NCBI GenBank assembly: GCA_019638395.1
Contig: JAHBTX010000004.1
Coordinates: forward strand, 124,001-188,000
Source: Cyclobacteriaceae bacterium
GTDB taxonomy: Bacteria > Bacteroidota > Bacteroidia > Cytophagales > Cyclobacteriaceae
Reading direction: 5' to 3'
DNA length: 64,000 nt
Made by a program: the position numbers and the translations under genes. Below the pieces are notes generated by a model. The model was not told the origin of the DNA. It was given only the letters and a program-made list of their open reading frames with translations, and did no database searches. Below are positions 1 through 64,000 of this stretch, one piece after another; within the stretch, counting starts at the first letter, position 1, and the number at the start of each line of letters is the position of its first letter.

Positions 1-704
1 TTATGCCGTTTACGCAAAGCTATAAGGTGCCACGCATCAACAGCGATACCACTATTCACGTGGATGTGTACCTTACTCCGCTAAGCAAACAATTGATATT
101 GGCAGGCGATCTGATTGATAAGAAGACGGATCAGAAAATTAATGTGGGTAAGGTGGATATTGTGTACAAGCCCGATCGCTCGGTTAAATACAACCTGCCG
201 GTAACTGTGGGCAAGTATCAGCAAAACATTGCCGGTTTGGGTTGGTATTTGTTTACAGCTTCAGCAGAAGGTTATTTGAATACAACGGATAGTGTGCAGG
301 TAGAAAGCGCAGAAATTACACCTGTTATTAAAAATCTTTTTCTGGCCCCCATTGAAGTTGGATTAACCGTTCGGTTAAAAAATATCTACTTTGATTATGA
401 TAAGACCACCCTTAAGTCCGAATCGTATGTGGAGTTAAATAAAGTGGTTGACTTTCTGAAACAGAACCCAACAGTATCAATTGAAATTGCAGGCCATACC
501 GATAGCCGCGGCTCTGATACCTACAACCTGAACCTGTCACAAGGCAGATCGCAAGCCGTAGTGGATTATCTGATTAGCCAGGGTATTGATTCTTCCAGAT
601 TGGAGGCACATGGTTATGGCGAATCGAAACCAATTGATACCAACAATACCGAGGCTGGTATGGCTAACAACAGAAGGGTGGAGTTTACCGTGTTGAAGAT
701 TTAG
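1..704 (+). CDS. OmpA family protein, C-terminal part (5' end outside window)
   Basis: The frame is open to the left edge and ends in TAG at 702-704, so only about the last 233 residues are visible. Residues 1-115 of the visible part are beta-rich and look like a periplasmic surface or regulatory domain that I do not recognise precisely. Residues 125-232 form an OmpA_C-type peptidoglycan-binding domain: IYFDYDKTTL, then AGHTDSRGSDTYN, then HGYGESKP and the terminal NNRRVEF. In this family the domain anchors the outer membrane to meso-DAP in peptidoglycan. The preceding genes are unseen, so the full architecture cannot be given. The gene converges with the DUF2007 gene across a hairpin at 714-764. 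Confidence 0.9.
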   Translation, partial: MPFTQSYKVPRINSDTTIHVDVYLTPLSKQLILAGDLIDKKTDQKINVGKVDIVYKPDRSVKYNLPVTVGKYQQNIAGLGWYLFTASAEGYLNTTDSVQVESAEITPVIKNLFLAPIEVGLTVRLKNIYFDYDKTTLKSESYVELNKVVDFLKQNPTVSIEIAGHTDSRGSDTYNLNLSQGRSQAVVDYLISQGIDSSRLEAHGYGESKPIDTNNTEAGMANNRRVEFTVLKI

Positions 705-713
705 TATTATTTA

Positions 714-764
714 ATTCAAGATTCAAAATCAGGATCAACTAATCCGGAATCTTAAATCTTGAAT
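714..764. terminator. Hairpin between convergent genes
   Basis: ATTCAAGATT (714-723) pairs perfectly with AATCTTGAAT (755-764); an inner GGAT/ATCC pair (732-735 with 742-745) continues the stem. It lies between the stops of the OmpA-type gene and the DUF2007 gene, so it could terminate both strands. There is no strong T-tract, so factor-independent function is uncertain. Confidence 0.5.
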
Positions 765-781
765 CTTTGAATGGCTCTACT

Positions 782-1171
782 TTAGTCAATTGATTCAAAC
801 TCCCGCTTACAAGCCTGGCACCGATATACTTTCTTAACCGGTAGAAACAATCCCATCAGGATTTCAGCCATTACATACGTGGTTAAACTTTTGCGGCTGG
901 GTTCAAATACAATTTCAGTTGATTGGCACACCGGGCATGCATGCTCAATGGAAATTTCATCCTTTAAAATTTCTTTTACCTGTGCGCGATCTTTTTCAAA
1001 AATGTGTAAGCGGATACCGGGGAATACCTCGTTACGGATAGGGTAGAGGCCTACAAAATTTTCATCCGTTAAAAAACAGGGAATGCCAAATGCATCCAGT
1101 TTAGTTTTAACAAGATTGGCAGCCACTACCGTATCGTACGCATCGAATACAATTATTTTGTCTTCGTTCAT
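782..1171 (-). CDS. DUF2007-domain protein with C-terminal zinc ribbon
   Basis: 129 residues. The N-terminal 65 residues (KIIVFDAYDTVVAANLVKTK, later GIRLHIFEKDRAQVKEIL) match the DUF2007 putative signal-transducing fold, which structurally resembles PII/ACT-like domains. A zinc ribbon follows, with CPVC near residue 79 and CQAC near residue 120. The segment between the cysteine pairs is hydrophobic (MAEILMGLFLPV). No signal peptide, so cytoplasmic. The neighbour is the ammonium transporter on the same strand, 90 bp upstream; a link to nitrogen sensing is tempting but not shown. Confidence 0.8.
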   Translation of the reverse strand: MNEDKIIVFDAYDTVVAANLVKTKLDAFGIPCFLTDENFVGLYPIRNEVFPGIRLHIFEKDRAQVKEILKDEISIEHACPVCQSTEIVFEPSRKSLTTYVMAEILMGLFLPVKKVYRCQACKREFESID

Positions 1172-1261
1172 ACCGAAAGGTACGCGTTCTGTTAGTTTTT
1201 ATTTGATGCCAGGAGCTCAGAGTCATAAACTATCCACGGAAATCGCGCAATAAAAGCACCT

Positions 1262-2569
1262 TTACCGAGTAGATATTTTCATGGTTTCGGAATGCTGACT
1301 CAGATCAAGACCTACTTGTTCATCTTCAGGCGAAACGCGCAGTCGTGTAATCATGCCGGTAATTTTAAAGATTACATACGAGCCACCAAACGTAAATACG
1401 CCTACAATTACCAGCGCGAGTAAATGGTATTTAATGGTTTCGGTGTTGCCATTTATTAAACCCACATCGCTTGCAAACACGGCCGTAAGAATCATACCCA
1501 CAATCCCGCCAAGGCCGTGGCATGGAAATACATCTAAAGTATCATCCAACGAAGTTTTGTTTTTATAATAAACCGCCATGTTGCTTACAATAGCTGCCAC
1601 AAAGCCAATGAATATACTTTGACCAAGATTTACAAAACCGGCTGCTGGTGTAATTGCCACCAGGCCAACCACTGCACCAATGCATGCGCCCATGGCAGAA
1701 ATTTTTCGGCCTACCAAGGCATCGAACATAACCCAGGTAATCATGGCCGATGCGGAAGCCATGTTGGTTGTTGCAAAGGCCTGCACAGCCAAACCATTTG
1801 CGGCCAAAGCCGAACCGGCATTAAAACCAAACCATCCGAACCAAAGCATACCGGTGCCGAGGATGATGAATGGAATATTGGCTGGTTGATGTTGTTTTTC
1901 TTCGCGCTTGCCCAACACATACGCTCCTGCTAAGGCTGCAAAACCAGCCGACATGTGTACCACGGTTCCGCCTGCGAAATCGAGTACACCCCATACACGC
2001 AAAAAGCCTTCGGGGTGCCACGTCCAATGTGCCAGCGGGCAATAAATTAACAGCGAGAACAAACACATGAAGATGAGATAGGAAGTAAACTTAACACGCT
2101 CGGCAAAACTACCGGTAATTAATGCCGGGGTAATGATGGCAAACTTCAATTGAAACAAAGCGAATAATAAAAACGGAAATGTAGGTGCTAGGGCCGGATG
2201 CGGATTAAGTCCTACATTTTTAAATGCAAAGAATGTTGTTGGATTACCTATGATGCCACCCATGCTATCGCCAAAGGCCAGGCTGAATCCAACCAGGTAC
2301 CACAATAAACTAATCACGCCCAGTGCAATAAAACTCTGCAGCATGGTTGAGATTACATTTTTGAAACTCACCATCCCACCATAGAAAAACGAAAGACCGG
2401 GGGTCATAAACAATACAAAGGCAGTAGCTACAATCATCCACGCTGTGTCTGATTTATCAATGGCCTCGGCCTGATCGCTAACGGGGTTGCCAGCCTGGAA
2501 TAATACCAGCAGTTGTAATACGGTAAGGATAGTAAAGATTACAATCCAACGGGTTTTTGGTTTGCTCAT
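1262..2569 (-). CDS. amt: Ammonium transporter (Amt/MEP/Rh family)
   Basis: 435 residues with about 11-12 hydrophobic helices. Conserved Amt motifs are present: FYGGMVSFKNVISTM near residue 63, the first pore histidine in TVVHMSAGFAALAGA, and the second in CHGLGGIVGM. These twin histidines line the conducting pore for NH4+/NH3. It sits in the inner membrane. No glnK (PII) gene lies next to it, unlike the usual glnK-amtB operon; the nearby DUF2007 protein is not a PII homologue. Start is ATG at 2567-2569. Confidence 0.96.
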   Translation of the reverse strand: MSKPKTRWIVIFTILTVLQLLVLFQAGNPVSDQAEAIDKSDTAWMIVATAFVLFMTPGLSFFYGGMVSFKNVISTMLQSFIALGVISLLWYLVGFSLAFGDSMGGIIGNPTTFFAFKNVGLNPHPALAPTFPFLLFALFQLKFAIITPALITGSFAERVKFTSYLIFMCLFSLLIYCPLAHWTWHPEGFLRVWGVLDFAGGTVVHMSAGFAALAGAYVLGKREEKQHQPANIPFIILGTGMLWFGWFGFNAGSALAANGLAVQAFATTNMASASAMITWVMFDALVGRKISAMGACIGAVVGLVAITPAAGFVNLGQSIFIGFVAAIVSNMAVYYKNKTSLDDTLDVFPCHGLGGIVGMILTAVFASDVGLINGNTETIKYHLLALVIVGVFTFGGSYVIFKITGMITRLRVSPEDEQVGLDLSQHSETMKISTR

Positions 2570-2687
2570 AGGGAGGTAGATTTAGATCAAAGTAAACCCA
2601 ATTAGGATTAAATATTACCCTATTAATACCAAAATATTACTGAAAACGATTTAGACGGATTGAAATTTAGCCTAACACTTGTAAATA

Positions 2688-4121
2688 TTAAGGTTTCTTG
2701 CTTTCCAGAATTTTCTTTTTCAATGCAACACCAGCCCGGCCGCGCGCCCGAAGCACCCATTGAATATCGTGCGCAGTAATTAAAGAAGCATGCGAAGTAA
2801 TTGCCAGCGAATCGACTGTGAGTTTTACTTTGTTGCCCGACTTACCGCGTGCAATAGCTCCTTCTATTAATTGTGGCAATGCATTTAGTTCTTCTGTTAA
2901 ATCTTTTTTTACGGTATCGGCCAATATTGCCACCAGGTTATCGTGCAGCATCCAATCGGCTGTGTTCAGCAAAGCTTCTTCCGTATTTAAGTCGTACCTC
3001 AAATTGGTTAGCCCTATTACTTGGGTAACTGTATCGTAGTATGGTAAGGCTCTGAAATAAATTTTTCCACGCAGCGCTCCGCGCACCCGTAGCTCAAGTG
3101 CCAACTCTTGTTCGCTGCCATACAACTCGGCATGGTGCAGGTTTAGTACATAGTTGCTATACTGTAACGACATCTTATCGAGGTTTCGGTTTACATAAGC
3201 ATTGATTTGGTAAAACGGTAGCCTTGTATGCACAAATAAATCCAACTCATCTTCTTCATGTGGTGCATACCGGTGCCGGGGCAGTGGAGCCGGCTCTATC
3301 AGCAGCGGCTTTTCAAACCAACTATATACGCGCGTTTTTAAAGTTACCATAGCCGAAATGTTACCATCCGGGTTTGGATTCCAGCGCGAGCTCAATGCTT
3401 CTGCTTTGGCTACAAGGCCTACCTGGGGTTCGGATTTTTTAATGATAATGGGATTATGAATATCGCCCCAGATTTTTTCAACTACTTTTCGGCTATCAAT
3501 TACTTCGTGCATCAAGCTATCAAACCGATGCGTTAGTTTTTCCTGATTGCGTGCTACGTATTTATCGGCCAGGCCGCGCAGGTTTACATTTACAAACACA
3601 ACTTTAAGCGTTGGTTCCATTTTCCAAAGCACGGTGTCAATGCTCGTTGTGGCATTCAACCCCCAATGGTCATCGAGCATAATCTTCGATTTCAGACAAA
3701 CCACTACTTCGGCTGCAACAGGCTTATCGTTCGCAATGCGAATGCCCACCGCTTTTTTCATAAACTTAAATTCGATGCGCAAGGGAATTTGAGCGGTGAG
3801 CAACCCCGGTTGCCATTTTAATTTTATCAGATCAAATCGCTGCAGTGCCAGGTAAACACTATCTTTTTTTTTGTCGCCCACCGCTATCCATTCCTGCAAA
3901 AAAGTACCACTTAGTTTTTTATTTACCGTTGCCTCCAGGTCTTTTAATGAAAACTCAAGCGGTATGCGCAAGGTCGATACCGGAACCTGCAAGGCAGAAT
4001 CCAGTGTGGAACGGTTGGGCGCAGCGGGCTTTACAGTTTTGCGCATGCTGTAATACCACCAGGCACCGGCAGCACCCAGGGCCAACAGCAGCACCAACAA
4101 AACTACTTTACGGATTACCAT
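2688..4121 (-). CDS. DUF4403 family protein, membrane-anchored
   Basis: 477 residues. An N-terminal hydrophobic segment (VVLLVLLLALGAAGAWWYY, residues 6-24) serves as signal anchor. The rest is a long beta-rich region matching the DUF4403 family, which has a tubular lipid-binding-like (TULIP/BPI-like) fold in structure predictions; I recall this family association but cannot verify it here. Typical pieces are STLRIPLEFSLKDLEATVNK and VQVGLVAKAEALSSRWNP-like segments. Function is unknown; a periplasmic or envelope role is likely. Transcribed away from the amidohydrolase at 4203 through an 81-bp divergent spacer. Confidence 0.8.
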   Translation of the reverse strand: MVIRKVVLLVLLLALGAAGAWWYYSMRKTVKPAAPNRSTLDSALQVPVSTLRIPLEFSLKDLEATVNKKLSGTFLQEWIAVGDKKKDSVYLALQRFDLIKLKWQPGLLTAQIPLRIEFKFMKKAVGIRIANDKPVAAEVVVCLKSKIMLDDHWGLNATTSIDTVLWKMEPTLKVVFVNVNLRGLADKYVARNQEKLTHRFDSLMHEVIDSRKVVEKIWGDIHNPIIIKKSEPQVGLVAKAEALSSRWNPNPDGNISAMVTLKTRVYSWFEKPLLIEPAPLPRHRYAPHEEDELDLFVHTRLPFYQINAYVNRNLDKMSLQYSNYVLNLHHAELYGSEQELALELRVRGALRGKIYFRALPYYDTVTQVIGLTNLRYDLNTEEALLNTADWMLHDNLVAILADTVKKDLTEELNALPQLIEGAIARGKSGNKVKLTVDSLAITSHASLITAHDIQWVLRARGRAGVALKKKILESKKP

Positions 4122-4202
4122 TTATAATCAAATTCAGATACTCGCCACACCAGGCGTGGTTAAACTTGCTGAAAATACCTACTTTCCAAAAAACTTTTCA
4201 CC

Positions 4203-5777
4203 ATGCGCATATTAATTTTTATTTGTTTGATTGGCTTATCTGTTGTTGCTAATGCACAAATAGCCAAAGCCCCCGAGGTTAAAGAAGGCGATGGCCCATA
4301 TTCACAGCTTATTATAAGAGGTGTTACCTTAATAAACGGAACCGGAGCGCCACCCATTGGGCCGGTTGATATTGTGGTGAAACAAAATCGCATAGTAAAC
4401 ATTGCCACGGTGGGTTATCCCGGTGTACCCATCAACGAAAGTCGCAGACCAAAATTAGAAGCAGGCGGAAAGGAAATTAATTGTGCGGGCATGTACCTGA
4501 TGCCGGGCTTCGTAGATATGCACGGCCACATTGGTGGAAGCCAGGCACCCATTGCTGAGTATGTATTTAAACTGTGGATGGCACACGGCATAACAACAAT
4601 TCGCGAACCATCGGCTGGCAATGGGTTGGATTGGGTGCTGGATCAAAAAGTAAAGAGTGCTCAAAACAAGATTACCGCTCCGCGCATATATGCCTATACA
4701 TCATTTGGGCAAGGGGCCAAAGACCCAATTGTAACTGCCGATCAGGCCCGTGCGTGGGTTATCGAAAATAAAAACAAAGGTGCGGATGGTATTAAATTTT
4801 TCGGTGCCACCCCCGAAGTAATGGATGCCGCCATTCGGAAGAATAAAGAGTTGGGTCTTCGCTCGTGTACGCATCATGCACAAATGAGTGTAGCACAATG
4901 GAATGTGTTGCATTCTGCGCGCGCGGGGTTAACCAGCATGGAGCATTGGTATGGTTTGCCCGAGGCCTTGTTTACCAACCAAACCGTGCAAAATTTTTCG
5001 CTTGATTATAACTACCAAAATGAAATGCACCGCTTTGGCGATGCCGGAACTTTATGGAAGCAGGCAGCCGCACCGCATTCGGAACATTGGAATAAAGTTA
5101 TGAATGAATTACTGGCACTGAACTTCACCTTAGACCCTACCTTTAATATTTACGAAGCCAACCGCGATTTACACCGGGCGCGCAGGGCCGAATGGCATGA
5201 AGATTACACCCTGCCATCGTTGTGGGCATTTTATCAACCCAGTAAAATTTCGCACGGCTCATACTGGCATGCGTGGGGTACCGAGCAGGAAATACAGTGG
5301 AAAGAAAATTACCGGTTATGGATGACTTTTGTGAACGAGTATAAAAACCGGGGTGGTCGGGTAACAACAGGTTCCGATTCAGGATTTATTTTTCAGTTGT
5401 ATGGTTTTGCCTATATCCGCGAGTTGGAGTTGTTGCGCGAAGCCGGATTTCATCCACTGGAAGTAATCCGATCGGCCACTATGTTTGGTGCACAGGCATT
5501 GGGGGCTGACAAAGACTTGGGAACAGTGGAGATTGGTAAACTGGCCGACTTTGTAATTGTAGAAGAGAATCCATTAACCAACCTGCAAACCCTTTATGGA
5601 ACCGGAGCTATTAAATTAACAGACGATAACAAAGTAGTGCGTGCAGGTGGTATAAAATATACCGTGAAAGACGGCATTGTTTATGATGCCAAAAAATTAT
5701 TGGCCGATGTAAAAAAGATTGTGGATGAAGAAAAACGAAAAGCTGGTTTTACATTAAAACAGCCGGGTAACGATTAA
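4203..5777 (+). CDS. Secreted amidohydrolase family protein
   Basis: 524 residues with an N-terminal signal peptide (MRILIFICLIGLSVVANAQ). The amidohydrolase fold is shown by the small beta-sandwich (GVTLINGTGAPP, VDIVVKQNRIVNI), the metal site DMHGHIG near residue 104, SCTHHAQ, SMEHWYG, and the late catalytic aspartate in TTGSDSGFIF. The C-terminal GTVEIGKLADFVIVEENPL closes the sandwich. Related enzymes cleave amide bonds of cyclic or acylated amino compounds, but the substrate cannot be named. The TPR lipoprotein starts 3 bp after its stop, so the two are probably one operon. Confidence 0.9.
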   Translation: MRILIFICLIGLSVVANAQIAKAPEVKEGDGPYSQLIIRGVTLINGTGAPPIGPVDIVVKQNRIVNIATVGYPGVPINESRRPKLEAGGKEINCAGMYLMPGFVDMHGHIGGSQAPIAEYVFKLWMAHGITTIREPSAGNGLDWVLDQKVKSAQNKITAPRIYAYTSFGQGAKDPIVTADQARAWVIENKNKGADGIKFFGATPEVMDAAIRKNKELGLRSCTHHAQMSVAQWNVLHSARAGLTSMEHWYGLPEALFTNQTVQNFSLDYNYQNEMHRFGDAGTLWKQAAAPHSEHWNKVMNELLALNFTLDPTFNIYEANRDLHRARRAEWHEDYTLPSLWAFYQPSKISHGSYWHAWGTEQEIQWKENYRLWMTFVNEYKNRGGRVTTGSDSGFIFQLYGFAYIRELELLREAGFHPLEVIRSATMFGAQALGADKDLGTVEIGKLADFVIVEENPLTNLQTLYGTGAIKLTDDNKVVRAGGIKYTVKDGIVYDAKKLLADVKKIVDEEKRKAGFTLKQPGND

Positions 5778-5780
5778 CGT

Positions 5781-6710
5781 ATGAAACGATTTAGCTTTTA
5801 TTTATTGTTTGTGGTAGTGTGTGCCTGTAAACAAAACAACCCCGAGCAAGCGGCAGCAGAAGCAGCTGAGGTATATTCGCTGTTGGGATTGGAATACTAC
5901 GCACCCACACAACCCAATGCAAAACTAGACAGCAACCTGGCGGTGGCGCAGAAAAATTTTGAAGCAGACGCTTCAGAAGAAAACTACATCTGGTTGGGCC
6001 GCAGGTTGGCGTATAAAGTAAAATACAACCAGGCCATTGATGTATTTACACAAGGTATTGAGCGATATCCCCATTCATACAAACTTTATCGGCATCGGGG
6101 GCACCGGTATCTTTCGCAACGCAAGTTCGATGCCGCCATTGAAGATTTTACAAAAGCGGCAGCGCTAATGCCTGCCACTCCGTTGGAACTTGAACCCGAT
6201 GGAATTCCGAACCGAATAAACAAACCATTATCTACTACGCAATTTAACGTATGGTATCATTTAGGATTAGCCCATTATCTGAAAGGCGAATTGGATAAAG
6301 CCGAGCAAGCTTATTTAAAATGTATGGACGTGAGCGATAACGATGATTTGATAACGGCCACAGTTGATTGGCTGTACATGACCTATCGCAGGCAAGGAAA
6401 AACAGAGGCGGCTCAAAAGTTATTAGAGAAAATTTCTTCCGACATGACGATTGTTGAAAATGATTCCTATTTCAAGCGACTGAATCTCTACAAAGGCAAT
6501 CTACCGGTTGATTCGGTTTTGAATGTAAGCAGCACAACCAGCGATGCTGACCTGGCATTGGCCACCCAAGGTTATGGGGTAGGCAATTGGTTTTTATACA
6601 ATGGAGATACGGCAAAGGCAATTGAAGTATTTGAACGTGTGGTGGGTGGTAACCATTTTTCTGCTTTTGGTTTTATTGCAGCCGAAGCTGACTTGGCAAG
6701 GCTACGATAA
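5781..6710 (+). CDS. TPR-repeat lipoprotein
   Basis: 309 residues. The N-terminus MKRFSFYLLFVVVCACKQ ends in a lipobox-like VCAC, suggesting a lipoprotein. TPR-type helix pairs follow: AIDVFTQGIERYPHSYKLYR, KFDAAIEDFTKAAALMP, YHLGLAHYLKGELDKAEQAY and TAEAIKVFERV-like segments towards the end. TPRs bind proteins; here it probably assists or scaffolds the secreted amidohydrolase encoded 3 bp upstream. No catalytic motif is visible. Confidence 0.8.
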   Translation: MKRFSFYLLFVVVCACKQNNPEQAAAEAAEVYSLLGLEYYAPTQPNAKLDSNLAVAQKNFEADASEENYIWLGRRLAYKVKYNQAIDVFTQGIERYPHSYKLYRHRGHRYLSQRKFDAAIEDFTKAAALMPATPLELEPDGIPNRINKPLSTTQFNVWYHLGLAHYLKGELDKAEQAYLKCMDVSDNDDLITATVDWLYMTYRRQGKTEAAQKLLEKISSDMTIVENDSYFKRLNLYKGNLPVDSVLNVSSTTSDADLALATQGYGVGNWFLYNGDTAKAIEVFERVVGGNHFSAFGFIAAEADLARLR

Positions 6711-6760
6711 TGGTTGGGCTAAACTCAATTTTATTTTAAATTTGTAACCTGCTTAAAATC

Positions 6761-6820
6761 ACAACGGTCTCATAGTTCTCCCGATAGCTATCGGGAGGAT
6801 AGAATAGAAGTTTTCCTGAG
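6761..6820 (+). pseudogene. tRNA-Arg(CCU) relic interrupted by a palindrome
   Basis: Bases 6761-6778 are identical to the first 18 bases of the intact tRNA locus (acaacggtctcatagttc, 6913-6930). A palindrome then replaces the D-loop bases aac, and the match resumes as ggatagaatagaagttt followed by cct. After about 6820 the T-arm and 3' acceptor strand are absent. This is a truncated tRNA copy that carries the palindromic element; it cannot make a normal tRNA. Confidence 0.75.
6778..6797. repeat. Perfect palindrome, CCCGATAGCTATCGGG family
   Basis: CTCCCGATAGCTATCGGGAG is a perfect 20-bp inverted repeat at the D-loop position of the tRNA relic. The same core appears in the tmRNA gene (23598-23615), as a variant inside the Ada-like gene (47142-47160), and as a variant at the centre of the MITE-like element (51338-51367). 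Confidence 0.85.
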
Positions 6821-6917
6821 TTTTAAAGCTTAAGGTGATTAGCAAGTAGAATGAAAAAAATATAACTGAAAAGAAAATTGATTTTGTAGTTCCCGATAAT
6901 TTATCAGAGAACACAAC

Positions 6918-6989
6918 GGTCTCATAGTTCAACGGATAGAATAGAAGTTTCCTAAACTTTTGATCCCAGTTCGATTCTGGGTGAGACTA
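6918..6989 (+). tRNA. tRNA-Arg (anticodon CCU)
   Basis: A 72-nt cloverleaf. Acceptor GGTCTCA pairs with TGAGACT (first pair G-U), discriminator A at 6989. Anticodon stem GAAGT/ACTTT encloses loop TTCCTAA, giving anticodon CCT at 6951-6953, which decodes AGG. The T-arm is CCCAG-TTCGATT-CTGGG. CCA is not encoded. Ends 9 bp before the stop of the convergent D-aminoacylase-like gene. Confidence 0.95.
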
Positions 6990-6997
6990 CTAAAGCC

Positions 6998-8680
6998 TTA
7001 CTTATTTTTTTTACCAGGTCCGCTTACTACTCTTCCCGGTTTAGCTCCCGTATGCTCACCCGCTTGTAATACTTGCACACCATTTACAAATACATGTACC
7101 ATACCAGTGCTATATTGATGTGGATTTTCGAACGTAGCATGATCCTGAATTTTTGCGGCATCAAAAATGGCAAGGTCGGCATAAAAGCCGGGTGTTAACC
7201 AACCTCGCTTTGTTAGTTTAAGATTAGCAGCAGGAAGCGATGTAAGCCTTCGAATGGCTTCTTCTATGGGTATTACTTTTTCATCGCGCACATACTTACC
7301 CAGTAAGCGCGCAAAGTTACCGTAAGCACGAGGATGGTTGCTGGACTTTAGAAACACACCTTCTGTTGCGGGCGAGCCGGCATCCGATCCAAAGCTCATG
7401 TATGGCAACGCGATCTGGCGTTTCACATTTTCTTCACTCATCATAAAATAGGCAGTACCCACGCGTGTGCTATCGGCTATTACTAAATCCATGGCAGTTT
7501 CCTCCGGAATCTTTCCATATATTTCAGAAACTTCGGCCAACGTTTTTCCGGTAAACCGCTTAAGTGAATCGTTGGCAAAATCCAACAGTAATACCCGGTT
7601 GGCTCCACCAGCCATCAGCAATAGGTTTTCCCACTTATCAGATGGTTTGCGCATTTCGTCTAATGCTCGTTTTCTTATTTTCGGATCTTGCAGCCGTTTA
7701 ATCCATTCTTTAATTCCGCCTTCTTGTACCCAGGGTGGCATGGAAGCATCCAATCCGGTAGCCCCTGCTATATAGGTGTACATATCGGTAGTAATTTTTA
7801 CTCCCGCTTTATTTGCCTGCTCAATCATGGCCACAACCGAATCCAGTTTGTTCCAGTTATTCTGGCCGGCCATTTTCAAATGATATATTTCGGCCGGTAG
7901 GTTTGCCTCGCGTGCTATCCGGATAGTTTCAGCAACTGCTTTGAATATATTATCGCCTTCACTGCGCATGTGGGTAATATACATTCCGCCATATTCGCTT
8001 GCTACTTTACACAATTCAATCAACTCTTCGGTGTTGGAATAATTAGCCGGTGCGTAAATCAGCGAAGACCCAACTCCCAAGGCACCGTCTTCCATAGCGT
8101 GCCTAACCAGTGCTTTCATGCGCTCCAGTTCTTCGGCAGTTGGCAACCGATTGGCATAACCCAACTCGTGAATGCGCACCGAAGTAGCTCCGATAAACGA
8201 AGCCACATTGGGTGCAACGCCTCTGCGCTCTAACGACTGAAGGTATTCGCCTAACGAAGTCCAATCAATTTCAAATGTCCAGTCGGGATTGCGTAGCATA
8301 TCGGCCTTCATATCCGCTTTCATTTTGTCGTTTAAAGGGCCCATGCTCCAACCCTCACCAAAAACTTCCAACGTTATACCTTGGCGGATGTCGGCCTGCG
8401 AATTACCATCAATTAGCAATGTTTCAGTTGCCCAACTCAACATATTGATAAAACCAGGTGCTACGGCAAGGCCACTTGCATCAATTTCGGTTTTGCCAAC
8501 TGCTTTTGAAAGATCACCAATAAAAGCAATTGTATCGGCATTAATACCGATATCAGTTACGTTGCCCGGTTTACCCGAACCATCATATACGGTGCCACCC
8601 CTAATAACCACATCAAATTTTTGTTTTTGACACGCGATGCATACTACAAGTAAAAGCAGAAGCGAGATGTTTGTTTTCAT
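6998..8680 (-). CDS. D-aminoacylase-like amidohydrolase lipoprotein, paralogue 1
   Basis: About 560 residues from the ATG at 8678-8680; an upstream in-frame ATG (8710) would add ten residues before a clear lipoprotein signal MKTNISLLLLLVVCIACQ, so the inner start is preferred. Matches N-acyl-D-amino-acid deacylases along its length: VIRGGTVYDGSG, APGFINMLSW, VGSSLIYAP, YITHMRSEG, EIYHLKMAG, FGSDAGSPA and FYADLAIFDA near the end. The usual HxH metal pair after PGF is replaced by ML-S-W, while the two later histidines and the aspartate remain. Likely acts in the periplasm or on the outer membrane. Paralogue of 15660-17294. Confidence 0.88.
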   Translation of the reverse strand: MKTNISLLLLLVVCIACQKQKFDVVIRGGTVYDGSGKPGNVTDIGINADTIAFIGDLSKAVGKTEIDASGLAVAPGFINMLSWATETLLIDGNSQADIRQGITLEVFGEGWSMGPLNDKMKADMKADMLRNPDWTFEIDWTSLGEYLQSLERRGVAPNVASFIGATSVRIHELGYANRLPTAEELERMKALVRHAMEDGALGVGSSLIYAPANYSNTEELIELCKVASEYGGMYITHMRSEGDNIFKAVAETIRIAREANLPAEIYHLKMAGQNNWNKLDSVVAMIEQANKAGVKITTDMYTYIAGATGLDASMPPWVQEGGIKEWIKRLQDPKIRKRALDEMRKPSDKWENLLLMAGGANRVLLLDFANDSLKRFTGKTLAEVSEIYGKIPEETAMDLVIADSTRVGTAYFMMSEENVKRQIALPYMSFGSDAGSPATEGVFLKSSNHPRAYGNFARLLGKYVRDEKVIPIEEAIRRLTSLPAANLKLTKRGWLTPGFYADLAIFDAAKIQDHATFENPHQYSTGMVHVFVNGVQVLQAGEHTGAKPGRVVSGPGKKNK

Positions 8681-8748
8681 AGAGAAGAAATTGTGGTTCA
8701 GAAACAGCATGTAATGTTATCGATAATTGAATTATGAGATCAGTAATG

Positions 8749-9918
8749 CTAAACAACGGGAAATTTAAATGTTGACTTCAACATTACCCGCTTGCCGGTT
8801 TGTTGCGAAGCGCGTGTGGCTTCTATTATTTCCAGCACATGCAAGGCGTGCTCGGCTGCTATCAACGGTTCGTTTCCCATTGCCAGGCTTTGCGAAATTA
8901 CCGATGCACCTTCCTGCCACACGTATGAACCCGTATCGGTTGCTTCGCGTCTTGTTTTTTCATTATCGTGCGTGGCCACATCTACACCAAATGGAGCCCA
9001 ATCGTATCCTATTAATTGGAGGTTGCCATGTGTTCCCCAAATGGATATAGTAGGTTTATCCTGGCCGGAACCTTCGTGCCCATACGGATCGAAATAATTA
9101 AACCCGCACTGCACGTGCGATAATACTCCATTGCCATGATCCATTAACACCATCGCATTATCTTCGGCCACCACTTTTATTTTCCCTTTATTATCTACTG
9201 TGCGTTCGGGAGTAACTATGCTTGTCATGCCCATTACTGATTTTGCCGGGCCCAACAATCCCGTAAGGGTAGCGATGTTATAAACACCCAGGTCGGGTAA
9301 ACTGCCTCCACCTTGTTCGTAGAAAAAAGCCGACCAGGTTGGCCCCAAGTGACCATAATGTGCATGTGCCGCAGCTACCTTACCAATTTTTCCTTGCTGA
9401 ATCATACGCGACATGTGTGCAAACTGTGGACTGTTAACTACAGCCGGTGCACCCCAGATGCGCACCCCTTGTTGCTTCGATAAATCCAGTAAGGCTTTAC
9501 CTTCGGCATAGGTGTTGGCCATTGGTTTTTCGCTCCACACATGTTTTTTCTTTAACAATGCTAACTTGTTAAGCCGCCCATGCGCTTGCATATCAGTAAG
9601 GTTCACCAGTAAATCGAATGGAGCGCCCGCTAACTGCTGATCGATATGTGTATAATAATTGGGCACACTATATTCTGCTGCGGCACGCTTGGCCCGTTCC
9701 GGAACAATGTCGCACACGCTTATTAATTCTACATGTGGTGACTTGGAAAGATGGGGCAGATACATACCTGAAACACTTCCGCAACCAATCAATCCTATTT
9801 TTATTTTTTTTGTTTGATACAGGTCGGCTCCGTGTGTGATGAATGGTGCCAACATGCCGGCCATCATTAATTTAGTACTGCGATCCAGAAATTGCTGCCG
9901 GGTAATTTTGTTTTCCAT
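8749..9918 (-). CDS. Gfo/Idh/MocA family oxidoreductase
   Basis: 389 residues. After a hydrophobic N-terminus (STKLMMAGMLAPFITHGADL) comes a Rossmann fold: KIGLIGCGSVSGMYLPHL, then SVCDIVPERA, and the EKPMAN motif (SEKPMANTYAEGKALL) typical of this NAD(P)-dependent dehydrogenase family. The second half is the alpha/beta substrate domain (GGGSLPDLGVYNI). The N-terminus lacks the twin arginine often found in Bacteroidota homologues (it reads TRQQFLDRS). Substrate probably a sugar or cyclitol derivative, but not determinable. Same strand and just upstream of D-aminoacylase paralogue 1. Confidence 0.9.
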   Translation of the reverse strand: MENKITRQQFLDRSTKLMMAGMLAPFITHGADLYQTKKIKIGLIGCGSVSGMYLPHLSKSPHVELISVCDIVPERAKRAAAEYSVPNYYTHIDQQLAGAPFDLLVNLTDMQAHGRLNKLALLKKKHVWSEKPMANTYAEGKALLDLSKQQGVRIWGAPAVVNSPQFAHMSRMIQQGKIGKVAAAHAHYGHLGPTWSAFFYEQGGGSLPDLGVYNIATLTGLLGPAKSVMGMTSIVTPERTVDNKGKIKVVAEDNAMVLMDHGNGVLSHVQCGFNYFDPYGHEGSGQDKPTISIWGTHGNLQLIGYDWAPFGVDVATHDNEKTRREATDTGSYVWQEGASVISQSLAMGNEPLIAAEHALHVLEIIEATRASQQTGKRVMLKSTFKFPVV

Positions 9919-10018
9919 AAATAAGTATTAGAATGGTTTTAAGGTATGAAACGTTTACCTTCTGATTTTGAAAGTAAGTAAACTTCATGAAAACCTAAAG
10001 CAAAATTTGGCAGATGGC

Positions 10019-10747
10019 TTAGTGTACGCGACCTATTCGAAGAAAGAGTGGAAAAGTTACTTCCGTATTGTCCTGCCAATGGGGCTGAAGTTGTGGTATC
10101 AATTTATCTACCGGATTGGTTTGATTGATTTGAATATACTTGCGCACAGCCGACCACGTATTGAGATAACCTGCCACTTTTGCCAACGACCATCGGAAGG
10201 AAAATGAAAACGGGGGAGCTGCTATTTCCTGAAAAGGGAACGGAATTGTGCGGTAGTGCTCGTCAATCATTTTTCGTTCAATATCCCAGTATGAACCAAT
10301 TACTGCCTGGTAGAAGTCATCAATAAGCAGATTAATGGTTGGATTTATGCGCAACAAACCATAACCCCATACGGCCAGTATTGAATTGGTGGTTCCAATC
10401 TTTTTTACACAATCAAAAAATTTTTGAAAATTAAACCAATGAATAGCTTGTGCAACCGTAATTAAATCGACTGATGCTGCTGGCAGATCAATAACTTCTG
10501 CGCCCAGCGCGTAATGTATGTTTTTAATTCGAGAGGCCTCAAGGAGCTGTGTTGAACTAATATCGGTAGCATAAACTGTTTTAAATTTTTTAGCAAGTGC
10601 TTGTGCCGCCTGGCCATTTCCGGTGCCGGCATCCCACGCGCATGTAAAATGCTTTACATGCGTATAAATAAAATCATACAATTCGGTTGGATAGACAGGA
10701 CGAAATTGAGCGTACTGTGGTGCATGTTGTGAAAATAGGTCTTTCAT
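10019..10747 (-). CDS. Class I SAM-dependent methyltransferase
   Basis: 242 residues. Motif I of the SAM-binding fold is WDAGTGNGQAAQALA near residue 38; motif II is VYATDISSTQL; motif IV region is VDLITVAQAIHWFNF. This resembles the small-molecule methyltransferases of the UbiE/TAM type (DUF-like Methyltransf_11). No signal peptide. Substrate unknown. It lies 41 bp from the LytTR regulator stop on the same strand but shows no functional link. Confidence 0.88.
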   Translation of the reverse strand: MKDLFSQHAPQYAQFRPVYPTELYDFIYTHVKHFTCAWDAGTGNGQAAQALAKKFKTVYATDISSTQLLEASRIKNIHYALGAEVIDLPAASVDLITVAQAIHWFNFQKFFDCVKKIGTTNSILAVWGYGLLRINPTINLLIDDFYQAVIGSYWDIERKMIDEHYRTIPFPFQEIAAPPFSFSFRWSLAKVAGYLNTWSAVRKYIQINQTNPVDKLIPQLQPHWQDNTEVTFPLFLRIGRVH

Positions 10748-10788
10748 ATGGAAAGGCTTTTGTTTATGGCATTCATAGCTTCAGTTAA

Positions 10789-11487
10789 CTATTTTAGTGC
10801 TGCCAAAAAATTTTGCTTGTAAACTCGGCCTAATGGAATTTCGCGATTACCAATATGCAAACTATCGTGGTTAAACCGGTTGATTTTATCCAACGCTACA
10901 ATAAATGATTTGTGTACCCGTAAAAAATGCATATCGGGAAGTTTTTCTTCCATGTAGCCAAGCCGGTCGTACGCCACTAACATTTTATCGGTGGTATGTA
11001 CCTTAATATAGTCCTTAAGACCTTCTATGTATTGAATGTCTTTTAAATAAACCTTTATCTGATCTTTACCTACTTTTAAAAAGATATAGGTTTGTTCGTA
11101 GGCTGAGATTTCGGGTTGAGCAAAAGATTTATCGGTATAGGAATGAAATTTCGAAATTGATTTTAAAAACCGGTCTTGCGAAATGGGTTTGAGTAAGTAA
11201 TCAATCACATCCAATTCAAAGGCATCCAAAGCATAATCTCGAAAAGCAGTTGTAATTATTGTTTTGGGTGCGTGTTTAAGTGAACGCAATAACTCAAGCC
11301 CACTCATGCGCGGCATCTGAATATCCAGAAACATGAGGTTTACGGCATTGGTTTGCAAAAATGTAAATCCTTCAAAGGCATTATCGAACACTCCTTTTAC
11401 GTCCAGTCCGGGTATTTGCTCTACATATAACTGTAGCAACTCCCGTGCGGGTTGTTCATCGTCAATTATAATGCATTGATAGTTCAT
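10789..11487 (-). CDS. LytTR-family response regulator
   Basis: 232 residues. Receiver domain residues 1-120: acidic pair IIDDEQPAREL, phospho-acceptor aspartate in LMFLDIQMPRMSG, conserved lysine in YLLKPIS. LytTR DNA-binding domain residues 135-232: FLKVGKDQIKVYLKDIQYIEG and FLRVHKSFIVALDKI. Its start codon overlaps the stop of the upstream histidine kinase by 4 bp (ATGA), showing translational coupling. The kinase presumably phosphorylates it. Target genes are unknown; the divergent DUF5916 gene upstream is a candidate. Confidence 0.95.
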   Translation of the reverse strand: MNYQCIIIDDEQPARELLQLYVEQIPGLDVKGVFDNAFEGFTFLQTNAVNLMFLDIQMPRMSGLELLRSLKHAPKTIITTAFRDYALDAFELDVIDYLLKPISQDRFLKSISKFHSYTDKSFAQPEISAYEQTYIFLKVGKDQIKVYLKDIQYIEGLKDYIKVHTTDKMLVAYDRLGYMEEKLPDMHFLRVHKSFIVALDKINRFNHDSLHIGNREIPLGRVYKQNFLAALK

Positions 11488-12506
11488 TGTTTAATTTTTA
11501 AAATTACCATAAACGTGTTTAACTCGTTCAGTAATTTAAAGTCGTGGTGCTTACCATAAATCAAATCCATTCGTTTTTTAACATTGGCTATTCCTAATCC
11601 GCTGCTTTTGCTGGTTTGTTTACCGGTTCCTTCTTTGCTGTTTTCTATTTTAATAGTAACCTCATTTTCCTTACGGGAAACATCCACAGTAACCCATGCT
11701 TTATCCAGCGAGGCATCGGCTCCGTGCTTAAAGCAATTTTCTACCAGGGGCAATAGTAGTAGAGGAGCTATGGTAAATCCTTCTAACGAAGCGTGTACAT
11801 TTAGCGAAACATCTACTCGCGTACCATACCGCAGTTGCTGCAAAGTAAGGTAGTTGCGGATGTACTCCACCTCGTCCGTTAGGGGTACGGTGTTTTGGCG
11901 GGCATTGTAAAGATTGTAATCTAAAAACGAAGCCAGCTTTAGCAAATAATTTGCGGTATCCGGACTTTTCTTTACGGTAACGGAATAAATGTTATTCAAC
12001 GTGTTAAATATAAAATGGGGGTGTACCTGCATTTTAAGTAGTTCTAACTCAGCATTGGTCTTTTCTTGCTGCAGTTCTTGCAAAGTGCGTTGTTGCTCGC
12101 TCCAGGTGCGCATCAAGTAAAACATGGCGTATAACGATACAAACACATACAGGTTAACAAATTCAATGATAAGTTTTGGTAAAAACAGAAGTGGTTGTAA
12201 TTGGGTAGCTTCGGGATAGTATAACGGGTACGTATAGTAATAATTGAATGTTCGCCTTACTAAAACTATTGTTAGTGCAACTGCGATTTGGCCAATCCAA
12301 AACAAATGTTTTTGCGAATAATAAAAGCGTGGCAGATAGTGAACACTCAGGTAAGCGGTTATAAATGCCGTAGGTATAACCATACAGGCATTAATAAAAT
12401 AGCGTTTATACTCATCGTCTAACACGCCATTACCCAGCCACTCGTACAGAAAATAGAGTAACCAGAATACAGAATTAAAAAGAACATTGCCCTTTTGGAT
12501 ATTCAT
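11484..12506 (-). CDS. Sensor histidine kinase, LytS/YehU type
   Basis: 340 residues. Four hydrophobic segments in the first 140 residues place it in the inner membrane, followed by a coiled linker (TWSEQQRTLQELQQEKTNAE). The His_kinase domain has the phospho-accepting histidine in MQVHPHFIFNTLNNIYSV, and the ATP-binding domain has LLLPLVENCFKHGAD and SSGLGIANVKKRMDLIYG. Typical of the short Bacteroidota kinases paired with LytTR regulators. Overlaps its regulator gene by 4 bp. No extracellular sensing domain of size is present, so the signal is likely membrane-borne. Confidence 0.94.
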   Translation of the reverse strand: MNIQKGNVLFNSVFWLLYFLYEWLGNGVLDDEYKRYFINACMVIPTAFITAYLSVHYLPRFYYSQKHLFWIGQIAVALTIVLVRRTFNYYYTYPLYYPEATQLQPLLFLPKLIIEFVNLYVFVSLYAMFYLMRTWSEQQRTLQELQQEKTNAELELLKMQVHPHFIFNTLNNIYSVTVKKSPDTANYLLKLASFLDYNLYNARQNTVPLTDEVEYIRNYLTLQQLRYGTRVDVSLNVHASLEGFTIAPLLLLPLVENCFKHGADASLDKAWVTVDVSRKENEVTIKIENSKEGTGKQTSKSSGLGIANVKKRMDLIYGKHHDFKLLNELNTFMVILKIKQ

Positions 12507-12713
12507 ACAACATAAAAATACAAAACTGCTGAATAGGTTGCAGGTATCGCACCTGACAAAGCAACGAAGTGAAACAATTTAGACCAACAACAGTTACTGC
12601 CCACCAACTACATTGGTGTATTAAAATTGATGCTTGTCTAATATTTACTTCGATTGAGCTAATAAGAAAATTCTTTAAGGAAGACGGGTTTAAGTTTGAA
12701 GCAAATATCGTGT

Positions 12714-14921
12714 ATGCTTCGTATCACTATTCTTCGTGCCACTATTTTTCTGTTGGCTGTACATATGAATACATTTGCCCAGCAGGAGCAACTGCTGTTT
12801 GAAGCTACTACCGAAACTATTGTGGTGGATGGAAGTTTGAATGAGTTGGTATGGCAATCAGCGCCTGTCATCAATAAATTTCTTAGAAACTTTCCTGATA
12901 GCGAATCGATTGCTGCCTACAGCACGCAAGTGTGGGTAACGTACAATGCAGCGTTTGTTTATGTGGCAGCAAAAATGTTGCGCAACCCGCAGGCTACTTA
13001 TTCCATAGCCTCATTGCAGCGCGATTTTATTTTTTTAGACAACGACTCATTTGGAATAATATTGGATCCATTTCAGGATAAAACAAACGGCTATGGATTT
13101 TATGTAAATGCAGGGGGCGCCTGGCGCGATGAACAAATAGCCCAGGGTACAGTTGCCAATGCCACGTGGGATACGAAATGGAATGCAGAGGTAGTGCGAA
13201 CTGCAGACTACTGGACGGTTGAGTTTGAAATCCCGTTTCGATATTTCAGAAATAGAGGTGGTATGGAATGGAATATTAATTTTATACGTAATGATAAGGG
13301 TGCTAACGAGCGCAGTGCTTATACGCGTGTACCTATTAATTTTCTTCTTCACAACCTTGCCTTTACCCATGCGTGCACATGGGCCACACCTATAACTGAA
13401 CAGAAGAAGAACATTTCTCTGATTCCCAGCATCACCACAAGCGTTTTACACAAAACGGATCAACCACCTACAGTAGCATTGCAACCTTCGCTTGATGCTA
13501 AAATAGCACTATCCTCGGCCGTTAATTTAGATGTAACCATTAACCCAGACTTTTCGCAAACCAGTGCCGATGTGTTTCAACTTAACCTTACGCGATTTGA
13601 ATTGGTTTATCCGGAGAATCGTTTTTTCTTTATTGAGAATAGTGACTTGTTTGCAAGCTTTGGTGATGAATCGTGGGGAAATCCTGTAATACGTCCATTC
13701 TACTCCAGACGTATCGGACTTAATTATGATGCTCAAAGCGGAAGTTTTTTGCCTTCTCGTATTTTAGGTGGCGCACGGCTTTCTGGAAAAATCACCAACG
13801 ACTTACGGTTTGGAGCTATGACTATGTTTACCGAAAGCTCCAAAACACCAACTGACTCATCAGGCTATCTGCCGGCCCAAAGTTATTCAGTAGTGGCTGC
13901 GCAACAGAAGATATTTTCGCGGTCAAACCTGGCAGTATTGGTGGCTAACCGACAGGCTTTTGGAACTAATCAAAGTAATGATTTTAAGTTTAATCAAAAT
14001 GATTATAACCGGATGGCTGCATTGGAATATAACTTTGCTTCGCCTGATGATAAGATTTCAGGAAAGGTTTATCACCATTTTGAATTTAAAGATCAAAACC
14101 AGAAGCTGGAGTTTGCCAGGGCGGTACTATTAAATCATAATACAAGGCATTGGCGAAACAATTTTCACTTTACGCAAGTAAGTGATAACTATAACCCGGA
14201 AATTGGTTTAATCTCGCGTAATAATGTTCAGGATATGAACATTCATTTGGGGTATAGCTTTTACCCTAAGCGCGGGTTCATCAATCAATTTGAATTGTTA
14301 ACCAACCAACAAAGTTTCTGGAACAACCAGGGTCAATACACTGATTACTTTAACATCAGCGGTATTCATACCATTCTCAAAAACACGCATGATTTCTGGC
14401 TGGTGTACATTTGGGAGAAGAATACATTACGCGAACCATTCGATCCTTCTTTTAAAAATATTACGAAACTGGATTCGGGCTTTGTTGGAAGATTTGGCTA
14501 TTGGCGATTTAGTTATGCATCTGATACCCGAAAGGAACTTTACTGGCAGGTGGATGGCGATTACGGAACATACTATCAGGGAACCCAAAAAAAATTTAAC
14601 GGTGTTATACGTTACCGCTTTCAGCCATTTGCTACAATTGGTATAAACTGGAACCTGGTACAATATAATATGCCCGAGCCCTATAAGCTTGTAAACATAA
14701 ACTACCTGGGCCCACGAACAGATATAACATTTAACCGAAATCTCTACTGGACTACGATGGTTCAATACAATACAGTATTTGAAAACCTGAATATTTATAG
14801 CAGGGTGCAATGGAGGTTTTTACCCCTGAGCGATTTATTTGTTATCTACTCTAATAATACAAATGTTTCTGATAACCGATATTCTCAAAACCTGAGTATT
14901 AAAGTAAGTGTTTGGCTTTAA
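12714..14921 (+). CDS. DUF5916 outer-membrane protein with family-9-like carbohydrate-binding domain
   Basis: About 735 residues. The ATG at 12714 begins a signal peptide (MLRITILRATIFLLAVHM, cleaved near TFAQQ); a TTG at 12696 is possible but less likely. Residues 30-215 resemble a CBM9-like domain (VDGSLNELVWQSAPV, WNAEVVRTADYWTVEFEIPF). The rest is the DUF5916 region, rich in alternating beta strands with aromatic ends, as in a beta-barrel (RFFFIENSDLF, LGGARLSGKITNDLRFG, final LSIKVSVWL). Function is unknown. Divergent from the LytS kinase, which may control it. Confidence 0.88.
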   Translation: MLRITILRATIFLLAVHMNTFAQQEQLLFEATTETIVVDGSLNELVWQSAPVINKFLRNFPDSESIAAYSTQVWVTYNAAFVYVAAKMLRNPQATYSIASLQRDFIFLDNDSFGIILDPFQDKTNGYGFYVNAGGAWRDEQIAQGTVANATWDTKWNAEVVRTADYWTVEFEIPFRYFRNRGGMEWNINFIRNDKGANERSAYTRVPINFLLHNLAFTHACTWATPITEQKKNISLIPSITTSVLHKTDQPPTVALQPSLDAKIALSSAVNLDVTINPDFSQTSADVFQLNLTRFELVYPENRFFFIENSDLFASFGDESWGNPVIRPFYSRRIGLNYDAQSGSFLPSRILGGARLSGKITNDLRFGAMTMFTESSKTPTDSSGYLPAQSYSVVAAQQKIFSRSNLAVLVANRQAFGTNQSNDFKFNQNDYNRMAALEYNFASPDDKISGKVYHHFEFKDQNQKLEFARAVLLNHNTRHWRNNFHFTQVSDNYNPEIGLISRNNVQDMNIHLGYSFYPKRGFINQFELLTNQQSFWNNQGQYTDYFNISGIHTILKNTHDFWLVYIWEKNTLREPFDPSFKNITKLDSGFVGRFGYWRFSYASDTRKELYWQVDGDYGTYYQGTQKKFNGVIRYRFQPFATIGINWNLVQYNMPEPYKLVNINYLGPRTDITFNRNLYWTTMVQYNTVFENLNIYSRVQWRFLPLSDLFVIYSNNTNVSDNRYSQNLSIKVSVWL

Positions 14922-14965
14922 AATAGTGCCATCCTGATTCCATTAATAACTTAACTATACTAACC

Positions 14966-15388
14966 ATGAAATCTCCATTAACGCTTGTGCTTTTATTACT
15001 GATCGGTACGGTATCCTTTTGCCAGAATAAACAATCTGGTAAAGTGAGAAACACTCAAGTCTCTTCTGAAATGGGTTTAATTAAAATTTCCATTATCTAT
15101 CCATTTGCAGAAGGTAACACCTTTAATATGAACTATTACGAAACCCGGCACATGCCCTTGGTTGCCGGTTTTTTAGGATCGAACTTAGTTAAATATACAA
15201 TAGAAAAAGGTGTAGCCAGTGGTATTCCAAACACACCTTTACCATTTATGGCTGTGGGTACTTTCTACGTAAAAAGCTTGGCTGACTATCAGGCGGCAAT
15301 TGCACCCAACAGGGAAGTTATTCGTGCAGATTTTCCTAATTATACTAATGCAAGTCCGATTATTTTTATAAGCGAAGTAGTGCACTAG
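14966..15388 (+). CDS. EthD-family protein with signal peptide
   Basis: 140 residues. Signal peptide MKSPLTLVLLLLIGTVSFCQ, then an EthD-type ferredoxin-like fold: IKISIIYPFAEGNTFNMNYY, the typical YYETRHMPL, later FYVKSLADYQAAI and a C-terminal YTNASPIIFISEV. EthD-like proteins often accompany oxidative degradation of small organic molecules; no such enzyme is adjacent. Starts 44 bp after the DUF5916 stop and may share its transcript. Confidence 0.85.
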   Translation: MKSPLTLVLLLLIGTVSFCQNKQSGKVRNTQVSSEMGLIKISIIYPFAEGNTFNMNYYETRHMPLVAGFLGSNLVKYTIEKGVASGIPNTPLPFMAVGTFYVKSLADYQAAIAPNREVIRADFPNYTNASPIIFISEVVH

Positions 15389-15478
15389 TTGTATAAAAAA
15401 CAGAAAGACTTAGGTAAGGGAGGTTGTCTGATTGTGAATGAGATTAATGTGTTGAAAGAATTATAAAAATTTACTGAA

Positions 15479-15670
15479 ATGATAGAAGCTGAGCACCATC
15501 CTAAAAAACGGTTTACATCTCTAAAAGATGAAATAAGGGAACTCCTTGTTAAGGTAGAAAAGCAAACGGGCGTTTATGCCCGAAACGAACAATTAAACTG
15601 GGGGCATGTGGGTAGCCTGGAATACGTGAAGAAAGAATTAGCGCGCATTATAAAATTTCTTAATCCGTAG
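15479..15670 (+). CDS. Small hypothetical protein
   Basis: 63 residues, charged and predicted helical (SLKDEIRELLVKVEKQTGVY, then EYVKKELARIIKFL). No recognised domain. Its last 11 bp overlap the 3' end of the convergent D-aminoacylase paralogue 2. The amino-acid composition looks like a real soluble protein, but conservation has not been tested. Confidence 0.5.
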   Translation: MIEAEHHPKKRFTSLKDEIRELLVKVEKQTGVYARNEQLNWGHVGSLEYVKKELARIIKFLNP

Positions 15671-17294
15671 TTGTGCTAAACGTTGGATTCCACCCCGGCC
15701 CACGCACACACTTGCCCGGCATAGCACCGGTGTGGTTTCCGTTGTTCAAAACATGAACTCCATTTACAAATACATGCACTACACCTGTTGCATATTGATG
15801 GGCATCTTCAAACGTGGCCTTATCCTGTATGGCATTCGGATCGAATACAACCACATCGGCAAAGTTTCCAACAGCTAGCCTTCCTCGCTTTTGAATTTTA
15901 AGATTTGATGCCGGCAGTAACGTCAGCCTGCGAATAGCTTCCTGCAGTGTGATAATTTTTTCTTCGCGAACATATTTGCTTAGCAATCGCGCAAAGCTAC
16001 CGTAAGCCCGTGGGTGCGTGGGTTCCAGATTATAGGGTTCTTCATCGGCTATTGAAGCCGCATCCGAACAAATACTTACATACGGCAATGCCAGCATGCG
16101 TTTTACATTCTCTTCCGAAATCAAAAAGAAGATGGCGGCAATCCCTGATGCATCTGCCACAATCAGATCCAACATGGTTTCATCGGCACTTTTTCCGTGT
16201 AGCGCGGCCACCTCATTCAATCGTTTGCCACGATATAAATCATTCAGCGAATCTTTTTTGAAATTCATCAGCATAACATCCTTCGGATGGGAATTTCGGG
16301 TTGGTATGCCCTGCTTTAACTCAGTTAAGACACGCGCACGCAATGCTTTATTTTTTAATCGTTTACGCATGGCAGCTGCACCACCCTCTTGCACCCACGT
16401 GGGCAACCGTGCTGTAAGCGAAGTGCCACTGGCATTGTAGGTGTACATATCGGCCGTAATTTTTAAACCTGCTTTTTGTGCACTATCTATTTTAAAAATT
16501 ACTGTATCAATCTTATTCCAATTCCAAGTGTTATTGATTTTAAGATGGTAAATCTCGGCTGGTACATTAGCCTGATGTGCGATTGTAAAGACTTCGTTCA
16601 GGGCCGGAAAAATTTTATCGCTTTCGCTGCGCATGTGAGTAATGTACATGCCTCCATATTTCGAAATCACTTTGCTAAGCTCTATCAACTCTTCGGTAGA
16701 AGCGTAATCTGCAGGAGCATAAATTAGCGATGAACCTAATCCCATCGCACCTTCACGCATCGCTCCATCCACTAATTGTTTCATTTGCTCCAACTCCAGT
16801 AGCTCAGGAGCGCGGTTCTCATAACCCAAAACATAATTGCGAACCGAAGTGGCACCCACAAATGATGCAAAGTTTGTGCTGACACCTTTCTTTTCGAGCA
16901 TGGCGAAATACCCACCCAGAGTAGTCCATAAAGTATCCTGATCATTTTTCTTTTTGCGTGGCCCGGGGCTCCACCCTTCACCAAATACTTCCAAAGTAAT
17001 GCCTTGCTTTAAATCGCTCATCGACCGCCCATCTTTTAACAAGGAACCATCGGCCCAGCTTAGCATGTTAATAAACCCCGGTGCAATGGCTTTACCTTGC
17101 ACATCAATTTCTTTTTCGCCAGTAGCATCAAATGTGCCCATGGCAACAATGGTATCGCCCCGGATGGCCAGATCGCCTTTGTATGGAGCGGCCCCACTGC
17201 CATCGTAAATCACACCATTGCGGATGATGAGCGGATACTGCTCTTTAACAGCACAATTCGATAGAAATAATAATCCAAAGAAAAGCAGGCGCAT
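15660..17294 (-). CDS. D-aminoacylase-like amidohydrolase lipoprotein, paralogue 2
   Basis: About 544 residues. The ATG at 17292-17294 gives a lipoprotein signal MRLLFFGLLFLSNCAVKEQ with lipobox LSNC; a TTG five codons upstream is less likely. Matches paralogue 1 throughout: VIYDGSGAAPYKGDLAI, APGFINMLSWAD, LGSSLIYAPADY, YITHMRSESD, EIYHLKINN, ICSDAASIA, FADVVVFDP. It likewise lacks the HxH metal pair and has EVFGEGWSPGP where many D-aminoacylases have a GNCG cysteine motif. The shared changes point to an older duplication and a distinct subfamily. Substrate unknown. Confidence 0.88.
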   Translation of the reverse strand: MRLLFFGLLFLSNCAVKEQYPLIIRNGVIYDGSGAAPYKGDLAIRGDTIVAMGTFDATGEKEIDVQGKAIAPGFINMLSWADGSLLKDGRSMSDLKQGITLEVFGEGWSPGPRKKKNDQDTLWTTLGGYFAMLEKKGVSTNFASFVGATSVRNYVLGYENRAPELLELEQMKQLVDGAMREGAMGLGSSLIYAPADYASTEELIELSKVISKYGGMYITHMRSESDKIFPALNEVFTIAHQANVPAEIYHLKINNTWNWNKIDTVIFKIDSAQKAGLKITADMYTYNASGTSLTARLPTWVQEGGAAAMRKRLKNKALRARVLTELKQGIPTRNSHPKDVMLMNFKKDSLNDLYRGKRLNEVAALHGKSADETMLDLIVADASGIAAIFFLISEENVKRMLALPYVSICSDAASIADEEPYNLEPTHPRAYGSFARLLSKYVREEKIITLQEAIRRLTLLPASNLKIQKRGRLAVGNFADVVVFDPNAIQDKATFEDAHQYATGVVHVFVNGVHVLNNGNHTGAMPGKCVRGPGWNPTFSTTTD

Positions 17295-17564
17295 AGCGGT
17301 AAACCCCAAGGTACAAATAAGTAACCTGGATAAGTGCGTTGTGTAAGATTTTATGTTTTGTTATGATTTATAAGTATGGTCACCATCTCACTTTACCTGC
17401 ATGGTATGGTGGTGAACCCGGTGTTGAAAGGTAGAAAGTTGTTCGGTAAAATTTTGGACTGGGTTATTGTACATGGTAGATCAAAACATCTCGATTCCGT
17501 GCTTCGCAGAAAAAACGTTACCCGCGTGGTTGTTTTCGAAGCTGAGGCAGTAAGCCCAATAAAC

Positions 17565-17960
17565 TTAACACGCACATTGTACTTTTTTGCCAATCTGACT
17601 GGCTTCTGTTCCCTCTGTTGCGTAGCCATCAAATTTCCACCACTCAATTCCTCCTATAAGTTCTTTCACCTTAAAACCGAGCCTTGCCATATTCAATGCT
17701 CCTTTTGTAGAGGCGTTACAACCAATTCCGTCACAATAGATAACATATACAGTATCCTTGTCGAGATTCTTTGTTCTATCTACATTCATTTCTCTGTGTG
17801 GAATGTTAATTGCATTAGGAATGTGCTCAGCTTCAAAGCCGAAGGATTTTCGGGCATCAAGCGGAATAATTTTTTCACCTCTATTCAAAGAATCAAATAA
17901 GTCTGAAGAATCCATTTCAAACGATAGCTTGTTTTCATAATATTTAACTTGTTTATCCAT
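17565..17960 (-). CDS. Rhodanese-like domain protein
   Basis: 131 residues, a single rhodanese domain. Characteristic parts are IIPLDARKSFGFEAEHIPNAINIPH, the active-site loop CDGIGCNAST with the catalytic cysteine, and LGFKVKELIGGIEWW. Such single-domain proteins transfer sulfane sulfur to thiol acceptors. No signal peptide. It is divergent from a MetR-like regulator, so a role in sulfur metabolism under that regulator is plausible. The 270 bp downstream to 17294 hold no gene I can support. Confidence 0.9.
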   Translation of the reverse strand: MDKQVKYYENKLSFEMDSSDLFDSLNRGEKIIPLDARKSFGFEAEHIPNAINIPHREMNVDRTKNLDKDTVYVIYCDGIGCNASTKGALNMARLGFKVKELIGGIEWWKFDGYATEGTEASQIGKKVQCAC

Positions 17961-18019
17961 TTTATGTTATATTTAAATAATGACACAGCAAATTTATAGG
18001 AGAGCTTTGGTCTGTAAAA

Positions 18020-18056
18020 ATGAAAAGAATTCATCGCTTTCATTTATTCTTTTCAT
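18020..18056. promoter_or_regulatory. Candidate MetR-type operator and inverted repeat
   Basis: TGAAAAGAATTCA at 18021-18033 fits the MetR consensus TGAA-N5-TTCA exactly. It also forms the left arm of an 11-bp perfect inverted repeat, ATGAAAAGAAT (18020-18030) with ATTCTTTTCAT (18046-18056). The site lies in the divergent spacer between the rhodanese gene and the MetR-like gene, where autoregulation would be expected. Sequence match only. Confidence 0.5.
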
Positions 18057-18105
18057 GGTATGTGAAATAACTATTTGGTTACTTTGAATGTCATTTGCAG
18101 CAAGA

Positions 18106-19005
18106 ATGGAGTTACGACATTTAAGATTAATAAAATCAATAGTTGAAGAAGGTAGCATTACAAAGGCTATTAATAAATTACATTTAACTCAATCGGCCCT
18201 AAGCCATCAATTGAAGGAAGCGGAGTATCAATTGGGTACGAAGATTTTCCTAAGGCAAAACAAAAAATTACTATTAACCAAAGCTGGCCAAAAGATTTAC
18301 CAAACAGCCAACGAAATTCTGGAAAAGCTAACTGACACTGAAAAGCAAATTAAGTTGATGGTGCTTGGGGAGGTTGGTGAAATAAGAATCAGCACCGAGT
18401 GCTACTCAAGCTATCATTGGCTTCCATCGGTTTTAAAACAATTTCATTTGGTGTACCCCAACATAGAATTAAAAATTGTTATGGAAGCAACCCACTATCC
18501 TTTGCAAAAACTCCTAAATAACGAGTTGGATGTTGCAATTGTTAGTGATCCCATCAAAAACGATAACATAAATTATGTAGAATTATTTCAGGACGAAATG
18601 GTAATGGTAGTTTCAGATAACCATAATTGGACAGCAAAGAAGTATGTTACAGCAGAGGACTTCAAAGCCGAACATTTATTTATCCATTCTTTGCCGTTGG
18701 AAACGGTGACCGTCCATCAACTTCTATTAGCACCAGCAAAAATATCTCATAGAAAGATAACCCCGTTGCCACTTACGGAAGCATCAATAGAAATGGTAAA
18801 AGCGGGCATGGGTGTTATGGCAATGGCAAATTGGGCTGCGCAGCCATATATAAGAACCAATGGAATTAAGACGATTAAAATTGGGAAAAATGGTTTAAAA
18901 CGAAAGCATTACATCGCCTTCATTAAGAATAAAACCTACCCTGATTACTTTAATCAGTTTAATCAATTTTTGCAGACAGAAATCAACTTACAATGGAATA
19001 CTTAA
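18106..19005 (+). CDS. LysR-family transcriptional regulator, MetR-like
   Basis: 299 residues from the ATG at 18106 (an ATG at 18088 would add six residues before the conserved MELRHLRLIK). The winged helix-turn-helix is residues 1-60, with LTQSALSHQLKEAEYQLG as recognition region, shared with MetR. The effector domain follows (ISTECYSSYHWLPSVLKQF resembles the MetR ECHS..QWL segment). It probably binds homocysteine or another sulfur-related effector, by analogy only. Its last 13 bp overlap the acetyltransferase start, so the two are cotranscribed. Confidence 0.9.
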   Translation: MELRHLRLIKSIVEEGSITKAINKLHLTQSALSHQLKEAEYQLGTKIFLRQNKKLLLTKAGQKIYQTANEILEKLTDTEKQIKLMVLGEVGEIRISTECYSSYHWLPSVLKQFHLVYPNIELKIVMEATHYPLQKLLNNELDVAIVSDPIKNDNINYVELFQDEMVMVVSDNHNWTAKKYVTAEDFKAEHLFIHSLPLETVTVHQLLLAPAKISHRKITPLPLTEASIEMVKAGMGVMAMANWAAQPYIRTNGIKTIKIGKNGLKRKHYIAFIKNKTYPDYFNQFNQFLQTEINLQWNT

Positions 19006-19442
19006 TTAGAGAAATTAAAAAGACAGATTTACCACGCTTGATTGAACTGTGTAAAAGTCATGCAGACTATGAGCAAACTCCCTATGTTGTAGTTGAAAAA
19101 GCCAACCTACTGCAAAGTGCACTCTTCTCAGGCAACAAAAAACTGTACTGCTTTGTGGTAGAACATCATGCACAATTAATAGGCTACTATTCTTATACAT
19201 TTGACTTTTCAACATGGGATGCAAAACCATTCATGTATTTGGACTGTCTATACTTAGAGCCAGAATTCCGAGGAATGAAAATTGGGGAAAAGATATTTGA
19301 AAGCCTGAAAAAAATTGGAGCCTTAAATAATTGTGCAAATATTCAGTGGCTGACGCCCTCTTTCAACGAAAGAGCTATAAAGTTTTATAAAAGAATGGGT
19401 GGGACGGGAATAGACAAAATAAGATTTTTTGTAAACCTGTGA
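18993..19442 (+). CDS. GNAT family N-acetyltransferase
   Basis: 149 residues. GNAT fold with acetyl-CoA loop in LYLEPEFRGMKIGEKIFESL (the R/Q-x-x-G-x-G/A site reads RGMKIG) and C-terminal YKRMGGTG. N-terminal IREIKKTDLPRLIELCKSHA is typical. Substrate unknown; related proteins acetylate amines or ribosomal proteins. Overlaps the MetR-like gene by 13 bp. Confidence 0.88.
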   Translation: MEYLIREIKKTDLPRLIELCKSHADYEQTPYVVVEKANLLQSALFSGNKKLYCFVVEHHAQLIGYYSYTFDFSTWDAKPFMYLDCLYLEPEFRGMKIGEKIFESLKKIGALNNCANIQWLTPSFNERAIKFYKRMGGTGIDKIRFFVNL

Positions 19443-19806
19443 CACAATGACTATTCATGCCAATAGCAACAAAAATGTTTCTGTAATAGTGTGCTTAGGT
19501 GTAAGCACAAAGTGATTTATTCATCGTTTTACCGAAATTTTGTTTTCGGGTAATAAATTTAGTCGTAATACGATCGGATGGAGAATCTGAAGCAGGTGTA
19601 TGCAAAAATTATCACAATAGTTTAATCTGAAAAGGATAATGCTATGATAATCTGTTCCGTTACATCAATGGGATTCGAATTTACGGAGCAGGTTATACTT
19701 CAATAGGTGTTCTTAATTATCTATAAAATTATAGATATGTTCAAATATTTATACTAAGACTGTAAGAGAAATAAGAAATAAACACCCAACAAATAACAAC
19801 ATAAAC
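19443..19806. other. 364-bp AT-rich spacer without a gene
   Basis: No frame of useful length or recognisable RNA is visible. TATCTATAA and TTATAGATA near 19720-19737 form a short inverted repeat about 70 bp before the cytochrome start, possibly an operator or promoter element. Otherwise nothing I can support. Confidence 0.4.
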
Positions 19807-20334
19807 ATGAAAATACAGAAATTGAACCTGCTAACAGGAATAATTTTCCTTTTTTTTGGAGCTGTTATTATTATCAATTCTTGCAACAGTGAAGATATTA
19901 ATCCCGGACCGATTCCCGAGGACACACAATTGATGCAAGAAATTGTAAACATAGCAGACTTCCAATACACCATATTCCACCCAACTATTGTTCAATCTGT
20001 TTCAAACTCACCAAGAGAATTTGAAAGGGTGAGAATTAACTCTATAGGAAATGCTGTATTAGGTAATGACGGAAGACTTCCTAAAGGTGGGGTATTTCCC
20101 GATGGAACAATAATCGTTAAGGAAGCATACAGCGGACTAAACGGAACTTTGATTCAATATGCCATTATGAAAAAAGAATCAACTAATAAATATGCAAGAA
20201 ACGGATGGTTGTGGTATGAAGTAAATGCAGACGGCTCAAAACCTTACTCAATAGGAATGAAAGGACAAAAATGTATAAACTGCCATACTAAACCTGCAAA
20301 CAGAGATGCTACGCGGACATTTGAGGAGAGATAA
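19807..20334 (+). CDS. Cytochrome P460-like haem lipoprotein
   Basis: 175 residues. Hydrophobic N-terminus (LLTGIIFLFFGAVIIINSC) ending in a lipobox-like INSC gives a lipoprotein. The C-terminal haem-c site is CINCH near residue 157. The middle (LPKGGVFPDGTIIVKEAYSG, ARNGWLWYEVNADG) matches the cytochrome P460 fold, proteins known in other bacteria to oxidise hydroxylamine or bind NO. The cross-linking lysine of true P460 cannot be assigned from sequence alone. Likely periplasmic-facing. No electron-transfer partner is adjacent. Confidence 0.82.
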   Translation: MKIQKLNLLTGIIFLFFGAVIIINSCNSEDINPGPIPEDTQLMQEIVNIADFQYTIFHPTIVQSVSNSPREFERVRINSIGNAVLGNDGRLPKGGVFPDGTIIVKEAYSGLNGTLIQYAIMKKESTNKYARNGWLWYEVNADGSKPYSIGMKGQKCINCHTKPANRDATRTFEER

Positions 20335-20520
20335 CAGTTCAGATGTCACAAATTATTTGGTTCAGGACGTAATAAAAAGTACATTTCTATAACGTTGTGC
20401 TTCCAATAGGTATTAGTTGTAGGTTGATAACGGAGTACTTCTAAATTCACCACTATGCAAAGCCTGGAACCTATGTTGCATTAAGGCCATAACAAAGTAA
20501 GAGTCAAACCATATTCGGAA

Positions 20521-21417
20521 TCAATCAGATATTTTGAAAGGGAGCTTATCACTACTAATCCACTTGATATCAAACTCACTGCTAAAAAAGAAATACTTTC
20601 TATCAGGTGAAAGATTGGGACAATATTCATAAGTAGGTGTGTTAAATAACGCTCCCATGTGCTTTGAGTTTCCCCAAGCGCCATCGTGTCTTTTCGAAGA
20701 ATAATACAGATCGGCTTCTCCGTAAGAATCTGTACGCGAGGAGTTGAATATGATAAATTCTTCATGGCCAATTATGAGGGGATCGTGCTCATCCGCCAAA
20801 GTATTGATATAAGGGCCAAGATTTTCAGGAACTGAATATTCTCCATTAACCAATTTACTCACATAAATATCAAGCCCTCCATATCCGCCCACTCTGTTTG
20901 AAGCAAAATAAAGATTCCCATTATCTGCAAGCGATACATAGTATTCGGTGCTGTCGGAGTTAACCCCTTCTACATTGATAGGCTTCGACCACTTATTGTG
21001 CCCAAGTGGTCTTACAAACCAAATATCAAAATCGGGTATTGTATCGTAAGTATTTCGAGGACGATTGGATATATAATACATCGATCCATCAAGGGATACA
21101 AAGGGGTCAGCTTGTGAGTATTGATCTTCCGAAAATGGAGCTATGGTAGGAAGTGACCAGTTATGTCCATCGAATGATGACTGAAGAATCAGCCATTTTC
21201 CATGTTTAGATCGGCTAAAGTATATGGTCTTTCCGTCCTGTGAAAACGTAAGGTTGAAATCGAGGGAATCGGACGAAACTATACCCGGCAGAAATGGTAA
21301 CGCAACTGTGTCTGGTTTCGGGTCGGGATAGAGAATTGTAGAATGATCGGATTTGTTTGAGCACTTCACCAGCGCAAATAGGGCAGCAACAATAAAGACT
21401 ATGCCTGTTGTCTTCAT
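20521..21417 (-). CDS. Beta-propeller (PD40/WD40-like) lipoprotein
   Basis: 298 residues. Lipoprotein signal MKTTGIVFIVAALFALVKC. Repeated propeller blades of the PD40/TolB type: LTFSQDGKTIYFSRSKHG, PFVSLDGSMYYISNRP, VSLADNGNLYFASNRVGGYG, NLSPDRKYFFFSSEF. Blades like these are common in Bacteroidota OmpA-associated and gliding or secretion proteins. No enzymatic residues visible. The CGNR regulator gene lies 17 bp upstream on the same strand and may be cotranscribed. Confidence 0.85.
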   Translation of the reverse strand: MKTTGIVFIVAALFALVKCSNKSDHSTILYPDPKPDTVALPFLPGIVSSDSLDFNLTFSQDGKTIYFSRSKHGKWLILQSSFDGHNWSLPTIAPFSEDQYSQADPFVSLDGSMYYISNRPRNTYDTIPDFDIWFVRPLGHNKWSKPINVEGVNSDSTEYYVSLADNGNLYFASNRVGGYGGLDIYVSKLVNGEYSVPENLGPYINTLADEHDPLIIGHEEFIIFNSSRTDSYGEADLYYSSKRHDGAWGNSKHMGALFNTPTYEYCPNLSPDRKYFFFSSEFDIKWISSDKLPFKISD

Positions 21418-21434
21418 AGTGATAAGTTGTTAGG

Positions 21435-22070
21435 TTAATTATTTGGATTGCTGTTGGTTTTATTTCTATGGTAATACCTTAAAGCTTTATCGTGGCTACC
21501 ACATACTTGCATGTTGCACCACCTTCGTTTGCCATTCTTTGATGTATCCAAAAAAAGCCAGCCGCAGCCTGGACATGCTCTGATTCTTCCATAGTCAACC
21601 TCTGTCAAAATTTTATACGCTGAAATGAGTATTATCCAAAGGGGTTCTTCAAGCGAAACGTTGCGATCAGTAAAGGTCACTTTGCTCGCTCCGGAATTAA
21701 TTGTAATTCTTATCATTGAAAAAGCCTGACCCAACGCTACATTGAATGACTCCTCCATAGCAACGTCTGGTGTACCCCCCTGGGCGATTACCGAAAAAAA
21801 AGCATACAAGAGCTCTCTGATTTTTATTGTTTTTTTAAAGACGCGTTTTCCTTTTCCTTCATCGCCTTCTAAACATACACTTATAAGCTTAAGCCTTTTC
21901 TTATCCAGTAATTCAGCTTTTTCAGCCCACGCCAATAGGTCGCTATAGTCTTTCAAGTAGTCAAACTCGGATGTTTGTATCCTTGAATTTACTGTATTAA
22001 TAAAATTGAACACAATACATCCTCCATCAAGCTTTAAATTTTTGAGGCTTCTTGCCATAGATGCAAACAT
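21435..22070 (-). CDS. CGNR zinc-finger protein with ABATE domain
   Basis: 211 residues. N-terminal ABATE-type domain (FNFINTVNSR, then DLLAWAEKAELLD). The C-terminal CGNR zinc finger is CPGCGWLFLDTSKNGKRRWC with VCGSHDKALRYY, four ligand cysteines present. The family is predicted to bind stress-related ligands and DNA as a repressor. It is divergent from the arginase-family gene (96-bp spacer), a natural regulatory target. Confidence 0.9.
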   Translation of the reverse strand: MFASMARSLKNLKLDGGCIVFNFINTVNSRIQTSEFDYLKDYSDLLAWAEKAELLDKKRLKLISVCLEGDEGKGKRVFKKTIKIRELLYAFFSVIAQGGTPDVAMEESFNVALGQAFSMIRITINSGASKVTFTDRNVSLEEPLWIILISAYKILTEVDYGRIRACPGCGWLFLDTSKNGKRRWCNMQVCGSHDKALRYYHRNKTNSNPNN

Positions 22071-22166
22071 AATATATTTTACCGTTTATTTTAGTTTTAA
22101 TGGTATAAGGTTCTATTTGCATTAATAGAAACAATGTATTAAGTCAGAACATACCTTCTACTGATT

Positions 22167-23111
22167 ATGAGTTTCGAGAACCCTGAGCTAAGTGCGCAAT
22201 TTAGAGTTGCCAACAAAGAGTTAGTCGTGATAAAGGCGCCTTCAAACTTAGGACTTAAAAAAATGAAATATGCCGATGCCAATGGCCCTGGTGTAAGAAA
22301 AATGCCTCAGATTTTTGATGATTTCAAGTTTTCAGATCGGCTTGGGATTAAAAGAGTTATTTCAACTACCCCAGCTCCCTATAGAGGTAATCTTGACAAG
22401 GCAAGTGGTATTAGAAATGTAAAAGCGCTGATAGAGTATTCAATTGAGTTGTCATCGGTTATAGAGAAGGAGATAGTCACTCAAAAATTTCCGATTGTGA
22501 TAGGTGGAGATTGCAGCATACTTATAGCACCTGCTTTGGCTCTTCGTAGGATAGGTGAATACGGCCTGGTACACATTGATGGGCATACAGATTTTGCTAT
22601 TGGAAACAAAAGTTCAGCAACAGGCGGGGCCGCTGGAATGGACTTGGCTTTGGTTACAGGGAGAGGACACTCTTCATTGACCAACCTACAGGGACTTAGC
22701 CCATACCTTAAAGATTTTAATACAGGTCAGTTTGGTAATCGGAGTAATGATGTGATGTTCAATGGCGATTTCTACGATACTGAAATTTATAAAGCCGATC
22801 TGGCTGCTTTGAGAAAATCAGGCATAAAGATAATGGCTCAATCATTCGTGGACAGAATGCGTCAAACTGATGTCAAAGGGTTTTGGATTCATGTAGACTT
22901 AGACGTGCTTCACGATAGTGTTATGTCTGCTGTCGATTCACGTCAGGCCGATGGTCTATACTATAATGAGCTAAGTCAACTCATTAAGTATTTGCTCGAT
23001 TCTGGTTTTGCCACAGGAATTCAATTTACTATTTATGACCCCGACCTTGACAATACTAAAGAAATAGGTAAAAGACTGGTGGATGAATTGGTTGATATAT
23101 TTGCAAAATAG
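22167..23111 (+). CDS. Arginase/agmatinase family (ureohydrolase) protein
   Basis: 314 residues. Metal-site motifs: VIGGDCSILIAPAL (usual GGDHS, so the first histidine ligand is a cysteine), VHIDGHTDFAIG with D-x-H-x-x-D, and WIHVDLDVLHDS with the final D-x-D. The fold normally binds two Mn(II) and hydrolyses guanidino compounds such as arginine, agmatine or formiminoglutamate. Substrate unknown; the His to Cys change weakens a strict arginase call. Divergent from the CGNR regulator. Confidence 0.88.
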   Translation: MSFENPELSAQFRVANKELVVIKAPSNLGLKKMKYADANGPGVRKMPQIFDDFKFSDRLGIKRVISTTPAPYRGNLDKASGIRNVKALIEYSIELSSVIEKEIVTQKFPIVIGGDCSILIAPALALRRIGEYGLVHIDGHTDFAIGNKSSATGGAAGMDLALVTGRGHSSLTNLQGLSPYLKDFNTGQFGNRSNDVMFNGDFYDTEIYKADLAALRKSGIKIMAQSFVDRMRQTDVKGFWIHVDLDVLHDSVMSAVDSRQADGLYYNELSQLIKYLLDSGFATGIQFTIYDPDLDNTKEIGKRLVDELVDIFAK

Positions 23112-23143
23112 GGTGATGAAAATATTCCCGTACAATCATCACC
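23112..23143 (+). terminator. Hairpin after arginase-family gene
   Basis: GGTGATG (23112-23118) pairs with CATCACC (23137-23143) immediately after the TAG. The loop is 18 nt and there is no T-tract, so only modest support for termination. Confidence 0.4.
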
Positions 23144-23271
23144 TTGCCGCTTATTCGACCCACCAAAGCAAGAAGCAATGTGTTCAGTTTCGTGAGATGG
23201 CGAAATTAGCAAAATGAAAAGTTACCCCAACGTGTGGCTAAATAAAAAAAGTCGTGCTTTAACCCCTTTTG

Positions 23272-23343
23272 TAGTCCCGGCAGGAATCGAACCTGCATCT
23301 TCAGAATCGGAATCTGAAATACTATCCATTGTACTACGGAACC
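23272..23343 (-). tRNA. tRNA-Arg (anticodon CCG)
   Basis: On the minus strand a 72-nt cloverleaf begins GGTTCCG and ends CGGGACT with discriminator A (23272). Anticodon stem TCAGA/TCTGA encloses TTCCGAT, anticodon CCG, reading CGG. T-arm GCAGG-TTCGATT-CCTGC. CCA is not encoded. It lies 74 bp downstream of the tmRNA 3' end on the same strand, so the two may be processed from one transcript. Confidence 0.95.
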
Positions 23344-23416
23344 AAATTGATAACCCTGATCCTCCATCTGAGAATCAGAATAGCAAAGGTAGTGCAAAGC
23401 ACTATTCTTTAAAATG

Positions 23417-23823
23417 TGGAGCTGCAGGGAATCGAACCCTGGTCCAGAGAAGATGAACGTGTACGTTCTACATGCTTAGTTGCACTTTAATTGTCGGGAA
23501 GCGCAAGGCAGGCAACGGCCAAACACTTCCTTAGTTACTGTTGTCTCAATTATACTACGTAACCATAGCACAATCCAGTTTTTGCTATCGACACTGCTCC
23601 CGATAGCTATCGGGATCCGGCACCGCTAAACAGAGCACCGGGCAATGATGGCCTCCACTGATCTTATCAGCGGATAAGCAAATCTAAACTCAGTTTAGAT
23701 TAAGCAGCCATGGCGTAGTTATTCTCGCCACTTAAATTGTTGGAACTATCTTTCAAGGCTCTCATTCCATGAGCCTGCATGCTGGCTACACCCCCACACA
23801 TCCTGTCAAAACCGGTCAGCCCC
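23417..23823 (-). ncRNA. ssrA: tmRNA (trans-translation RNA), tag GENNYAMAA
   Basis: About 407 nt. The 5' end GGGGCTGACCGGTTTTGACA starts at 23823 and its first seven bases pair with CAGCTCC at the 3' end (23418-23424), discriminator A at 23417. The 3' T-arm is CAGGG-TTCGATT-CCCTG. The tag reading frame, 23729 down to 23700, reads GGC GAG AAT AAC TAC GCC ATG GCT GCT then TAA, that is GENNYAMAA. It rescues stalled ribosomes with SmpB. A palindrome (23598-23615) sits between the tag and the 3' tRNA-like half, in the pseudoknot region. CCA is not encoded. Confidence 0.95.
23598..23615. repeat. Palindrome inside tmRNA gene
   Basis: TCCCGATAGCTATCGGGA, a perfect 18-bp palindrome with the same core as at 6778-6797. 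It lies in the tmRNA between GCCGG and GCAGTG segments of the pseudoknot region, where it would extend a stem by nine pairs without touching the tag or tRNA-like domain. Confidence 0.85.
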
Positions 23824-24054
23824 GGATAAATTTCGAATTCGAAATTTAAAATTTTGAATTTTTTGGGCGGCTAAACCGGGCTTTCGGCACTCGCCAGTCC
23901 GGCCCGCATGCCATTTCGGGCTCAAACAAACTGCCTCAATCCCTGCCGCAAATTCAGTTTCAAAGAACGCAAATCGGGTTACAAATGTAACGGAAAAATA
24001 GTTCTCCGGAGAATCACCATTTTAATACCTTTAAGTACCTAACTCCCAAATCTC

Positions 24055-24543
24055 ATGAAAAAACTAATCTACCTCCCCGTGCTACTGGTGTTACTGCAAT
24101 GCAGTCCTAATCCGGTGCAGCAAGACCTGCTCAACTACATTAATGTAGAAATGCCCAAAGTGGCCCCGCTTGAAAGTGAAGCTGTTGAAGCTTATGCCAG
24201 CATCAGTGGCGAAAATTATCAGGGAGATTCTGTTATGTACTATACAATTACCGAAACGGTAGTTCCTAAATACGAAGAATTTTATAGCATTCTAAAAGAT
24301 ATAAAGCCAGCTACCGCAGAGGTACAAAGCCTGCACAAAGAATACGTTCAGGCTGCAGCCGATCAGTTGGAAGCTTTTAAGTTGATTCTGGTAGCTATCG
24401 AACAGCAAGACCCACAAATTATTAGCGAAGCCAATGATGATCTTGCCGAAGGCCGTGCCTTGTTAAAAATGTGGCGGGCAGACCTGGACTCTGCGTGCGT
24501 GAAACACAACATTGTGTTTACTGGTGACGAGGAAGAAAAGTAA
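24055..24543 (+). CDS. Hypothetical lipoprotein
   Basis: 162 residues. Signal MKKLIYLPVLLVLLQC gives a lipoprotein with the cysteine at residue 16. The rest is predicted mainly helical and acidic (VEMPKVAPLESEAVEAY, EEFYSILKDIKPATAEVQSL, DDLAEGRALLKMWRADL). No recognised family. Convergent with the glycosyltransferase across a strong inverted repeat. Confidence 0.75.
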   Translation: MKKLIYLPVLLVLLQCSPNPVQQDLLNYINVEMPKVAPLESEAVEAYASISGENYQGDSVMYYTITETVVPKYEEFYSILKDIKPATAEVQSLHKEYVQAAADQLEAFKLILVAIEQQDPQIISEANDDLAEGRALLKMWRADLDSACVKHNIVFTGDEEEK

Positions 24544-24564
24544 TCGAAGGTAATTCGCTGGTTT

Positions 24565-24632
24565 AAGTTGGAAGTAAAAAGTTGAAGAAAGTCATTTCAG
24601 GCTTTAGCCGCTCAACTTTTTACTTTCGACTT
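24565..24632. terminator. Long inverted repeat between convergent genes
   Basis: A 21-base arm at 24565-24585 pairs with 24612-24632 with two mismatches, around a 26-nt loop. The right arm contains a TTTTT run on the plus strand and lies inside the last codons of the glycosyltransferase gene. It could terminate both the lipoprotein and the glycosyltransferase transcripts. Confidence 0.6.
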
Positions 24633-25593
24633 GCTCTATTCCCACCTGATCAATCACCAGATATTTCTTAGTAGATACCGAATGGCGTGCCAACAACTCG
24701 GCAATAAAGCCGGTAAGAAATAATTGTACGCCAACTACAAGAGCTACCAGCGCCAGGAAAAAAATCGGTTGCTCCGTAACATCACGCTTAAGCGGAATTT
24801 TTGAAATAAATATTGAATCAATTTTATCGTATAGAATCTTAACTGTAAAACCAAAACCAATCAGGAAAGAAACAATTCCCCAGGCGCCAAAAAAATGCAT
24901 GGGCCGCTGTGCAAACCTGCCTATAAACGTTATGGAAAGTAAGTCGAGGAAGCCGCGTACAAAACGCTCCCAGCCAAACTTGCTGTAGCCGTATTTGCGT
25001 TCGCGGTGTTCAACTACTTTCTCGGTTATTTTAGTAAACCCTGCCCACTTGGCTATTACCGGAATGTAGCGGTGCATTTCGCCATACACCGAAATATTTT
25101 TTACCACGGCATGATGATACGCTTTTAAACCACAATTAAAATCGTGGAGATTAATACCTGATATTTTACGCGTAACGAAATTAAAAAACTTAGAAGGTAT
25201 TGTTTTAGAGAGCGGATCGTGGCGTTTTTTCTTCCAGCCACTTACCAACTGAAATCCATCCTGCTTAATCAACTTATACAACTCCGGTATTTCATCGGGG
25301 CTATCCTGCAAGTCGGCATCCATAGTAATCACCACATCGCCCTGCGTAAGTTTAAAGGCGGTATGCAGCGCAGCCGATTTACCAAAATTGCGATTGAATT
25401 TTATACCTTTAAAGGCCGGGTTGATTGCCCCAAGTTTTTGAATTTCTTCCCAGGTATTATCCGTACTGCCATCGTCCACAAAAATAACTTCATAAGAAAA
25501 GCCGTGTGTTTGCATCACACGGCTAATCCATTGACTTAGTTCGGGTATAGACTCCTGCTCGTCTTTAGCAGGGATGACTATGGAGATATTCAT
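24604..25593 (-). CDS. Family 2 glycosyltransferase, DPM1/ArnC-like, membrane-bound
   Basis: 329 residues. GT-A catalytic domain, residues 1-230: ISIVIPAKDEQESIPEL, VIFVDDGSTDNTWEEI, and the nucleotide-sugar/metal motif TMDADLQDSPDEIPEL. Two C-terminal transmembrane helices (FGAWGIVSFLIGFGFTV and FFLALVALVVGVQLFLTGFI). Such enzymes transfer a sugar from a nucleotide donor to polyprenyl phosphate. Its start abuts the stop of the DUF4199 gene with no gap, so it is in one operon with the two DUF4199 genes and dihydroorotase. Confidence 0.93.
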   Translation of the reverse strand: MNISIVIPAKDEQESIPELSQWISRVMQTHGFSYEVIFVDDGSTDNTWEEIQKLGAINPAFKGIKFNRNFGKSAALHTAFKLTQGDVVITMDADLQDSPDEIPELYKLIKQDGFQLVSGWKKKRHDPLSKTIPSKFFNFVTRKISGINLHDFNCGLKAYHHAVVKNISVYGEMHRYIPVIAKWAGFTKITEKVVEHRERKYGYSKFGWERFVRGFLDLLSITFIGRFAQRPMHFFGAWGIVSFLIGFGFTVKILYDKIDSIFISKIPLKRDVTEQPIFFLALVALVVGVQLFLTGFIAELLARHSVSTKKYLVIDQVGIEQVESKKLSG

Positions 25594-26145
25594 TTAAAAT
25601 TCAACTGGCTGGTTTTTCTTTACAAAGATGGCAGAAATTAAAGCCATAATTGCTGAGAAGAAAAGAATGGAAGCGTAACTGATCAATTGACCTGTAATAG
25701 TAAATTGATTGGCTGTTCTACCCTTTGCATCTTCTAACGCTTTGTCTATTGCATCTTCAGGGGCACCAAATTTCTCCATCATTTGACGCGTATTCTCCAA
25801 CGAGGCATCTGTAAGTTTCTGAGGTAACTCGGTATCAATAACATGGTAAAGTACTGCCGAAAATAACGTTGCTACCAAAGCTGAAATCGCCAACACTAAA
25901 AAACCATGCACAAATGCTTTACCATATGGTAAAAATCCACCAATGTTGTTCCTATAATCAATACCCGCATAGATTGTAACACCTAAATATATTAACAGCA
26001 TCAAAAACAGGGTTTTGAGTTGTACCATAAGTGTATAATCGATAACATAGAGCAAAACAGTAAGCGTTATACTTATTGCTCCAACAATTAAGCCCCACTT
26101 TATAACATGACCTTTGAGGGAAACAGATTCTTCAGTTTGTACCAT
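25594..26145 (-). CDS. DUF4199 membrane protein 1
   Basis: 183 residues with four hydrophobic helices (GLIVGAISITLTVLLYVI, TLFLMLLIYLGVTIYAGI, FLVLAISALVATLFSAVLY, ILFFSAIMALISAIF) and an intervening soluble stretch rich in acidic and basic residues (NTRQMMEKFGAPEDAIDKAL). This layout fits DUF4199. Function unknown. Five bp separate it from DUF4199 protein 2, and they look like diverged duplicates. Confidence 0.85.
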   Translation of the reverse strand: MVQTEESVSLKGHVIKWGLIVGAISITLTVLLYVIDYTLMVQLKTLFLMLLIYLGVTIYAGIDYRNNIGGFLPYGKAFVHGFLVLAISALVATLFSAVLYHVIDTELPQKLTDASLENTRQMMEKFGAPEDAIDKALEDAKGRTANQFTITGQLISYASILFFSAIMALISAIFVKKNQPVEF

Positions 26146-26150
26146 ACGTT

Positions 26151-26684
26151 TTAGATTTTGGGTTGACGTCTTAAAATTACTGATATTATTATGCTAACAA
26201 AAAAGCTGATCATCAGGCTCTTGATAAAATAGTCGAAAGCCAATGTACCGCCATTAGTAGCCGGAAGGGCCGATAAATTACGCTCGTAGGCATCTTTTCC
26301 GATTTGCTCAATAATCGAAGCATCTAACGCGCGCAGTTGCGTGGTCATCAATTGAATGTAATCTGTAACAAAAGCTGGGTTCAATGCCGAAAAAATCCAA
26401 ACGAAACCCATTACCAATACCGCAAACACCAGCGTAAAAAGAAACGCACAAATCATGGCTGCCCCAAACGATAACAAACCTTGCTGATGGTCATCGCGCA
26501 ATTCCTTCAGACTCATCACCACAAAAACACTCAGCATGATAATGCGAAAATCAAAATAGATGGGGAACAGAAATGGATGGCGGCCCACATAGTATAGCAC
26601 CAGCAAAAACACAATACCCAACACTCCGGCCAATAAGCCATTACGCATGGCAATAAACACCCACCGCGGAGCTCGCTCAAACAT
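26151..26684 (-). CDS. DUF4199 membrane protein 2
   Basis: About 177 residues from the ATG at 26682-26684 (a TTG one codon earlier is less likely). Four hydrophobic helices (GLLAGVLGIVFLLVLYYV, IIMLSVFVVMSLKELRDD, AMICAFLFTLVFAVLVMGFVW, SLMISFFVSIIISVIL) with the same topology as its neighbour. Function unknown. Its start overlaps the dihydroorotase 3' end by 8 bp, supporting translational coupling. Confidence 0.82.
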   Translation of the reverse strand: MFERAPRWVFIAMRNGLLAGVLGIVFLLVLYYVGRHPFLFPIYFDFRIIMLSVFVVMSLKELRDDHQQGLLSFGAAMICAFLFTLVFAVLVMGFVWIFSALNPAFVTDYIQLMTTQLRALDASIIEQIGKDAYERNLSALPATNGGTLAFDYFIKSLMISFFVSIIISVILRRQPKI

Positions 26685-27939
26685 CAATACTTTGTTTTGA
26701 GTTATTAAATACGGCCACAGCCCGGCCTTTCAACTTCTGCCGCAGCCAAGGTGAGTTTTTAGATTTTGAAAAATTCAGATCCGAACTAAAGGTCCACTCG
26801 CAATTGGGATCGAACAAGGTAAGATTGGCGCGGGTATCTATATCAATAACCACCGGTTGCAGTTTTAATAACCTGCGCGGTGCATCGGTAACTTTTTCAA
26901 TCAGGTCGGCTAATTCTACTTCTTCGGCCAGTGAAGCAAGCTGCGAAGCAAATGTTTGCAGGTTAATCAAACCAAATTCTGATTGGTCAAACTCCAGAAA
27001 TTTACTTTCATCATCGTGGGGCGTGTGGTTGCTCACCAGCACATCGATGGTGCCGTCTTTTAAACCCTTTAGCAATGCGTCCTGATCGGTTTTTTCGCGC
27101 AACGGAGGATTGACTTTGTAGTTCGTATCAAAATCAACCAACAATGTATCGCTTAACAAGGGTTGGTAAGCTGCCACATCGCAAGTAAGCTGCAATCCCT
27201 TTTTCTTTGCTGTGCGCACCAACTCAATCGACTTGGCCGTAGAAAGTTTACTTAAATGCAACCGGCCCCCGGCATACGTTAGCAACTCTAGATTTTTACT
27301 GATGGCCACTTCTTCGGCTATGCGCGGCATTCCTTTTAAGCCCAGCATCGTACTCTGTGCACCCTCATGCATCTGTCCAAATAAGTTTAACCAGTTGTCT
27401 TCAGGGTGATCGATCAGTAAGCCTTCAAACTTCTGCAGGTATTGCAGCGACTTTAAAAAAATGTCGGTGTGCCACACAGGCTTTAATCCATCCGTAAAGG
27501 CAACCGCACCGGCATGATGCAAGTCAATCATTTCAGTAAGCTCTTCGCCTTTGCAATTTTTGGTTACGGCTGCGAGTGCGTGTATTTGCACCAACCGGTT
27601 ATCGTTATTGGCAGTAAGGTAACTGATTTCGTTTTTGGTTTGTACGGCCGGCTGTGTGTTTGGTAACACCGCCACTTCTGTAAAACCTCCGGCTGCTGCC
27701 GCTTTAGCCAGCGATTGCAAATCTTCGCGTTGTTCATGACCCGGATCGCCTACGCTAACACCTATGTCAACCCAACCGGGCGAAAGAATCATACCTTCGG
27801 CATCAATCACTTTGTCGGCCGTATAATTCTTATCGCCAATTTCGGCAATGCGCCCGTTGTTAAGCAACACATTGCGGGTTTTAAGGTGAAAGGGCGAGCC
27901 TTTGGAAACTATTCTGGCAGATTGGATCAGGATTTTCAT
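26677..27939 (-). CDS. pyrC: Dihydroorotase, multifunctional-complex type
   Basis: 420 residues. Amidohydrolase fold with SPGWVDIGVSVGDPGHEQREDL, where the canonical DxHxH (usually VDMHVHLREPG) reads VDIGVSVGDPG, so the HxH metal pair is missing as in pseudo-DHOase or the ATCase-associated noncatalytic forms. Later motifs are HPEDNWL, GRLHLSKLSTAKSIELV and VSNHTPHDDESK. Pyrimidine pathway step carbamoyl-aspartate to dihydroorotate is the family role; given the lost ligands the activity is doubtful and it may be a noncatalytic paralogue. First gene of the DUF4199/glycosyltransferase operon. Confidence 0.85.
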   Translation of the reverse strand: MKILIQSARIVSKGSPFHLKTRNVLLNNGRIAEIGDKNYTADKVIDAEGMILSPGWVDIGVSVGDPGHEQREDLQSLAKAAAAGGFTEVAVLPNTQPAVQTKNEISYLTANNDNRLVQIHALAAVTKNCKGEELTEMIDLHHAGAVAFTDGLKPVWHTDIFLKSLQYLQKFEGLLIDHPEDNWLNLFGQMHEGAQSTMLGLKGMPRIAEEVAISKNLELLTYAGGRLHLSKLSTAKSIELVRTAKKKGLQLTCDVAAYQPLLSDTLLVDFDTNYKVNPPLREKTDQDALLKGLKDGTIDVLVSNHTPHDDESKFLEFDQSEFGLINLQTFASQLASLAEEVELADLIEKVTDAPRRLLKLQPVVIDIDTRANLTLFDPNCEWTFSSDLNFSKSKNSPWLRQKLKGRAVAVFNNSKQSIDV

Positions 27940-28051
27940 GGGTTTGGATTTGCCCGTTTCATTGAGTTATAATTTTTCACGCAAAGCCGCTAAGTCGTAA
28001 AGGATCTCCTACATCGCAAAAAATCAAACATAGGACTTTACATCTCTAAAG

Positions 28052-28249
28052 TCAGTTTGTTTCTTCTAAAAGTGAAAATCCATGCTTTTTAATAAGTTCC
28101 ACAAAAGTGGATTTAGACAAATTGATAAGGTCAGCCGCTTCGTCTAAAGTCAATTTTTTATGCTTGTAAAGCCCACCAGCCAAAATTATTTCCAACTCCA
28201 ATTCAGAAAACTGAAGGTTGTCTGGAATTGTAAGACTTAACTTCTTCAT
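28052..28249 (-). CDS. UPF0175 family antitoxin-like protein
   Basis: 65 residues from the ATG at 28247-28249. LTIPDNLQFSELELEIILAG and LTLDEAADLINLSKSTFVEL match UPF0175, small proteins usually acting as antitoxins to PIN-domain (DUF3368) nucleases. The second half is a helix-turn-helix-like segment. It overlaps the stop of the BatA-like gene by 4 bp (ATGA). No PIN gene follows; the 112 bp to dihydroorotase hold nothing recognisable, so it is an orphan. Confidence 0.8.
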   Translation of the reverse strand: MKKLSLTIPDNLQFSELELEIILAGGLYKHKKLTLDEAADLINLSKSTFVELIKKHGFSLLEETN

Positions 28250-30216
28250 TTCATGAACCTTATCAAAAGCACCTCCACCAGCAAAAACACCAATGCAAGC
28301 ACCAGTGCATACTTCCACAAAGGAGTTCCCAAATATCTTGCTTTTATTTCGTTACTGAAAGCCTCGGGGCTATCGGCTTCAAATAGGGCGGCCTTACTTC
28401 CAGCAAATGCTGTTAAGATTTCGGTATTGCTGAACGCTGTTAATACCGATTCATCCTTTTCCAGGTTAAACGCAACCAGATCAAGCGTATCGCGCTGATG
28501 GATTACATAATAAAATCCCGGGCCTACTTCATAGCGTGGTAACTCTAATACCACCCGATTACCAACTTTGCGCTGTGCAGGAACTAATTCCCCCTGGCCC
28601 ACCATACGCACAGGCTCACTTCCAACAAGGCTGTCGGCAGCAACCGAAAACACAGCATGGGAAAGGTAGTGGTATGGTTTACGGTCTTGTTTGTTTCCCG
28701 TGGCGGCCACACGATACATCACCGGCACAAATAAAGCATGGGTTGCAAAATCGGTTGCTTCGGTAGTAAGCCCGCTTGCCGCGATGTAGATGTTGGCAAG
28801 CTTCGATAAATAAGGTTGGCCATTCTGAAAACTTAAAATGGCAGAACGATCCATTCCCCAATCCCACACCCGTTGTGCAGTTGGCATTGCCATAGCTGCT
28901 GTTCTTTCTTCAAACACATTTTCGAAAAATGGATTTTTGAAATCCGGTTTATCCAACGGCATGCGTGCCACACCTTCCGCTTTGGTAAGTGCAGGTAGCG
29001 TAAGCAGATTCTGGTATGACTTTACATCGGGTTGGGTACCCGGAAATACGAGCAACACACCTTGGTTATCAAGATACTGGCGCAACGCTGTGCCCAATGC
29101 CTGGTCAATGCTATTAATACCATTTAATACGAGCAGGTTTGCATCCGCGAAAGCACTGTAATTAACATTGGCAGTGGTATAACTTTTAACATCAAACAGT
29201 TGCTTGTTGCCATACACTTGTTCCACATGGGTTATGCCGGGTTGCGATTTAAGCTCTACTACCCGCAAGCGCCCGGCATAATTCAGTGTAAAGAAAAATT
29301 CATTATCGAAGCTTACCGGAAAATCGCTGAAGCTGAAAACAGCTTTGTTGTTGCCTTGCAGGCCACCAGAAAGATCGAACGAAGTTTCGGCTGAACTATT
29401 GGGTTGTATGGTTACCGATGAGGTAGCAGCCTGCACTCCGTTAATGCTCAGGCGCGATACCAACCCTTCAATTGCTTTAGAGCCATTGTTGCGTAAGCGA
29501 ACTTCTATGGAATTTTTTTCGCCCCCGATTATGAATGGATTAGTAAGATAAACCGAATCGACATACACATTGGAGATAGCATTGAATTCAACCGGTACCA
29601 GCCGGATGTTCCAGGCCGAATCCAGCATCAGCGGTTGGCCAAAAGTTGATTGTTGAAAATCGGAAATCCAGAAGACGGTATTGTTGGCATCGCCAATGCG
29701 TTTAATGATTTCATCGGCTGTGCGCGCAGTTGACGAAAACCGAATCTGCGAAAGCTGATCGAGAATTTCGGCTTTTGATTTGAATGAATTGGAGAACGGT
29801 GCAAAATCGTTGGTAAGGAGTTTAAACCGGGTTTCGGCCGGAAACAGTTCTGCAATTTCGCGCACGTAGGCAATGGCCGCATCTAGCCCACGGGTTTTTT
29901 CCTGTACCGGGGCCGACATGCTGTACGAGTTATCGAGGTAAATTACAAGGTTGCGCTGCGAGGTAAGCTGCTCGCGGGCCGGCAAATAAGGTTGGGCAAA
30001 AGCCAGCACTAAGAAAAATAAAAACAGTAACCGCGAAGCGAGTATAAGGTAGCGTTTCAGTTTACGTTTTTGAGTGGTTTCCTGCTTTACTTGTTTAAGG
30101 AAGCGGGTATTTGAAAAAAAGATGCGCGTGGTGCGTCTGAAATTGAATAGGTGAATGATGATGGGGATGGCCAGCGCAACAAGCGCCCAAAGAAACTGCG
30201 GATAGTTAAAACTCAT
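28246..30216 (-). CDS. BatA-type membrane protein with vWA region
   Basis: 656 residues. The aerotolerance-regulator N-terminal domain (PF07584 type) is residues 1-80: PQFLWALVALAIPIIIHLFN, FFSNTRFLKQV, ASRLLFLFFLVLAFAQPYL. A von Willebrand A-like region follows with NLVIYLDNSYSMSAPV (MIDAS DxSxS). A beta-sandwich and a DUF4159-like glutamine-amidotransferase-like part come after, and a C-terminal helix (KYALVLALVFLLVEVLLIRF) closes the protein. Inner membrane, facing the periplasm. The gene is bracketed by toxin-antitoxin-type genes at both ends. Confidence 0.9.
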   Translation of the reverse strand: MSFNYPQFLWALVALAIPIIIHLFNFRRTTRIFFSNTRFLKQVKQETTQKRKLKRYLILASRLLFLFFLVLAFAQPYLPAREQLTSQRNLVIYLDNSYSMSAPVQEKTRGLDAAIAYVREIAELFPAETRFKLLTNDFAPFSNSFKSKAEILDQLSQIRFSSTARTADEIIKRIGDANNTVFWISDFQQSTFGQPLMLDSAWNIRLVPVEFNAISNVYVDSVYLTNPFIIGGEKNSIEVRLRNNGSKAIEGLVSRLSINGVQAATSSVTIQPNSSAETSFDLSGGLQGNNKAVFSFSDFPVSFDNEFFFTLNYAGRLRVVELKSQPGITHVEQVYGNKQLFDVKSYTTANVNYSAFADANLLVLNGINSIDQALGTALRQYLDNQGVLLVFPGTQPDVKSYQNLLTLPALTKAEGVARMPLDKPDFKNPFFENVFEERTAAMAMPTAQRVWDWGMDRSAILSFQNGQPYLSKLANIYIAASGLTTEATDFATHALFVPVMYRVAATGNKQDRKPYHYLSHAVFSVAADSLVGSEPVRMVGQGELVPAQRKVGNRVVLELPRYEVGPGFYYVIHQRDTLDLVAFNLEKDESVLTAFSNTEILTAFAGSKAALFEADSPEAFSNEIKARYLGTPLWKYALVLALVFLLVEVLLIRFMK

Positions 30217-30260
30217 CAGTGTAAAAATAAGGAAACCGTTGGGTTATTAACGCAAGGGTT
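30180..30260. repeat. 81-bp direct repeat, left copy (batA 5' end)
   Basis: Bases 30180-30260 match 30980-31060 at 76 of 81 positions, exactly 800 bp apart. This copy contains the first 12 codons of the BatA-like gene and 44 bp upstream. Together they enclose the VapBC-type pair. Confidence 0.9.
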
Positions 30261-30305
30261 TATGTGCTGTTGTGCCCAATACACGAGCGGTCTCACAATA
30301 GAAAG

Positions 30306-30674
30306 CTACCATATCCGATTTATTCCGTATGAATCAAATTGCTTGTCGGCACTTATAACTGTAAAGCCTTCCGTTCGTGCCTGTGCTATTAGTAATCTAT
30401 CGAAGGGGTCTCGGTGATAGTACTGCCGTAGGTGTTTTAAGTGGTCTCCGCTAATATGAAGCTGAGCATAGCCGCTTAGCGAAAGTAATTCCTCGAAAGG
30501 TATATGCAAGATTAACTTGCCGAGCGAATCTTTAATACTGATTTCCCAAAAGCTCGCGATACTAATAAACTTTACATTAGAAGTTGATAAGATGGCTTGC
30601 TTTGCGGGCTCAGAAATTTGTGCATCCCCACTTTCAAACCATAAAAATGCATGGGTATCAACAAGCAGGTTCAT
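30306..30674 (-). CDS. vapC: PIN-domain toxin, VapC type
   Basis: 122 residues. PIN-domain acidic residues are D6 in LLVDTHAFLWF, a glutamate in ASFWEISIK, D in YHRDPFDRLLIAQA and D in ISADKQFDSYG. These coordinate Mg2+ for RNA cleavage in VapC ribonucleases. The start overlaps the antitoxin stop by 4 bp, the standard antitoxin-first order. Located between the 81-bp repeats. Confidence 0.93.
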   Translation of the reverse strand: MNLLVDTHAFLWFESGDAQISEPAKQAILSTSNVKFISIASFWEISIKDSLGKLILHIPFEELLSLSGYAQLHISGDHLKHLRQYYHRDPFDRLLIAQARTEGFTVISADKQFDSYGINRIW

Positions 30675-30877
30675 TCGCTGTACTCCTTAAAATCTTCCAG
30701 GGGTTCATCAAAATCAGGGGCTAATATGATTTTTCCTTTTAACCTTCCGAATATAGGTTGTTGCATATCTGGAGTAACCGTACGCTGTTTCAGGCTTTCG
30801 ATTTTCGCCAAAAGTTTGGCGTCATTAACATGCATAAGCCAGTCAAGAAGTTCCAGTTTTTTTGAGGCTATGTCCAT
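30671..30877 (-). CDS. VapB-type antitoxin, DUF2281-like
   Basis: 68 residues. Helical N-terminus (ASKKLELLDWLMHVNDAKLL) and a C-terminal toxin-binding tail FGRLKGKIILAPDFDEPLED, which is the DUF2281 signature of Bacteroidota and cyanobacterial VapC partners. No classical DNA-binding fold is obvious in the first half. Overlaps vapC by 4 bp. The 100 bp upstream to the right repeat presumably carry the promoter. Confidence 0.87.
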   Translation of the reverse strand: MDIASKKLELLDWLMHVNDAKLLAKIESLKQRTVTPDMQQPIFGRLKGKIILAPDFDEPLEDFKEYSE

Positions 30878-30979
30878 ATATATTTTTTTAGCAGTTAAAA
30901 ATTACTAATCATTTTGAAATTAAGCCATTGTTTTCTTGATAAATCTATCCGTAAATACTCGTCATATTGTTCAGTTTAG

Positions 30980-31060
30980 CAAGTGCCCAAAGAAACTGCG
31001 GAAAGTTAAAACTCATCAGCGTAAAAATAAGGAAACCGTTGGGTATTTAACGCAAGGGTT
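30980..31060. repeat. 81-bp direct repeat, right copy with batA 5' fragment
   Basis: Matches 30180-30260 with five substitutions. On the minus strand it encodes MSFNFPQFLWALA, the first 13 residues of the BatA-like protein with Y5 to F, then runs into unrelated sequence (KLNNMTS). It is a broken duplicate of the batA start and promoter. Confidence 0.9.
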
Positions 31061-31109
31061 AGGCGCGTGATTGCTAGAATATATAAACGGTTACCACAAC
31101 AAACCTAAA

Positions 31110-31640
31110 TCAGTGAGTTTTTGAATCTCCTTGAATTAAATTTAATGGCTCATCATCAGTAAGACTTTCTAGTGAATCTTTAAGAAAATTAACCCTTATA
31201 ATTTCTTTACAATTCAAAACTTGTAAGGATGTCTTGCTCCAATATTCAATAAACGGAATATACATTTCTGTCTCGCCCACCTCCTTTTTTGCATCTTTCC
31301 AGTAAATAAGCGATTTTTTAATTTTATCATTAAATATGAAGTAAACTGGATTAGTAATGAATTGGGGTCTAATAAAATCAAGCTTAAAGAGTGATTCGTT
31401 TTGTTCACCAGAACTTGATTGGCTTAAATCGAACAAGCAAACATAATTTCGTTTTCTTCCATAAGAATTTAGTGACTATGGGTGTGTTTTAATCAATGAA
31501 TTGTCTCCCCGTACCATTCCTTCCCTAATGATGCTTTGTGCATTAGCCCATGAAGTCAAATGAAATAGCTGAACTTTTAGAAGAGGCAAAAGTATTTTAT
31601 AAGCATCGTTATTGTCAATATTGAATTCTGTTACGTTCAT
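31110..31640 (-). pseudogene. Interrupted gene of unknown family, coupled to the DUF5655 nuclease-like gene
   Basis: One frame of 177 codons runs from the ATG at 31638-31640 to 31110, broken by a single TAG at 31476-31478. The part before the stop has 54 residues (LFHLTSWANAQSIIREGM); the part after has about 121 residues (YGRKRNYVCLFDL, FITNPVYFIFNDK). The start is joined to the upstream stop as TAATG, with a GGAGG just before, which is rare here. The H-x-T-x-x-x-N-A-x-S-I-I-x-x-G pattern recalls ADP-ribosyltransferase-fold toxins such as DarT, but this is weak. Could be a decayed effector or a readthrough case. Confidence 0.65.
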
Positions 31641-32575
31641 TAACCTCCAATATTTTTTAGTGACTCGTTGATTAAAAACTTTGTTTGCTCAAAATCTTCC
31701 AACGACCTTAAAACTAATTCAAGATCGCCTGTTCCGAAGTGGCTAATACTGCGAACATCACGACATTGATTTGGGTGTGGATTCACTTCACTTGGATTCA
31801 CTTTTAAGAATAATGTCAATTTATTCTTGTGAGTTTCAAGGCAAACAAAATTCTGACTAGTCTTATAAGCGATATAATTCTGTTTCGGTGTCTCCTCTAT
31901 GTTATTATCCAAGCTGATAATGTGATCTCTGACTTCAACAAAAAGTCTTTTCAGATTTTCATCTAGTATCTCTAAATGGTCTTCAATGTTATGATTTGCG
32001 TTCTTTCTTGTAATTGCTGCTTTCTTTCCTGCCTCAACCATTTTGGGATCCTTGCTTTGAGTCTCATTAACTCGAACTTGAATTGAATCCGAGCGCTTAT
32101 ATACCTCCTCTAAATTCAATATTCCATTACTATAAATTTTGTACTGCCATAGTTCAATATTGGCTCCAATAACTTGAACAGCCTGGAGATCATACTTTTT
32201 ATATTCAGGAGCCAAACAAATAACTCTTATTTCAGACCAATCAACCTTTATATCTCCTAAAGAATTTTGCACTGCAAGTTGAAAATCGCCACGATGATCC
32301 ATCATCCAGTGTAGGTAATATAAACTCTGATTGATTAAGTCGGATGAGGCAACCTTCTTGTATTCTATGATTACTGGATTATTATCCTCTGAAATTGCAA
32401 GCGTATCTATTCTCCCTGAATGTATACTTCCTGTTGAAAACTCTGTCGCCACAAAGCGGCAATTAAAAATGGTTTCAAGATTACCTTCAATAATTTTTTG
32501 CAAGTCCTTTTCAAGTTTAAATTCCGATAATTTGATTAGTTCGACTCTATTATTGTTGACTTGAAAAATTGCCAT
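31640..32575 (-). CDS. DUF5655 protein with PD-(D/E)XK nuclease-like N-terminus
   Basis: 311 residues. Residues 35-85 fit a PD-(D/E)XK nuclease core: STGSIHSGRIDTLAISED with the aspartate, then NPVIIEYKK with the E-x-K pair. The C-terminal 110 residues match DUF5655 (LEILDENLKRLFVEVRDHI, YIAYKTSQNFVCLETHKNK, DVRSISHFGTGDLELVL). Homologues are found next to restriction and defence genes; DNA cleavage is inferred. Its stop overlaps the start of the interrupted gene downstream, making a two-gene unit. Confidence 0.85.
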   Translation of the reverse strand: MAIFQVNNNRVELIKLSEFKLEKDLQKIIEGNLETIFNCRFVATEFSTGSIHSGRIDTLAISEDNNPVIIEYKKVASSDLINQSLYYLHWMMDHRGDFQLAVQNSLGDIKVDWSEIRVICLAPEYKKYDLQAVQVIGANIELWQYKIYSNGILNLEEVYKRSDSIQVRVNETQSKDPKMVEAGKKAAITRKNANHNIEDHLEILDENLKRLFVEVRDHIISLDNNIEETPKQNYIAYKTSQNFVCLETHKNKLTLFLKVNPSEVNPHPNQCRDVRSISHFGTGDLELVLRSLEDFEQTKFLINESLKNIGG

Positions 32576-32606
32576 AAAAAATAATTGTTTTTCAAGTTCA
32601 ATATAA

Positions 32607-32634
32607 CAAAAAAGCCCCGGCTATCACCGAGGCT
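32607..32634 (-). terminator. Rho-independent terminator of ssb
   Basis: On the minus strand AGCCTCGG pairs with CCGGGGCT (one C/A mismatch) around GTGATAG-type loop, followed by TTTTTTG. It lies 27 bp after the ssb stop and is one of the clearest terminators in the window. Confidence 0.85.
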
Positions 32635-32660
32635 CTCCCTAAACCAATTTACCAAAAATT

Positions 32661-32999
32661 TTACTTCTGCTTACCGCCCAGCATGGCCAGGTCGTTTACG
32701 TTAATCTCAGTAACGTAGCGCTTCTCGCCTTTGTCGGTTTCGTACACGTGGTGGGTTAGTTTGCCTTCCAGGGCAACCTCGGCACCCTTCTTTAAATACT
32801 GACCCGCAACCTCGGCAAGCTTGCCCCAGATCACCACGTTGTGCCATTGCGTGTCATCCACTTTTTCGCCTTTGGCATTTTTGTAACTGTCGGTAGTGGC
32901 AATACTAAAAGAAGCCTTCTTCCTGTCACCAAAAGTTTTCACTTCGGGGTCTTTGCCTAATCTTCCGATTAACTTCACGCTGTTTCTCACACTTGTCAT
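32661..32999 (-). CDS. ssb: Single-stranded DNA-binding protein
   Basis: 112 residues, a single OB fold: NSVKLIGRLGKDPEVKTFGD, KASFSIATTDSYKNAKGEK, TQWHNVVIWGKLAEVAGQYL, GAEVALEGKLTHHVYETDKG. It lacks the acidic C-terminal tail (usually ending DDxPF) that recruits repair proteins; here it ends in LGGKQK. A short paralogue of the essential SSB is therefore likely. Divergent from the zinc-ribbon gene across a phased palindrome array. Confidence 0.94.
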   Translation of the reverse strand: MTSVRNSVKLIGRLGKDPEVKTFGDRKKASFSIATTDSYKNAKGEKVDDTQWHNVVIWGKLAEVAGQYLKKGAEVALEGKLTHHVYETDKGEKRYVTEINVNDLAMLGGKQK

Positions 33000-33100
33000 A
33001 ATTGTAGTATTTAATTGTTAAACATTTATTTTTCTGATGCTGCAACCGGGGTTTGTGCCGATTTGATGATGCAAAGGTGTGGCAGCCTCTAAATGGTAGT

Positions 33101-33153
33101 CGTTTATTAATCAATTAGTTTCGTTTATATTCGTTTATAAACGTTTATAAACG
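33101..33153. promoter_or_regulatory. Phased CGTTTATA palindrome array (candidate operator)
   Basis: CGTTTAT occurs at 33101, 33122, 33132 and 33142, spaced 21, 10 and 10 bp, that is on one helix face. The last two form overlapping perfect palindromes CGTTTATAAACG (33132-33143 and 33142-33153). The array ends 30 bp before the zinc-ribbon start and lies about 100 bp from ssb, so it probably binds a dimeric repressor controlling one or both genes. Confidence 0.6.
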
Positions 33154-33183
33154 GCTACGAAAACCCTTAAAAACTGTTAAATC

Positions 33184-33567
33184 ATGGCAAAAACACAAGA
33201 AAGGGGCTGCTTAGAGTGTGGTGGAAAAATTTCCGGCCGGGCCGACAAAAAATTTTGTTCGGACCAGTGCCGCGTTACCTACAACAACAAATTGAACCGT
33301 GACGAGACTACCTACATGAATAACGTTACCAACATTTTGCGCAAAAACCGCAGGGTGTTGTTGGAATTAAATCCCACCGGCAAAACCAAAGTTAATCGCG
33401 ATAAGCTGAACGATAAAGGATTTGATTTCAATTACTTTACAAGTCAATACAAAACCAAAGAGGGCACTGTTTATAACTTTTGCTACGAACAAGGCTATTT
33501 GCCATTAGAGAATAACTGGTACCTTTTGGTAGTAAAAGGCGAATCACCTAAATCACAACCCCAATGA
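33184..33567 (+). CDS. Zinc-ribbon hypothetical protein
   Basis: 127 residues. N-terminal treble-clef or zinc-ribbon with CLECG (residues 9-13) and CSDQC (residues 29-33), inside [18 protein letters not shown]. This resembles DUF2116-type fingers. The remainder ([40 protein letters not shown]) is an alpha/beta segment I do not recognise. Its stop overlaps the SDR start by 4 bp (ATGA). Cytoplasmic; possible nucleic-acid binding, inferred from the finger. Confidence 0.8.
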
Positions 33568-34313
33568 GCTGGACCCTGCAAGGAAAAAAAGTTTTAGTAA
33601 CCGGAGGCACCAAAGGTATTGGCCTCGCCATCGCGCGCGAGTTTCTGGAACTCGGTGCCGAAGTATTGGTAGTAGCGCGCAACACCAAAACCATTCAAGG
33701 CAAAGTAAAACACTCGGCTAACTTGTTTACTTACGAAGGCGATTTGAACAACATTGAGTTTCGCAACCTACTGGTGAAAAGAATTTCTGAGAACTGGGGT
33801 AAGTTGGATGTGTTGGTAAATAATGTAGGAACCAACCTGCGCAAAAAGTTTGTTGACTATTCTGAAAGTGAAATCCGCCAGTTGTTCGAAACCAATTTGT
33901 TTAGCATGATTCAACTAACGCATGCGTGTTACCCGCTCTTACAAAAGTCGGGCAGTGCAAGTGTGGTCAACATGGCTTCGGTAGCCGGTTCTACCGATGT
34001 ACAAAGTGGCCCGCCTTACGGGATGACAAAGGCTGCGATTATTCAACTTACAAAACACTTAGCAGCAGAGTGGAGTGTAGATCGCATTCGGGTAAACGCG
34101 ATTTCACCGTGGTACATCGAAACCTCCTTAACCGAACCTGTGCTTTCCAATCCCGAACGACTTGCTAAAATTCTGGATCGCACCCCGATGGGCCGTGTAG
34201 GCAAACCCGAAGAAGTAGCAAGCCTGGCAGCGTACCTGGCAATGGATAAAAGCAGCTACATCACCGGACAAAATATTGCCGTAGATGGTGGCTTTAGTGT
34301 GAAGGGAGTGTAA
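33564..34313 (+). CDS. Short-chain dehydrogenase/reductase, tropinone-reductase-like
   Basis: 249 residues. Cofactor loop [12 protein letters not shown] (TGxxxGIG), NNVGTN (NNAG-type), catalytic serine in NMASVAGS, and the YGMTKAA motif with Y-x-x-x-K. The C-terminal [11 protein letters not shown] is typical. NADPH preference is suggested by the arginine after beta-2 (VVARNTK). Substrate unknown. Translationally coupled to the zinc-ribbon gene. Confidence 0.95.
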
Positions 34314-34382
34314 GATTTGTGATTCTTGATTTAAGATTTGCAATTGATAACATCAAGTTGAATTAAATTAAACAGCAATACC

Positions 34383-35639
34383 ATGAAAAAGATATTTGCC
34401 TTGCTTTTGATTACGATTTGTTTCGGTTCATTTGCACAAACCCTTACACCTGCCAAACCTGAACAAGCGGGTATGTCTCCGGAAAGATTACAACGCGTTG
34501 ATCAAATGGTTAACGGTTTTCTTGCCAACGGACAAATACCGGGGGCAGTAGTGCTGATTGCGCGCAATGGAAAAATTGTGTACCACAAAGCATACGGTTA
34601 CAGCAACCTCGAAAATAAAACTCCACTTAAACCCAACGATATTTTTCGAATAGCCTCGCAATCAAAAGCTATTACCAGTCTTGCCGTAATGATGTTGTTT
34701 GAAGAAGGTAAATTTTTATTGGACGAACCCGTTTCCAAATACATTCCGGAGTTTAAAAATCCACGCGTGTTAGTAAACTTCAACGAAAAAGATTCAAGCT
34801 ACTTTATCGAACCCGCCAAGAGCGAACCTACTATTCGTCAATTGTTAACGCACACATCGGGTATTGATTATGCCGGGATTGGCAACAAAGAATTGAAAGC
34901 CATCTTCGCGAAAGCAGGTGTGCCCAGCGGCATTGGCAATCATGAAGGTTTGTTGGCCGATAAAATGAAAATCTTAGCCAGGCTTCCATTAAAACATCAT
35001 CCGGGCGAACGCTATACCTATGGATTAAATACCGATGTGCTGGGATACTTAGTTGAAATCTGGTCGGGTATGTCGTTAGATCAGTTTTTCAAAACCAGAA
35101 TTTTTACTCCGCTGGGTATGAACGACACGTACTTCTATCTGCCAACTGAAAAGCATAACCGGTTGGTAACACTTTACGAAACGCGCGATGGTAAACTCGC
35201 AAAACCAACAGGTAAAATTTACGATGGCGTTACACCAGAATATCCAACGCTTGCTGGCACGTACTATTCCGGTGGGGCCGGCTTGTCATCCACGGTAGAA
35301 GACTATGCGAAATTTTTGCAGCTATTTTTAAATGGTGGCGTGTATAACGGCAAGCGTTTACTTAGTCGCAAAACAATTGAGTTAATGCTTACCAACCAGG
35401 TACAACCACCGCTTACTAATCAAATGGGCTTAGGCTTTGGTTTGGAAACTACAGTGAACGATTATCAATCTATATTTTCCATTGGAAGTTTTTCGTGGGG
35501 CGGTGCATTTAATACGCATTACTGGGCCGATCCAAAAGAAAAATTAGTAGGATTGATTTTTACCAACATGTATAACTCACCGGTTTGGTCGATTGGCGAA
35601 AAGTTCAAGGTCGCCACTTATCAGGCTATTGCCGATTAA
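34383..35639 (+). CDS. Secreted serine hydrolase, class C beta-lactamase fold
   Basis: 418 residues. Signal peptide MKKIFALLLITICFGSFAQ. Serine beta-lactamase-like domain: catalytic SxxK is SQSK in FRIASQSKAITSLAVM, the Y-x-N is YGLN in RYTYGLNTDVLGYL, and a C-terminal GFSW-type strand near SIGSFSWGGAFNTHYW. Members include esterases and peptidases (EstB, DD-peptidase-like) more often than true beta-lactamases. Periplasmic. Single gene with its own spacer. Confidence 0.93.
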   Translation: MKKIFALLLITICFGSFAQTLTPAKPEQAGMSPERLQRVDQMVNGFLANGQIPGAVVLIARNGKIVYHKAYGYSNLENKTPLKPNDIFRIASQSKAITSLAVMMLFEEGKFLLDEPVSKYIPEFKNPRVLVNFNEKDSSYFIEPAKSEPTIRQLLTHTSGIDYAGIGNKELKAIFAKAGVPSGIGNHEGLLADKMKILARLPLKHHPGERYTYGLNTDVLGYLVEIWSGMSLDQFFKTRIFTPLGMNDTYFYLPTEKHNRLVTLYETRDGKLAKPTGKIYDGVTPEYPTLAGTYYSGGAGLSSTVEDYAKFLQLFLNGGVYNGKRLLSRKTIELMLTNQVQPPLTNQMGLGFGLETTVNDYQSIFSIGSFSWGGAFNTHYWADPKEKLVGLIFTNMYNSPVWSIGEKFKVATYQAIAD

Positions 35640-35761
35640 AATCTTTAAATAACTGAAACGTTGTTGCACTTGAAGTACATTTTTGTGTAGCCGCGTTGCA
35701 ACAACGTTAGTTTTTGATGAATTACTTTTGATGTAGTAAAACACGCTGCTACCTTGCGGGC

Positions 35762-36409
35762 ATGAATGCCCTAAGTTTAAATGCATCAGAAGAAAAAAAG
35801 TGGAACCTCGCTTTAATTCTGGGTGTATTTACAATTGTTTATAATCTTACTGAGGGAATTATTGCCACCTGGTTTGGCTTTGAAGATGAAACACTGGCAC
35901 TCTTTGGCTTTGGAGTGGATAGTTTTATTGAAATGATTTCCGGTATTGGAATTGTTTCGATGGTGTTGCGAATAAAACAACATCCGCACAGCGATCGTAG
36001 CACGTTTGAACGCACCGCATTGAAAATAACCGGGTATTCATTTTACATATTAGTCGCTGGGTTGGTTGTTTCATCGTTGCTGGTAATTTACTTAGGCAAA
36101 AAACCAGAAACTACTTTTTGGGGTGTAGTGGTTTCGCTTATCTCGATTGTAGTAATGTTGGTTTTGATTTACGGAAAAATTAAGACCGGGAAAGCGTTAC
36201 AATCCGATGCTATATTGGCCGATGCCAATTGTACCAAAGTTTGCATTTACATGTCGGTAGTATTGTTGGCATCCAGTGCCATTTATGAATATACAGGCTT
36301 TGCCTATGCCGATGCGTTGGGTACATTGGGCCTAGCCTGGTTTTCGTACAAAGAAGGAAAAGAATGTTTTGAAAAAGCTGCCAACAAACATTGTGGTTGC
36401 GATCATTAG
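35762..36409 (+). CDS. Cation transporter of the CDF-like superfamily
   Basis: 215 residues with about six hydrophobic helices (LALILGVFTIVYNLTEGIIA, FGVDSFIEMISGIGIVSMVL, FYILVAGLVVSSLLVIYL, VVVSLISIVVMLVLIYG). The FGVDSFIE helix holds the first metal-site aspartate and DAILADANCTK and YADALGTLGL hold the second half site, as in cation diffusion facilitators. It ends in a Cys/His-rich HCGCDH tail. Probable efflux of a divalent metal; no cytoplasmic dimerisation domain is present, so it is a short variant. Confidence 0.82.
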   Translation: MNALSLNASEEKKWNLALILGVFTIVYNLTEGIIATWFGFEDETLALFGFGVDSFIEMISGIGIVSMVLRIKQHPHSDRSTFERTALKITGYSFYILVAGLVVSSLLVIYLGKKPETTFWGVVVSLISIVVMLVLIYGKIKTGKALQSDAILADANCTKVCIYMSVVLLASSAIYEYTGFAYADALGTLGLAWFSYKEGKECFEKAANKHCGCDH

Positions 36410-36663
36410 TTCTTGAACCGAACTTTGAAAAAGAGAATAACAAGTGCTAATACCAACGTTATTACGTTCCATAGAATTACTGGCAATTCGTTAATCATTA
36501 TACCGTAAATCATCCACAGAAATACTCCGGCACAGAAAAGAGAAAACATCACCAGCGAAAGATCGCGGGCCGATTTTGTTCGCCACGTTTTAACTACTTG
36601 TGGCACAAAAGCCACGGTGGTAAGGAATCCCGCAATCAACCCGATTATTTTTGAAGTATCCAC
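36406..36663 (-). CDS. SemiSWEET sugar transporter
   Basis: 85 residues using the GTG at 36661-36663. Three-helix bundle with the PQ motif in FLTTVAFVPQVVKTWRTKSARDL and GVFLWMIYGIMINELPVILWN. This length is that of typical SemiSWEETs, which dimerise to move sucrose or glucose. A frame extension up to 36720 would add 19 residues but would overlap the divergent acetyltransferase start, so it is not chosen. Overlaps the cation transporter 3' end by 4 bp. Confidence 0.85.
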   Translation of the reverse strand: MDTSKIIGLIAGFLTTVAFVPQVVKTWRTKSARDLSLVMFSLFCAGVFLWMIYGIMINELPVILWNVITLVLALVILFFKVRFKN

Positions 36664-36710
36664 AAATTCTTTTTTAACAAAAGTACAACTCCTGCTTACC
36701 TTAGCAAGGT

Positions 36711-37139
36711 ATGAAAACACAAATACTGGAGGCTACCACTTTGCATGCTAAGGCAATAACCGAACTGCTTATTCAAATGGGTTACCCCGATACGGTAGAA
36801 GCGGTGGCACAACGCATAGAAGAAAATCAGCGACAGGACTATAAAATATTTGTTGCTGAAATTGATAAGCAAATAGTAGGTTTTATATCGGTGCACACCT
36901 ATACTTATCTGCATACTTCAGGTTTAATTGGTCGCATTATGACCTTTTGTGTGGATGAATCCACGCGCGGTACCGGCATTGGTACGCAATTACTTACGTT
37001 TGCTGAAAATTATCTTGCCAGCCAAGGCTGCCTAAAAGTTGAACTCAACTGCAACAACAGGCGCACCGACACACATCGGTTTTACGAACAGCGTGGTTAC
37101 ACCCAAACCAGTTTACACTTTGTTAAAAAAGTAAACTAA
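36711..37139 (+). CDS. GNAT family N-acetyltransferase
   Basis: 142 residues. Acetyl-CoA loop in FCVDESTRGTGIGTQLLTFA (R-G-T-G-I-G), followed by VELNCNNRRTDTHRFYEQRGY. Substrate unknown. Ends 2 bp before the stop of the convergent ABC permease gene. Confidence 0.9.
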   Translation: MKTQILEATTLHAKAITELLIQMGYPDTVEAVAQRIEENQRQDYKIFVAEIDKQIVGFISVHTYTYLHTSGLIGRIMTFCVDESTRGTGIGTQLLTFAENYLASQGCLKVELNCNNRRTDTHRFYEQRGYTQTSLHFVKKVN

Positions 37140-37141
37140 AA

Positions 37142-37960
37142 TCAGATGTCGGATTTTTTGAGTTTGAGATATGAGAAGTAATTGAAAAGGGCTGTCCAGC
37201 CCAGCGCGATTAACACCGCAGTAATGGAAACATAATCTTGTATTTCCTGCAAGGCATAGCGTGTAAATGGAAGTGGAACAAGATTGGTGATCGATTCCAA
37301 TGGAAAAAATTGTTGCAACCAACCGATATTACCAGACCAGTTTTCTCTGAAAAGGTTTACTTTGATTATGGCCTCAATCATGTGCGAGAGCATGAGCAAT
37401 ACGATTGTTAAACCCGAACGCTGCACCAACACACCCAACATTAACGCGTAAGAAAGAAAGGCAAACACTTCTAAAAAGTAAGCAATGAAAAACTCGGCAC
37501 CTACAAAGAAAAATTCCCATTCAATTTTAGGTGTATAAATAAAGCCTGTTAGCAGTGTGATGGAAAGAATCATACCAACACTAACTAAACTTAGCATTAC
37601 GTTTGTAAGAATTTTTGATTGCAAAAACTCCCATCGGCTCAAGCCGTCAATCACATTCTGGCGTAAGGTGCGGTATTGGTACTCGTTGGTAATGGAGATA
37701 ACTACCATTACAGCTAACACAATTTTAAATAAACCGCTTATCCAGATCAGGTTTTGCCAGATATCGGGGAAGTGATATAATGGAATGCGATTGATATTAA
37801 TAGAAGCCCCAAACTCAGAACTTTTATTGGCTATCCATTTTAAAATTTCCATGCCACTGGCGGTGGTAAAACCCAGTGTTAAAAAATACAAGCCACAGAT
37901 AACCCAAAATGTTCTGTAACTGGTCATTTTCTTTAAATCTATCTTTAGTAAGTGCAGCAT
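37142..37960 (-). CDS. ABC-2 type transporter permease
   Basis: 272 residues with six hydrophobic helices (FWVICGLYFLTLGFTTASG, IWISGLFKIVLAVMVVISI, VMLSLVSVGMILSITLLTGF, VFAFLSYALMLGVLV, LTIVLLMLSHMIEAI, ITAVLIALGWTALF). It fits ABC-2 family permeases. It pairs with the ATPase encoded 93 bp upstream on the same strand to form an exporter; the substrate is unknown. Confidence 0.88.
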   Translation of the reverse strand: MLHLLKIDLKKMTSYRTFWVICGLYFLTLGFTTASGMEILKWIANKSSEFGASININRIPLYHFPDIWQNLIWISGLFKIVLAVMVVISITNEYQYRTLRQNVIDGLSRWEFLQSKILTNVMLSLVSVGMILSITLLTGFIYTPKIEWEFFFVGAEFFIAYFLEVFAFLSYALMLGVLVQRSGLTIVLLMLSHMIEAIIKVNLFRENWSGNIGWLQQFFPLESITNLVPLPFTRYALQEIQDYVSITAVLIALGWTALFNYFSYLKLKKSDI

Positions 37961-38053
37961 GGCGGATTTAAAATTTATCGTGTAGTTTGTATAACGAGGT
38001 TTATTTCATTTTTCGAAATTCGAAATCTTAAATCCGGAATTCCGAATTCGAAA

Positions 38054-38947
38054 TCATTTTGCATCAGCCAGGATTTCAAGAAATTGTTTTTCCAAACTTT
38101 TCTTGCGTGTAGCCAAATGCGAAGCCACAATTCCCTTATCAAACAAAAAGCGGTTCAAGTCTTTGCTATGAAAGCCATCTTTCATCATTACCTGAAAAAT
38201 TCCATTTTCCTTTTTTATGGTGGCACTACCGGCAAACTCTTGCAATAAAATTCCGAGATCATCGTGGTAGGCTTGTACCTCTACAATTTCTTCGCCTTTG
38301 CCCACATCGTCCACCGGGCCAATGTGCATCAGGTTACCGCGTTTTAAAACTGCAAAGTGCGTACATACCTTTTGCACCTCATCCAATAAGTGGCTGGCCA
38401 GAATAATGGTTTTACCATCATTAGCAATTCGCTTGATGATTTCACGAATCTCCGCAATCCCCATTGGGTCCAACCCATTAGTGGGCTCATCCAGAATTAA
38501 AATAATCGGATCGCTTACCAACGCGGAGGCAATGGCCAAGCGCTGCTTCATCCCCAGCGAATAGGTTTTATACTTATCGTCTTTGCGTACGGTGAGTTCT
38601 ACAATATCCAATACTTTGGCAATGTTAGTGGGATCGGCACCTTTAATCATGGCGTTTAGTTCCAGATTTTTCTGGCCGCTCAGGTATGGATAGAAGATCG
38701 GGTGCTCTAACACGGCTCCAATCTTTCTGCGTGTAAGGTGCGTAGCTGGTTCGCCAAACCAACTAAAATTTCCGGCAGTAGGGTTAACAACCCCCATTAG
38801 CATGCCCAGTGTAGTAGTTTTGCCGCTGCCATTTGGGCCCAGCATACCAAACACCTGGCCGCGCTTTACTTCAAGATCCAGTTGATTAACGGCACAAAGC
38901 TTTCCGAAATTTTTGGTTAGCTTGTTTACAGATAAAACAGTTTCCAA
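38054..38947 (-). CDS. ABC transporter ATP-binding protein
   Basis: 297 residues. Walker A GPNGSGKTT, signature YSLGMKQRLAIA, Walker B LILDEPTNGLDPMG, switch histidine LASHLLDEVQ. The C-terminal 85 residues form the usual extension of drug or peptide exporter ATPases (BcrA-like). Partner of the permease at 37142-37960. The spacer 37985-38053 holds self-complementary low-complexity sequence rich in TTCGAA. Confidence 0.95.
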   Translation of the reverse strand: METVLSVNKLTKNFGKLCAVNQLDLEVKRGQVFGMLGPNGSGKTTTLGMLMGVVNPTAGNFSWFGEPATHLTRRKIGAVLEHPIFYPYLSGQKNLELNAMIKGADPTNIAKVLDIVELTVRKDDKYKTYSLGMKQRLAIASALVSDPIILILDEPTNGLDPMGIAEIREIIKRIANDGKTIILASHLLDEVQKVCTHFAVLKRGNLMHIGPVDDVGKGEEIVEVQAYHDDLGILLQEFAGSATIKKENGIFQVMMKDGFHSKDLNRFLFDKGIVASHLATRKKSLEKQFLEILADAK

Positions 38948-38959
38948 ATTACTTATCGA

Positions 38960-39514
38960 TTAGTTATCGCTGCTCGCCTTGTTCTCTTTTGCTTTTTCGC
39001 CATCCTTCTTATCATCATCACTCATAAAACTTTTGATCTTTCCGCCAATATCGGTACTGTTATCAATGGCATTGAAGAACTCGGGTATCTTGTTGATGGC
39101 AATCTTACCAAGAATATCCAACACCATCACCGACTCATCATCTTTTGCGAGAATAACGGTGCCTTTTACATTACCGTTGGTTTCGCGCAGGTAAACGGTA
39201 AAGGCACGTCCTTCGGCCCGGCCACTCATCATTTCTTCATACGATTCGCCCTTGTAACTTTCCAATAATTTTTTGAAGTCCGTATCGGTAAACTTTGATT
39301 CAGCCTTGTTGATCATCATAAAGCGCATCTTCTCAATGTCTTTAATCAGTTCATCAAAAGCCGGATCGTCTTTTTGATTGAGCATGCGCAATGTATTGCG
39401 ATAGAAAAACAACGATAGTCCATCGTATTTTTTGTCAAGCTCCTGGGTGGTTTTGGTTTGCGCTTCTGCTAGAATGCCAATGGTAACAAACAAAAATGTG
39501 GCAACTAATTTCAT
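38960..39514 (-). CDS. DUF4252 protein 1
   Basis: 184 residues. Signal peptide MKLVATFLFVTIGILAEAQ. DUF4252 core: LSLFFYRNTLRMLNQKDDP, IEKMRFMMINKAESKF, NVKGTVILAKDDESVMVLDI. Acidic-lysine tail after residue 165. Function unknown; secreted or periplasmic. Starts 1 bp after DUF4252 protein 2 in the same operon. Confidence 0.86.
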   Translation of the reverse strand: MKLVATFLFVTIGILAEAQTKTTQELDKKYDGLSLFFYRNTLRMLNQKDDPAFDELIKDIEKMRFMMINKAESKFTDTDFKKLLESYKGESYEEMMSGRAEGRAFTVYLRETNGNVKGTVILAKDDESVMVLDILGKIAINKIPEFFNAIDNSTDIGGKIKSFMSDDDKKDGEKAKENKASSDN

Positions 39515-39515
39515 A

Positions 39516-40010
39516 CTATTGATTAATTATAACCTCCGAATTTTCTGACGGCACCAGTTTGGATGGATCAATATAGCCAGTTAATTCAATGGCTACAATT
39601 TCGGAAGGTTCTTCAATCAACATCAGGTACCGGTTGTTGGTTTTGTTTTTCCCTTCTTGTATAAAGATTGAAACCACATCGCCCTTGTCTTTAATCTGCG
39701 CCAGGTCTTCAAAGCCATCTTGCTTCATTAGCAACTTAAATCCATTTACGGTTAAGTTACGATTGTTGAATTCGTGGCGCGGTATGGTTATTAGCCGTAC
39801 GTGCTTCAGATCTTGAATGGCTTGCCGTACTTCGCTCTCGCCCGCCATGTTCAGAATCATACGACCAAACCAGCCATTTACCGAAAAACTGTGCACATCG
39901 GGCTGGCCTTTGAAATTATCCTTAAGGGCGTTGTAGCTGCGGCTTTGTGCCCGGGTGATACCCAAGCTAACAACTACCAGTAGCAGCGAAAGTAAAATTT
40001 TTCTTTTCAT
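39516..40010 (-). CDS. DUF4252 protein 2
   Basis: 164 residues from the ATG at 40008-40010 (a more distal ATG at 40031 adds residues before the signal). Signal peptide MKRKILLSLLLVVVSLGITR. DUF4252 core: SVNGWFGRMILNMAGESEV, DLKHVRLITIPRHEF, NNRYLMLIEEPSEIVAIEL. Function unknown. Paralogue of the proteins on both sides. Confidence 0.85.
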   Translation of the reverse strand: MKRKILLSLLLVVVSLGITRAQSRSYNALKDNFKGQPDVHSFSVNGWFGRMILNMAGESEVRQAIQDLKHVRLITIPRHEFNNRNLTVNGFKLLMKQDGFEDLAQIKDKGDVVSIFIQEGKNKTNNRYLMLIEEPSEIVAIELTGYIDPSKLVPSENSEVIINQ

Positions 40011-40063
40011 AAGAAGGACTTTATGTAGCATGGAAGATTTATAGCTAAGACGTAACTAAAAAC

Positions 40064-40092
40064 AAAAAGGATGCAGCACCTGCATCCTTTTT
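40064..40092. terminator. Strong bidirectional terminator
   Basis: AAAAAGGATGCAG (40064-40076) pairs perfectly with CTGCATCCTTTTT (40080-40092) around a 3-nt loop. It lies just after the stop of DUF4252 protein 3 and probably limits readthrough from the sigma operon into DUF4252 protein 2. Confidence 0.85.
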
Positions 40093-40106
40093 ATCAATCT
40101 AAAAAA

Positions 40107-40628
40107 TCAGTTCTTCTTTTCTTTAATGTTATCTAAGTTTTGCAAGCCTTCTATATTCATTCTCTTGCTGATTTTGGAAACCTGTTTTAAGTCGATCTCG
40201 CCAAATAAACTCAACACCATAAATTCTTCGTTCCCTCCGGCAATCATTATCAATTCGCTGATCTTACCGCCTGATTCCTTGATGAAAAATTTCATGTCTT
40301 TATCTTTATCGCGCACGGTCATTAATTCTTCAAAATCTTTTTGCGGAATCATACCCAAAGCCTCTTTGTATAACTCGCGCGAGTTACGGGCTTGTTCTTT
40401 AGCCAGAATCCGCAAGCCTTTAATCTTGCTGATCATGTTTACCACTTCCTGATCTTCTTTATCGTTTACGTCCAGATTTGCCATCAGGCTGAACATTTTG
40501 CTGCTGATGTTTACCTGGCTAAACGATTCATCGTTTTGGTACTTGGTAAAAAACTTTGAAACAGCATCCTGGGCTTGCACCGCAAACACAGCGGTCATTA
40601 ACATCAATCCAACTATTACCTTTTTCAT
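40107..40628 (-). CDS. DUF4252 protein 3
   Basis: 173 residues. Signal peptide MKKVIVGLMLMTAVFAVQAQ. DUF4252 core: FSQVNISSKMFSLMANLDVN, ISKIKGLRILAKEQARN, KISELIMIAGGNEEFMVLSL. Function unknown. Follows the anti-sigma-like gene by 48 bp, in the sigma-factor operon. Confidence 0.86.
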   Translation of the reverse strand: MKKVIVGLMLMTAVFAVQAQDAVSKFFTKYQNDESFSQVNISSKMFSLMANLDVNDKEDQEVVNMISKIKGLRILAKEQARNSRELYKEALGMIPQKDFEELMTVRDKDKDMKFFIKESGGKISELIMIAGGNEEFMVLSLFGEIDLKQVSKISKRMNIEGLQNLDNIKEKKN

Positions 40629-40676
40629 ACGCTTTATTTTTTAATTTTTTTAATTCTTCTTGTTTAAGTTCGCTTT

Positions 40677-41204
40677 CTAAATCTGTCCTTCTGTTGTTGC
40701 CTCACTATCCACAACCGTGCCTTTTATTTTTTGCTCGGCTTCATTAAACACTTTTAACTTACCGGCCTCTTTCTGCGCTTTGTTAAAACCTTTGGAGAGC
40801 ATCATCAACGCCTTTTTGGTTTCTTCAAGTGCTAATTGCGGATCAGAATAAGTATCGGCTACTTCTGATGAGTATGACTTTCGTACTTCAAGCCGTACAA
40901 AATAAGTGGCTACCAATACCACTACTAACCCGGCAGCTATCCGCAAGGCAAAAGCCAGGTTTATTACTTTGCCTTTCGGCCGTTGTTGCCGGATTTGTTG
41001 CTTCACTTGTGCATCAAAATCCGAACCTGCAATTTCTTTTTGTTGCTGACTTTCAAAGTAGCGGAACAAACCGGCAACTTCATTCAGATTTTCGGGCACC
41101 TGTCCGCGAAAGTATTCGCGCAACATGCGCTCTTGCTCTAGCGAAGTTTCGCAGTTCCAATACTTCTCCAGCAACTGTTCTATCTGCTTAGAGTCCATAT
41201 GCAT
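40677..41204 (-). CDS. Probable anti-sigma factor, single-pass membrane protein
   Basis: 175 residues. N-terminal helical zone (IEQLLEKYWNCETSLEQERM and FRYFESQQQKEIA), one transmembrane helix near residues 85-105 (LALRIAAGLVVVLVATYFV) and a periplasmic tail. The layout is that of ECF anti-sigma factors, and the gene overlaps the sigma gene by 17 bp. No zinc-binding motif is seen, so the call rests on position and topology. Confidence 0.7.
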   Translation of the reverse strand: MHMDSKQIEQLLEKYWNCETSLEQERMLREYFRGQVPENLNEVAGLFRYFESQQQKEIAGSDFDAQVKQQIRQQRPKGKVINLAFALRIAAGLVVVLVATYFVRLEVRKSYSSEVADTYSDPQLALEETKKALMMLSKGFNKAQKEAGKLKVFNEAEQKIKGTVVDSEATTEGQI

Positions 41205-41700
41205 TAATCTTTACAAACTTTTCGCGCACCGTATTGCGGGCCCGAAACAAATTCACTTTTACCTGGTTCATGTCTAATTCCAGTATTTCACAAATCTCGT
41301 TGTAGCTATACCCCTCTACATCGCGGAGGTGTATCACCTGGCGTTGCTTTTCTGGCAGCGCGGCAATCATTTCAGTTATTCGTTGCATGTGCTCATGAAT
41401 TTCTGCCCGCTCATGAGGCGTTAACGTTTCGTTTTTAATTTCAGCTCCTTCCTCTATCGGGTTAGTGGCCCTGCGTTGGCGCGAGCGAAGGCGATCGAGG
41501 GCGAGGTTTTTGGTGATGCGCATGCACCAGGCCTCTATATTTTGAATGGCTGTTAAATTTTCGCGGCCATTCCACACCTTAATCAATACTTCCTGCACCA
41601 CATCTTTGGCTTCTTCGCTGCTTCCTAAAAGCCTGAATGCAAAGCGAAAAAGCTTGTTTTTAGTTGGCAGTACCCGGTTTTCAAAGTCTTCGAGCATCAT
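41188..41700 (-). CDS. ECF RNA polymerase sigma factor
   Basis: 170 residues from the ATG at 41698-41700; a TTG five codons upstream is possible. Region 2: LFRFAFRLLGSSEEAKDVVQE and RITKNLALDRLRSRQR. Region 4: IAALPEKQRQVIHLRDVEGY, SYNEICEILELDMNQVKVNL. A typical Bacteroidota ECF sigma with its membrane anti-sigma downstream; the DUF4252 genes are probable targets or operon members. Divergent from the M20 gene across 241 bp. Confidence 0.94.
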   Translation of the reverse strand: MMLEDFENRVLPTKNKLFRFAFRLLGSSEEAKDVVQEVLIKVWNGRENLTAIQNIEAWCMRITKNLALDRLRSRQRRATNPIEEGAEIKNETLTPHERAEIHEHMQRITEMIAALPEKQRQVIHLRDVEGYSYNEICEILELDMNQVKVNLFRARNTVREKFVKINAYGL

Positions 41701-41886
41701 CGTTTTCAAAGGCAAGACGGGGCGGGTGTAAAGTTGTTACAGGCCGATAGCATTTATTTCTCAAAATCTGTAAGGGTTGGGCATTTATCTTTCTTTTAGA
41801 AACAAAAGTTGAATGCTCACCTAAATGTAGGGGTTTCATTTTCAGCTATGAAGTAGGCACATTTCAAAAATCTGAAAGTTGGGATA

Positions 41887-41919
41887 TTTGTTTTGAAGGA
41901 CTGTTTTTCAATACATTTA
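41887..41919 (+). promoter_or_regulatory. Candidate Bacteroidota-type promoter
   Basis: TTTG (41887-41890) and TACATTTA (41912-41919), separated by 21 bp, approximate the Bacteroidota -33/-7 consensus TTTG and TAnnTTTG with one mismatch. It ends 22 bp before the M20 start codon. Supported by sequence only. Confidence 0.35.
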
Positions 41920-41941
41920 CTTCAACCTAACCTTAATACTT

Positions 41942-43381
41942 ATGAAATACATAAGCCTTGCCTTGCTCTTTTTTAGCTTAACCGTTTCGGCCCAAAAGAA
42001 AAAGCCCGATTCAAAAGCCCAACAGGAAATCATTAACTCGATTGATGCCGCGTATGAAAAGTATGCAGGCATTGCGCATAAAATCTGGGAGTTTGCCGAG
42101 GTAGGTTACCAGGAAGTGAAGAGTTCGGCCCTATTACAAGAAACGCTAACACAAGCCGGGTTTAAAGTGGAGGCGGGTGTGGCTGGTATGCCTACCGCAT
42201 TTGTAGCATCATACGGATCGGGCAAACCCGTAATCGGAATCTTAGGTGAGTTTGATGCTTTGCCGGGTGTATCGCAAGATGCAACCCCCGAATTAAAAGC
42301 TGTAGCGGGCCGGCCGGCTGGCCACGCCTGTGGGCATCATTTGTTTGGAACAGCTTCGGCAGCAGCAGCCATTGCCGTTAAAAACTGGATGATAGCAAAC
42401 AATAAATCTGGCACCATTCGCTTTTATGGAACACCGGCCGAAGAGGGTGGTTCTGGTAAAGTTTACATGGTGCGCGAAGGCTTGTTTAAGGATGTTGACC
42501 TGGTGTTTCATTGGCATCCGGGTGCACAAAACAGTGCCGGTGCGCGTAGTTCGTTAGCAAACAAAAGTGGTAAGTTCCGCTTTACGGGAGTGGCCTCGCA
42601 TGCGGCTGCAGCACCCGAGCGTGGTCGCTCAGCATTAGATGGTGTAGAAGCTATGAACAACATGGTAAACATGATGCGCGAGCATGTATCGGCTGATGCC
42701 CGCATTCATTATGTAATTACACGCGGTGGTGAAGCACCCAACGTGGTGCCCGCTTTCGCGGAAGTCTATTATTATGTGCGCCACCCCAACCGCGAGGTAG
42801 TTAAAGAAGTGTGGGAGCGGGTAACACGGGCGGCACAAGGCGCTGCTTTAGGTACCGATACTAAAGTAGAGTGGGAGATAACCGGTGGTGTTTATGATTT
42901 ATTACCAAACGAAGCATTGGCCCGGGTAGTAGATGCAAATCTGCGCGTAGTAGGTGGTTATACTTATTCAGAAACAGAGAAAGCTTTTGCTGAAAAAATT
43001 CAAACAACATTTAGCAATGCACCGGCACTTTCCAGTACCAACACAATTGCAGCGTTTAAGATTTTACCGGGCGCTGGTTTTGGTTCTACCGATGTGGGCG
43101 ATGTAAGCTGGGTAGTGCCTACTGCGGGGCTATCTACTGCTACGTGGGTACCAGGCACAGCTGCACATAGTTGGCAGGCTGTAGCTGCCGGAGGCACCAG
43201 TATTGGCCATAAGGGTATGATGATGGCAGCAAAAACAATGGCCTTGAGTATTACCGATGTGCTAAGCAACCCGGTGTTGATTGAAAATGCATGGAATGAA
43301 TTCAGAGCTGCTACCGGGCCAGACTTTAAGTATGAATCGTTGATTGGTACCAGGCCACCGGCACTGAATTACAGAGATTAA
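41942..43381 (+). CDS. Secreted M20-family amidohydrolase/peptidase
   Basis: 479 residues. Signal peptide MKYISLALLFFSLTVSAQ. M20 metallo-hydrolase: ILGEFDALPGVSQDATPE, metal-site GHACGHHLFG, EEGGSGKVYM with the catalytic and metal glutamates, and VVHWHPGAQNSA-type histidine. The insertion (dimerisation) domain contains FTGVASHAAAAPERGRSALD. Resembles AbgB-type aminobenzoyl-glutamate or amino-acid amidohydrolases. Periplasmic. Confidence 0.93.
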   Translation: MKYISLALLFFSLTVSAQKKKPDSKAQQEIINSIDAAYEKYAGIAHKIWEFAEVGYQEVKSSALLQETLTQAGFKVEAGVAGMPTAFVASYGSGKPVIGILGEFDALPGVSQDATPELKAVAGRPAGHACGHHLFGTASAAAAIAVKNWMIANNKSGTIRFYGTPAEEGGSGKVYMVREGLFKDVDLVFHWHPGAQNSAGARSSLANKSGKFRFTGVASHAAAAPERGRSALDGVEAMNNMVNMMREHVSADARIHYVITRGGEAPNVVPAFAEVYYYVRHPNREVVKEVWERVTRAAQGAALGTDTKVEWEITGGVYDLLPNEALARVVDANLRVVGGYTYSETEKAFAEKIQTTFSNAPALSSTNTIAAFKILPGAGFGSTDVGDVSWVVPTAGLSTATWVPGTAAHSWQAVAAGGTSIGHKGMMMAAKTMALSITDVLSNPVLIENAWNEFRAATGPDFKYESLIGTRPPALNYRD

Positions 43382-43429
43382 CAACAACGTTATTTTTTTG
43401 CCAGGCATTAAACCGGCTCAGAAGTTTGA

Positions 43430-43552
43430 AGAGCCTGTTTCCGCAAGGTGCTATTCAGTAAAAAAACCTGTCGCAATCGAACAGGTGAGCCAGTTGGCGA
43501 ATGGATAACCTATAATGAGAAAGGCAAGCCACATAAGCTAACAAGAAAGTAA
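43430..43552 (+). pseudogene. 3' fragment of a MORN-repeat-like gene
   Basis: A 40-codon open stretch bounded upstream by a stop at 43427-43429 encodes NRTGEPVGEWITYNEKGKPH before TAA at 43550-43552. G-x-P-V-G-E-W-x-x-Y is typical of MORN-repeat (YwqK-like) proteins. There is no start codon in the preserved part, so it reads as a remnant. Low-length evidence only. Confidence 0.4.
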
Positions 43553-43565
43553 TTACCAATTAATA

Positions 43566-44081
43566 ATGAGAAAAGTAATTGCAGCTTTTAATATAACGCT
43601 GGATGGAAACTGCGATCATACTGCCGGAATTCCAGATGAAGAAATACATAACCATTACACTGAATTGCTCAATAAAGCTGTCGTGATTTTGTATGGCAGA
43701 ATTACATACCAGCTAATGCAATTTTGGCAAACGCTACTAAAACAACCTTCCGGAAATATGTTGATGGATGCCTTTGCTGAGGCAATAAATAAAATACCCA
43801 AAATTGTCTTTTCACGAACGCTGGAAAATTTCGGTTGGAATACTTCCGTACTTGCAACTGAACCTGTTGAAGCAGAAGTTTTAAGACTTAAGCAACTTGA
43901 GGGAAATGATATTTTTGTTGGTAGCCGAAGTTTAATCATTTAGTTATTAGAGCTTAAATTGATAGCTGAACTTCAGCTTTGTGTTCATCCGGTTATAGCC
44001 GGTAAGGGTCTGCCATTGGTGGAACACTTAACTGACAGGATAGAGTTAAAACTTACTAACTCAAAAGTTTTTTCTGGGTAA
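43566..44081 (+). pseudogene. Dihydrofolate reductase-like (RibD C-terminal) gene with in-frame stop
   Basis: The frame opens at ATG 43566 and encodes RibD_C/DHFR-like segments (KVIAAFNITLDGNCDH, AVVILYGRITYQLMQFW, KIVFSRTLENFGWNT, NDIFVGSRSLII). TAG at 43941-43943 interrupts it, but the same frame continues with LLELKLIAELQLCVHPVIAG and KGLPLVEHL, the expected continuation, to TAA at 44079-44081. The usual C-terminal aromatic strand is also lost. One CAG to TAG change would explain the break. Probably nonfunctional. Confidence 0.8.
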
Positions 44082-44184
44082 ATTGTAAGGTGGTTCTATA
44101 ATTTTAGATCTCTTGCACGATGATGAATATTGGTCCAAATCAGTTTAACCATTTACTCATTTTAGCTTTGGCTTGTCCCAAGCT

Positions 44185-44268
44185 GTTCGACATTTGTTAA
44201 TGTCGAACGACAGATAATTGAGGATTTAAAATCCTAGCCATCCCCGTTCGCGATTACAAATCGCGAAC
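44185..44268. repeat. Cluster of three hairpins, REP-like
   Basis: GTTCGACATT-TGTT-AATGTCGAAC (44185-44208), AGGATTTAAAATCCT (44221-44235) and GTTCGCGATT-ACA-AATCGCGAAC (44246-44268) are all perfect stems. The spacer follows the DHFR-like pseudogene and precedes the MacB-like permease stop. It resembles dispersed REP/hairpin elements of Bacteroidota; AGCTATCGG follows directly. Confidence 0.7.
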
Positions 44269-44345
44269 AGCTATCGGCCTCACCCTGCTTTTACATAATG
44301 CACCCTTTCAGGGCTTATCTTTACCATTACCAACTCTTTCTAAAC

Positions 44346-46736
44346 TCACTCACTTCTCAAACTATTCACCGGATTTGCCATAGCCGCTTTAATAGATTGA
44401 TAACTTACCGTAAGTAATGTAAGCGTGATCGAACCCACTCCTGCGGCTACAAAAATCCACCACGCTATGTCGCTGCGATATTGATATTTCTGTAACCAGT
44501 TGTGCATTACGTACCACGCAAAAGGCATGGCGAATACCAATGAAATGATAACAAGTATTAAAAAATCTTTTGAGAGCATGCCCCATAAGTTCACCACACT
44601 GGCGCCCATTACCTTGCGCACCCCAATTTCTTTGGTACGTTGCTCGGCAACAAAACTAGCCAAACCAAAAATACCGAGGCAACTGATAAACACGGCAAGT
44701 ATAGCAAAGAAACTCGCCAGTTTGCCCACGCGTTCTTCATCGCTGAACTTGCGCGCGTATTCTATATCCACAAACTCATAACTGAAAGGCGATTCCGGGC
44801 TATAGTGTGTAAAAATTGTTTTGATTTTTTCGAGTGCATCGTGCGAACTCATTTCCGGGTTTAGTTTCAGAATAACCAGGTTCGCATTGTCGTTGCGATC
44901 AATGTGCCACAACGAAGCCCGCACCGGCTCATAGGGCGATTCAATAATCATGTCTTCAATAATGCCAATGATTTTGTAGGGCCGATCATTCCATGTAAGT
45001 GTTTCGCCAATCGGATTTTCCAATGCTAAGAATTTAGCGGCTGCTTCATTTATTACAAATGCATTCGAATCGCTTGCAAACTCGCGCGAGAAATCGCGAC
45101 CTTCTTTAAATTTCCAACCTACAGTTTTGCCAAACTCATGGCTTACTCCGTTATTCGGAAAGTCAACTGCTAATGCCGGGTCTTTACCCGTCCAGTTGAA
45201 ACCACCGTTACTGTTCCATACTTGTGTAGTTGGGCTTCCGGCTTCCGTCATCTCTAAAATAGCACCCTGACTTTTCAACTCGTTGCGCACCGCTTCAAAG
45301 TGATTGTGTATATCGGGTGTTTGCAGATAAATATTAATTAATCCGTTGCGCTCGTAGCCAATGGGTCGGTCTTTGGCAAATTCAATTTGCCGAAACACCA
45401 CAATAGTACCAATGATCAGGATTACTGAAACGGTAAATTGAAGTACCACCAACACTTTGCGTGGAAGAGAAGCAAGCCGGCCTACACGAAACGTTCCCTT
45501 CAAAACTTTTACCGGTTGAAATGACGATAGATATAAGGCCGGATAACTGCCTGCAAGAATGCCTGTGATTAAACTGAATGCAAGACCAATCAACCAGAAC
45601 GTAGGGCTGTTCCACAGCAGTGTAAGTTTTTTACCGGCCACATCGTTAAATGCTGGTAAGGCTAAGTAAACCAAACCCAACGAAAAAATAAATGCCAGTA
45701 TGGCAACCACAATTGATTCAGAAAAAAACTGATTGATTAATTGTGCGCGCATGGAGCCAATCGATTTACGAATGCCTACTTCTTTGGCGCGCTTTTCAGA
45801 ACGGGCTGTACTCAGATTCATAAAATTGATACACGCCAGCAACAGCACAAACACCCCAATAATGCCGAACATCCAAACAAATTCAATTCTACCACCAACA
45901 TTCTGACCGTTTTTAAAATCAGAATACAAACGCCATTTGCTCATGGGGTGCAGAAATACTTCTGGCTTATAGTTGCGCCCGCCTTCATCTACCTTATTTA
46001 GTTTTACATCTACAATTTTTACCGAGACAAGTTCCATATCGGCATTCTCGGCAAGCATGGCCCATGTTTGGGTAAAGTTGCTGCCCCACGGGTTGGTCAT
46101 GGTTTTTATCCATTCGTTTTCGATGATGTATAAATCCCATGGCATTATAAAACTCATGTCGCGAAACTTTGAGTTATGGGGCATATCTTCATACACACCG
46201 GTAACTTTCACATCGTTTTTATTGTTGATGCGCATGGTTTGCCCGATGGGATCGGCATCATCGAAGTAGGCTTTGGCAACCGATTCGGATAATACAATCG
46301 AGTAGGGGTCTTTCAGTGCTTGCTCAGGATCGCCTCGCAGTAATTTAATAGAGAACATGTCAATCACCTCGGGTTCCCAATACATACCGCTCTTGTTGAA
46401 TTTTCGTTCGCCTACGGTAAGAATGCGCCCGAAGTTCCAACTGGATTGTATTACGTATTTGAAGTCGCTGCCATAATTATTTCGGATTTCTTCCGCCATT
46501 ACATACGGATTCGAAACCTGCGAACGCTTTTCGCCATTGTATAAATTATGTTGCCACACCTGTGCGATGCGATCGTAGTTCTTATGATTTCTGTTAAAGG
46601 TTAGTTCGTCCCATATCCACAACCCGATAAGCAAGGCTACACCCATACCGGCTGCTAATCCGGCAATATTGATAAAAGTATAGCCTTTGTTTTTAAGGAG
46701 GTTACGAAAAGCGATTTTGAAATAACTACGTAGCAT
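44346..46736 (-). CDS. MacB/FtsX-type ABC transporter permease
   Basis: 796 residues. Two halves, each with a MacB_PCD periplasmic region and FtsX core: an N-terminal helix (YTFINIAGLAAGMGVALLIG), three helices around residues 285-400 (IIGVFVLLLACINFMNLSTA, GIRKSIGSMRAQLINQF), and a second set at the C-terminus (IGVRKVMGASVVNLWGML, GSITLTLLTVSYQSIKAAMA). This is the Bacteroidota single-chain permease. No ATPase gene is adjacent, so the partner is elsewhere. Substrate unknown. Confidence 0.92.
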   Translation of the reverse strand: MLRSYFKIAFRNLLKNKGYTFINIAGLAAGMGVALLIGLWIWDELTFNRNHKNYDRIAQVWQHNLYNGEKRSQVSNPYVMAEEIRNNYGSDFKYVIQSSWNFGRILTVGERKFNKSGMYWEPEVIDMFSIKLLRGDPEQALKDPYSIVLSESVAKAYFDDADPIGQTMRINNKNDVKVTGVYEDMPHNSKFRDMSFIMPWDLYIIENEWIKTMTNPWGSNFTQTWAMLAENADMELVSVKIVDVKLNKVDEGGRNYKPEVFLHPMSKWRLYSDFKNGQNVGGRIEFVWMFGIIGVFVLLLACINFMNLSTARSEKRAKEVGIRKSIGSMRAQLINQFFSESIVVAILAFIFSLGLVYLALPAFNDVAGKKLTLLWNSPTFWLIGLAFSLITGILAGSYPALYLSSFQPVKVLKGTFRVGRLASLPRKVLVVLQFTVSVILIIGTIVVFRQIEFAKDRPIGYERNGLINIYLQTPDIHNHFEAVRNELKSQGAILEMTEAGSPTTQVWNSNGGFNWTGKDPALAVDFPNNGVSHEFGKTVGWKFKEGRDFSREFASDSNAFVINEAAAKFLALENPIGETLTWNDRPYKIIGIIEDMIIESPYEPVRASLWHIDRNDNANLVILKLNPEMSSHDALEKIKTIFTHYSPESPFSYEFVDIEYARKFSDEERVGKLASFFAILAVFISCLGIFGLASFVAEQRTKEIGVRKVMGASVVNLWGMLSKDFLILVIISLVFAMPFAWYVMHNWLQKYQYRSDIAWWIFVAAGVGSITLTLLTVSYQSIKAAMANPVNSLRSE

Positions 46737-46817
46737 AATGTTGGGTTTTGGGAATACCCTTTAGATACTGCACTCAATCCAAAAAGTTGCATCCGCGAAG
46801 TACTTATTTATAAACGG

Positions 46818-47723
46818 TTAAAGCTGTTGTTCACTTTTGGCCATCTCCCAACCTATAATGCTCTTTTTTCGAACACTTTCCCATCGGTATTCACCCAAAA
46901 TGCCATCCTTGCGAATTACCCGATGACAGGGGATGAGATACGCAATATGATTGGCACCCACAGCCGAACCCACCGCTTGCAATGCTTTTGGATTCCCGAT
47001 TTTGTTCGCGATGCTTTGGTAAGTAGTAACATGTCCGATTGGCAATCGCAGTAATGCTTCCCAAACTTTAATCTGGAAGTTGGTGCCTTTGATGAAGAGA
47101 TGAAGTCCCTCACCCCGACCTCGTTCCTCGGTCACCCCTCTTCCCGATACTCTATCGGGAGAGAGGAGTAGGGGTGAGGGAAAAATTTTAGCGACATACT
47201 CCTTTACCAACTCTTTATTCTCTCTGAAAACAGAATTATGCCAATACGTTTTCATTTCTTCCAGGCTTGCAAATACATCACCATCGGTCTGAATAAAAGA
47301 TAGCCAGCAAATACCCCGCTCGCTGATTCCGATTAGCGCAGTACCAAAATGTGTTTCGGTAAATCCATATTGAATGGTAATACCACCGCGCTGTTTGTAC
47401 TCTTGCGGTGTTACGGCTTCGAGTGTGGTAAACAAATCGTACACACGCGATTGACTGGATAACCCTGCGGCCTCGGCAGCTTCTACTACAGTTGTCGTTT
47501 CTTTTAATTTTGATTTTAGAAAGTCAACGGTTAAGTATTGTAAAAAACGTTTGGGACTAATACCCGCCCATTCGGTAAACAAACGTTGAAAATGAAATGG
47601 CGAAACGTGTACCTGTTCAGCAATTTCATCCAACTCTGGCTGATGTTGAAAATTTTTTTCGAGGTATTCGATGGCCTGCGCAATGCGCTGATAATTGAGT
47701 TCGGCTTGCGTTTGCATGATCAT
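46818..47723 (-). CDS. Ada-like protein: AraC domain plus methylguanine-DNA methyltransferase, with palindrome-encoded insert
   Basis: 301 residues. AraC-type helix-turn-helix region, residues 10-105 (IAEQVHVSPFHFQRLFTEW), then the alkyltransferase domain with RNAse-like lobe and active-site PCHRV in YLIPCHRVIRKDGILGEY; the cysteine accepts the alkyl group. It lacks the N-terminal Ada zinc domain. Residues around 184-209 (SPLLLSPDRVSGRGVTEERG) are encoded by the palindromic element 47107-47180 and have no counterpart in the family. The frame is preserved through the insert. Confidence 0.92.
   Translation of the reverse strand: MIMQTQAELNYQRIAQAIEYLEKNFQHQPELDEIAEQVHVSPFHFQRLFTEWAGISPKRFLQYLTVDFLKSKLKETTTVVEAAEAAGLSSQSRVYDLFTTLEAVTPQEYKQRGGITIQYGFTETHFGTALIGISERGICWLSFIQTDGDVFASLEEMKTYWHNSVFRENKELVKEYVAKIFPSPLLLSPDRVSGRGVTEERGRGEGLHLFIKGTNFQIKVWEALLRLPIGHVTTYQSIANKIGNPKALQAVGSAVGANHIAYLIPCHRVIRKDGILGEYRWESVRKKSIIGWEMAKSEQQL
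47107..47180. repeat. 74-bp palindromic element inside Ada-like coding sequence
   Basis: Ends are CCCTCACCCC (47107-47116) and GGGGTGAGGG (47171-47180), a perfect 10-bp terminal pair. The centre is TCCCGATA-CTC-TATCGGGA (47142-47160), a variant of the palindrome in the tmRNA and tRNA relic. Flanking CCTCT/AGAGG-type pairs fill the stem. The element is in frame with no stop, and adds roughly 25 residues. Confidence 0.85.
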
Positions 47724-47841
47724 AAAACTAAAGTTTTTGTTGCTGCAAACCTCACTAACTTAACGTTTCAGCTCAACCTGTTTCTTGCGGTGTACACCAA
47801 AACGCAGATAAAAGATAACCTGGTAAACAAAGTGCACATTC

Positions 47842-47917
47842 GGCCAGGGATAGAAGTGAAAAGCCCGCTAAGGGTTGTGTTGCGCGTGGGCGCGGACTTG
47901 CAACGGATAGCCCGGCC
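47842..47917. repeat. Probable dispersed GC-rich repeat
   Basis: Within the 317-bp spacer before the GMC gene (47724-48040) lies a GC-rich block with GGCCAGGGATAG at the left, GCGCGTGGGCGCGG in the middle and GGATAGCCCGGCC at the right. Blocks of this form recur in Bacteroidota intergenic regions in my memory of genomes, and a shorter relative with CGGGCTTTCGGCACTCGC is seen near 23875-23895. No gene is present in this spacer. Confidence 0.5.
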
Positions 47918-48040
47918 GAGCGGAGCTGTGCATAGTGGGTAGGGCGAGGGGCCGCCAAAAGAATTGTAAATGTTGTATCCTCAAGGAGGTTGGCAACCTT
48001 ACAAAAATCACCTAAATTTCAATTCACAACCTTCACTTAC

Positions 48041-49750
48041 ATGAATCTAAACCTGAAAGCCGAACAACAAAATACCTTCGATGCCATTGTGGTGGGCACG
48101 GGCATTAGCGGTGGCTGGGCCGCCAAAGAACTTACTGAAAAAGGATTAAAGACACTGGTGCTGGAACGCGGTCGCCCGGTGAAGCATCAGGTCGATTATC
48201 CTACCATGAACAAAGACCCGTGGCAACTTCCGTTTGGCAACCGGCTTACACCTGATGATTTGAAATTAATTCCGGTGCAAAAAAGAACAGGTTGGATAAG
48301 TCAGGCAACCAAACATTGGTGGGTGAACGATCTTGAAAATCCTTATACAGAAGTAAAACCATTTGATTGGATTCGCGGCTATCATGAAGGTGGGCGCTCC
48401 ATCATGTGGGGCAAACAAACCTATCGATTATCAGATTTGGATTTTGAAGCGAATGCCAAAGAAGGTATAGGTGTGGATTGGCCAATCCGTTACAAAGATA
48501 TTTCGCCTTGGTACGATTATGTGGAAACGTATATCGGTGTAAGTGGTCGTGCCGAAGGATTGGCGCACGTACCAGATGGAAAGTTTCTTCCACCGATGGA
48601 GTTGAATTGTGTGGAAGAAGTGTTCCGCGATAAAGTTGCTGAGAAGTTTGGTGGACGTAAAGTTACGATTGGTCGTGTGGCGCATCTTACTGCACCGTTA
48701 CCACACGATCCTTCGCGCGGGGTGTGTCAATCTCGTAACCTGTGCGATCGCGGTTGTCCGTACGGAGCTTACTTCAGCAGCAATGCATCCACACTTCCGG
48801 CTGCAGCTAAAACCGGCAACATGACCTTGCGACCGCATTCTATCGTACACTCTATTATCTATGATGAGCAAAAAGGTAAAGCGGTTGGCGTGCGTGTATT
48901 GGATGCCGAAACCAAACAAGAAATTGAGTTCTTCGCCAAGATTATTTTCCTGAATGCATCCGCTTTGGGAAGTACACATATCTTATTGAATTCTATTTCA
49001 TCTCGTTTTCCGAACGGCTTGGGTAATGGCAGCGATCAGTTAGGCCGTAACTTAATGGATCATCAATACCGGGCTGGTGCCGATGGTGCCATGGATGGTT
49101 TTGAAGATAAGTATTACATCGGGCGCAGACCCAATGGCATTTACATTCCTCGTTTTCGAAATGTAGGTAATGATAAACGCACCGATTACGTGCGCGGCTT
49201 TGGTTATCAAGGCGCAGCCAGTCGACAAGAGTGGTCGCGCGGAGTAATGGAAATGGCGTATGGATCGCAACTAAAAGAAAAATTGGAAACACCCGGCCCG
49301 TGGCGTATGGGTATTACTGGTTTTGGTGAGTGTTTGCCTTATCAGGAAAATCGTGTAACACTTAATACAGAAAAGAAAGATGTGTATGGCTTGCCTACAT
49401 TAACCATAGATGCCGAGTGGAAACAAAATGAAAAAACAATGCGCGAAGACATGAAGGCTTGCGCAGCCGAAATGCTAGAGGCGGCCGGCTTTAAAAATGT
49501 AACTACGTTCGATGCGCCTAATAATATCGGGCAAGGCATTCATGAAATGGGAACTGCCCGTATGGGTAAAGATCCAAAAACATCAGTGTTGAATAAGTGG
49601 AACCAGGTGCACGAAGCTCCCAATGTATTTGTAACCGATGGTGCTGCCATGACTTCTTCGGCTTGCCAGAATCCCTCGCTTACCTACATGGCGCTTACTG
49701 CGCGTGCGGCTGATTATGCTGTTAATGAATTAAAGAAACAAAACCTGTAA
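48041..49750 (+). CDS. GMC-family oxidoreductase (large dehydrogenase subunit)
   Basis: 569 residues from the ATG at 48041; an upstream TTG at 47990 is possible but unlikely. FAD-binding VVGTGISGGWAAKELTEKG and LVLERGRPV, WGKQTYRLSDLDFE, and the C-terminal GMC motifs IHEMGTARMG and TDGAAMTSSACQNPSLTYMA, with the active-site histidine in HEMGTARMG. No signal peptide is visible, so export would rely on the Tat signal of its subunit 3 partner. Four bp precede the small subunit gene. Confidence 0.94.
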   Translation: MNLNLKAEQQNTFDAIVVGTGISGGWAAKELTEKGLKTLVLERGRPVKHQVDYPTMNKDPWQLPFGNRLTPDDLKLIPVQKRTGWISQATKHWWVNDLENPYTEVKPFDWIRGYHEGGRSIMWGKQTYRLSDLDFEANAKEGIGVDWPIRYKDISPWYDYVETYIGVSGRAEGLAHVPDGKFLPPMELNCVEEVFRDKVAEKFGGRKVTIGRVAHLTAPLPHDPSRGVCQSRNLCDRGCPYGAYFSSNASTLPAAAKTGNMTLRPHSIVHSIIYDEQKGKAVGVRVLDAETKQEIEFFAKIIFLNASALGSTHILLNSISSRFPNGLGNGSDQLGRNLMDHQYRAGADGAMDGFEDKYYIGRRPNGIYIPRFRNVGNDKRTDYVRGFGYQGAASRQEWSRGVMEMAYGSQLKEKLETPGPWRMGITGFGECLPYQENRVTLNTEKKDVYGLPTLTIDAEWKQNEKTMREDMKACAAEMLEAAGFKNVTTFDAPNNIGQGIHEMGTARMGKDPKTSVLNKWNQVHEAPNVFVTDGAAMTSSACQNPSLTYMALTARAADYAVNELKKQNL

Positions 49751-49753
49751 CCC

Positions 49754-50356
49754 ATGGATAGGAGAGAAGCATTACAAAAAGCAAGTCTGATCTTAGGCTA
49801 TGCTATTACCGGCCCTACGTTAGCTGGAGTATTAAGTGGCTGCAAGGCTACACCCGAAGCAGGTTTTACACCGGCATTCTTTTCAAATGAACAAGGGGTG
49901 TTGATTGAAACGCTGGCAGAGATTATTATTCCAAAGACAGCTACACCCGGAGCGAAGGAAGCCGGAGTGCCCCAGTTTATGGATACGTTGATTGCGAATG
50001 TGTATTCAAAAGAACAACAAGAAAAATTTATTGCTGATCTGATTGCATTTGATGCGGATGCAAAAGCAACATTTGGAAATTCTTTTATTGAATGCGGTGC
50101 TGAAGAACAACTACAACATTTTGAGAAACATCATGCGCAAGCTATAAGCGATGCAACGGGTGGTGGCCCTACAGGCTGGTGGAATGCCGGCACCGGTAGC
50201 GATAAACCGTTTGTGCTAAAAATAAAAGAGTTGGTGCTGGCAGGTTATTTCACCAGCGAAGTTGGTGCAACACAAGCATTGCAATACAATCCCGTGCCCG
50301 GACCGTTTAGGGGCTGTGTTCCTTTGGCGGAAGTGGGTAAGGCGTGGGCGACTTAA
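49754..50356 (+). CDS. Gluconate 2-dehydrogenase subunit 3 family protein
   Basis: 200 residues. Tat-like N-terminus MDRREALQKASLILGYAITG, then a predominantly helical domain: LIETLAEIIIPKTATPGAKE, YSKEQQEKFIADLIAFDADA, and FTSEVGATQALQYNPVPG near the end. It partners the GMC flavoprotein encoded 4 bp upstream; the pair forms a periplasmic sugar dehydrogenase of unknown substrate. Confidence 0.92.
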   Translation: MDRREALQKASLILGYAITGPTLAGVLSGCKATPEAGFTPAFFSNEQGVLIETLAEIIIPKTATPGAKEAGVPQFMDTLIANVYSKEQQEKFIADLIAFDADAKATFGNSFIECGAEEQLQHFEKHHAQAISDATGGGPTGWWNAGTGSDKPFVLKIKELVLAGYFTSEVGATQALQYNPVPGPFRGCVPLAEVGKAWAT

Positions 50357-50402
50357 AAGATTGAGTTCTTTATTCATGTTACACATTTGATTCTGCGTAT
50401 TC

Positions 50403-50509
50403 CCTCACCCTAATAGAGCTAATCAAATGGCACGATTTATTTTGCCCTTCTCCCTAAGGAGAGGAGAACACAGTAACTGTGCTTACAAGTAAGCGATGCT
50501 GGGGTGAGG
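50403..50509. repeat. Palindromic element with CCTCACCC/GGGTGAGG ends
   Basis: CCTCACCC (50403-50410) pairs with GGGTGAGG (50502-50509). Inside are hairpins TTCTCC/GGAGA near 50449-50464, CACAG-TAA-CTGTG (50469-50481) and CTTAC-AA-GTAAG (50482-50493). The ends match those of the Ada-gene element. It lies between the convergent dehydrogenase subunit and MtgA genes. Confidence 0.75.
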
Positions 50510-50522
50510 CTTGTAACGCCAA

Positions 50523-51251
50523 TTATTTCTTCTTACCCTTCTTCTCCACCTTCGGAACTTCCAACAGCTTCGCTACTTCTTCATCGCCTTGTAGATTATT
50601 CATTTGATTGAGAATCCACGAAGTGCGCCTCGCTACATACGGTGAGGCCGGTTCGGTTTTGTATTTTTTGGGATTGGGTAGTACTGCGGCAATGCGTGCA
50701 GCTTCGGTGCGGGTAAGTTTACTGGCGGGTTTCTTAAAGTATTTCTGTGCGGCTGCTTCTACACCAAAAATTCCGGTACCCATTTCTGAAACATTCAAAT
50801 ACATTTCCAGAATGCGTTCTTTGCTCCACAACAGTTCAATCATAAACGTAAAATAGACTTCCAGTCCTTTGCGGAACCAACTGCGCCCTTGCCACAGAAA
50901 AACATTTTTTGCCACCTGCTGGCTGATGGTAGAAGCACCACGAACGCGCTTACTTTTCTTGTTGCTCTCCAACGCTTTCTTGATACTTTTGATATCAAAC
51001 CCGTTGTGGTCAGGAAACAACTGATCTTCGGATGCCATCACGGCTAACCGAATGCTGGGCGACATTGCATCAAAATCAACATAATCTCGTTTTAGTCCAT
51101 GGCCTTCTATCCAATTGGTAAGTTGCGTGATGGTAATGGGTGGATTAACCCAGCGCAACACAATAATGTAGAAGAGGTGTAATACAAAAATCCAAAGCGT
51201 AATCCGCTTCAGTTTTTTCCATACCCGCGATAAAAAGTTATTTTTAGCCAT
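50523..51251 (-). CDS. mtgA: Monofunctional peptidoglycan glycosyltransferase
   Basis: 242 residues. One N-terminal helix (ITLWIFVLHLFYIIVLRW), then the GT51 domain: catalytic glutamate in SEDQLFPDHNGFD, RGASTISQQVAKNVFLW, the second glutamate region RKGLEVYFTFMIELLWSKER, and NVSEMGTGIFGVEAAAQKYF. It polymerises lipid II in the periplasm without a transpeptidase domain. The C-terminal tail is lysine-rich. Confidence 0.95.
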   Translation of the reverse strand: MAKNNFLSRVWKKLKRITLWIFVLHLFYIIVLRWVNPPITITQLTNWIEGHGLKRDYVDFDAMSPSIRLAVMASEDQLFPDHNGFDIKSIKKALESNKKSKRVRGASTISQQVAKNVFLWQGRSWFRKGLEVYFTFMIELLWSKERILEMYLNVSEMGTGIFGVEAAAQKYFKKPASKLTRTEAARIAAVLPNPKKYKTEPASPYVARRTSWILNQMNNLQGDEEVAKLLEVPKVEKKGKKK

Positions 51252-51269
51252 CTGATTTCATGATTAGAA

Positions 51270-51399
51270 GTCATCTCAAAAATACTTTGTCATCGCGGAC
51301 ATGATCCGCGATCTGGAAATCTGTGCAAAAAAACGGGATGCCGTGCCGATAGCTATCGGCACGGCATGACAGCTTCACGTATAGTATTTTTGAGATGAC
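51270..51399. mobile_element. 130-bp MITE-like element with 17-bp terminal inverted repeats
   Basis: GTCATCTCAAAAATACT (51270-51286) and its perfect complement AGTATTTTTGAGATGAC (51383-51399) bound the element. Inside are TCGCGGA-N5-TCCGCGA (51293-51311) and a 30-bp perfect palindrome (51338-51367) with the core GCCGATAGCTATCGGC, a variant of CCCGATAGCTATCGGG. It encodes no protein and lies in the divergent spacer of mtgA and the thioesterase. No clear target-site duplication is visible. Confidence 0.8.
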
Positions 51400-51417
51400 A
51401 TTCAGCAAATTAGTAAC

Positions 51418-51846
51418 ATGGCGCGAGTTGAGTTAAACCTTCCCGATAAATTTATTTTCGAAACGCAGTTGACCGTTCGGGCTTCTGATCTCAATTACGG
51501 AAATCATGTTGGTAACGACCGGATACTTACGCTGATGCAGGAAGCGCGGGTCTTATTTTACCAAAGTCTCGGCTTTAAAAACGAAATGAGTTTTGACGGC
51601 AGTATTGGCCATGTAATTGCCGATGCGATTGTGGTTTATAAATCCGAAGCCTTTTTAGCCGATATATTAAGAATTGAAATAGCTATTGCTGATCTAAGTA
51701 AATATGGATTTGATGTCTATTACCGCATCACCAATCAACATAAAAAAGAAGTAGCACGTGGTAAAACCGGTGTGGTTTGTTTTGATTTTGAGAGGCGGAA
51801 GGTGGCACCTGTACCTCAGAAGTTGTTGGAGAAGTTGGTTGGTTGA
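51418..51846 (+). CDS. Acyl-CoA thioesterase, 4HBT hotdog fold
   Basis: 142 residues. Hotdog fold motifs: VRASDLNYGNHVGNDRILTL (D-x-N-Y-G-N-H-V, with the usual catalytic aspartate region) and EARVLFYQSLGF. A later strand block VVYKSEAFLADILRIEIAI and C-terminal RGKTGVVCFDFERRKV complete it. Probably cleaves an acyl-CoA; substrate unknown. Starts 19 bp after the MITE-like element, which may supply part of its 5' region. Confidence 0.88.
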   Translation: MARVELNLPDKFIFETQLTVRASDLNYGNHVGNDRILTLMQEARVLFYQSLGFKNEMSFDGSIGHVIADAIVVYKSEAFLADILRIEIAIADLSKYGFDVYYRITNQHKKEVARGKTGVVCFDFERRKVAPVPQKLLEKLVG

Positions 51847-51851
51847 TTATG

Positions 51852-51912
51852 CTATGTGTTCTATGTTCCTATGTGGTTAATTTTTTACCACATAGAAACA
51901 TAGGTCACATAG
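51852..51912. terminator. Extended imperfect hairpin between convergent genes
   Basis: CTATGTGGT (51869-51877) pairs with ACCACATAG (51887-51895); outer CTATGTT with AACATAG (51861-51867, 51897-51903) and CTATGTG with CACATAG (51852-51858, 51906-51912) continue it. It sits between the thioesterase and the convergent isomerase and contains a TTTTTT loop run. Confidence 0.65.
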
Positions 51913-51915
51913 GAT

Positions 51916-52749
51916 TTACTTCAAGGATTTCAAAAATTCCAAACTCTGCGGAATCTGTTGTACTGAGCGTGAAGATTCATCTTCAATAAAAAAGTGTTTA
52001 ACACCATACTTCTTTGCCACTTTCATAATGGCGGCAATGCCTACATCGCCCTCGCCCAATACTACATTCGTCTCCACATCGGCATGCCCGTTTTGATTTC
52101 CTTCTGTGCCTGGCTTGCGATCTTTTAAGTGCATGAGCGGAAACCGGTTTTTATATTTCTTCAGAATTTTTACGGGGTCTTGACCCGGATGTTTGATCCA
52201 GAATACATCCATTTCAAAATTTACATAAGCCGGATTAAGTTTAGCCATCATTAAATCGAACAACGTTCCCTTTCCACCTGGCCGAAACTCGTAGCCGTGT
52301 GGGTGGTAACAAAAAGAAATTCCTTGTTCGGCCAGAATTTTACCAGCCGTATTAAACACATGAATAGCATTTTCAGTATCAGCTAACGTAAAGTTATCGC
52401 CATGGTGTGGAATCCAATAACACACCACATACGTAACACCAAATGCTTTGGCGCGTTGGGCCACAGCCATGGGTTCTTTTTCCAACTCCGCAAAGTCGGC
52501 CCCGATGGCGATAAGTTTTAATCCGGTGTTTTTGCTGAGTGTATTAAATTCTTCAATAGTCATTCCATAGGTGCCACCACCTTCAATTTCGGTAATGCCC
52601 CAACTTTTAATTTGCTTCAAAGTTCCGGCCACGTCTTTCGGAATCTCGTTACGCAGACTATAAAGTTGCAATCCGATTTCCTGTGCGGAGGTAAGGGTAG
52701 AGGTTAATGCAACCAGCAGCAACCATCTGAAATTTAAAAGGCTCTTCAT
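51916..52749 (-). CDS. Secreted sugar phosphate isomerase/epimerase-like TIM barrel
   Basis: 277 residues. Signal peptide MKSLLNFRWLLLVALTSTLTSAQ. Xylose-isomerase-like TIM barrel (AP_endonuc_2 type): IGLQLYSLRNEIPKDVAGTL, ISFCYHPHGYEFRPGGKGTL, VNFEMDVFWIKHPGQDPV, FPLMHLKDRKPGT, FFIEDESSRSV. Metal ligands E, D, H and E are spread through these. Substrate not determinable. Confidence 0.9.
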   Translation of the reverse strand: MKSLLNFRWLLLVALTSTLTSAQEIGLQLYSLRNEIPKDVAGTLKQIKSWGITEIEGGGTYGMTIEEFNTLSKNTGLKLIAIGADFAELEKEPMAVAQRAKAFGVTYVVCYWIPHHGDNFTLADTENAIHVFNTAGKILAEQGISFCYHPHGYEFRPGGKGTLFDLMMAKLNPAYVNFEMDVFWIKHPGQDPVKILKKYKNRFPLMHLKDRKPGTEGNQNGHADVETNVVLGEGDVGIAAIMKVAKKYGVKHFFIEDESSRSVQQIPQSLEFLKSLK

Positions 52750-52795
52750 AGAGTGAATCTACAAAAAGCCTTTTGATTTTGAACAGAATTTTTTT

Positions 52796-53959
52796 CTACG
52801 GTTTATCGAGTACGGGCATGCTGGAAACAAGTAACAGCAAATCATCATCGTTTACTTCTTTCTTCTCGTCAGCGACTACCAGAAAACTTTCATACACAGC
52901 ATTCAGATCTTCGCCTGCCACACTGTAACCCAAAAGTTCAAGCCTGTGTTTCAATGCGGCCCGACCACTACGCGCGGTAAGCAAAATAGAAGATGAAGGC
53001 ACGCCTACATCCGATGGGTTGATGATCTCATAATTCTCAGCATGTTTCAGGAAGCCATCCTGATGAATGCCTGATGAATGCGAGAACGCATTTTTTCCCA
53101 CAATAGCTTTGTTAGGTTGTATCGGCATACGCATCATGGTTGAAACCAAGTGACTGATTTCAAAAATTCTTTCAGACTTGATGTTGGTGTAGAGATTCAG
53201 GTCTTTATGAACTTTCAAGGTCATGGCAACTTCTTCCAAAGAAGTATTGCCAGCACGTTCGCCAATACCATTAATGGTTACTTCAGCCTGGCGGGCTCCG
53301 TTAATCAATCCGGAAATGGTGTTGGCCGTAGCCATACCTAAATCATTATGACAATGAACCGAAAGAATTGCTTTATCAATGTTCTTCACGTTTTCCACCA
53401 AATACTGAATGCGTTTGCCATACAAATGGGGTAGGCAATAGCCCGTAGTATCGGGAATGTTTACTACATCGGCACCGGCAGCAATAACAGCCTCTGTAAG
53501 TTGTGCCAGAAATTTCAAGTCAGCGCGACCGGCATCTTCGGCATAAAACTCAACTTCGTAACCTTTTTCTTTTGCGTATTTGGTTGCCCACACGCCTTGT
53601 TCCAATACTTGCTCGCGCGAACTTCTGAATTTATGTTTGATGTGAACATCGCTGGAGCCGATGCCGGTATGAATGCGACCTTGCTTGGCGTGGCGCAACG
53701 CTTCAGCTGCTACATCAATATCTTCTTTTTTCGAGCGGGTTAGTCCGCAAACAATAGTAGTTTTTAAAGCTTTGGAAATTTCAACCACCGATAAAAAATC
53801 ACCGGGACTTGAAATCGGAAAACCGGCTTCGATTACATCCACACCAAGTGCCTCGAGTTCACGGGCAATAATTACTTTCTCCTCGGTTCTTAATTGACAA
53901 CCGGGCACCTGCTCACCATCGCGAAGTGTGGTATCGAAGATTTGAATTTTTTTACTCAT
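52796..53959 (-). CDS. leuA: 2-isopropylmalate synthase, short form
   Basis: 387 residues. HMGL-like catalytic barrel: [66 protein letters not shown] with the metal HxH, and [12 protein letters not shown]. It condenses acetyl-CoA with 2-oxoisovalerate, first step of leucine synthesis. At 387 residues it stops just after the catalytic core and the subdomains, lacking the leucine-binding regulatory domain present in about 510-residue LeuA, so feedback inhibition may be absent. Confidence 0.95.
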
Positions 53960-53984
53960 AAATCAGAAATTTAGAATATAGAAT

Positions 53985-55103
53985 TTAGGAGTTAGAATTG
54001 CTGCCTACTGCTAACTGCCTACTGCTTACTTTTTGAAGTTGATTCACTATTTGTTCTCCCATTTGCTGGGTATTCAGAATTTTATCTTTCGATGTTTTTG
54101 CATCTGCGATGTCGGCTGTGCGATAGCCTGCCTTCAACGTTTGTTCTACGGCTTTGATTACCACTTCCGATTCTTCCTTAAGTCCTAACGAAATATCAAG
54201 TAGTAACGCGGCCGATAAAATAGAAGCCAATGGGTTTGCAATTCCTTTTCCGGTAATATCATGCGCACTTCCGTGGATGGGTTCGTATAATCCTACTTTA
54301 TCACCCACTGATGCTGAAGCGAGCATACCCATGGAGCCAGCAATCTGCGAAGCTTCATCGGTAAGAATATCACCAAACAAATTTCCCGTAAGCACTACGT
54401 CAAAACTTTTCGGATTTTGAATAAGCTTCATCGCGGCTGCATCAATAAACTGATGCTCTAATGTTACATCCGGATATTGTTTACTTACTTCATTCACCAC
54501 TTCGCGCCACAGGCGTGAACTTTCTAATACGTTAGCTTTATCAACAGACGTTACTTTCTTTTTGCGAGTGCGCGCAGCCTGAAATGCTTTGTGAGCAATA
54601 CGTTCTACTTCATATTTCTGATAAATCATCAAATCATACGCTGTTGCACCATCATCTTTTCTTCCCTTCTCACCGAAATAGACATCGCCTGTTAGTTCGC
54701 GGAAGAAAAGAATATCCGAATCTTTCAGGATTTCTGGCTTAATACTGGATGCTTCGAGAAGTTCATCAAACAGTTTGATAGGACGCAGGTTGGCATACAG
54801 TCCAAGTTCTTTGCGCATTTTCAACAAACCTTGTTCCGGTCTTACCTTTAAAGTAGGATCGTTATCGTATTTGGGATGGCCCACCGCGCCAAACAAAATG
54901 GCATCACAGTTTTTTAGTTTCGTTAATGTTTCGTCTGGTAAAGGATTGCCGGTTGCTTCAATAGCATCGTGTCCAATGGTAGCACTATCAAATTCAAACT
55001 GATGCCCGAATAACTCAGCAATTTTCTCCAACACCTTTTTACCTTCGGTGGTTACTTCTTTTCCAATTCCGTCTCCGGGAAGAATTACTATTTTCTTTTT
55101 CAT
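53985..55103 (-). CDS. leuB: 3-isopropylmalate dehydrogenase
   Basis: 372 residues. IVILPGDGIGKEVTTEGKKV, substrate arginine region LRPIKLFDELLEASSIKP with FRELTGDVYFGEKGR, the catalytic YxxxxI/K pair in VTSVDKANVLESSRLW, metal-binding DAAAMKLIQNP and GNLFGDILTDEASQIAGSMG, and NAD site HGSAHDITGKGIANP. It oxidises 3-isopropylmalate. The last residues after LQKV (SSRQLAVGSNSNS) are encoded by low-complexity spacer sequence. Confidence 0.96.
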   Translation of the reverse strand: MKKKIVILPGDGIGKEVTTEGKKVLEKIAELFGHQFEFDSATIGHDAIEATGNPLPDETLTKLKNCDAILFGAVGHPKYDNDPTLKVRPEQGLLKMRKELGLYANLRPIKLFDELLEASSIKPEILKDSDILFFRELTGDVYFGEKGRKDDGATAYDLMIYQKYEVERIAHKAFQAARTRKKKVTSVDKANVLESSRLWREVVNEVSKQYPDVTLEHQFIDAAAMKLIQNPKSFDVVLTGNLFGDILTDEASQIAGSMGMLASASVGDKVGLYEPIHGSAHDITGKGIANPLASILSAALLLDISLGLKEESEVVIKAVEQTLKAGYRTADIADAKTSKDKILNTQQMGEQIVNQLQKVSSRQLAVGSNSNS

Positions 55104-55120
55104 GCTTCTGGTTCTCGCTT

Positions 55121-55171
55121 CTGGTTTCTGGTTTGCGAGCCGTTAACGAGTAACGAGCAACCAGTAACCAG
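55121..55171. repeat. Self-complementary low-complexity spacer (leuB-leuD)
   Basis: CTGGTTTCTGGTTTGCGAG (55121-55139) pairs with CGAGCAACCAGTAACCAG (55154-55171) with few mismatches. The spacer reads as a run of CTGG and CCAG words. Its family-like relatives lie between other genes of this operon set. Confidence 0.55.
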
Positions 55172-55177
55172 CAACTA

Positions 55178-55765
55178 TCAGTGTGCTAAATCAAATTCCC
55201 TTATCTCTTTATTCAAACTCAACAGGTAATCGATATCATCGTACCCATTAATTAAACATTCTTTTTTGTAGGCATTAATCTCAAACTGCTCGGCCTGGCC
55301 ATCAAAACTGATTTGCTGATTGAGTAAATCAACAGTAACTTCTGTTTTTGGTTTTTGCTGAATAGAGCTTAATAAACTTTGTAAAAACTTATCAGAAACC
55401 ACTACAGGCAACACTGCATTATTCAATGCATTGTTTTTAAAGATGTCTGCAAAGAAACTGGACACCACCACACGAAAACCATAATCGTAAATAGCCCAGG
55501 CTGCATGCTCACGACTGCTACCACAACCAAAGTTTTTTCCGGCTACCAGAATCTTACCGCTGTATGCGGCATTGTTCAGGGCAAATTCTTTAATAGGATT
55601 ATTATTACCATCAAAGCGCCAATCACAGAATAGGTTATCGCCAAAACCTTCGCGTGTAGTAGCTTTTAAGAAACGAGCAGGTATTATCTGATCGGTATCA
55701 ATATTTTCTACCGGTAAGGGTACCGCTGTTGATTTCAGAATTGTAAAGTTGTCCTTGCTCATCAC
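55178..55765 (-). CDS. leuD: 3-isopropylmalate dehydratase small subunit
   Basis: 195 residues. [40 protein letters not shown] (the swivelling-domain signature) and [16 protein letters not shown]. With LeuC it isomerises 2- to 3-isopropylmalate. It lies directly after leuC (55766) with no gap. The C-terminus EIREFDLAH precedes the self-complementary spacer. Confidence 0.96.
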
Positions 55766-57178
55766 TTATATAAATTCTCTCACATCAGTTACTTTACCTG
55801 TTATGGCAGCCACGGCTGCACTTAATGGACTTGCCAAAAACGTTCTTGACTTTGGTCCTTGTCGCCCTTCAAAATTCCGATTGCTAGTGCTAATACAATA
55901 TTTACCGGGGGGCACTTTATCTTCATTCATACCTAAACACGCTGAACATCCTGGGCTACGTAGTTCAAAGCCAGCATCTTCAAATACTTTGTTCAATCCT
56001 TCTTTTAAAGCCTGCTCTTCTACTTGCTTCGATCCGGGAATAACCCATACTTCTACGTTGTCTGCTTTCTTTTTTCCTTTCACAATAGAAGCAACCAATC
56101 GCAGGTCTTCAATCCGTGCGTTGGTACAACTTCCAATGAACACATAATCAACAGCTTTACCCATTAAAGGTGAACCAGGCTCCAGCCCCATGTAATCCAA
56201 CGATTTTTTAAACGAAGCTTGCTCGCTCAGTTCTTTAAGTTCTTCAACAGTTGGAATGCGATCGGTGACCTTCATGCCCATGCCGGGATTGGTACCGTAG
56301 GTAATCATAGGTTCAATATCGGCTGCATCATATTTTAATACTACATCGTATGCTGCACCAGCATCGGAAGGTAATTGTTTCCACTTAGCAACAGCTTTGT
56401 CGAAAGCTTCGCCTTGTGGTGCAAACCTGCGACCCTTAATATAATTAAAGGTTGTTTCGTCCGGAGCAATCAACCCACCACGAGCACCCATTTCAATACT
56501 CATGTTGCAGATCGTCATGCGGGCTTCCATCGAAAGGCTGCGAATGGCATCGCCAGTGTATTCAACAAAAAAGCCAGTGGCACCACTGGCTGAGATTTTT
56601 GAGATGATGTATAAAATAATGTCTTTGCTGACCACACCTTTACCCAACTTACCGTTGATTTCAATCTTCATGGTTTTGGGTTTGTATTGCAAAATGCATT
56701 GGGTAGCTAATACTTGTTCTACTTCGGATGTACCAATGCCAAAAGCTACGCTGCCGAACGCGCCATGTGTAGAAGTATGACTATCGCCACACACCATTGT
56801 CATGCCGGGTTGTGTTAGTCCTAATTCTGGTCCAATGATATGCACAATACCTTGAAACGGATGTCCCAAATCATACAACTCAACACCAAACTCTTTGCAA
56901 TTCTTACGAAGTGTTTCTACCTGATGACGTGATAAGGCTTCTTTAATAGGCAGGTGTTGATCTTTGGTCGGCACGTTATGATCGGCTGTAGCCGTGGTGC
57001 GATTAACATTAAAAACTTTTATGCCGCGTTTACGCAAGCCATCAAATGCCTGCGGACTGGTAACTTCATGTATATAGTGGCGGTCGATAAATAAAGCATC
57101 GGGATAACCCTCCGCACGCTTCACAACATGTGCATCCCAGATTTTTTCAAATATTGTTTTCGGTTTCTGCTCGCTCAC
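55766..57178 (-). CDS. leuC: 3-isopropylmalate dehydratase large subunit
   Basis: 470 residues. Aconitase-type: [20 protein letters not shown], Fe-S cysteines in [15 protein letters not shown] and [14 protein letters not shown], and final [23 protein letters not shown] start at 57176-57178. First gene of the leuCDBA unit on this strand. A hairpin with T-tract lies 27-64 bp upstream of its start. Confidence 0.96.
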
Positions 57179-57204
57179 AACAATCGTTAGTTTGTTATAG
57201 ACTA

Positions 57205-57242
57205 TAAAAAACGAAACCGTCCCACCTGAGGCGGGACGGTTT
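57205..57242 (-). terminator. Hairpin with T-tract upstream of leuC
   Basis: On the minus strand AAACCGTCCC (57242-57233) pairs perfectly with GGGACGGTTT (57223-57214), followed by CG then TTTTTT (57211-57206). It ends 27 bp before the leuC GTG start and 131 bp after the HAD gene. It may end HAD transcription or act as a transcription attenuator of leuCDBA. No clear leucine-rich leader peptide was found; ATG ATT ACC CAA TAA upstream is too short. Confidence 0.6.
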
Positions 57243-57373
57243 ACGTTAGGTTTAGGTTAGGTTATTGGGTAATCATTTCGATTCGCTAATAACTGCTTCA
57301 AATATGAATAATGATTCTGTATTACTCAAGAAAAATCAGGAAGATGTTAAGCGAAGGCTTACGAGTGTTTGGA

Positions 57374-58147
57374 CTACCACCAGGGCAATGGTAGTTTTAT
57401 TTCGTTAACCGATTCAACTACTAAATCTGGTTTATAGGCATAACGAATCAAATGTTCTTTTTTAGTGATACCACTCAACACCAGAATAGTTTTATAACCC
57501 ATCTGCACACCTCCGCGAATGTCGGTATCCATTGTATCGCCAATAATGGTAGTTTCGGCTGTTTCCAAACCTAATGCTTTGCGCGCACCGCGCATCATTA
57601 CCGGGCCCGGCTTACCAACCACAAATGCTTTAATGCCAGTAGCCTCTTCAATCATGGCTGTGGTAGATGCGATGCCCAGATTATCCCAACCTTTTTTCTT
57701 AGGCGATGGATCGCGATTGGTGGTTACAAACTTGGCTCCGGCCAAAATCATATCGACTGCGCGTTGGACCATCTCTAAGGTAAAATTTCTTCCTTCACCC
57801 AACACCACAAAATCCGGATCGGTGTTTACCAATGTAATTCCATTTTCGTGCAGCGATGAAATCAAACCACCTTCACCCAAAACATAAGCAGTTCCATTCG
57901 GAATCTGACTGGCAAGAAATTTTCCTGTGGCCATCGCACTGGTATATACATGATTTTCAGTAACATTTATTCCAAGCCGGCCTAATTTACGGACGGCTTC
58001 CAGGCGTGTACGCTGGCTGTTGTTAGTCATGAAACTAAACGGAATGCCATCTTTCAATAAGCGGGCAATAAAAATGTCGGCTCCCGGAATCATAATATCC
58101 CCGCCATACACCACACCATCCATATCAATCAGTAAACCTTGTGCCAT
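57374..58147 (-). CDS. HAD-IIA family sugar/nucleotide phosphatase (NagD-like)
   Basis: 257 residues. HAD motif I LIDMDGVVYGG (DxDGV), motif II SFMTNNSQRT, motif III lysine VGKPGPVMMRGA, motif IV IIGDTMDTDIRGG. The NagD-type cap lies between. It dephosphorylates a phosphate ester, often sugar phosphates or nucleotides. Separate from the leu genes by the hairpin at 57205-57242. Confidence 0.93.
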   Translation of the reverse strand: MAQGLLIDMDGVVYGGDIMIPGADIFIARLLKDGIPFSFMTNNSQRTRLEAVRKLGRLGINVTENHVYTSAMATGKFLASQIPNGTAYVLGEGGLISSLHENGITLVNTDPDFVVLGEGRNFTLEMVQRAVDMILAGAKFVTTNRDPSPKKKGWDNLGIASTTAMIEEATGIKAFVVGKPGPVMMRGARKALGLETAETTIIGDTMDTDIRGGVQMGYKTILVLSGITKKEHLIRYAYKPDLVVESVNEIKLPLPWW

Positions 58148-58208
58148 AAATTTGCTTTGTCATAAAGATACACCATGGAGAGTAATTTTATTTAACTACC
58201 TTTAAAAC

Positions 58209-58481
58209 ATGGAACAAGAGTTTCCCTTTTCAAAAAATTTGTTTTGGGATGTAGCTCCGGAATCGATTGATTTAACGAAGCACAAGAGATTTGTGATTGA
58301 ACGCGTGCTTGTACGGGGTAATCTGATTGATTTTGAAAAATTAATTCAGATATATTCCAAAGACGAGATCCGTGAGGCCATTCGCATGTCTAAGGAATTA
58401 GATCCTAAAACTCAGCATTTTTGTAGTTGGTATTTCGAAATTCCTGCTGAAGAACTCTATGCTTCATTATTCTACCGTTGA
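58209..58481 (+). CDS. DUF6922-like partner of AbiEii-type protein
   Basis: 90 residues. FSKNLFWDVAPESIDLTKHK and FVIERVLVRGNLIDFEKLI resemble DUF6922 proteins, the usual upstream partners of AbiEii nucleotidyltransferases, with helical C-terminus. I call it the antitoxin-side gene by position. Overlaps the toxin start by 23 bp. Confidence 0.75.
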   Translation: MEQEFPFSKNLFWDVAPESIDLTKHKRFVIERVLVRGNLIDFEKLIQIYSKDEIREAIRMSKELDPKTQHFCSWYFEIPAEELYASLFYR

Positions 58482-59079
58482 ACCTGACACCCTTAAGCTA
58501 GCTCAGGAAATTTTTAAAATTCCATTTATAGCAGAAAATTTTGCTTTGGCCGGAGGCACCTCGCTTGCATTGCAGATTGGGCATCGCACTTCTATAGATC
58601 TTGATTTATTTTCTCCAAATCAATTTTCTCCAAAGGAAACGGAACTGATTCTGGCGGCTCATACAAAATGGAGTTACCAACCCTATAGTATGAGTGAACG
58701 AATGCTTTTTTGTTTCATTGATAAAATCAAATGCGACTTTGTTCACGAGCCTTTTCCGTTTATTAATCCTCCTTTTGTAAAGGAAGGAATTAGACTTTAT
58801 TCGGTTGCAGATATTGCAGCCATGAAACTCCATACCGTTTGTGGCCGAGGAAAGAAGAAGGATTTTTTTGACATTTTTGCGCTTCTTAAACTTTACACAT
58901 GGAAGGAACTTCTGTATTGGTATGAAGTTAAGTATGGATCGTCTCAGCTATTCTTTTTGTGGAAGAGCATCACTTATTTTGTTGATGCTGATAAAGATCC
59001 GGATATAGTAGGACATCCACCATTTGATGTTACCTGGCAAGAAGTAAAACGAATAATTATTTCAAATTGCCGAACTTAA
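58459..59079 (+). CDS. AbiEii/AbiGii-type nucleotidyltransferase toxin
   Basis: 206 residues. Nucleotidyltransferase motif LAGGTSLALQIGHRTSIDLD gives G-G-S-x-n-D-x-D (catalytic D-L-D before LFS), the third acidic KIKCDFVHEP, and the C-terminal MKLHTVCGRGKKKDFFDIFA (K-x-x-D-x-x-D). In characterised AbiE systems this protein is the toxin and modifies tRNA or other targets. Convergent with the PIN toxin at 59094. Confidence 0.87.
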   Translation: MLHYSTVEPDTLKLAQEIFKIPFIAENFALAGGTSLALQIGHRTSIDLDLFSPNQFSPKETELILAAHTKWSYQPYSMSERMLFCFIDKIKCDFVHEPFPFINPPFVKEGIRLYSVADIAAMKLHTVCGRGKKKDFFDIFALLKLYTWKELLYWYEVKYGSSQLFFLWKSITYFVDADKDPDIVGHPPFDVTWQEVKRIIISNCRT

Positions 59080-59093
59080 ACTGAACAAAACTC

Positions 59094-59510
59094 TCAGCGG
59101 CTGATAAAAACATTCTTCAGGTAACGTTTGCGCACATCCCGATAGATGTAAAAATCGGAATCGATTGTTGCTATTTCCTTAATGTTATTTGATTCGGCCG
59201 CCACAATCAATGTGGCATCGGCCAGATCCATGGGCACATCTTTAAATTTTTCAGATAGCTCAATCAAACGAACAAGGTGGTAAGACTCTATTTCGATCAA
59301 GTACAAACCGCCCCGGTTAATCCATTCCAGCAACGCGATTTGTGCCTTTACACTGAAGTTTAACAAATGCGAAGCTTCGGTTATTACCGGCCAGGTGGTA
59401 AACAATGTTCCTTTGTAACTCTTTATGAATGAAACAGCCTGGGTATGATAACTATCACTTTTATCGAAAAGCGCAATGAGCGGACCTGCATCAATGAGTG
59501 TGCTTTTCAC
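59094..59510 (-). CDS. vapC: PIN-domain toxin, VapC type
   Basis: 138 residues. PIN residues: D7 in TLIDAGPLIALFDKSD, E45 in WPVITEASHLL, D in VPMDLADATLIVAAES and D in EIATIDSDFYIYR. Probable RNA-cleaving toxin. The start overlaps the antitoxin stop by 20 bp. Confidence 0.92.
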   Translation of the reverse strand: MKSTLIDAGPLIALFDKSDSYHTQAVSFIKSYKGTLFTTWPVITEASHLLNFSVKAQIALLEWINRGGLYLIEIESYHLVRLIELSEKFKDVPMDLADATLIVAAESNNIKEIATIDSDFYIYRDVRKRYLKNVFISR

Positions 59511-59739
59511 GCAGTAATTCTTTTAGCTTCTTTTTATAACTAACCGAATTATTTTTTGAGCCGCTGCCTTCCTTGCCAAACAGATCGGCACCCGCTTCGA
59601 AAGGGTTTTTATTTTTTTTTCGTTGGGTAAGATATAGTTCAATCGCTTCTTTTACCACAATGGATTTGGAGACACCCTCCCTTTGGCAATAGGCGTTTAA
59701 TTGCTCTTCCTCATCTTCTGATAACCGTACCGTAAGCAT
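59491..59739 (-). CDS. RHH-type (CopG-like) antitoxin
   Basis: 82 residues from the ATG at 59737-59739; an upstream frame extension is unlikely. MLTVRLSEDEEEQLNAYCQR and SKSIVVKEAIELYLTQRKK form a ribbon-helix-helix. The rest, after GADLFGKEGSG, is the likely toxin-binding tail. Antitoxin-first order with a 20-bp overlap. Confidence 0.88.
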   Translation of the reverse strand: MLTVRLSEDEEEQLNAYCQREGVSKSIVVKEAIELYLTQRKKNKNPFEAGADLFGKEGSGSKNNSVSYKKKLKELLREKHTH

Positions 59740-59824
59740 AACTGTAAAAATTTGTAATACAAATGTAATACAAATGTATTGCAATCCAAGAACTAACAGA
59801 TACATTCACATTGGCGGTACCAAA

Positions 59825-59940
59825 AAATTCGACCCCTACGGGGTCGTTCCCAATCATTATGATTCATGCTACCAACATCTGACTCCTAGCGGAGTTCTAT
59901 TCGCCTAAATCCCGATAGGGATTAAAATGTAGGTAGAAAT
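59825..59940. repeat. Composite hairpin repeat, REP/MITE-like
   Basis: Contains CGACCCC-TAC-GGGGTCG (59830-59846), ACTCC/GGAGT (59882-59895), ATCCC-GATA-GGGAT (59909-59922) and an outer stem CTACCAACAT/ATGTAGGTAG (59869-59878, 59927-59936) with one mismatch. In the 328-bp spacer between the antitoxin and ilvA no gene is seen. Resembles dispersed Bacteroidota repeats. Confidence 0.65.
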
Positions 59941-60067
59941 CTCAGAATTTAAGGTTAAAGCAATCCCAAAAGGATTGAATGTTGAATTAAGCTCTACCAT
60001 TTGATTTAACAACAGCAACAAGCTGAAGAGGCCGGTAATCAGCAGAAATTTTGGGTTTTTAGAAAGG

Positions 60068-61318
60068 CTACACCAGATACTCGAACAAGTTCTCGTTTTG
60101 ATTAACGAGCGTATAATTAAGCTTGTAGCTATCCATGCGTTCAATCAGCATGGCAAAATCTTCGCGCGATTTTACTTCGATACCAATCAAAGCTGGTCCG
60201 GTTTCTTTGTTGTGTTTTTGTATAAATTCAAACCGAACAATATCATCATTCGGGCCAAGAATATGGTTTACAAATTCTTTCAATGCGCCTGGCCGTTGTG
60301 CAAACCGCACAATGAAATAATGTTTCAGGCCTTCGTATAACAACGATCGTTCTTTGATCTCGTTCATCCGATCAATATCGTTATTGCCACCACTTAATAT
60401 ACACACTACTTTCTTTCCTTTCAGATGGGCGCCATATTGATCCAAAGCTGCTATGGCTAATGCTCCAGCTGGTTCAGCAACAATAGCGTCTTCATTATAA
60501 AGTTGCAGAATAGCAGAACTCACTTTGCCTTCTGGCACAAGCAACATATCTGCAATTTTATCTTTACAAATACTGAAATTTAACTCACCTACTTTTTTTA
60601 CGGAGGCACCATCCACAAAGCGTTGAATACTATCCAACACCACCGGCTTACCGGCTTTGAGTGCTTCTTTCATCGAAGGAGCTCCACTCGGTTCTACACC
60701 AATAATTTTAGTTTGTGGCGAGTAAGTCTGAAAGTATGTACACATGCCGGCACATAGCCCACCACCGCCAATAGGAACAAATACATAATCAATATTGGAT
60801 TGCTCTTCCAGAATTTCTTTCGCTACTGTTCCCTGACCTTCAATCACTTTATGATGGTCGAACGGTGGAATAAAAACCATTTTATTTTCTTGAGTGAATT
60901 GTATTGCATGCGCCTGGCACTCATCAAACGTATCGCCAATCAATACAATCTCGATATTATCGCCACCAAACATTTTTACCTGATTGATTTTCTGTTTGGG
61001 TGTAATAGCGGGCATGTAGATCACACCTTTTATATCCAACTCGCGACAAGAATATGCAACACCCTGTGCATGATTACCCGCACTGGCGCAAACCACTCCG
61101 CTTTTGCGTTGCTCTTCCGTTAAACTTTGAATTAAATTATAAGCACCACGAATTTTATACGAACGCACAACCTGCAAATCTTCCCGCTTCAGATAAATTT
61201 CAGCACCAAATTTCTCCGACAGTTTGCGATGGTATTGCAAAGGAGTTTTAAGCGCTACGTTTTTGAGCACGTAAGCTGCTTTGTTGATGTCTATTTGATG
61301 TTGTGCTGATTGTACCAT
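60068..61318 (-). CDS. ilvA: Threonine ammonia-lyase (threonine deaminase)
   Basis: About 416 residues from the ATG at 61316-61318. PLP lysine motif YLKREDLQVVRSYKIRGAYN, GNHAQGVAYSC, GGGGLCAGM phosphate loop and SGGNNDIDRM. C-terminal residues 330-416 form one ACT-like domain (YFIVRFAQRPGALKEFV). Deaminates threonine to 2-oxobutanoate for isoleucine. It has a single regulatory domain, whereas E. coli IlvA has two. Confidence 0.96.
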   Translation of the reverse strand: MVQSAQHQIDINKAAYVLKNVALKTPLQYHRKLSEKFGAEIYLKREDLQVVRSYKIRGAYNLIQSLTEEQRKSGVVCASAGNHAQGVAYSCRELDIKGVIYMPAITPKQKINQVKMFGGDNIEIVLIGDTFDECQAHAIQFTQENKMVFIPPFDHHKVIEGQGTVAKEILEEQSNIDYVFVPIGGGGLCAGMCTYFQTYSPQTKIIGVEPSGAPSMKEALKAGKPVVLDSIQRFVDGASVKKVGELNFSICKDKIADMLLVPEGKVSSAILQLYNEDAIVAEPAGALAIAALDQYGAHLKGKKVVCILSGGNNDIDRMNEIKERSLLYEGLKHYFIVRFAQRPGALKEFVNHILGPNDDIVRFEFIQKHNKETGPALIGIEVKSREDFAMLIERMDSYKLNYTLVNQNENLFEYLV

Positions 61319-61341
61319 TTTTATAAAGAGTTGACAGTTGA

Positions 61342-61408
61342 CAATAGGCAATAAGCAAAATTTTGCACGGATGCGACTTGCCTATTGCCTTTTGTCAATT
61401 GCCTATTG
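61342..61408. repeat. Self-complementary spacer (ilvA-ilvC)
   Basis: CAATAGGCAAT (61342-61352) pairs perfectly with ATTGCCTATTG (61398-61408); a second TTGCCTATTGCC lies between them. The spacer could form alternative stems between ilvC and ilvA. Confidence 0.55.
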
Positions 61409-61411
61409 ATT

Positions 61412-62482
61412 TCAATTGATCATAGAAGCTTCTACCTGTTGCTTTTCAGGGCGGAGTTTACGCACGGCTGCACCGGCCTGCCACAATTCGCTTTCGCGAA
61501 CTTCTTTCAGTTCTTCCGCCAGCTTTTCGCGATAGTCGGGTTTGCTACACGTATCGATTGTACGTTTTGCCTCAGCACCTGATGCTACACTCTCATAAAG
61601 TTCTTTGAATACCGGAAGAGTAGCCGCTTTAAATTTCTTTTTCCAATCTAACGCACCACGTTGTGCTGTAGTAGAACAGTTGGCATACATCCAGTCCATA
61701 CCATTTTCAGCAACTAATGGCATAAGCGATTGCGTAAGTTCTTCTACTGTTTCGTTGAAGGCTTCAGAAGGTGTATGACCTTTTGAACGCAACACTTCAT
61801 ATTGCGCTTCAAAGATTCCGGCAATAGCGCCCATTAAGGTACCACGTTCGCCAGTCAAATCAGAATAAACTTCTTTTTTGAAATCAGTTTGGAACAAATA
61901 GCCCGAGCCAACACCAATGCCTAATGCAATAGCTTTTTGAGTGGCATTGCCGGTTGCATCCTGAAATACAGCATAACTTGAATTGATTCCTTTGCCTTGC
62001 AAAAATAATCTGCGTACAGAAGTACCCGAACCTTTGGGAGCTGCCAATACAACATCTATATCAGCCGGTGGAACAATGCCGGTTTGTTCTTTGAAGGTAA
62101 TACCAAAGCCGTGTGAGAAGTATAATGTTTTTCCTTTTGTAAGGAATGGTTTAATGGTAGGCCACAAGGCAATTTGTCCGGCATCGGAAAGCAAAAATTC
62201 GATAACAGTTCCACGCTTGGCGGCTTCTTCAATATCGAACAAAGTTTCACCGGGAATCCAACCATGTTCTACAGCTTTGTCCCAGGTTTTGGAACCCTTG
62301 CGCTGACCTACAATTACTTTAAATCCGTTGTCGCGTAAGTTGAGCGCTTGTGCCGGACCCTGCACTCCGTATCCAATAATTGCTATGGTTTCATTCTTGA
62401 GTACATCCAACGCTTTCTCCATGGGGAATTCTTCGCGGGTTACCACTTCTTCCCATACACCTCCGAAATTGATCTTTGCCAT
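61412..62482 (-). CDS. ilvC: Ketol-acid reductoisomerase
   Basis: 356 residues. Rossmann site IAIIGYGVQGPAQALNLRDNG with VIVGQRKGSKTW, then KARI motifs DVVLAAPKGSGTSVRRLF, SDLTGERGTLMGAIAGIFEA (metal acidic residues) and GMDWMYANCSTTAQRGALDW. The loop after beta-2 (QRKGSKTW) suggests NADPH. It converts acetolactate to dihydroxyisovalerate. In the ilvBNCA cluster. Confidence 0.96.
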   Translation of the reverse strand: MAKINFGGVWEEVVTREEFPMEKALDVLKNETIAIIGYGVQGPAQALNLRDNGFKVIVGQRKGSKTWDKAVEHGWIPGETLFDIEEAAKRGTVIEFLLSDAGQIALWPTIKPFLTKGKTLYFSHGFGITFKEQTGIVPPADIDVVLAAPKGSGTSVRRLFLQGKGINSSYAVFQDATGNATQKAIALGIGVGSGYLFQTDFKKEVYSDLTGERGTLMGAIAGIFEAQYEVLRSKGHTPSEAFNETVEELTQSLMPLVAENGMDWMYANCSTTAQRGALDWKKKFKAATLPVFKELYESVASGAEAKRTIDTCSKPDYREKLAEELKEVRESELWQAGAAVRKLRPEKQQVEASMIN

Positions 62483-62490
62483 TTTTTAAT

Positions 62491-62537
62491 AGTATTTAGT
62501 AGTTAGTATTGAGTAATTAGTATTTAGTAGTTAGTAT
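62491..62537. repeat. Direct 19-bp repeat, period 28
   Basis: AGTATTTAGTAGTTAGTAT occurs identically at 62491-62509 and 62519-62537. Both are in the ilvN-ilvC spacer, followed by TAAATCTTGAATTTTAAAT low-complexity sequence. Confidence 0.8.
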
Positions 62538-62570
62538 CTTTTTAATCTTAAATCTTGAATTTTAAATCGT

Positions 62571-62861
62571 TTAGTCCACATCAACAATGCGTTCGCTAAG
62601 CTCCAGGTAATGATCGCTGCCTGCTGTGTAGTTTGCATATTCTACTTCAATTAGCTTTTCCAATTGATGTTTTACTTTTTCCATCATATCGGGTGTAGTG
62701 TGCAGTAACAATACAGCACCACCTTTGCGAAAATCGTTTTCGTTTTCGTGGGCCATTAGTTTTTTTATACGGACACGTCTGCGGTTAAGTACATTAACAA
62801 TCCGATTAAGGATAGAGAAGTTGTTTTCGGCTACGAGTTCTAAGGTATAATCTTGTTTCAT
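62571..62861 (-). CDS. ilvN: Acetolactate synthase small subunit
   Basis: 96 residues. One ACT domain: YTLELVAENNFSILNRIVNV, INR-RVRIKKLMAHEN and MEKVKHQLEKLIEVEYANYT. Regulates the large subunit by valine in relatives. The length matches the short IlvN type (about 96 residues). A spacer with CCGG-ATTA-CCGG hairpin separates it from ilvB. Confidence 0.9.
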   Translation of the reverse strand: MKQDYTLELVAENNFSILNRIVNVLNRRRVRIKKLMAHENENDFRKGGAVLLLHTTPDMMEKVKHQLEKLIEVEYANYTAGSDHYLELSERIVDVD

Positions 62862-62921
62862 ATTCAGTTACCAGTTTCTGGTTACCGGATTACCGGCAAC
62901 TGGAAACTTTTTTGTTACATT

Positions 62922-64000
62922 CTACTTCGGTATTTCGAGTATCACTTCTGCTACGCCAGCTCCGGCCGGTACCATCGGGAATACGTTATCTTCTTTTTCT
63001 ACTACTACTTCCAAAAAATACGAAGTTTCTGCAGCGAGCATTTTCTTTAGTTCAGCCTCCAAGTTTTTTTGTTCTGTAACTTTTGCCGCGGGTATGCGGT
63101 ACGCTTCAGCAATTTTTACAAAATCAGGATTCTGCATTTCGGTAAACGAATAGCGTTTGCCATGAAAGAGTTGTTGCCACTGGCGCACCATGCCCAGAAA
63201 ATTATTATTCAATACCAGAATTTTTACTTGAATGTTGTACTGCATAATGGTTCCTAATTCTTGAACCGTCATCTGATAACCGCCATCGCCAATTACAGCT
63301 ACTACTTGTTGTTCTGGTGCCGCTACTTTTGCACCCATCGCTGCTGGTAATGCAAAACCCATGGTACCCGCACCGCCAGAGGTAATATTGGTACGGGGAT
63401 TTTTATATTGGTAATAGCGCGAAGTTACCATCTGATGCTGACCAACATCGGTAACTACTACTGCCTCGCCTTTGGTAAGCTCCGAAAGCATGTAAATCAC
63501 TTCGGCCATTTTTAGGCTTGCGGTGTTTTTGATTTCTTTTGCCACTACTTTTTCAAACTCTTCCTGATTAAGTTTTCGAAAACTTTCAATCCATTCCGCA
63601 AAGGAATTTTTTACACACAATTTGGTTAATGCGCTTAATGCTTCTTTTGCATCCGCATGCACATAAACTGTAGGCGTGATGATCTTGTTGATCTCGGCTT
63701 TATCGATATCAATATGAATAACCTTTGCTTGCTTGGCATACTTGCTTACGTTTCCGGTAACGCGATCGTCAAATCGCATCCCCACCGCAATCAACACATC
63801 ACATTCATTGGTATTAATGTTTGGTCCGTAGTTACCATGCATACCCAGGTAGCCTACATAATTCGGGTGATCAGACGAAAGCGCACCCAATCCCAACAAA
63901 GTACTTGCTACAGGAATTCCTGTTTTTTCAACAAAGGTTTTTAATTCATTGCTGGCTCCGGATAGCAGCACACCTTGACCTACTAACAGGTAAGGCTTCT
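62922..64000 (-). CDS. ilvB: Acetolactate synthase large subunit, C-terminal part (5' end outside window)
   Basis: The frame is open to the right edge (KPYLLVGQG...), so the N-terminal part is not seen; about 359 residues are visible. Middle domain GASNELKTFVEKTGIPVAST and LGMHGNYGPN; TPP-binding GGAGTMGFALPAAMGAKVAA and GDGGYQMTVQELGT with NNNFLGMVRQWQQLF. It catalyses the first common step of valine and leucine synthesis. ilvD may lie further upstream. Confidence 0.96.
   Translation of the reverse strand, partial: KPYLLVGQGVLLSGASNELKTFVEKTGIPVASTLLGLGALSSDHPNYVGYLGMHGNYGPNINTNECDVLIAVGMRFDDRVTGNVSKYAKQAKVIHIDIDKAEINKIITPTVYVHADAKEALSALTKLCVKNSFAEWIESFRKLNQEEFEKVVAKEIKNTASLKMAEVIYMLSELTKGEAVVVTDVGQHQMVTSRYYQYKNPRTNITSGGAGTMGFALPAAMGAKVAAPEQQVVAVIGDGGYQMTVQELGTIMQYNIQVKILVLNNNFLGMVRQWQQLFHGKRYSFTEMQNPDFVKIAEAYRIPAAKVTEQKNLEAELKKMLAAETSYFLEVVVEKEDNVFPMVPAGAGVAEVILEIPK

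Follow-up and report, generated by a model that had tools for sequence, protein, structure and literature searches.

How a palindrome of 74 bp comes to be read as part of a DNA repair protein is the question raised by the Ada-like gene in the 64,000-nucleotide stretch of DNA analysed here (the window). We consider it probable that the insert is a solo, i.e. nuclease-less, copy of a palindromic mobile family, the full form of which is a hairpin-bordered DUF559 nuclease gene. The first-pass annotation had noticed the palindrome; the association with DUF559, the nuclease cassettes in leuS and the insertions in opposite orientation are invisible from one window and were missed by it.

The Ada-like gene and its insert

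The locus comprises the following features (evidence in brackets):
46818 to 47723, minus strand: Ada-like gene of 301 aa, host of the insert (ORF list, Pfam, NCBIfam and genus orthologues)
47107 to 47180, minus strand: solo palindromic element of 74 bp, read in frame as PSPLLLSPDRVSGRGVTEERGRGEG (covariance match, frame and length)
47107 to 47116, plus strand: terminal arm CCCTCACCCC of the outer stem (sequence; ends of 57 copies)
47117 to 47133, plus strand: side arm B, GACC...GGTC (corresponds to helix 3 in the family model, where 3 of 4 pairs show two-sided changes)
47135 to 47168, plus strand: hairpin A, C-rich (helix 2 of the family model; folding)
47171 to 47180, plus strand: terminal arm GGGGTGAGGG of the outer stem (sequence)

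Pfam places an AraC-type HTH (PF12833, PF00165) and a methyltransferase domain (PF01035) in the predicted product; among the NCBIfam models TIGR00589 scores above its cut-off, and the Ada model PRK15435 covers residues 10-298 at a score below its cut-off. In the methyltransferase, the IPCHRV stretch is the same in all 22 aligned genus orthologues. As first described, the minus-strand gene reads through a strong palindrome at 47107-47180, and the arms CCCTCACCCC/GGGGTGAGGG and the centre TCCCGATA-CTC-TATCGGGA (47142-47160) have the letters claimed for them; there is no stop in the ORF (46818-47723, palindrome included), which stays open over its 301 aa, so that the insert causes neither a stop nor a loss of frame. 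The estimate of about 25 extra residues also holds, but their span had been given as 184-209 and the coordinates give 182-206.

The outer ends are the 10-bp arms of the palindrome, and the inner stem of hairpin A (TCCCGATA/TATCGGGA, 47142-47149 and 47153-47160) is longer than in other aligned copies. The minus strand of 47095-47192 folds at -27.5 kcal/mol, compared with a mean of -13.2 for shuffled sequences (z -6.0; 0 of 200 shuffles as good), and a covariance model built from 8 other family copies matches the window copy at 67.5 bits (E 2.3e-14). Elsewhere in the window, at 50402-50510 just after a gene ending at 50356, the letters CCCTCACCCT ... CCTTCTCCCTAAGGAGA ... GGGGTGAGG look like a decayed relative of the element; as a second window copy this stretch was missed by the covariance model, and no inverted repeat was detected there.

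Alignment with homologues, which the first-pass annotation had proposed as a check, revealed a short linker at the position of the insert in most of the 30 best genus orthologues. The element is present in the same orientation in the window genome (G000) and in G038, and in the opposite orientation in G029, while the linkers of G023, G008, G017 and G049 carry other inserts or apparently degraded ones. An assembly error, one of two refuting cases named beforehand, is unlikely because the G038 orthologue carries a related insert at the same place (L015). The other, a peptide that is kept while the DNA palindrome has changed, was not seen among these relatives, which have apparent degraded remnants or, in G029, a reversed copy encoding another peptide. 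Next to its side arm, the element of G038 (L015 1784-1866) also has another short palindrome-like segment, CCTGCCGGACAGGCAGG.

These alignments bear on the explanation that the insert contributes to the function of the Ada-like protein, its peptide being under selection, which we regard as highly improbable. It would fit with the frame being kept in several related species that have longer linkers; however, the peptide differs from relative to relative and in the reversed copy, and is absent from most of the 30 orthologues. Residues 185-204 of the insert have pLDDT values below 50 in the AlphaFold model, which speaks against the explanation as well but proves little because the model (mean 67.7) is weak in its C-terminal half, residues 254-301 also being below 50. 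A conserved functional peptide is thus unsupported, since the peptides of the relatives differ.

A dispersed three-helix repeat family and its copies in genes

A search with the pattern CCCTCACCCCN(30-60)GGGTGAGG gave matches in 9 of 58 genomes of this Cyclobacteriaceae-like genus, and none with the reversed control pattern. The family covariance model, which was built on 8 copies with the window copy left out, matches in 25 of the 58 genomes (E<=1e-3), with most matches in G026, G040, G038, G000 and G029. Across the phylum, matches at E<=1e-4 are present in 10 of 148 genomes: two of this genus, the sister genus (12 matches) and a further seven in which the best match reaches 52 bits. For the covariation analysis 57 copies were used (56 distinct, two from the sister genus). 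Two-sided changes were detected at 9 of 23 pairs and in all three helices, compared with a mean of 2.4 after shuffling (0 of 500 as many). The share of paired cells among the 57 copies is 96.2% vs 52-65% when the partners are slid, in an alignment that is fitted to the model and leans its way; for helix 1 it is 96.0% (56 distinct copies).

The element is a dispersed unit of 56-83 bp with fixed ends. No target-site duplication was definable at the flanks of the 57 copies; the flanks are AT-rich, often with AAT before and ATT after the element. Of 30 gcvP loci, 7 matched the search motif, and the linkers that lack the element have diverged too far for the joint to be located. In many copies CGTC is present at the arm B junction, internally and not as an unpaired end, and membership in the CGTC/GTAG-tagged REPs was rejected given that the ends of the element are paired.

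The context was examined for 64 copies scoring >=41 bits in this genus. Seventeen scored as lying within an ORF, of which 15 were retained, namely 12 solos in genes and three copies at hut-DUF559 fusions; L124 and L125 were excluded because an apparent signal peptide follows the element and the true start is probably downstream. The 12 solos are distributed over ada (3), uvrA (5), gcvP (2), hrpB (1) and a type ISP gene (1), so that the check for further host genes, also proposed at the outset, turned up the same family elsewhere. The hosts were identified by family models as UvrA (L109), GcvP (L117), HrpB (L119), type ISP (L059), HutG (L173) and HutF (L176), and the other UvrA cases came from a UvrA search. 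Most of the remaining copies are found between ORFs or run across an ORF end; many are <=5 bp away from an ORF boundary.

All 15 in-ORF copies, which represent about ten events, have a length of 2 mod 3 and are read in the PSP frame in either orientation; 16 of 40 others have this length (two of the 40 are sister-genus copies taken without context; Fisher p 3e-5), a result that is partly circular because a copy breaking an ORF would score outside. In 13 of the 15 the next frame is open as well, but no copy uses it. Both orientations of the element are found, in different genomes, in ada, uvrA and gcvP. As a separate observation, the UvrA gene of the window genome (L260, G000:C12:890611-892875) has a different C-rich palindrome in frame, NSSPLLRRGAGGEV, and similar ones are present in G010 and G036.

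A palindromic repeat in frame in unrelated genes, here in 12 solos and three hut-DUF559 fusions, is the behaviour of the Rickettsia palindromic elements (RPE; Ogata et al., via the review PMC10969869), which are in-frame palindromes of ~150 bp. RPE are larger, belong to another phylum and appear in the review's account with no mention of a nuclease partner (PMC10969869); they are set apart by description rather than by a comparison of sequences. The first-pass annotation was right about an in-frame palindrome that donates a peptide, and incomplete in that in-gene palindromes are on record far outside Rickettsia (PMC3733652). REPs tagged with GTAG/CGTC are reported inside genes across numerous species, often repair genes, uvrA and recB included (Di Nocera 2013, PMC3733652); in two Xanthomonas species recB is hit at about the same site, and the REPs are mostly located by gene 3' ends. 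Like the element here, these are short palindromes in frame inside genes, among them repair genes, but a tagged REP has an unpaired GTAG/CGTC on one short stem, whereas the element here has paired ends and three helices (PMC3733652). The proposed partners also differ, being a RAYT transposase for the GTAG repeats, none for the CGTC repeats (PMC3733652), and DUF559 here.

Hairpin-bordered DUF559 genes and a proposed origin of the solo copies

The ORFs beside several copies were DUF559-like by eye and were then assigned to PF04480 by family models. A search for the DUF559 family returned 63 matches, spread over 40 of the 58 genus genomes. Of these matches, 55 were used for the hairpin analysis (eight partial or weak ones were left out) with a perfect GC-rich stem of >=8 bp within 250 bp of the DUF559 locus as the criterion. 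Such a stem, mostly of CTCTCC type and in some cases of another, is present in 77 of 108 flanks and in 0 of 206 control windows farther off at the same loci. For the best 80 of 567 DUF559 loci in named genomes (Bacteroidota, Chloroflexota, Pseudomonadota, Thermodesulfobacteriota and others) the numbers are 93 of 151 flanks vs 12 of 282 controls. Flanks without such a hairpin thus amount to 31 of 108 in the genus and 58 of 151 in this wider set. In the literature under open licences, covered mostly at the level of listings, we found no published link between DUF559 and palindromic repeats.

The three-helix family itself goes with one DUF559 clade (support 92, not starred): the family model scores >=43 bits beside 9 of its 10 members, and weakly (25 bits) beside the tenth, with family copies clearly on both sides in L173 and L112. 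Moreover, the hairpin type follows the nuclease tree (8 changes vs a mean of 16.6 for shuffled labels, 0 of 200), the labels being set by eye and the tree having few columns and many open forks. Solos away from DUF559 genes are found in 6 of 10 genomes with the best-matching clade and in 9 of 48 without it (p 0.013, hand counts). G000, G038 and G040 have many solos without a DUF559 gene of that clade; the window genome has one DUF559 match (C21:572975), which belongs to another subclade and has a weak family match in its flank (34.5 bits). Among individual loci, one DUF559 copy with an internal TAG (L159, G033:C10) still has hairpins on both sides. DUF559 also lies mid-way in long ORFs at seven loci of Bacteroidota, Chloroflexota and Pseudomonadota (L285, L287, L290, L292, L306, L308 and L334), and six of these have a stem of >=8 bp on at least one side.

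In leuS of this genus, DUF559 flanked by a hairpin on either side is read in frame between the NWIGKSVG and TTRPDTIFG stretches of LeuRS, and most of these cassettes start with CCTCACCCC on the left and close with GGGGTGAGG on the right, as the solos do. IleRS and HsdM have single DUF559 cassettes with a hairpin of >=8 bp on one side only (ileS, hsdM). A LeuRS match is present in 50 of the 58 genomes; the 30 best matches to a cassette-bearing query were taken, four loci off the motif were left out, and the 26 readable sites comprise 17 with a cassette, eight empty ones and one with a solo hairpin with similar ends (G056, L239), a cassette share that is inflated because the sites come from the best matches to such a query. 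Presence of the cassette requires at least six changes on well-supported (starred) LeuRS branches and is no less scattered than shuffled labels, and the distances of DUF559 and LeuRS agree poorly (Mantel r 0.11, equalled or exceeded in 175 of 2000 permutations). The distribution test therefore gave a homing-endonuclease-like pattern at leuS, i.e. one site, patchy and off the host tree. Pfam, on which the check for splicing domains relied, returned none for one LeuRS with a cassette, an IleRS and an HsdM. In sum, leucyl-tRNA synthetase carries a nuclease cassette within its reading frame, no intein domain having been detected by Pfam, and the cassette has been gained or lost several times.

Other arrangements were seen in LeuRS. 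The empty sites L236, L238, L241 and L243 have in-frame repeats of the AATTC type, rich in A/T (e.g. CAAAATTCGAAATTCAAAATT), which may be a further small repeat family of this loop. The DUF559 cassette of L191 (G020:C506) seems to be located at another LeuRS position than in the remaining genomes. Judged by eye, L319 and L347 suggest LeuRS cassettes in other families of Bacteroidota, and L342 one elsewhere in LeuRS.

The DUF559 proteins have 12 invariant residues in 51 sequences, and the AlphaFold model has a mean pLDDT of 84. Its sole structural match under E 0.001 is 3hrl, a putative Neisseria endonuclease (E 4.6e-9), followed by 3r3p, the catalytic domain of I-Bth0305I (E 1.9e-3, TM 0.78 by target length), and, weakly, 1vsr (Vsr, E 0.44). 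The modelled fold thus resembles those of I-Bth0305I and, to a lesser degree, Vsr. I-Bth0305I belongs to an intron, whereas the nuclease here is in frame with its host protein and neither an intron nor an intein came to light.

Our preferred reading of the Ada insert as a solo copy can be put as a mechanism. The full form would be a DUF559 gene bordered by the same C-rich hairpins with CCTCACCCC/GGGGTGAGG ends, the hairpins marking the ends of the element. DUF559, as a fold relative of I-Bth0305I, most likely cuts or nicks DNA, and repair would then copy the element into new sites. Solos may arise through recombination between the two hairpins with loss of the nuclease, a direction from cassette to solo that rests on one case because only one leuS solo was found, or by movement in trans. 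Within genes, neither solo nor cassette would persist unless its reading frame fits that of the host, the survivors being in-frame events in loops. The palindrome supplies a PSP...GRGEG-type linker at a place where the linker is variable, so that the host protein could still work. Such a process would allow selfish DNA to extend proteins, in this case a DNA repair protein, by peptide segments and entire domains. Against DUF559 as the mover stand the solo-rich genomes without the best-matching nuclease, the weak family match at the DUF559 gene of the window genome, and the lack of a visible target duplication.

The first of these points also agrees with a different explanation, that the palindromes belong to a REP/MITE-like family of their own, which moves through another enzyme such as a RAYT or through replication errors at hairpins, and that DUF559 settles beside them because it cuts them; the Ada insert would then be unrelated to DUF559 movement. 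We find this rather unlikely. In its favour, the fold of DUF559 is that of a homing endonuclease, and the window genome has three matches to PF01797 (Y1_Tnp, RAYT-like); however, the 3.3-kb loci of these three matches are without the element words searched for, i.e. in the window genome the repeats were not found to flank a Y1_Tnp gene, and RAYT as the mobiliser is unsupported. Moreover, the eight empty leuS sites are without such a hairpin, only 1 of 26 sites having a solo as a possible landing pad, and the agreement of nuclease tree and hairpin type argues against independent families. REPtron/RAYT-REP systems likewise pair the gene of a DNA-cutting enzyme with flanking palindromes of which dispersed copies exist, with PF01797 as the enzyme family there and PF04480 here (PMC3733652).

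The hairpin core, triplex motifs and ycjD of E. coli K-12

The C-rich hairpin core corresponds to a published motif, the 'intrastrand triplex' TM/TMECO (Holder 2015, PMC4666352). Read against Table 1 of that paper, copies of the family have its layout, a CCCTCTCCC hairpin followed within ~2 nt by GGGGTGAGGG, so that one strand of the element reads CCCTCTCCC-loop-GGGAGAGGG-NN-GGGGTGAGGG; the window copy has a variant stem in this layout, as judged from its sequence alone. The unit here goes beyond TM in having an extra paired end and the side arm, in occurring in genes and in bordering DUF559. In K-12, TM is described as always intergenic, as unassociated with transposons, phages and plasmids, and as showing no correlation with the genes on either side, and neither ycjD nor nucleases are named in the main text (PMC4666352). 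What is new is therefore the DUF559 nuclease partner, in-gene palindromes and the hairpin core having been published already (PMC3733652, PMC4666352). In many bacteria such a homing-endonuclease-like gene is bordered by related repeats, in some cases in frame within essential proteins, which suggests an undescribed kind of mobile DNA that is tolerated by proteins.

Since the triplex motif is tied to instability in E. coli (PMC4666352), the hairpins might instead be terminators or triplex motifs that cause instability, with insertions in genes as by-products of replication errors and DUF559 as a Vsr-like repair nuclease near unstable DNA. Many copies do lie 0-5 bp from an ORF boundary, and a Caulobacter DUF559 protein is reported to be Vsr-like and is blamed for the DNA damage response in a mutant (PMC12907096). 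This explanation is nevertheless improbable, as it leaves unexplained the in-frame leuS cassettes with hairpins at both ends, the dispersed units of 56-83 bp with fixed ends, and the two orientations at one site.

As a tentative generalisation of the preferred reading, which we regard as quite possible, DUF559 with C-rich hairpins may constitute a pan-bacterial class of mobile DNA that enters conserved proteins in frame and without splicing, being tolerated there as cassette or solo; the widespread bacterial CCCTCTCCC/GGGTGAGGG repeats, including the 23 triplex motifs of K-12, would then be solo remnants and YcjD the K-12 enzyme. The DUF559 association offers, for a common bacterial repeat whose origin is left open in the literature covered, both a candidate for the enzyme and a full-length form, with E. 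coli K-12 as a testable case. YcjD is a known PD-(D/E)XK member, placed near Vsr (PMC1189080). Its gene is a DUF559 gene between fabI and sapF, and triplex motif number 9 of Holder et al. (PMC4666352) is located 167 bp from it; by a rough estimate, the chance of one gene being so near one of 18 loci is 0.3%. A second, similar hairpin, which was not found in the table of PMC4666352, overlaps the 3' end of ycjD. A clean empty ycjD site was not found in E. coli: the two ycjD-less strains examined carry another operon there, which has been published (PMC12817139); the ycjD region is at least 80% present in 3334 of 5426 E. coli genomes.
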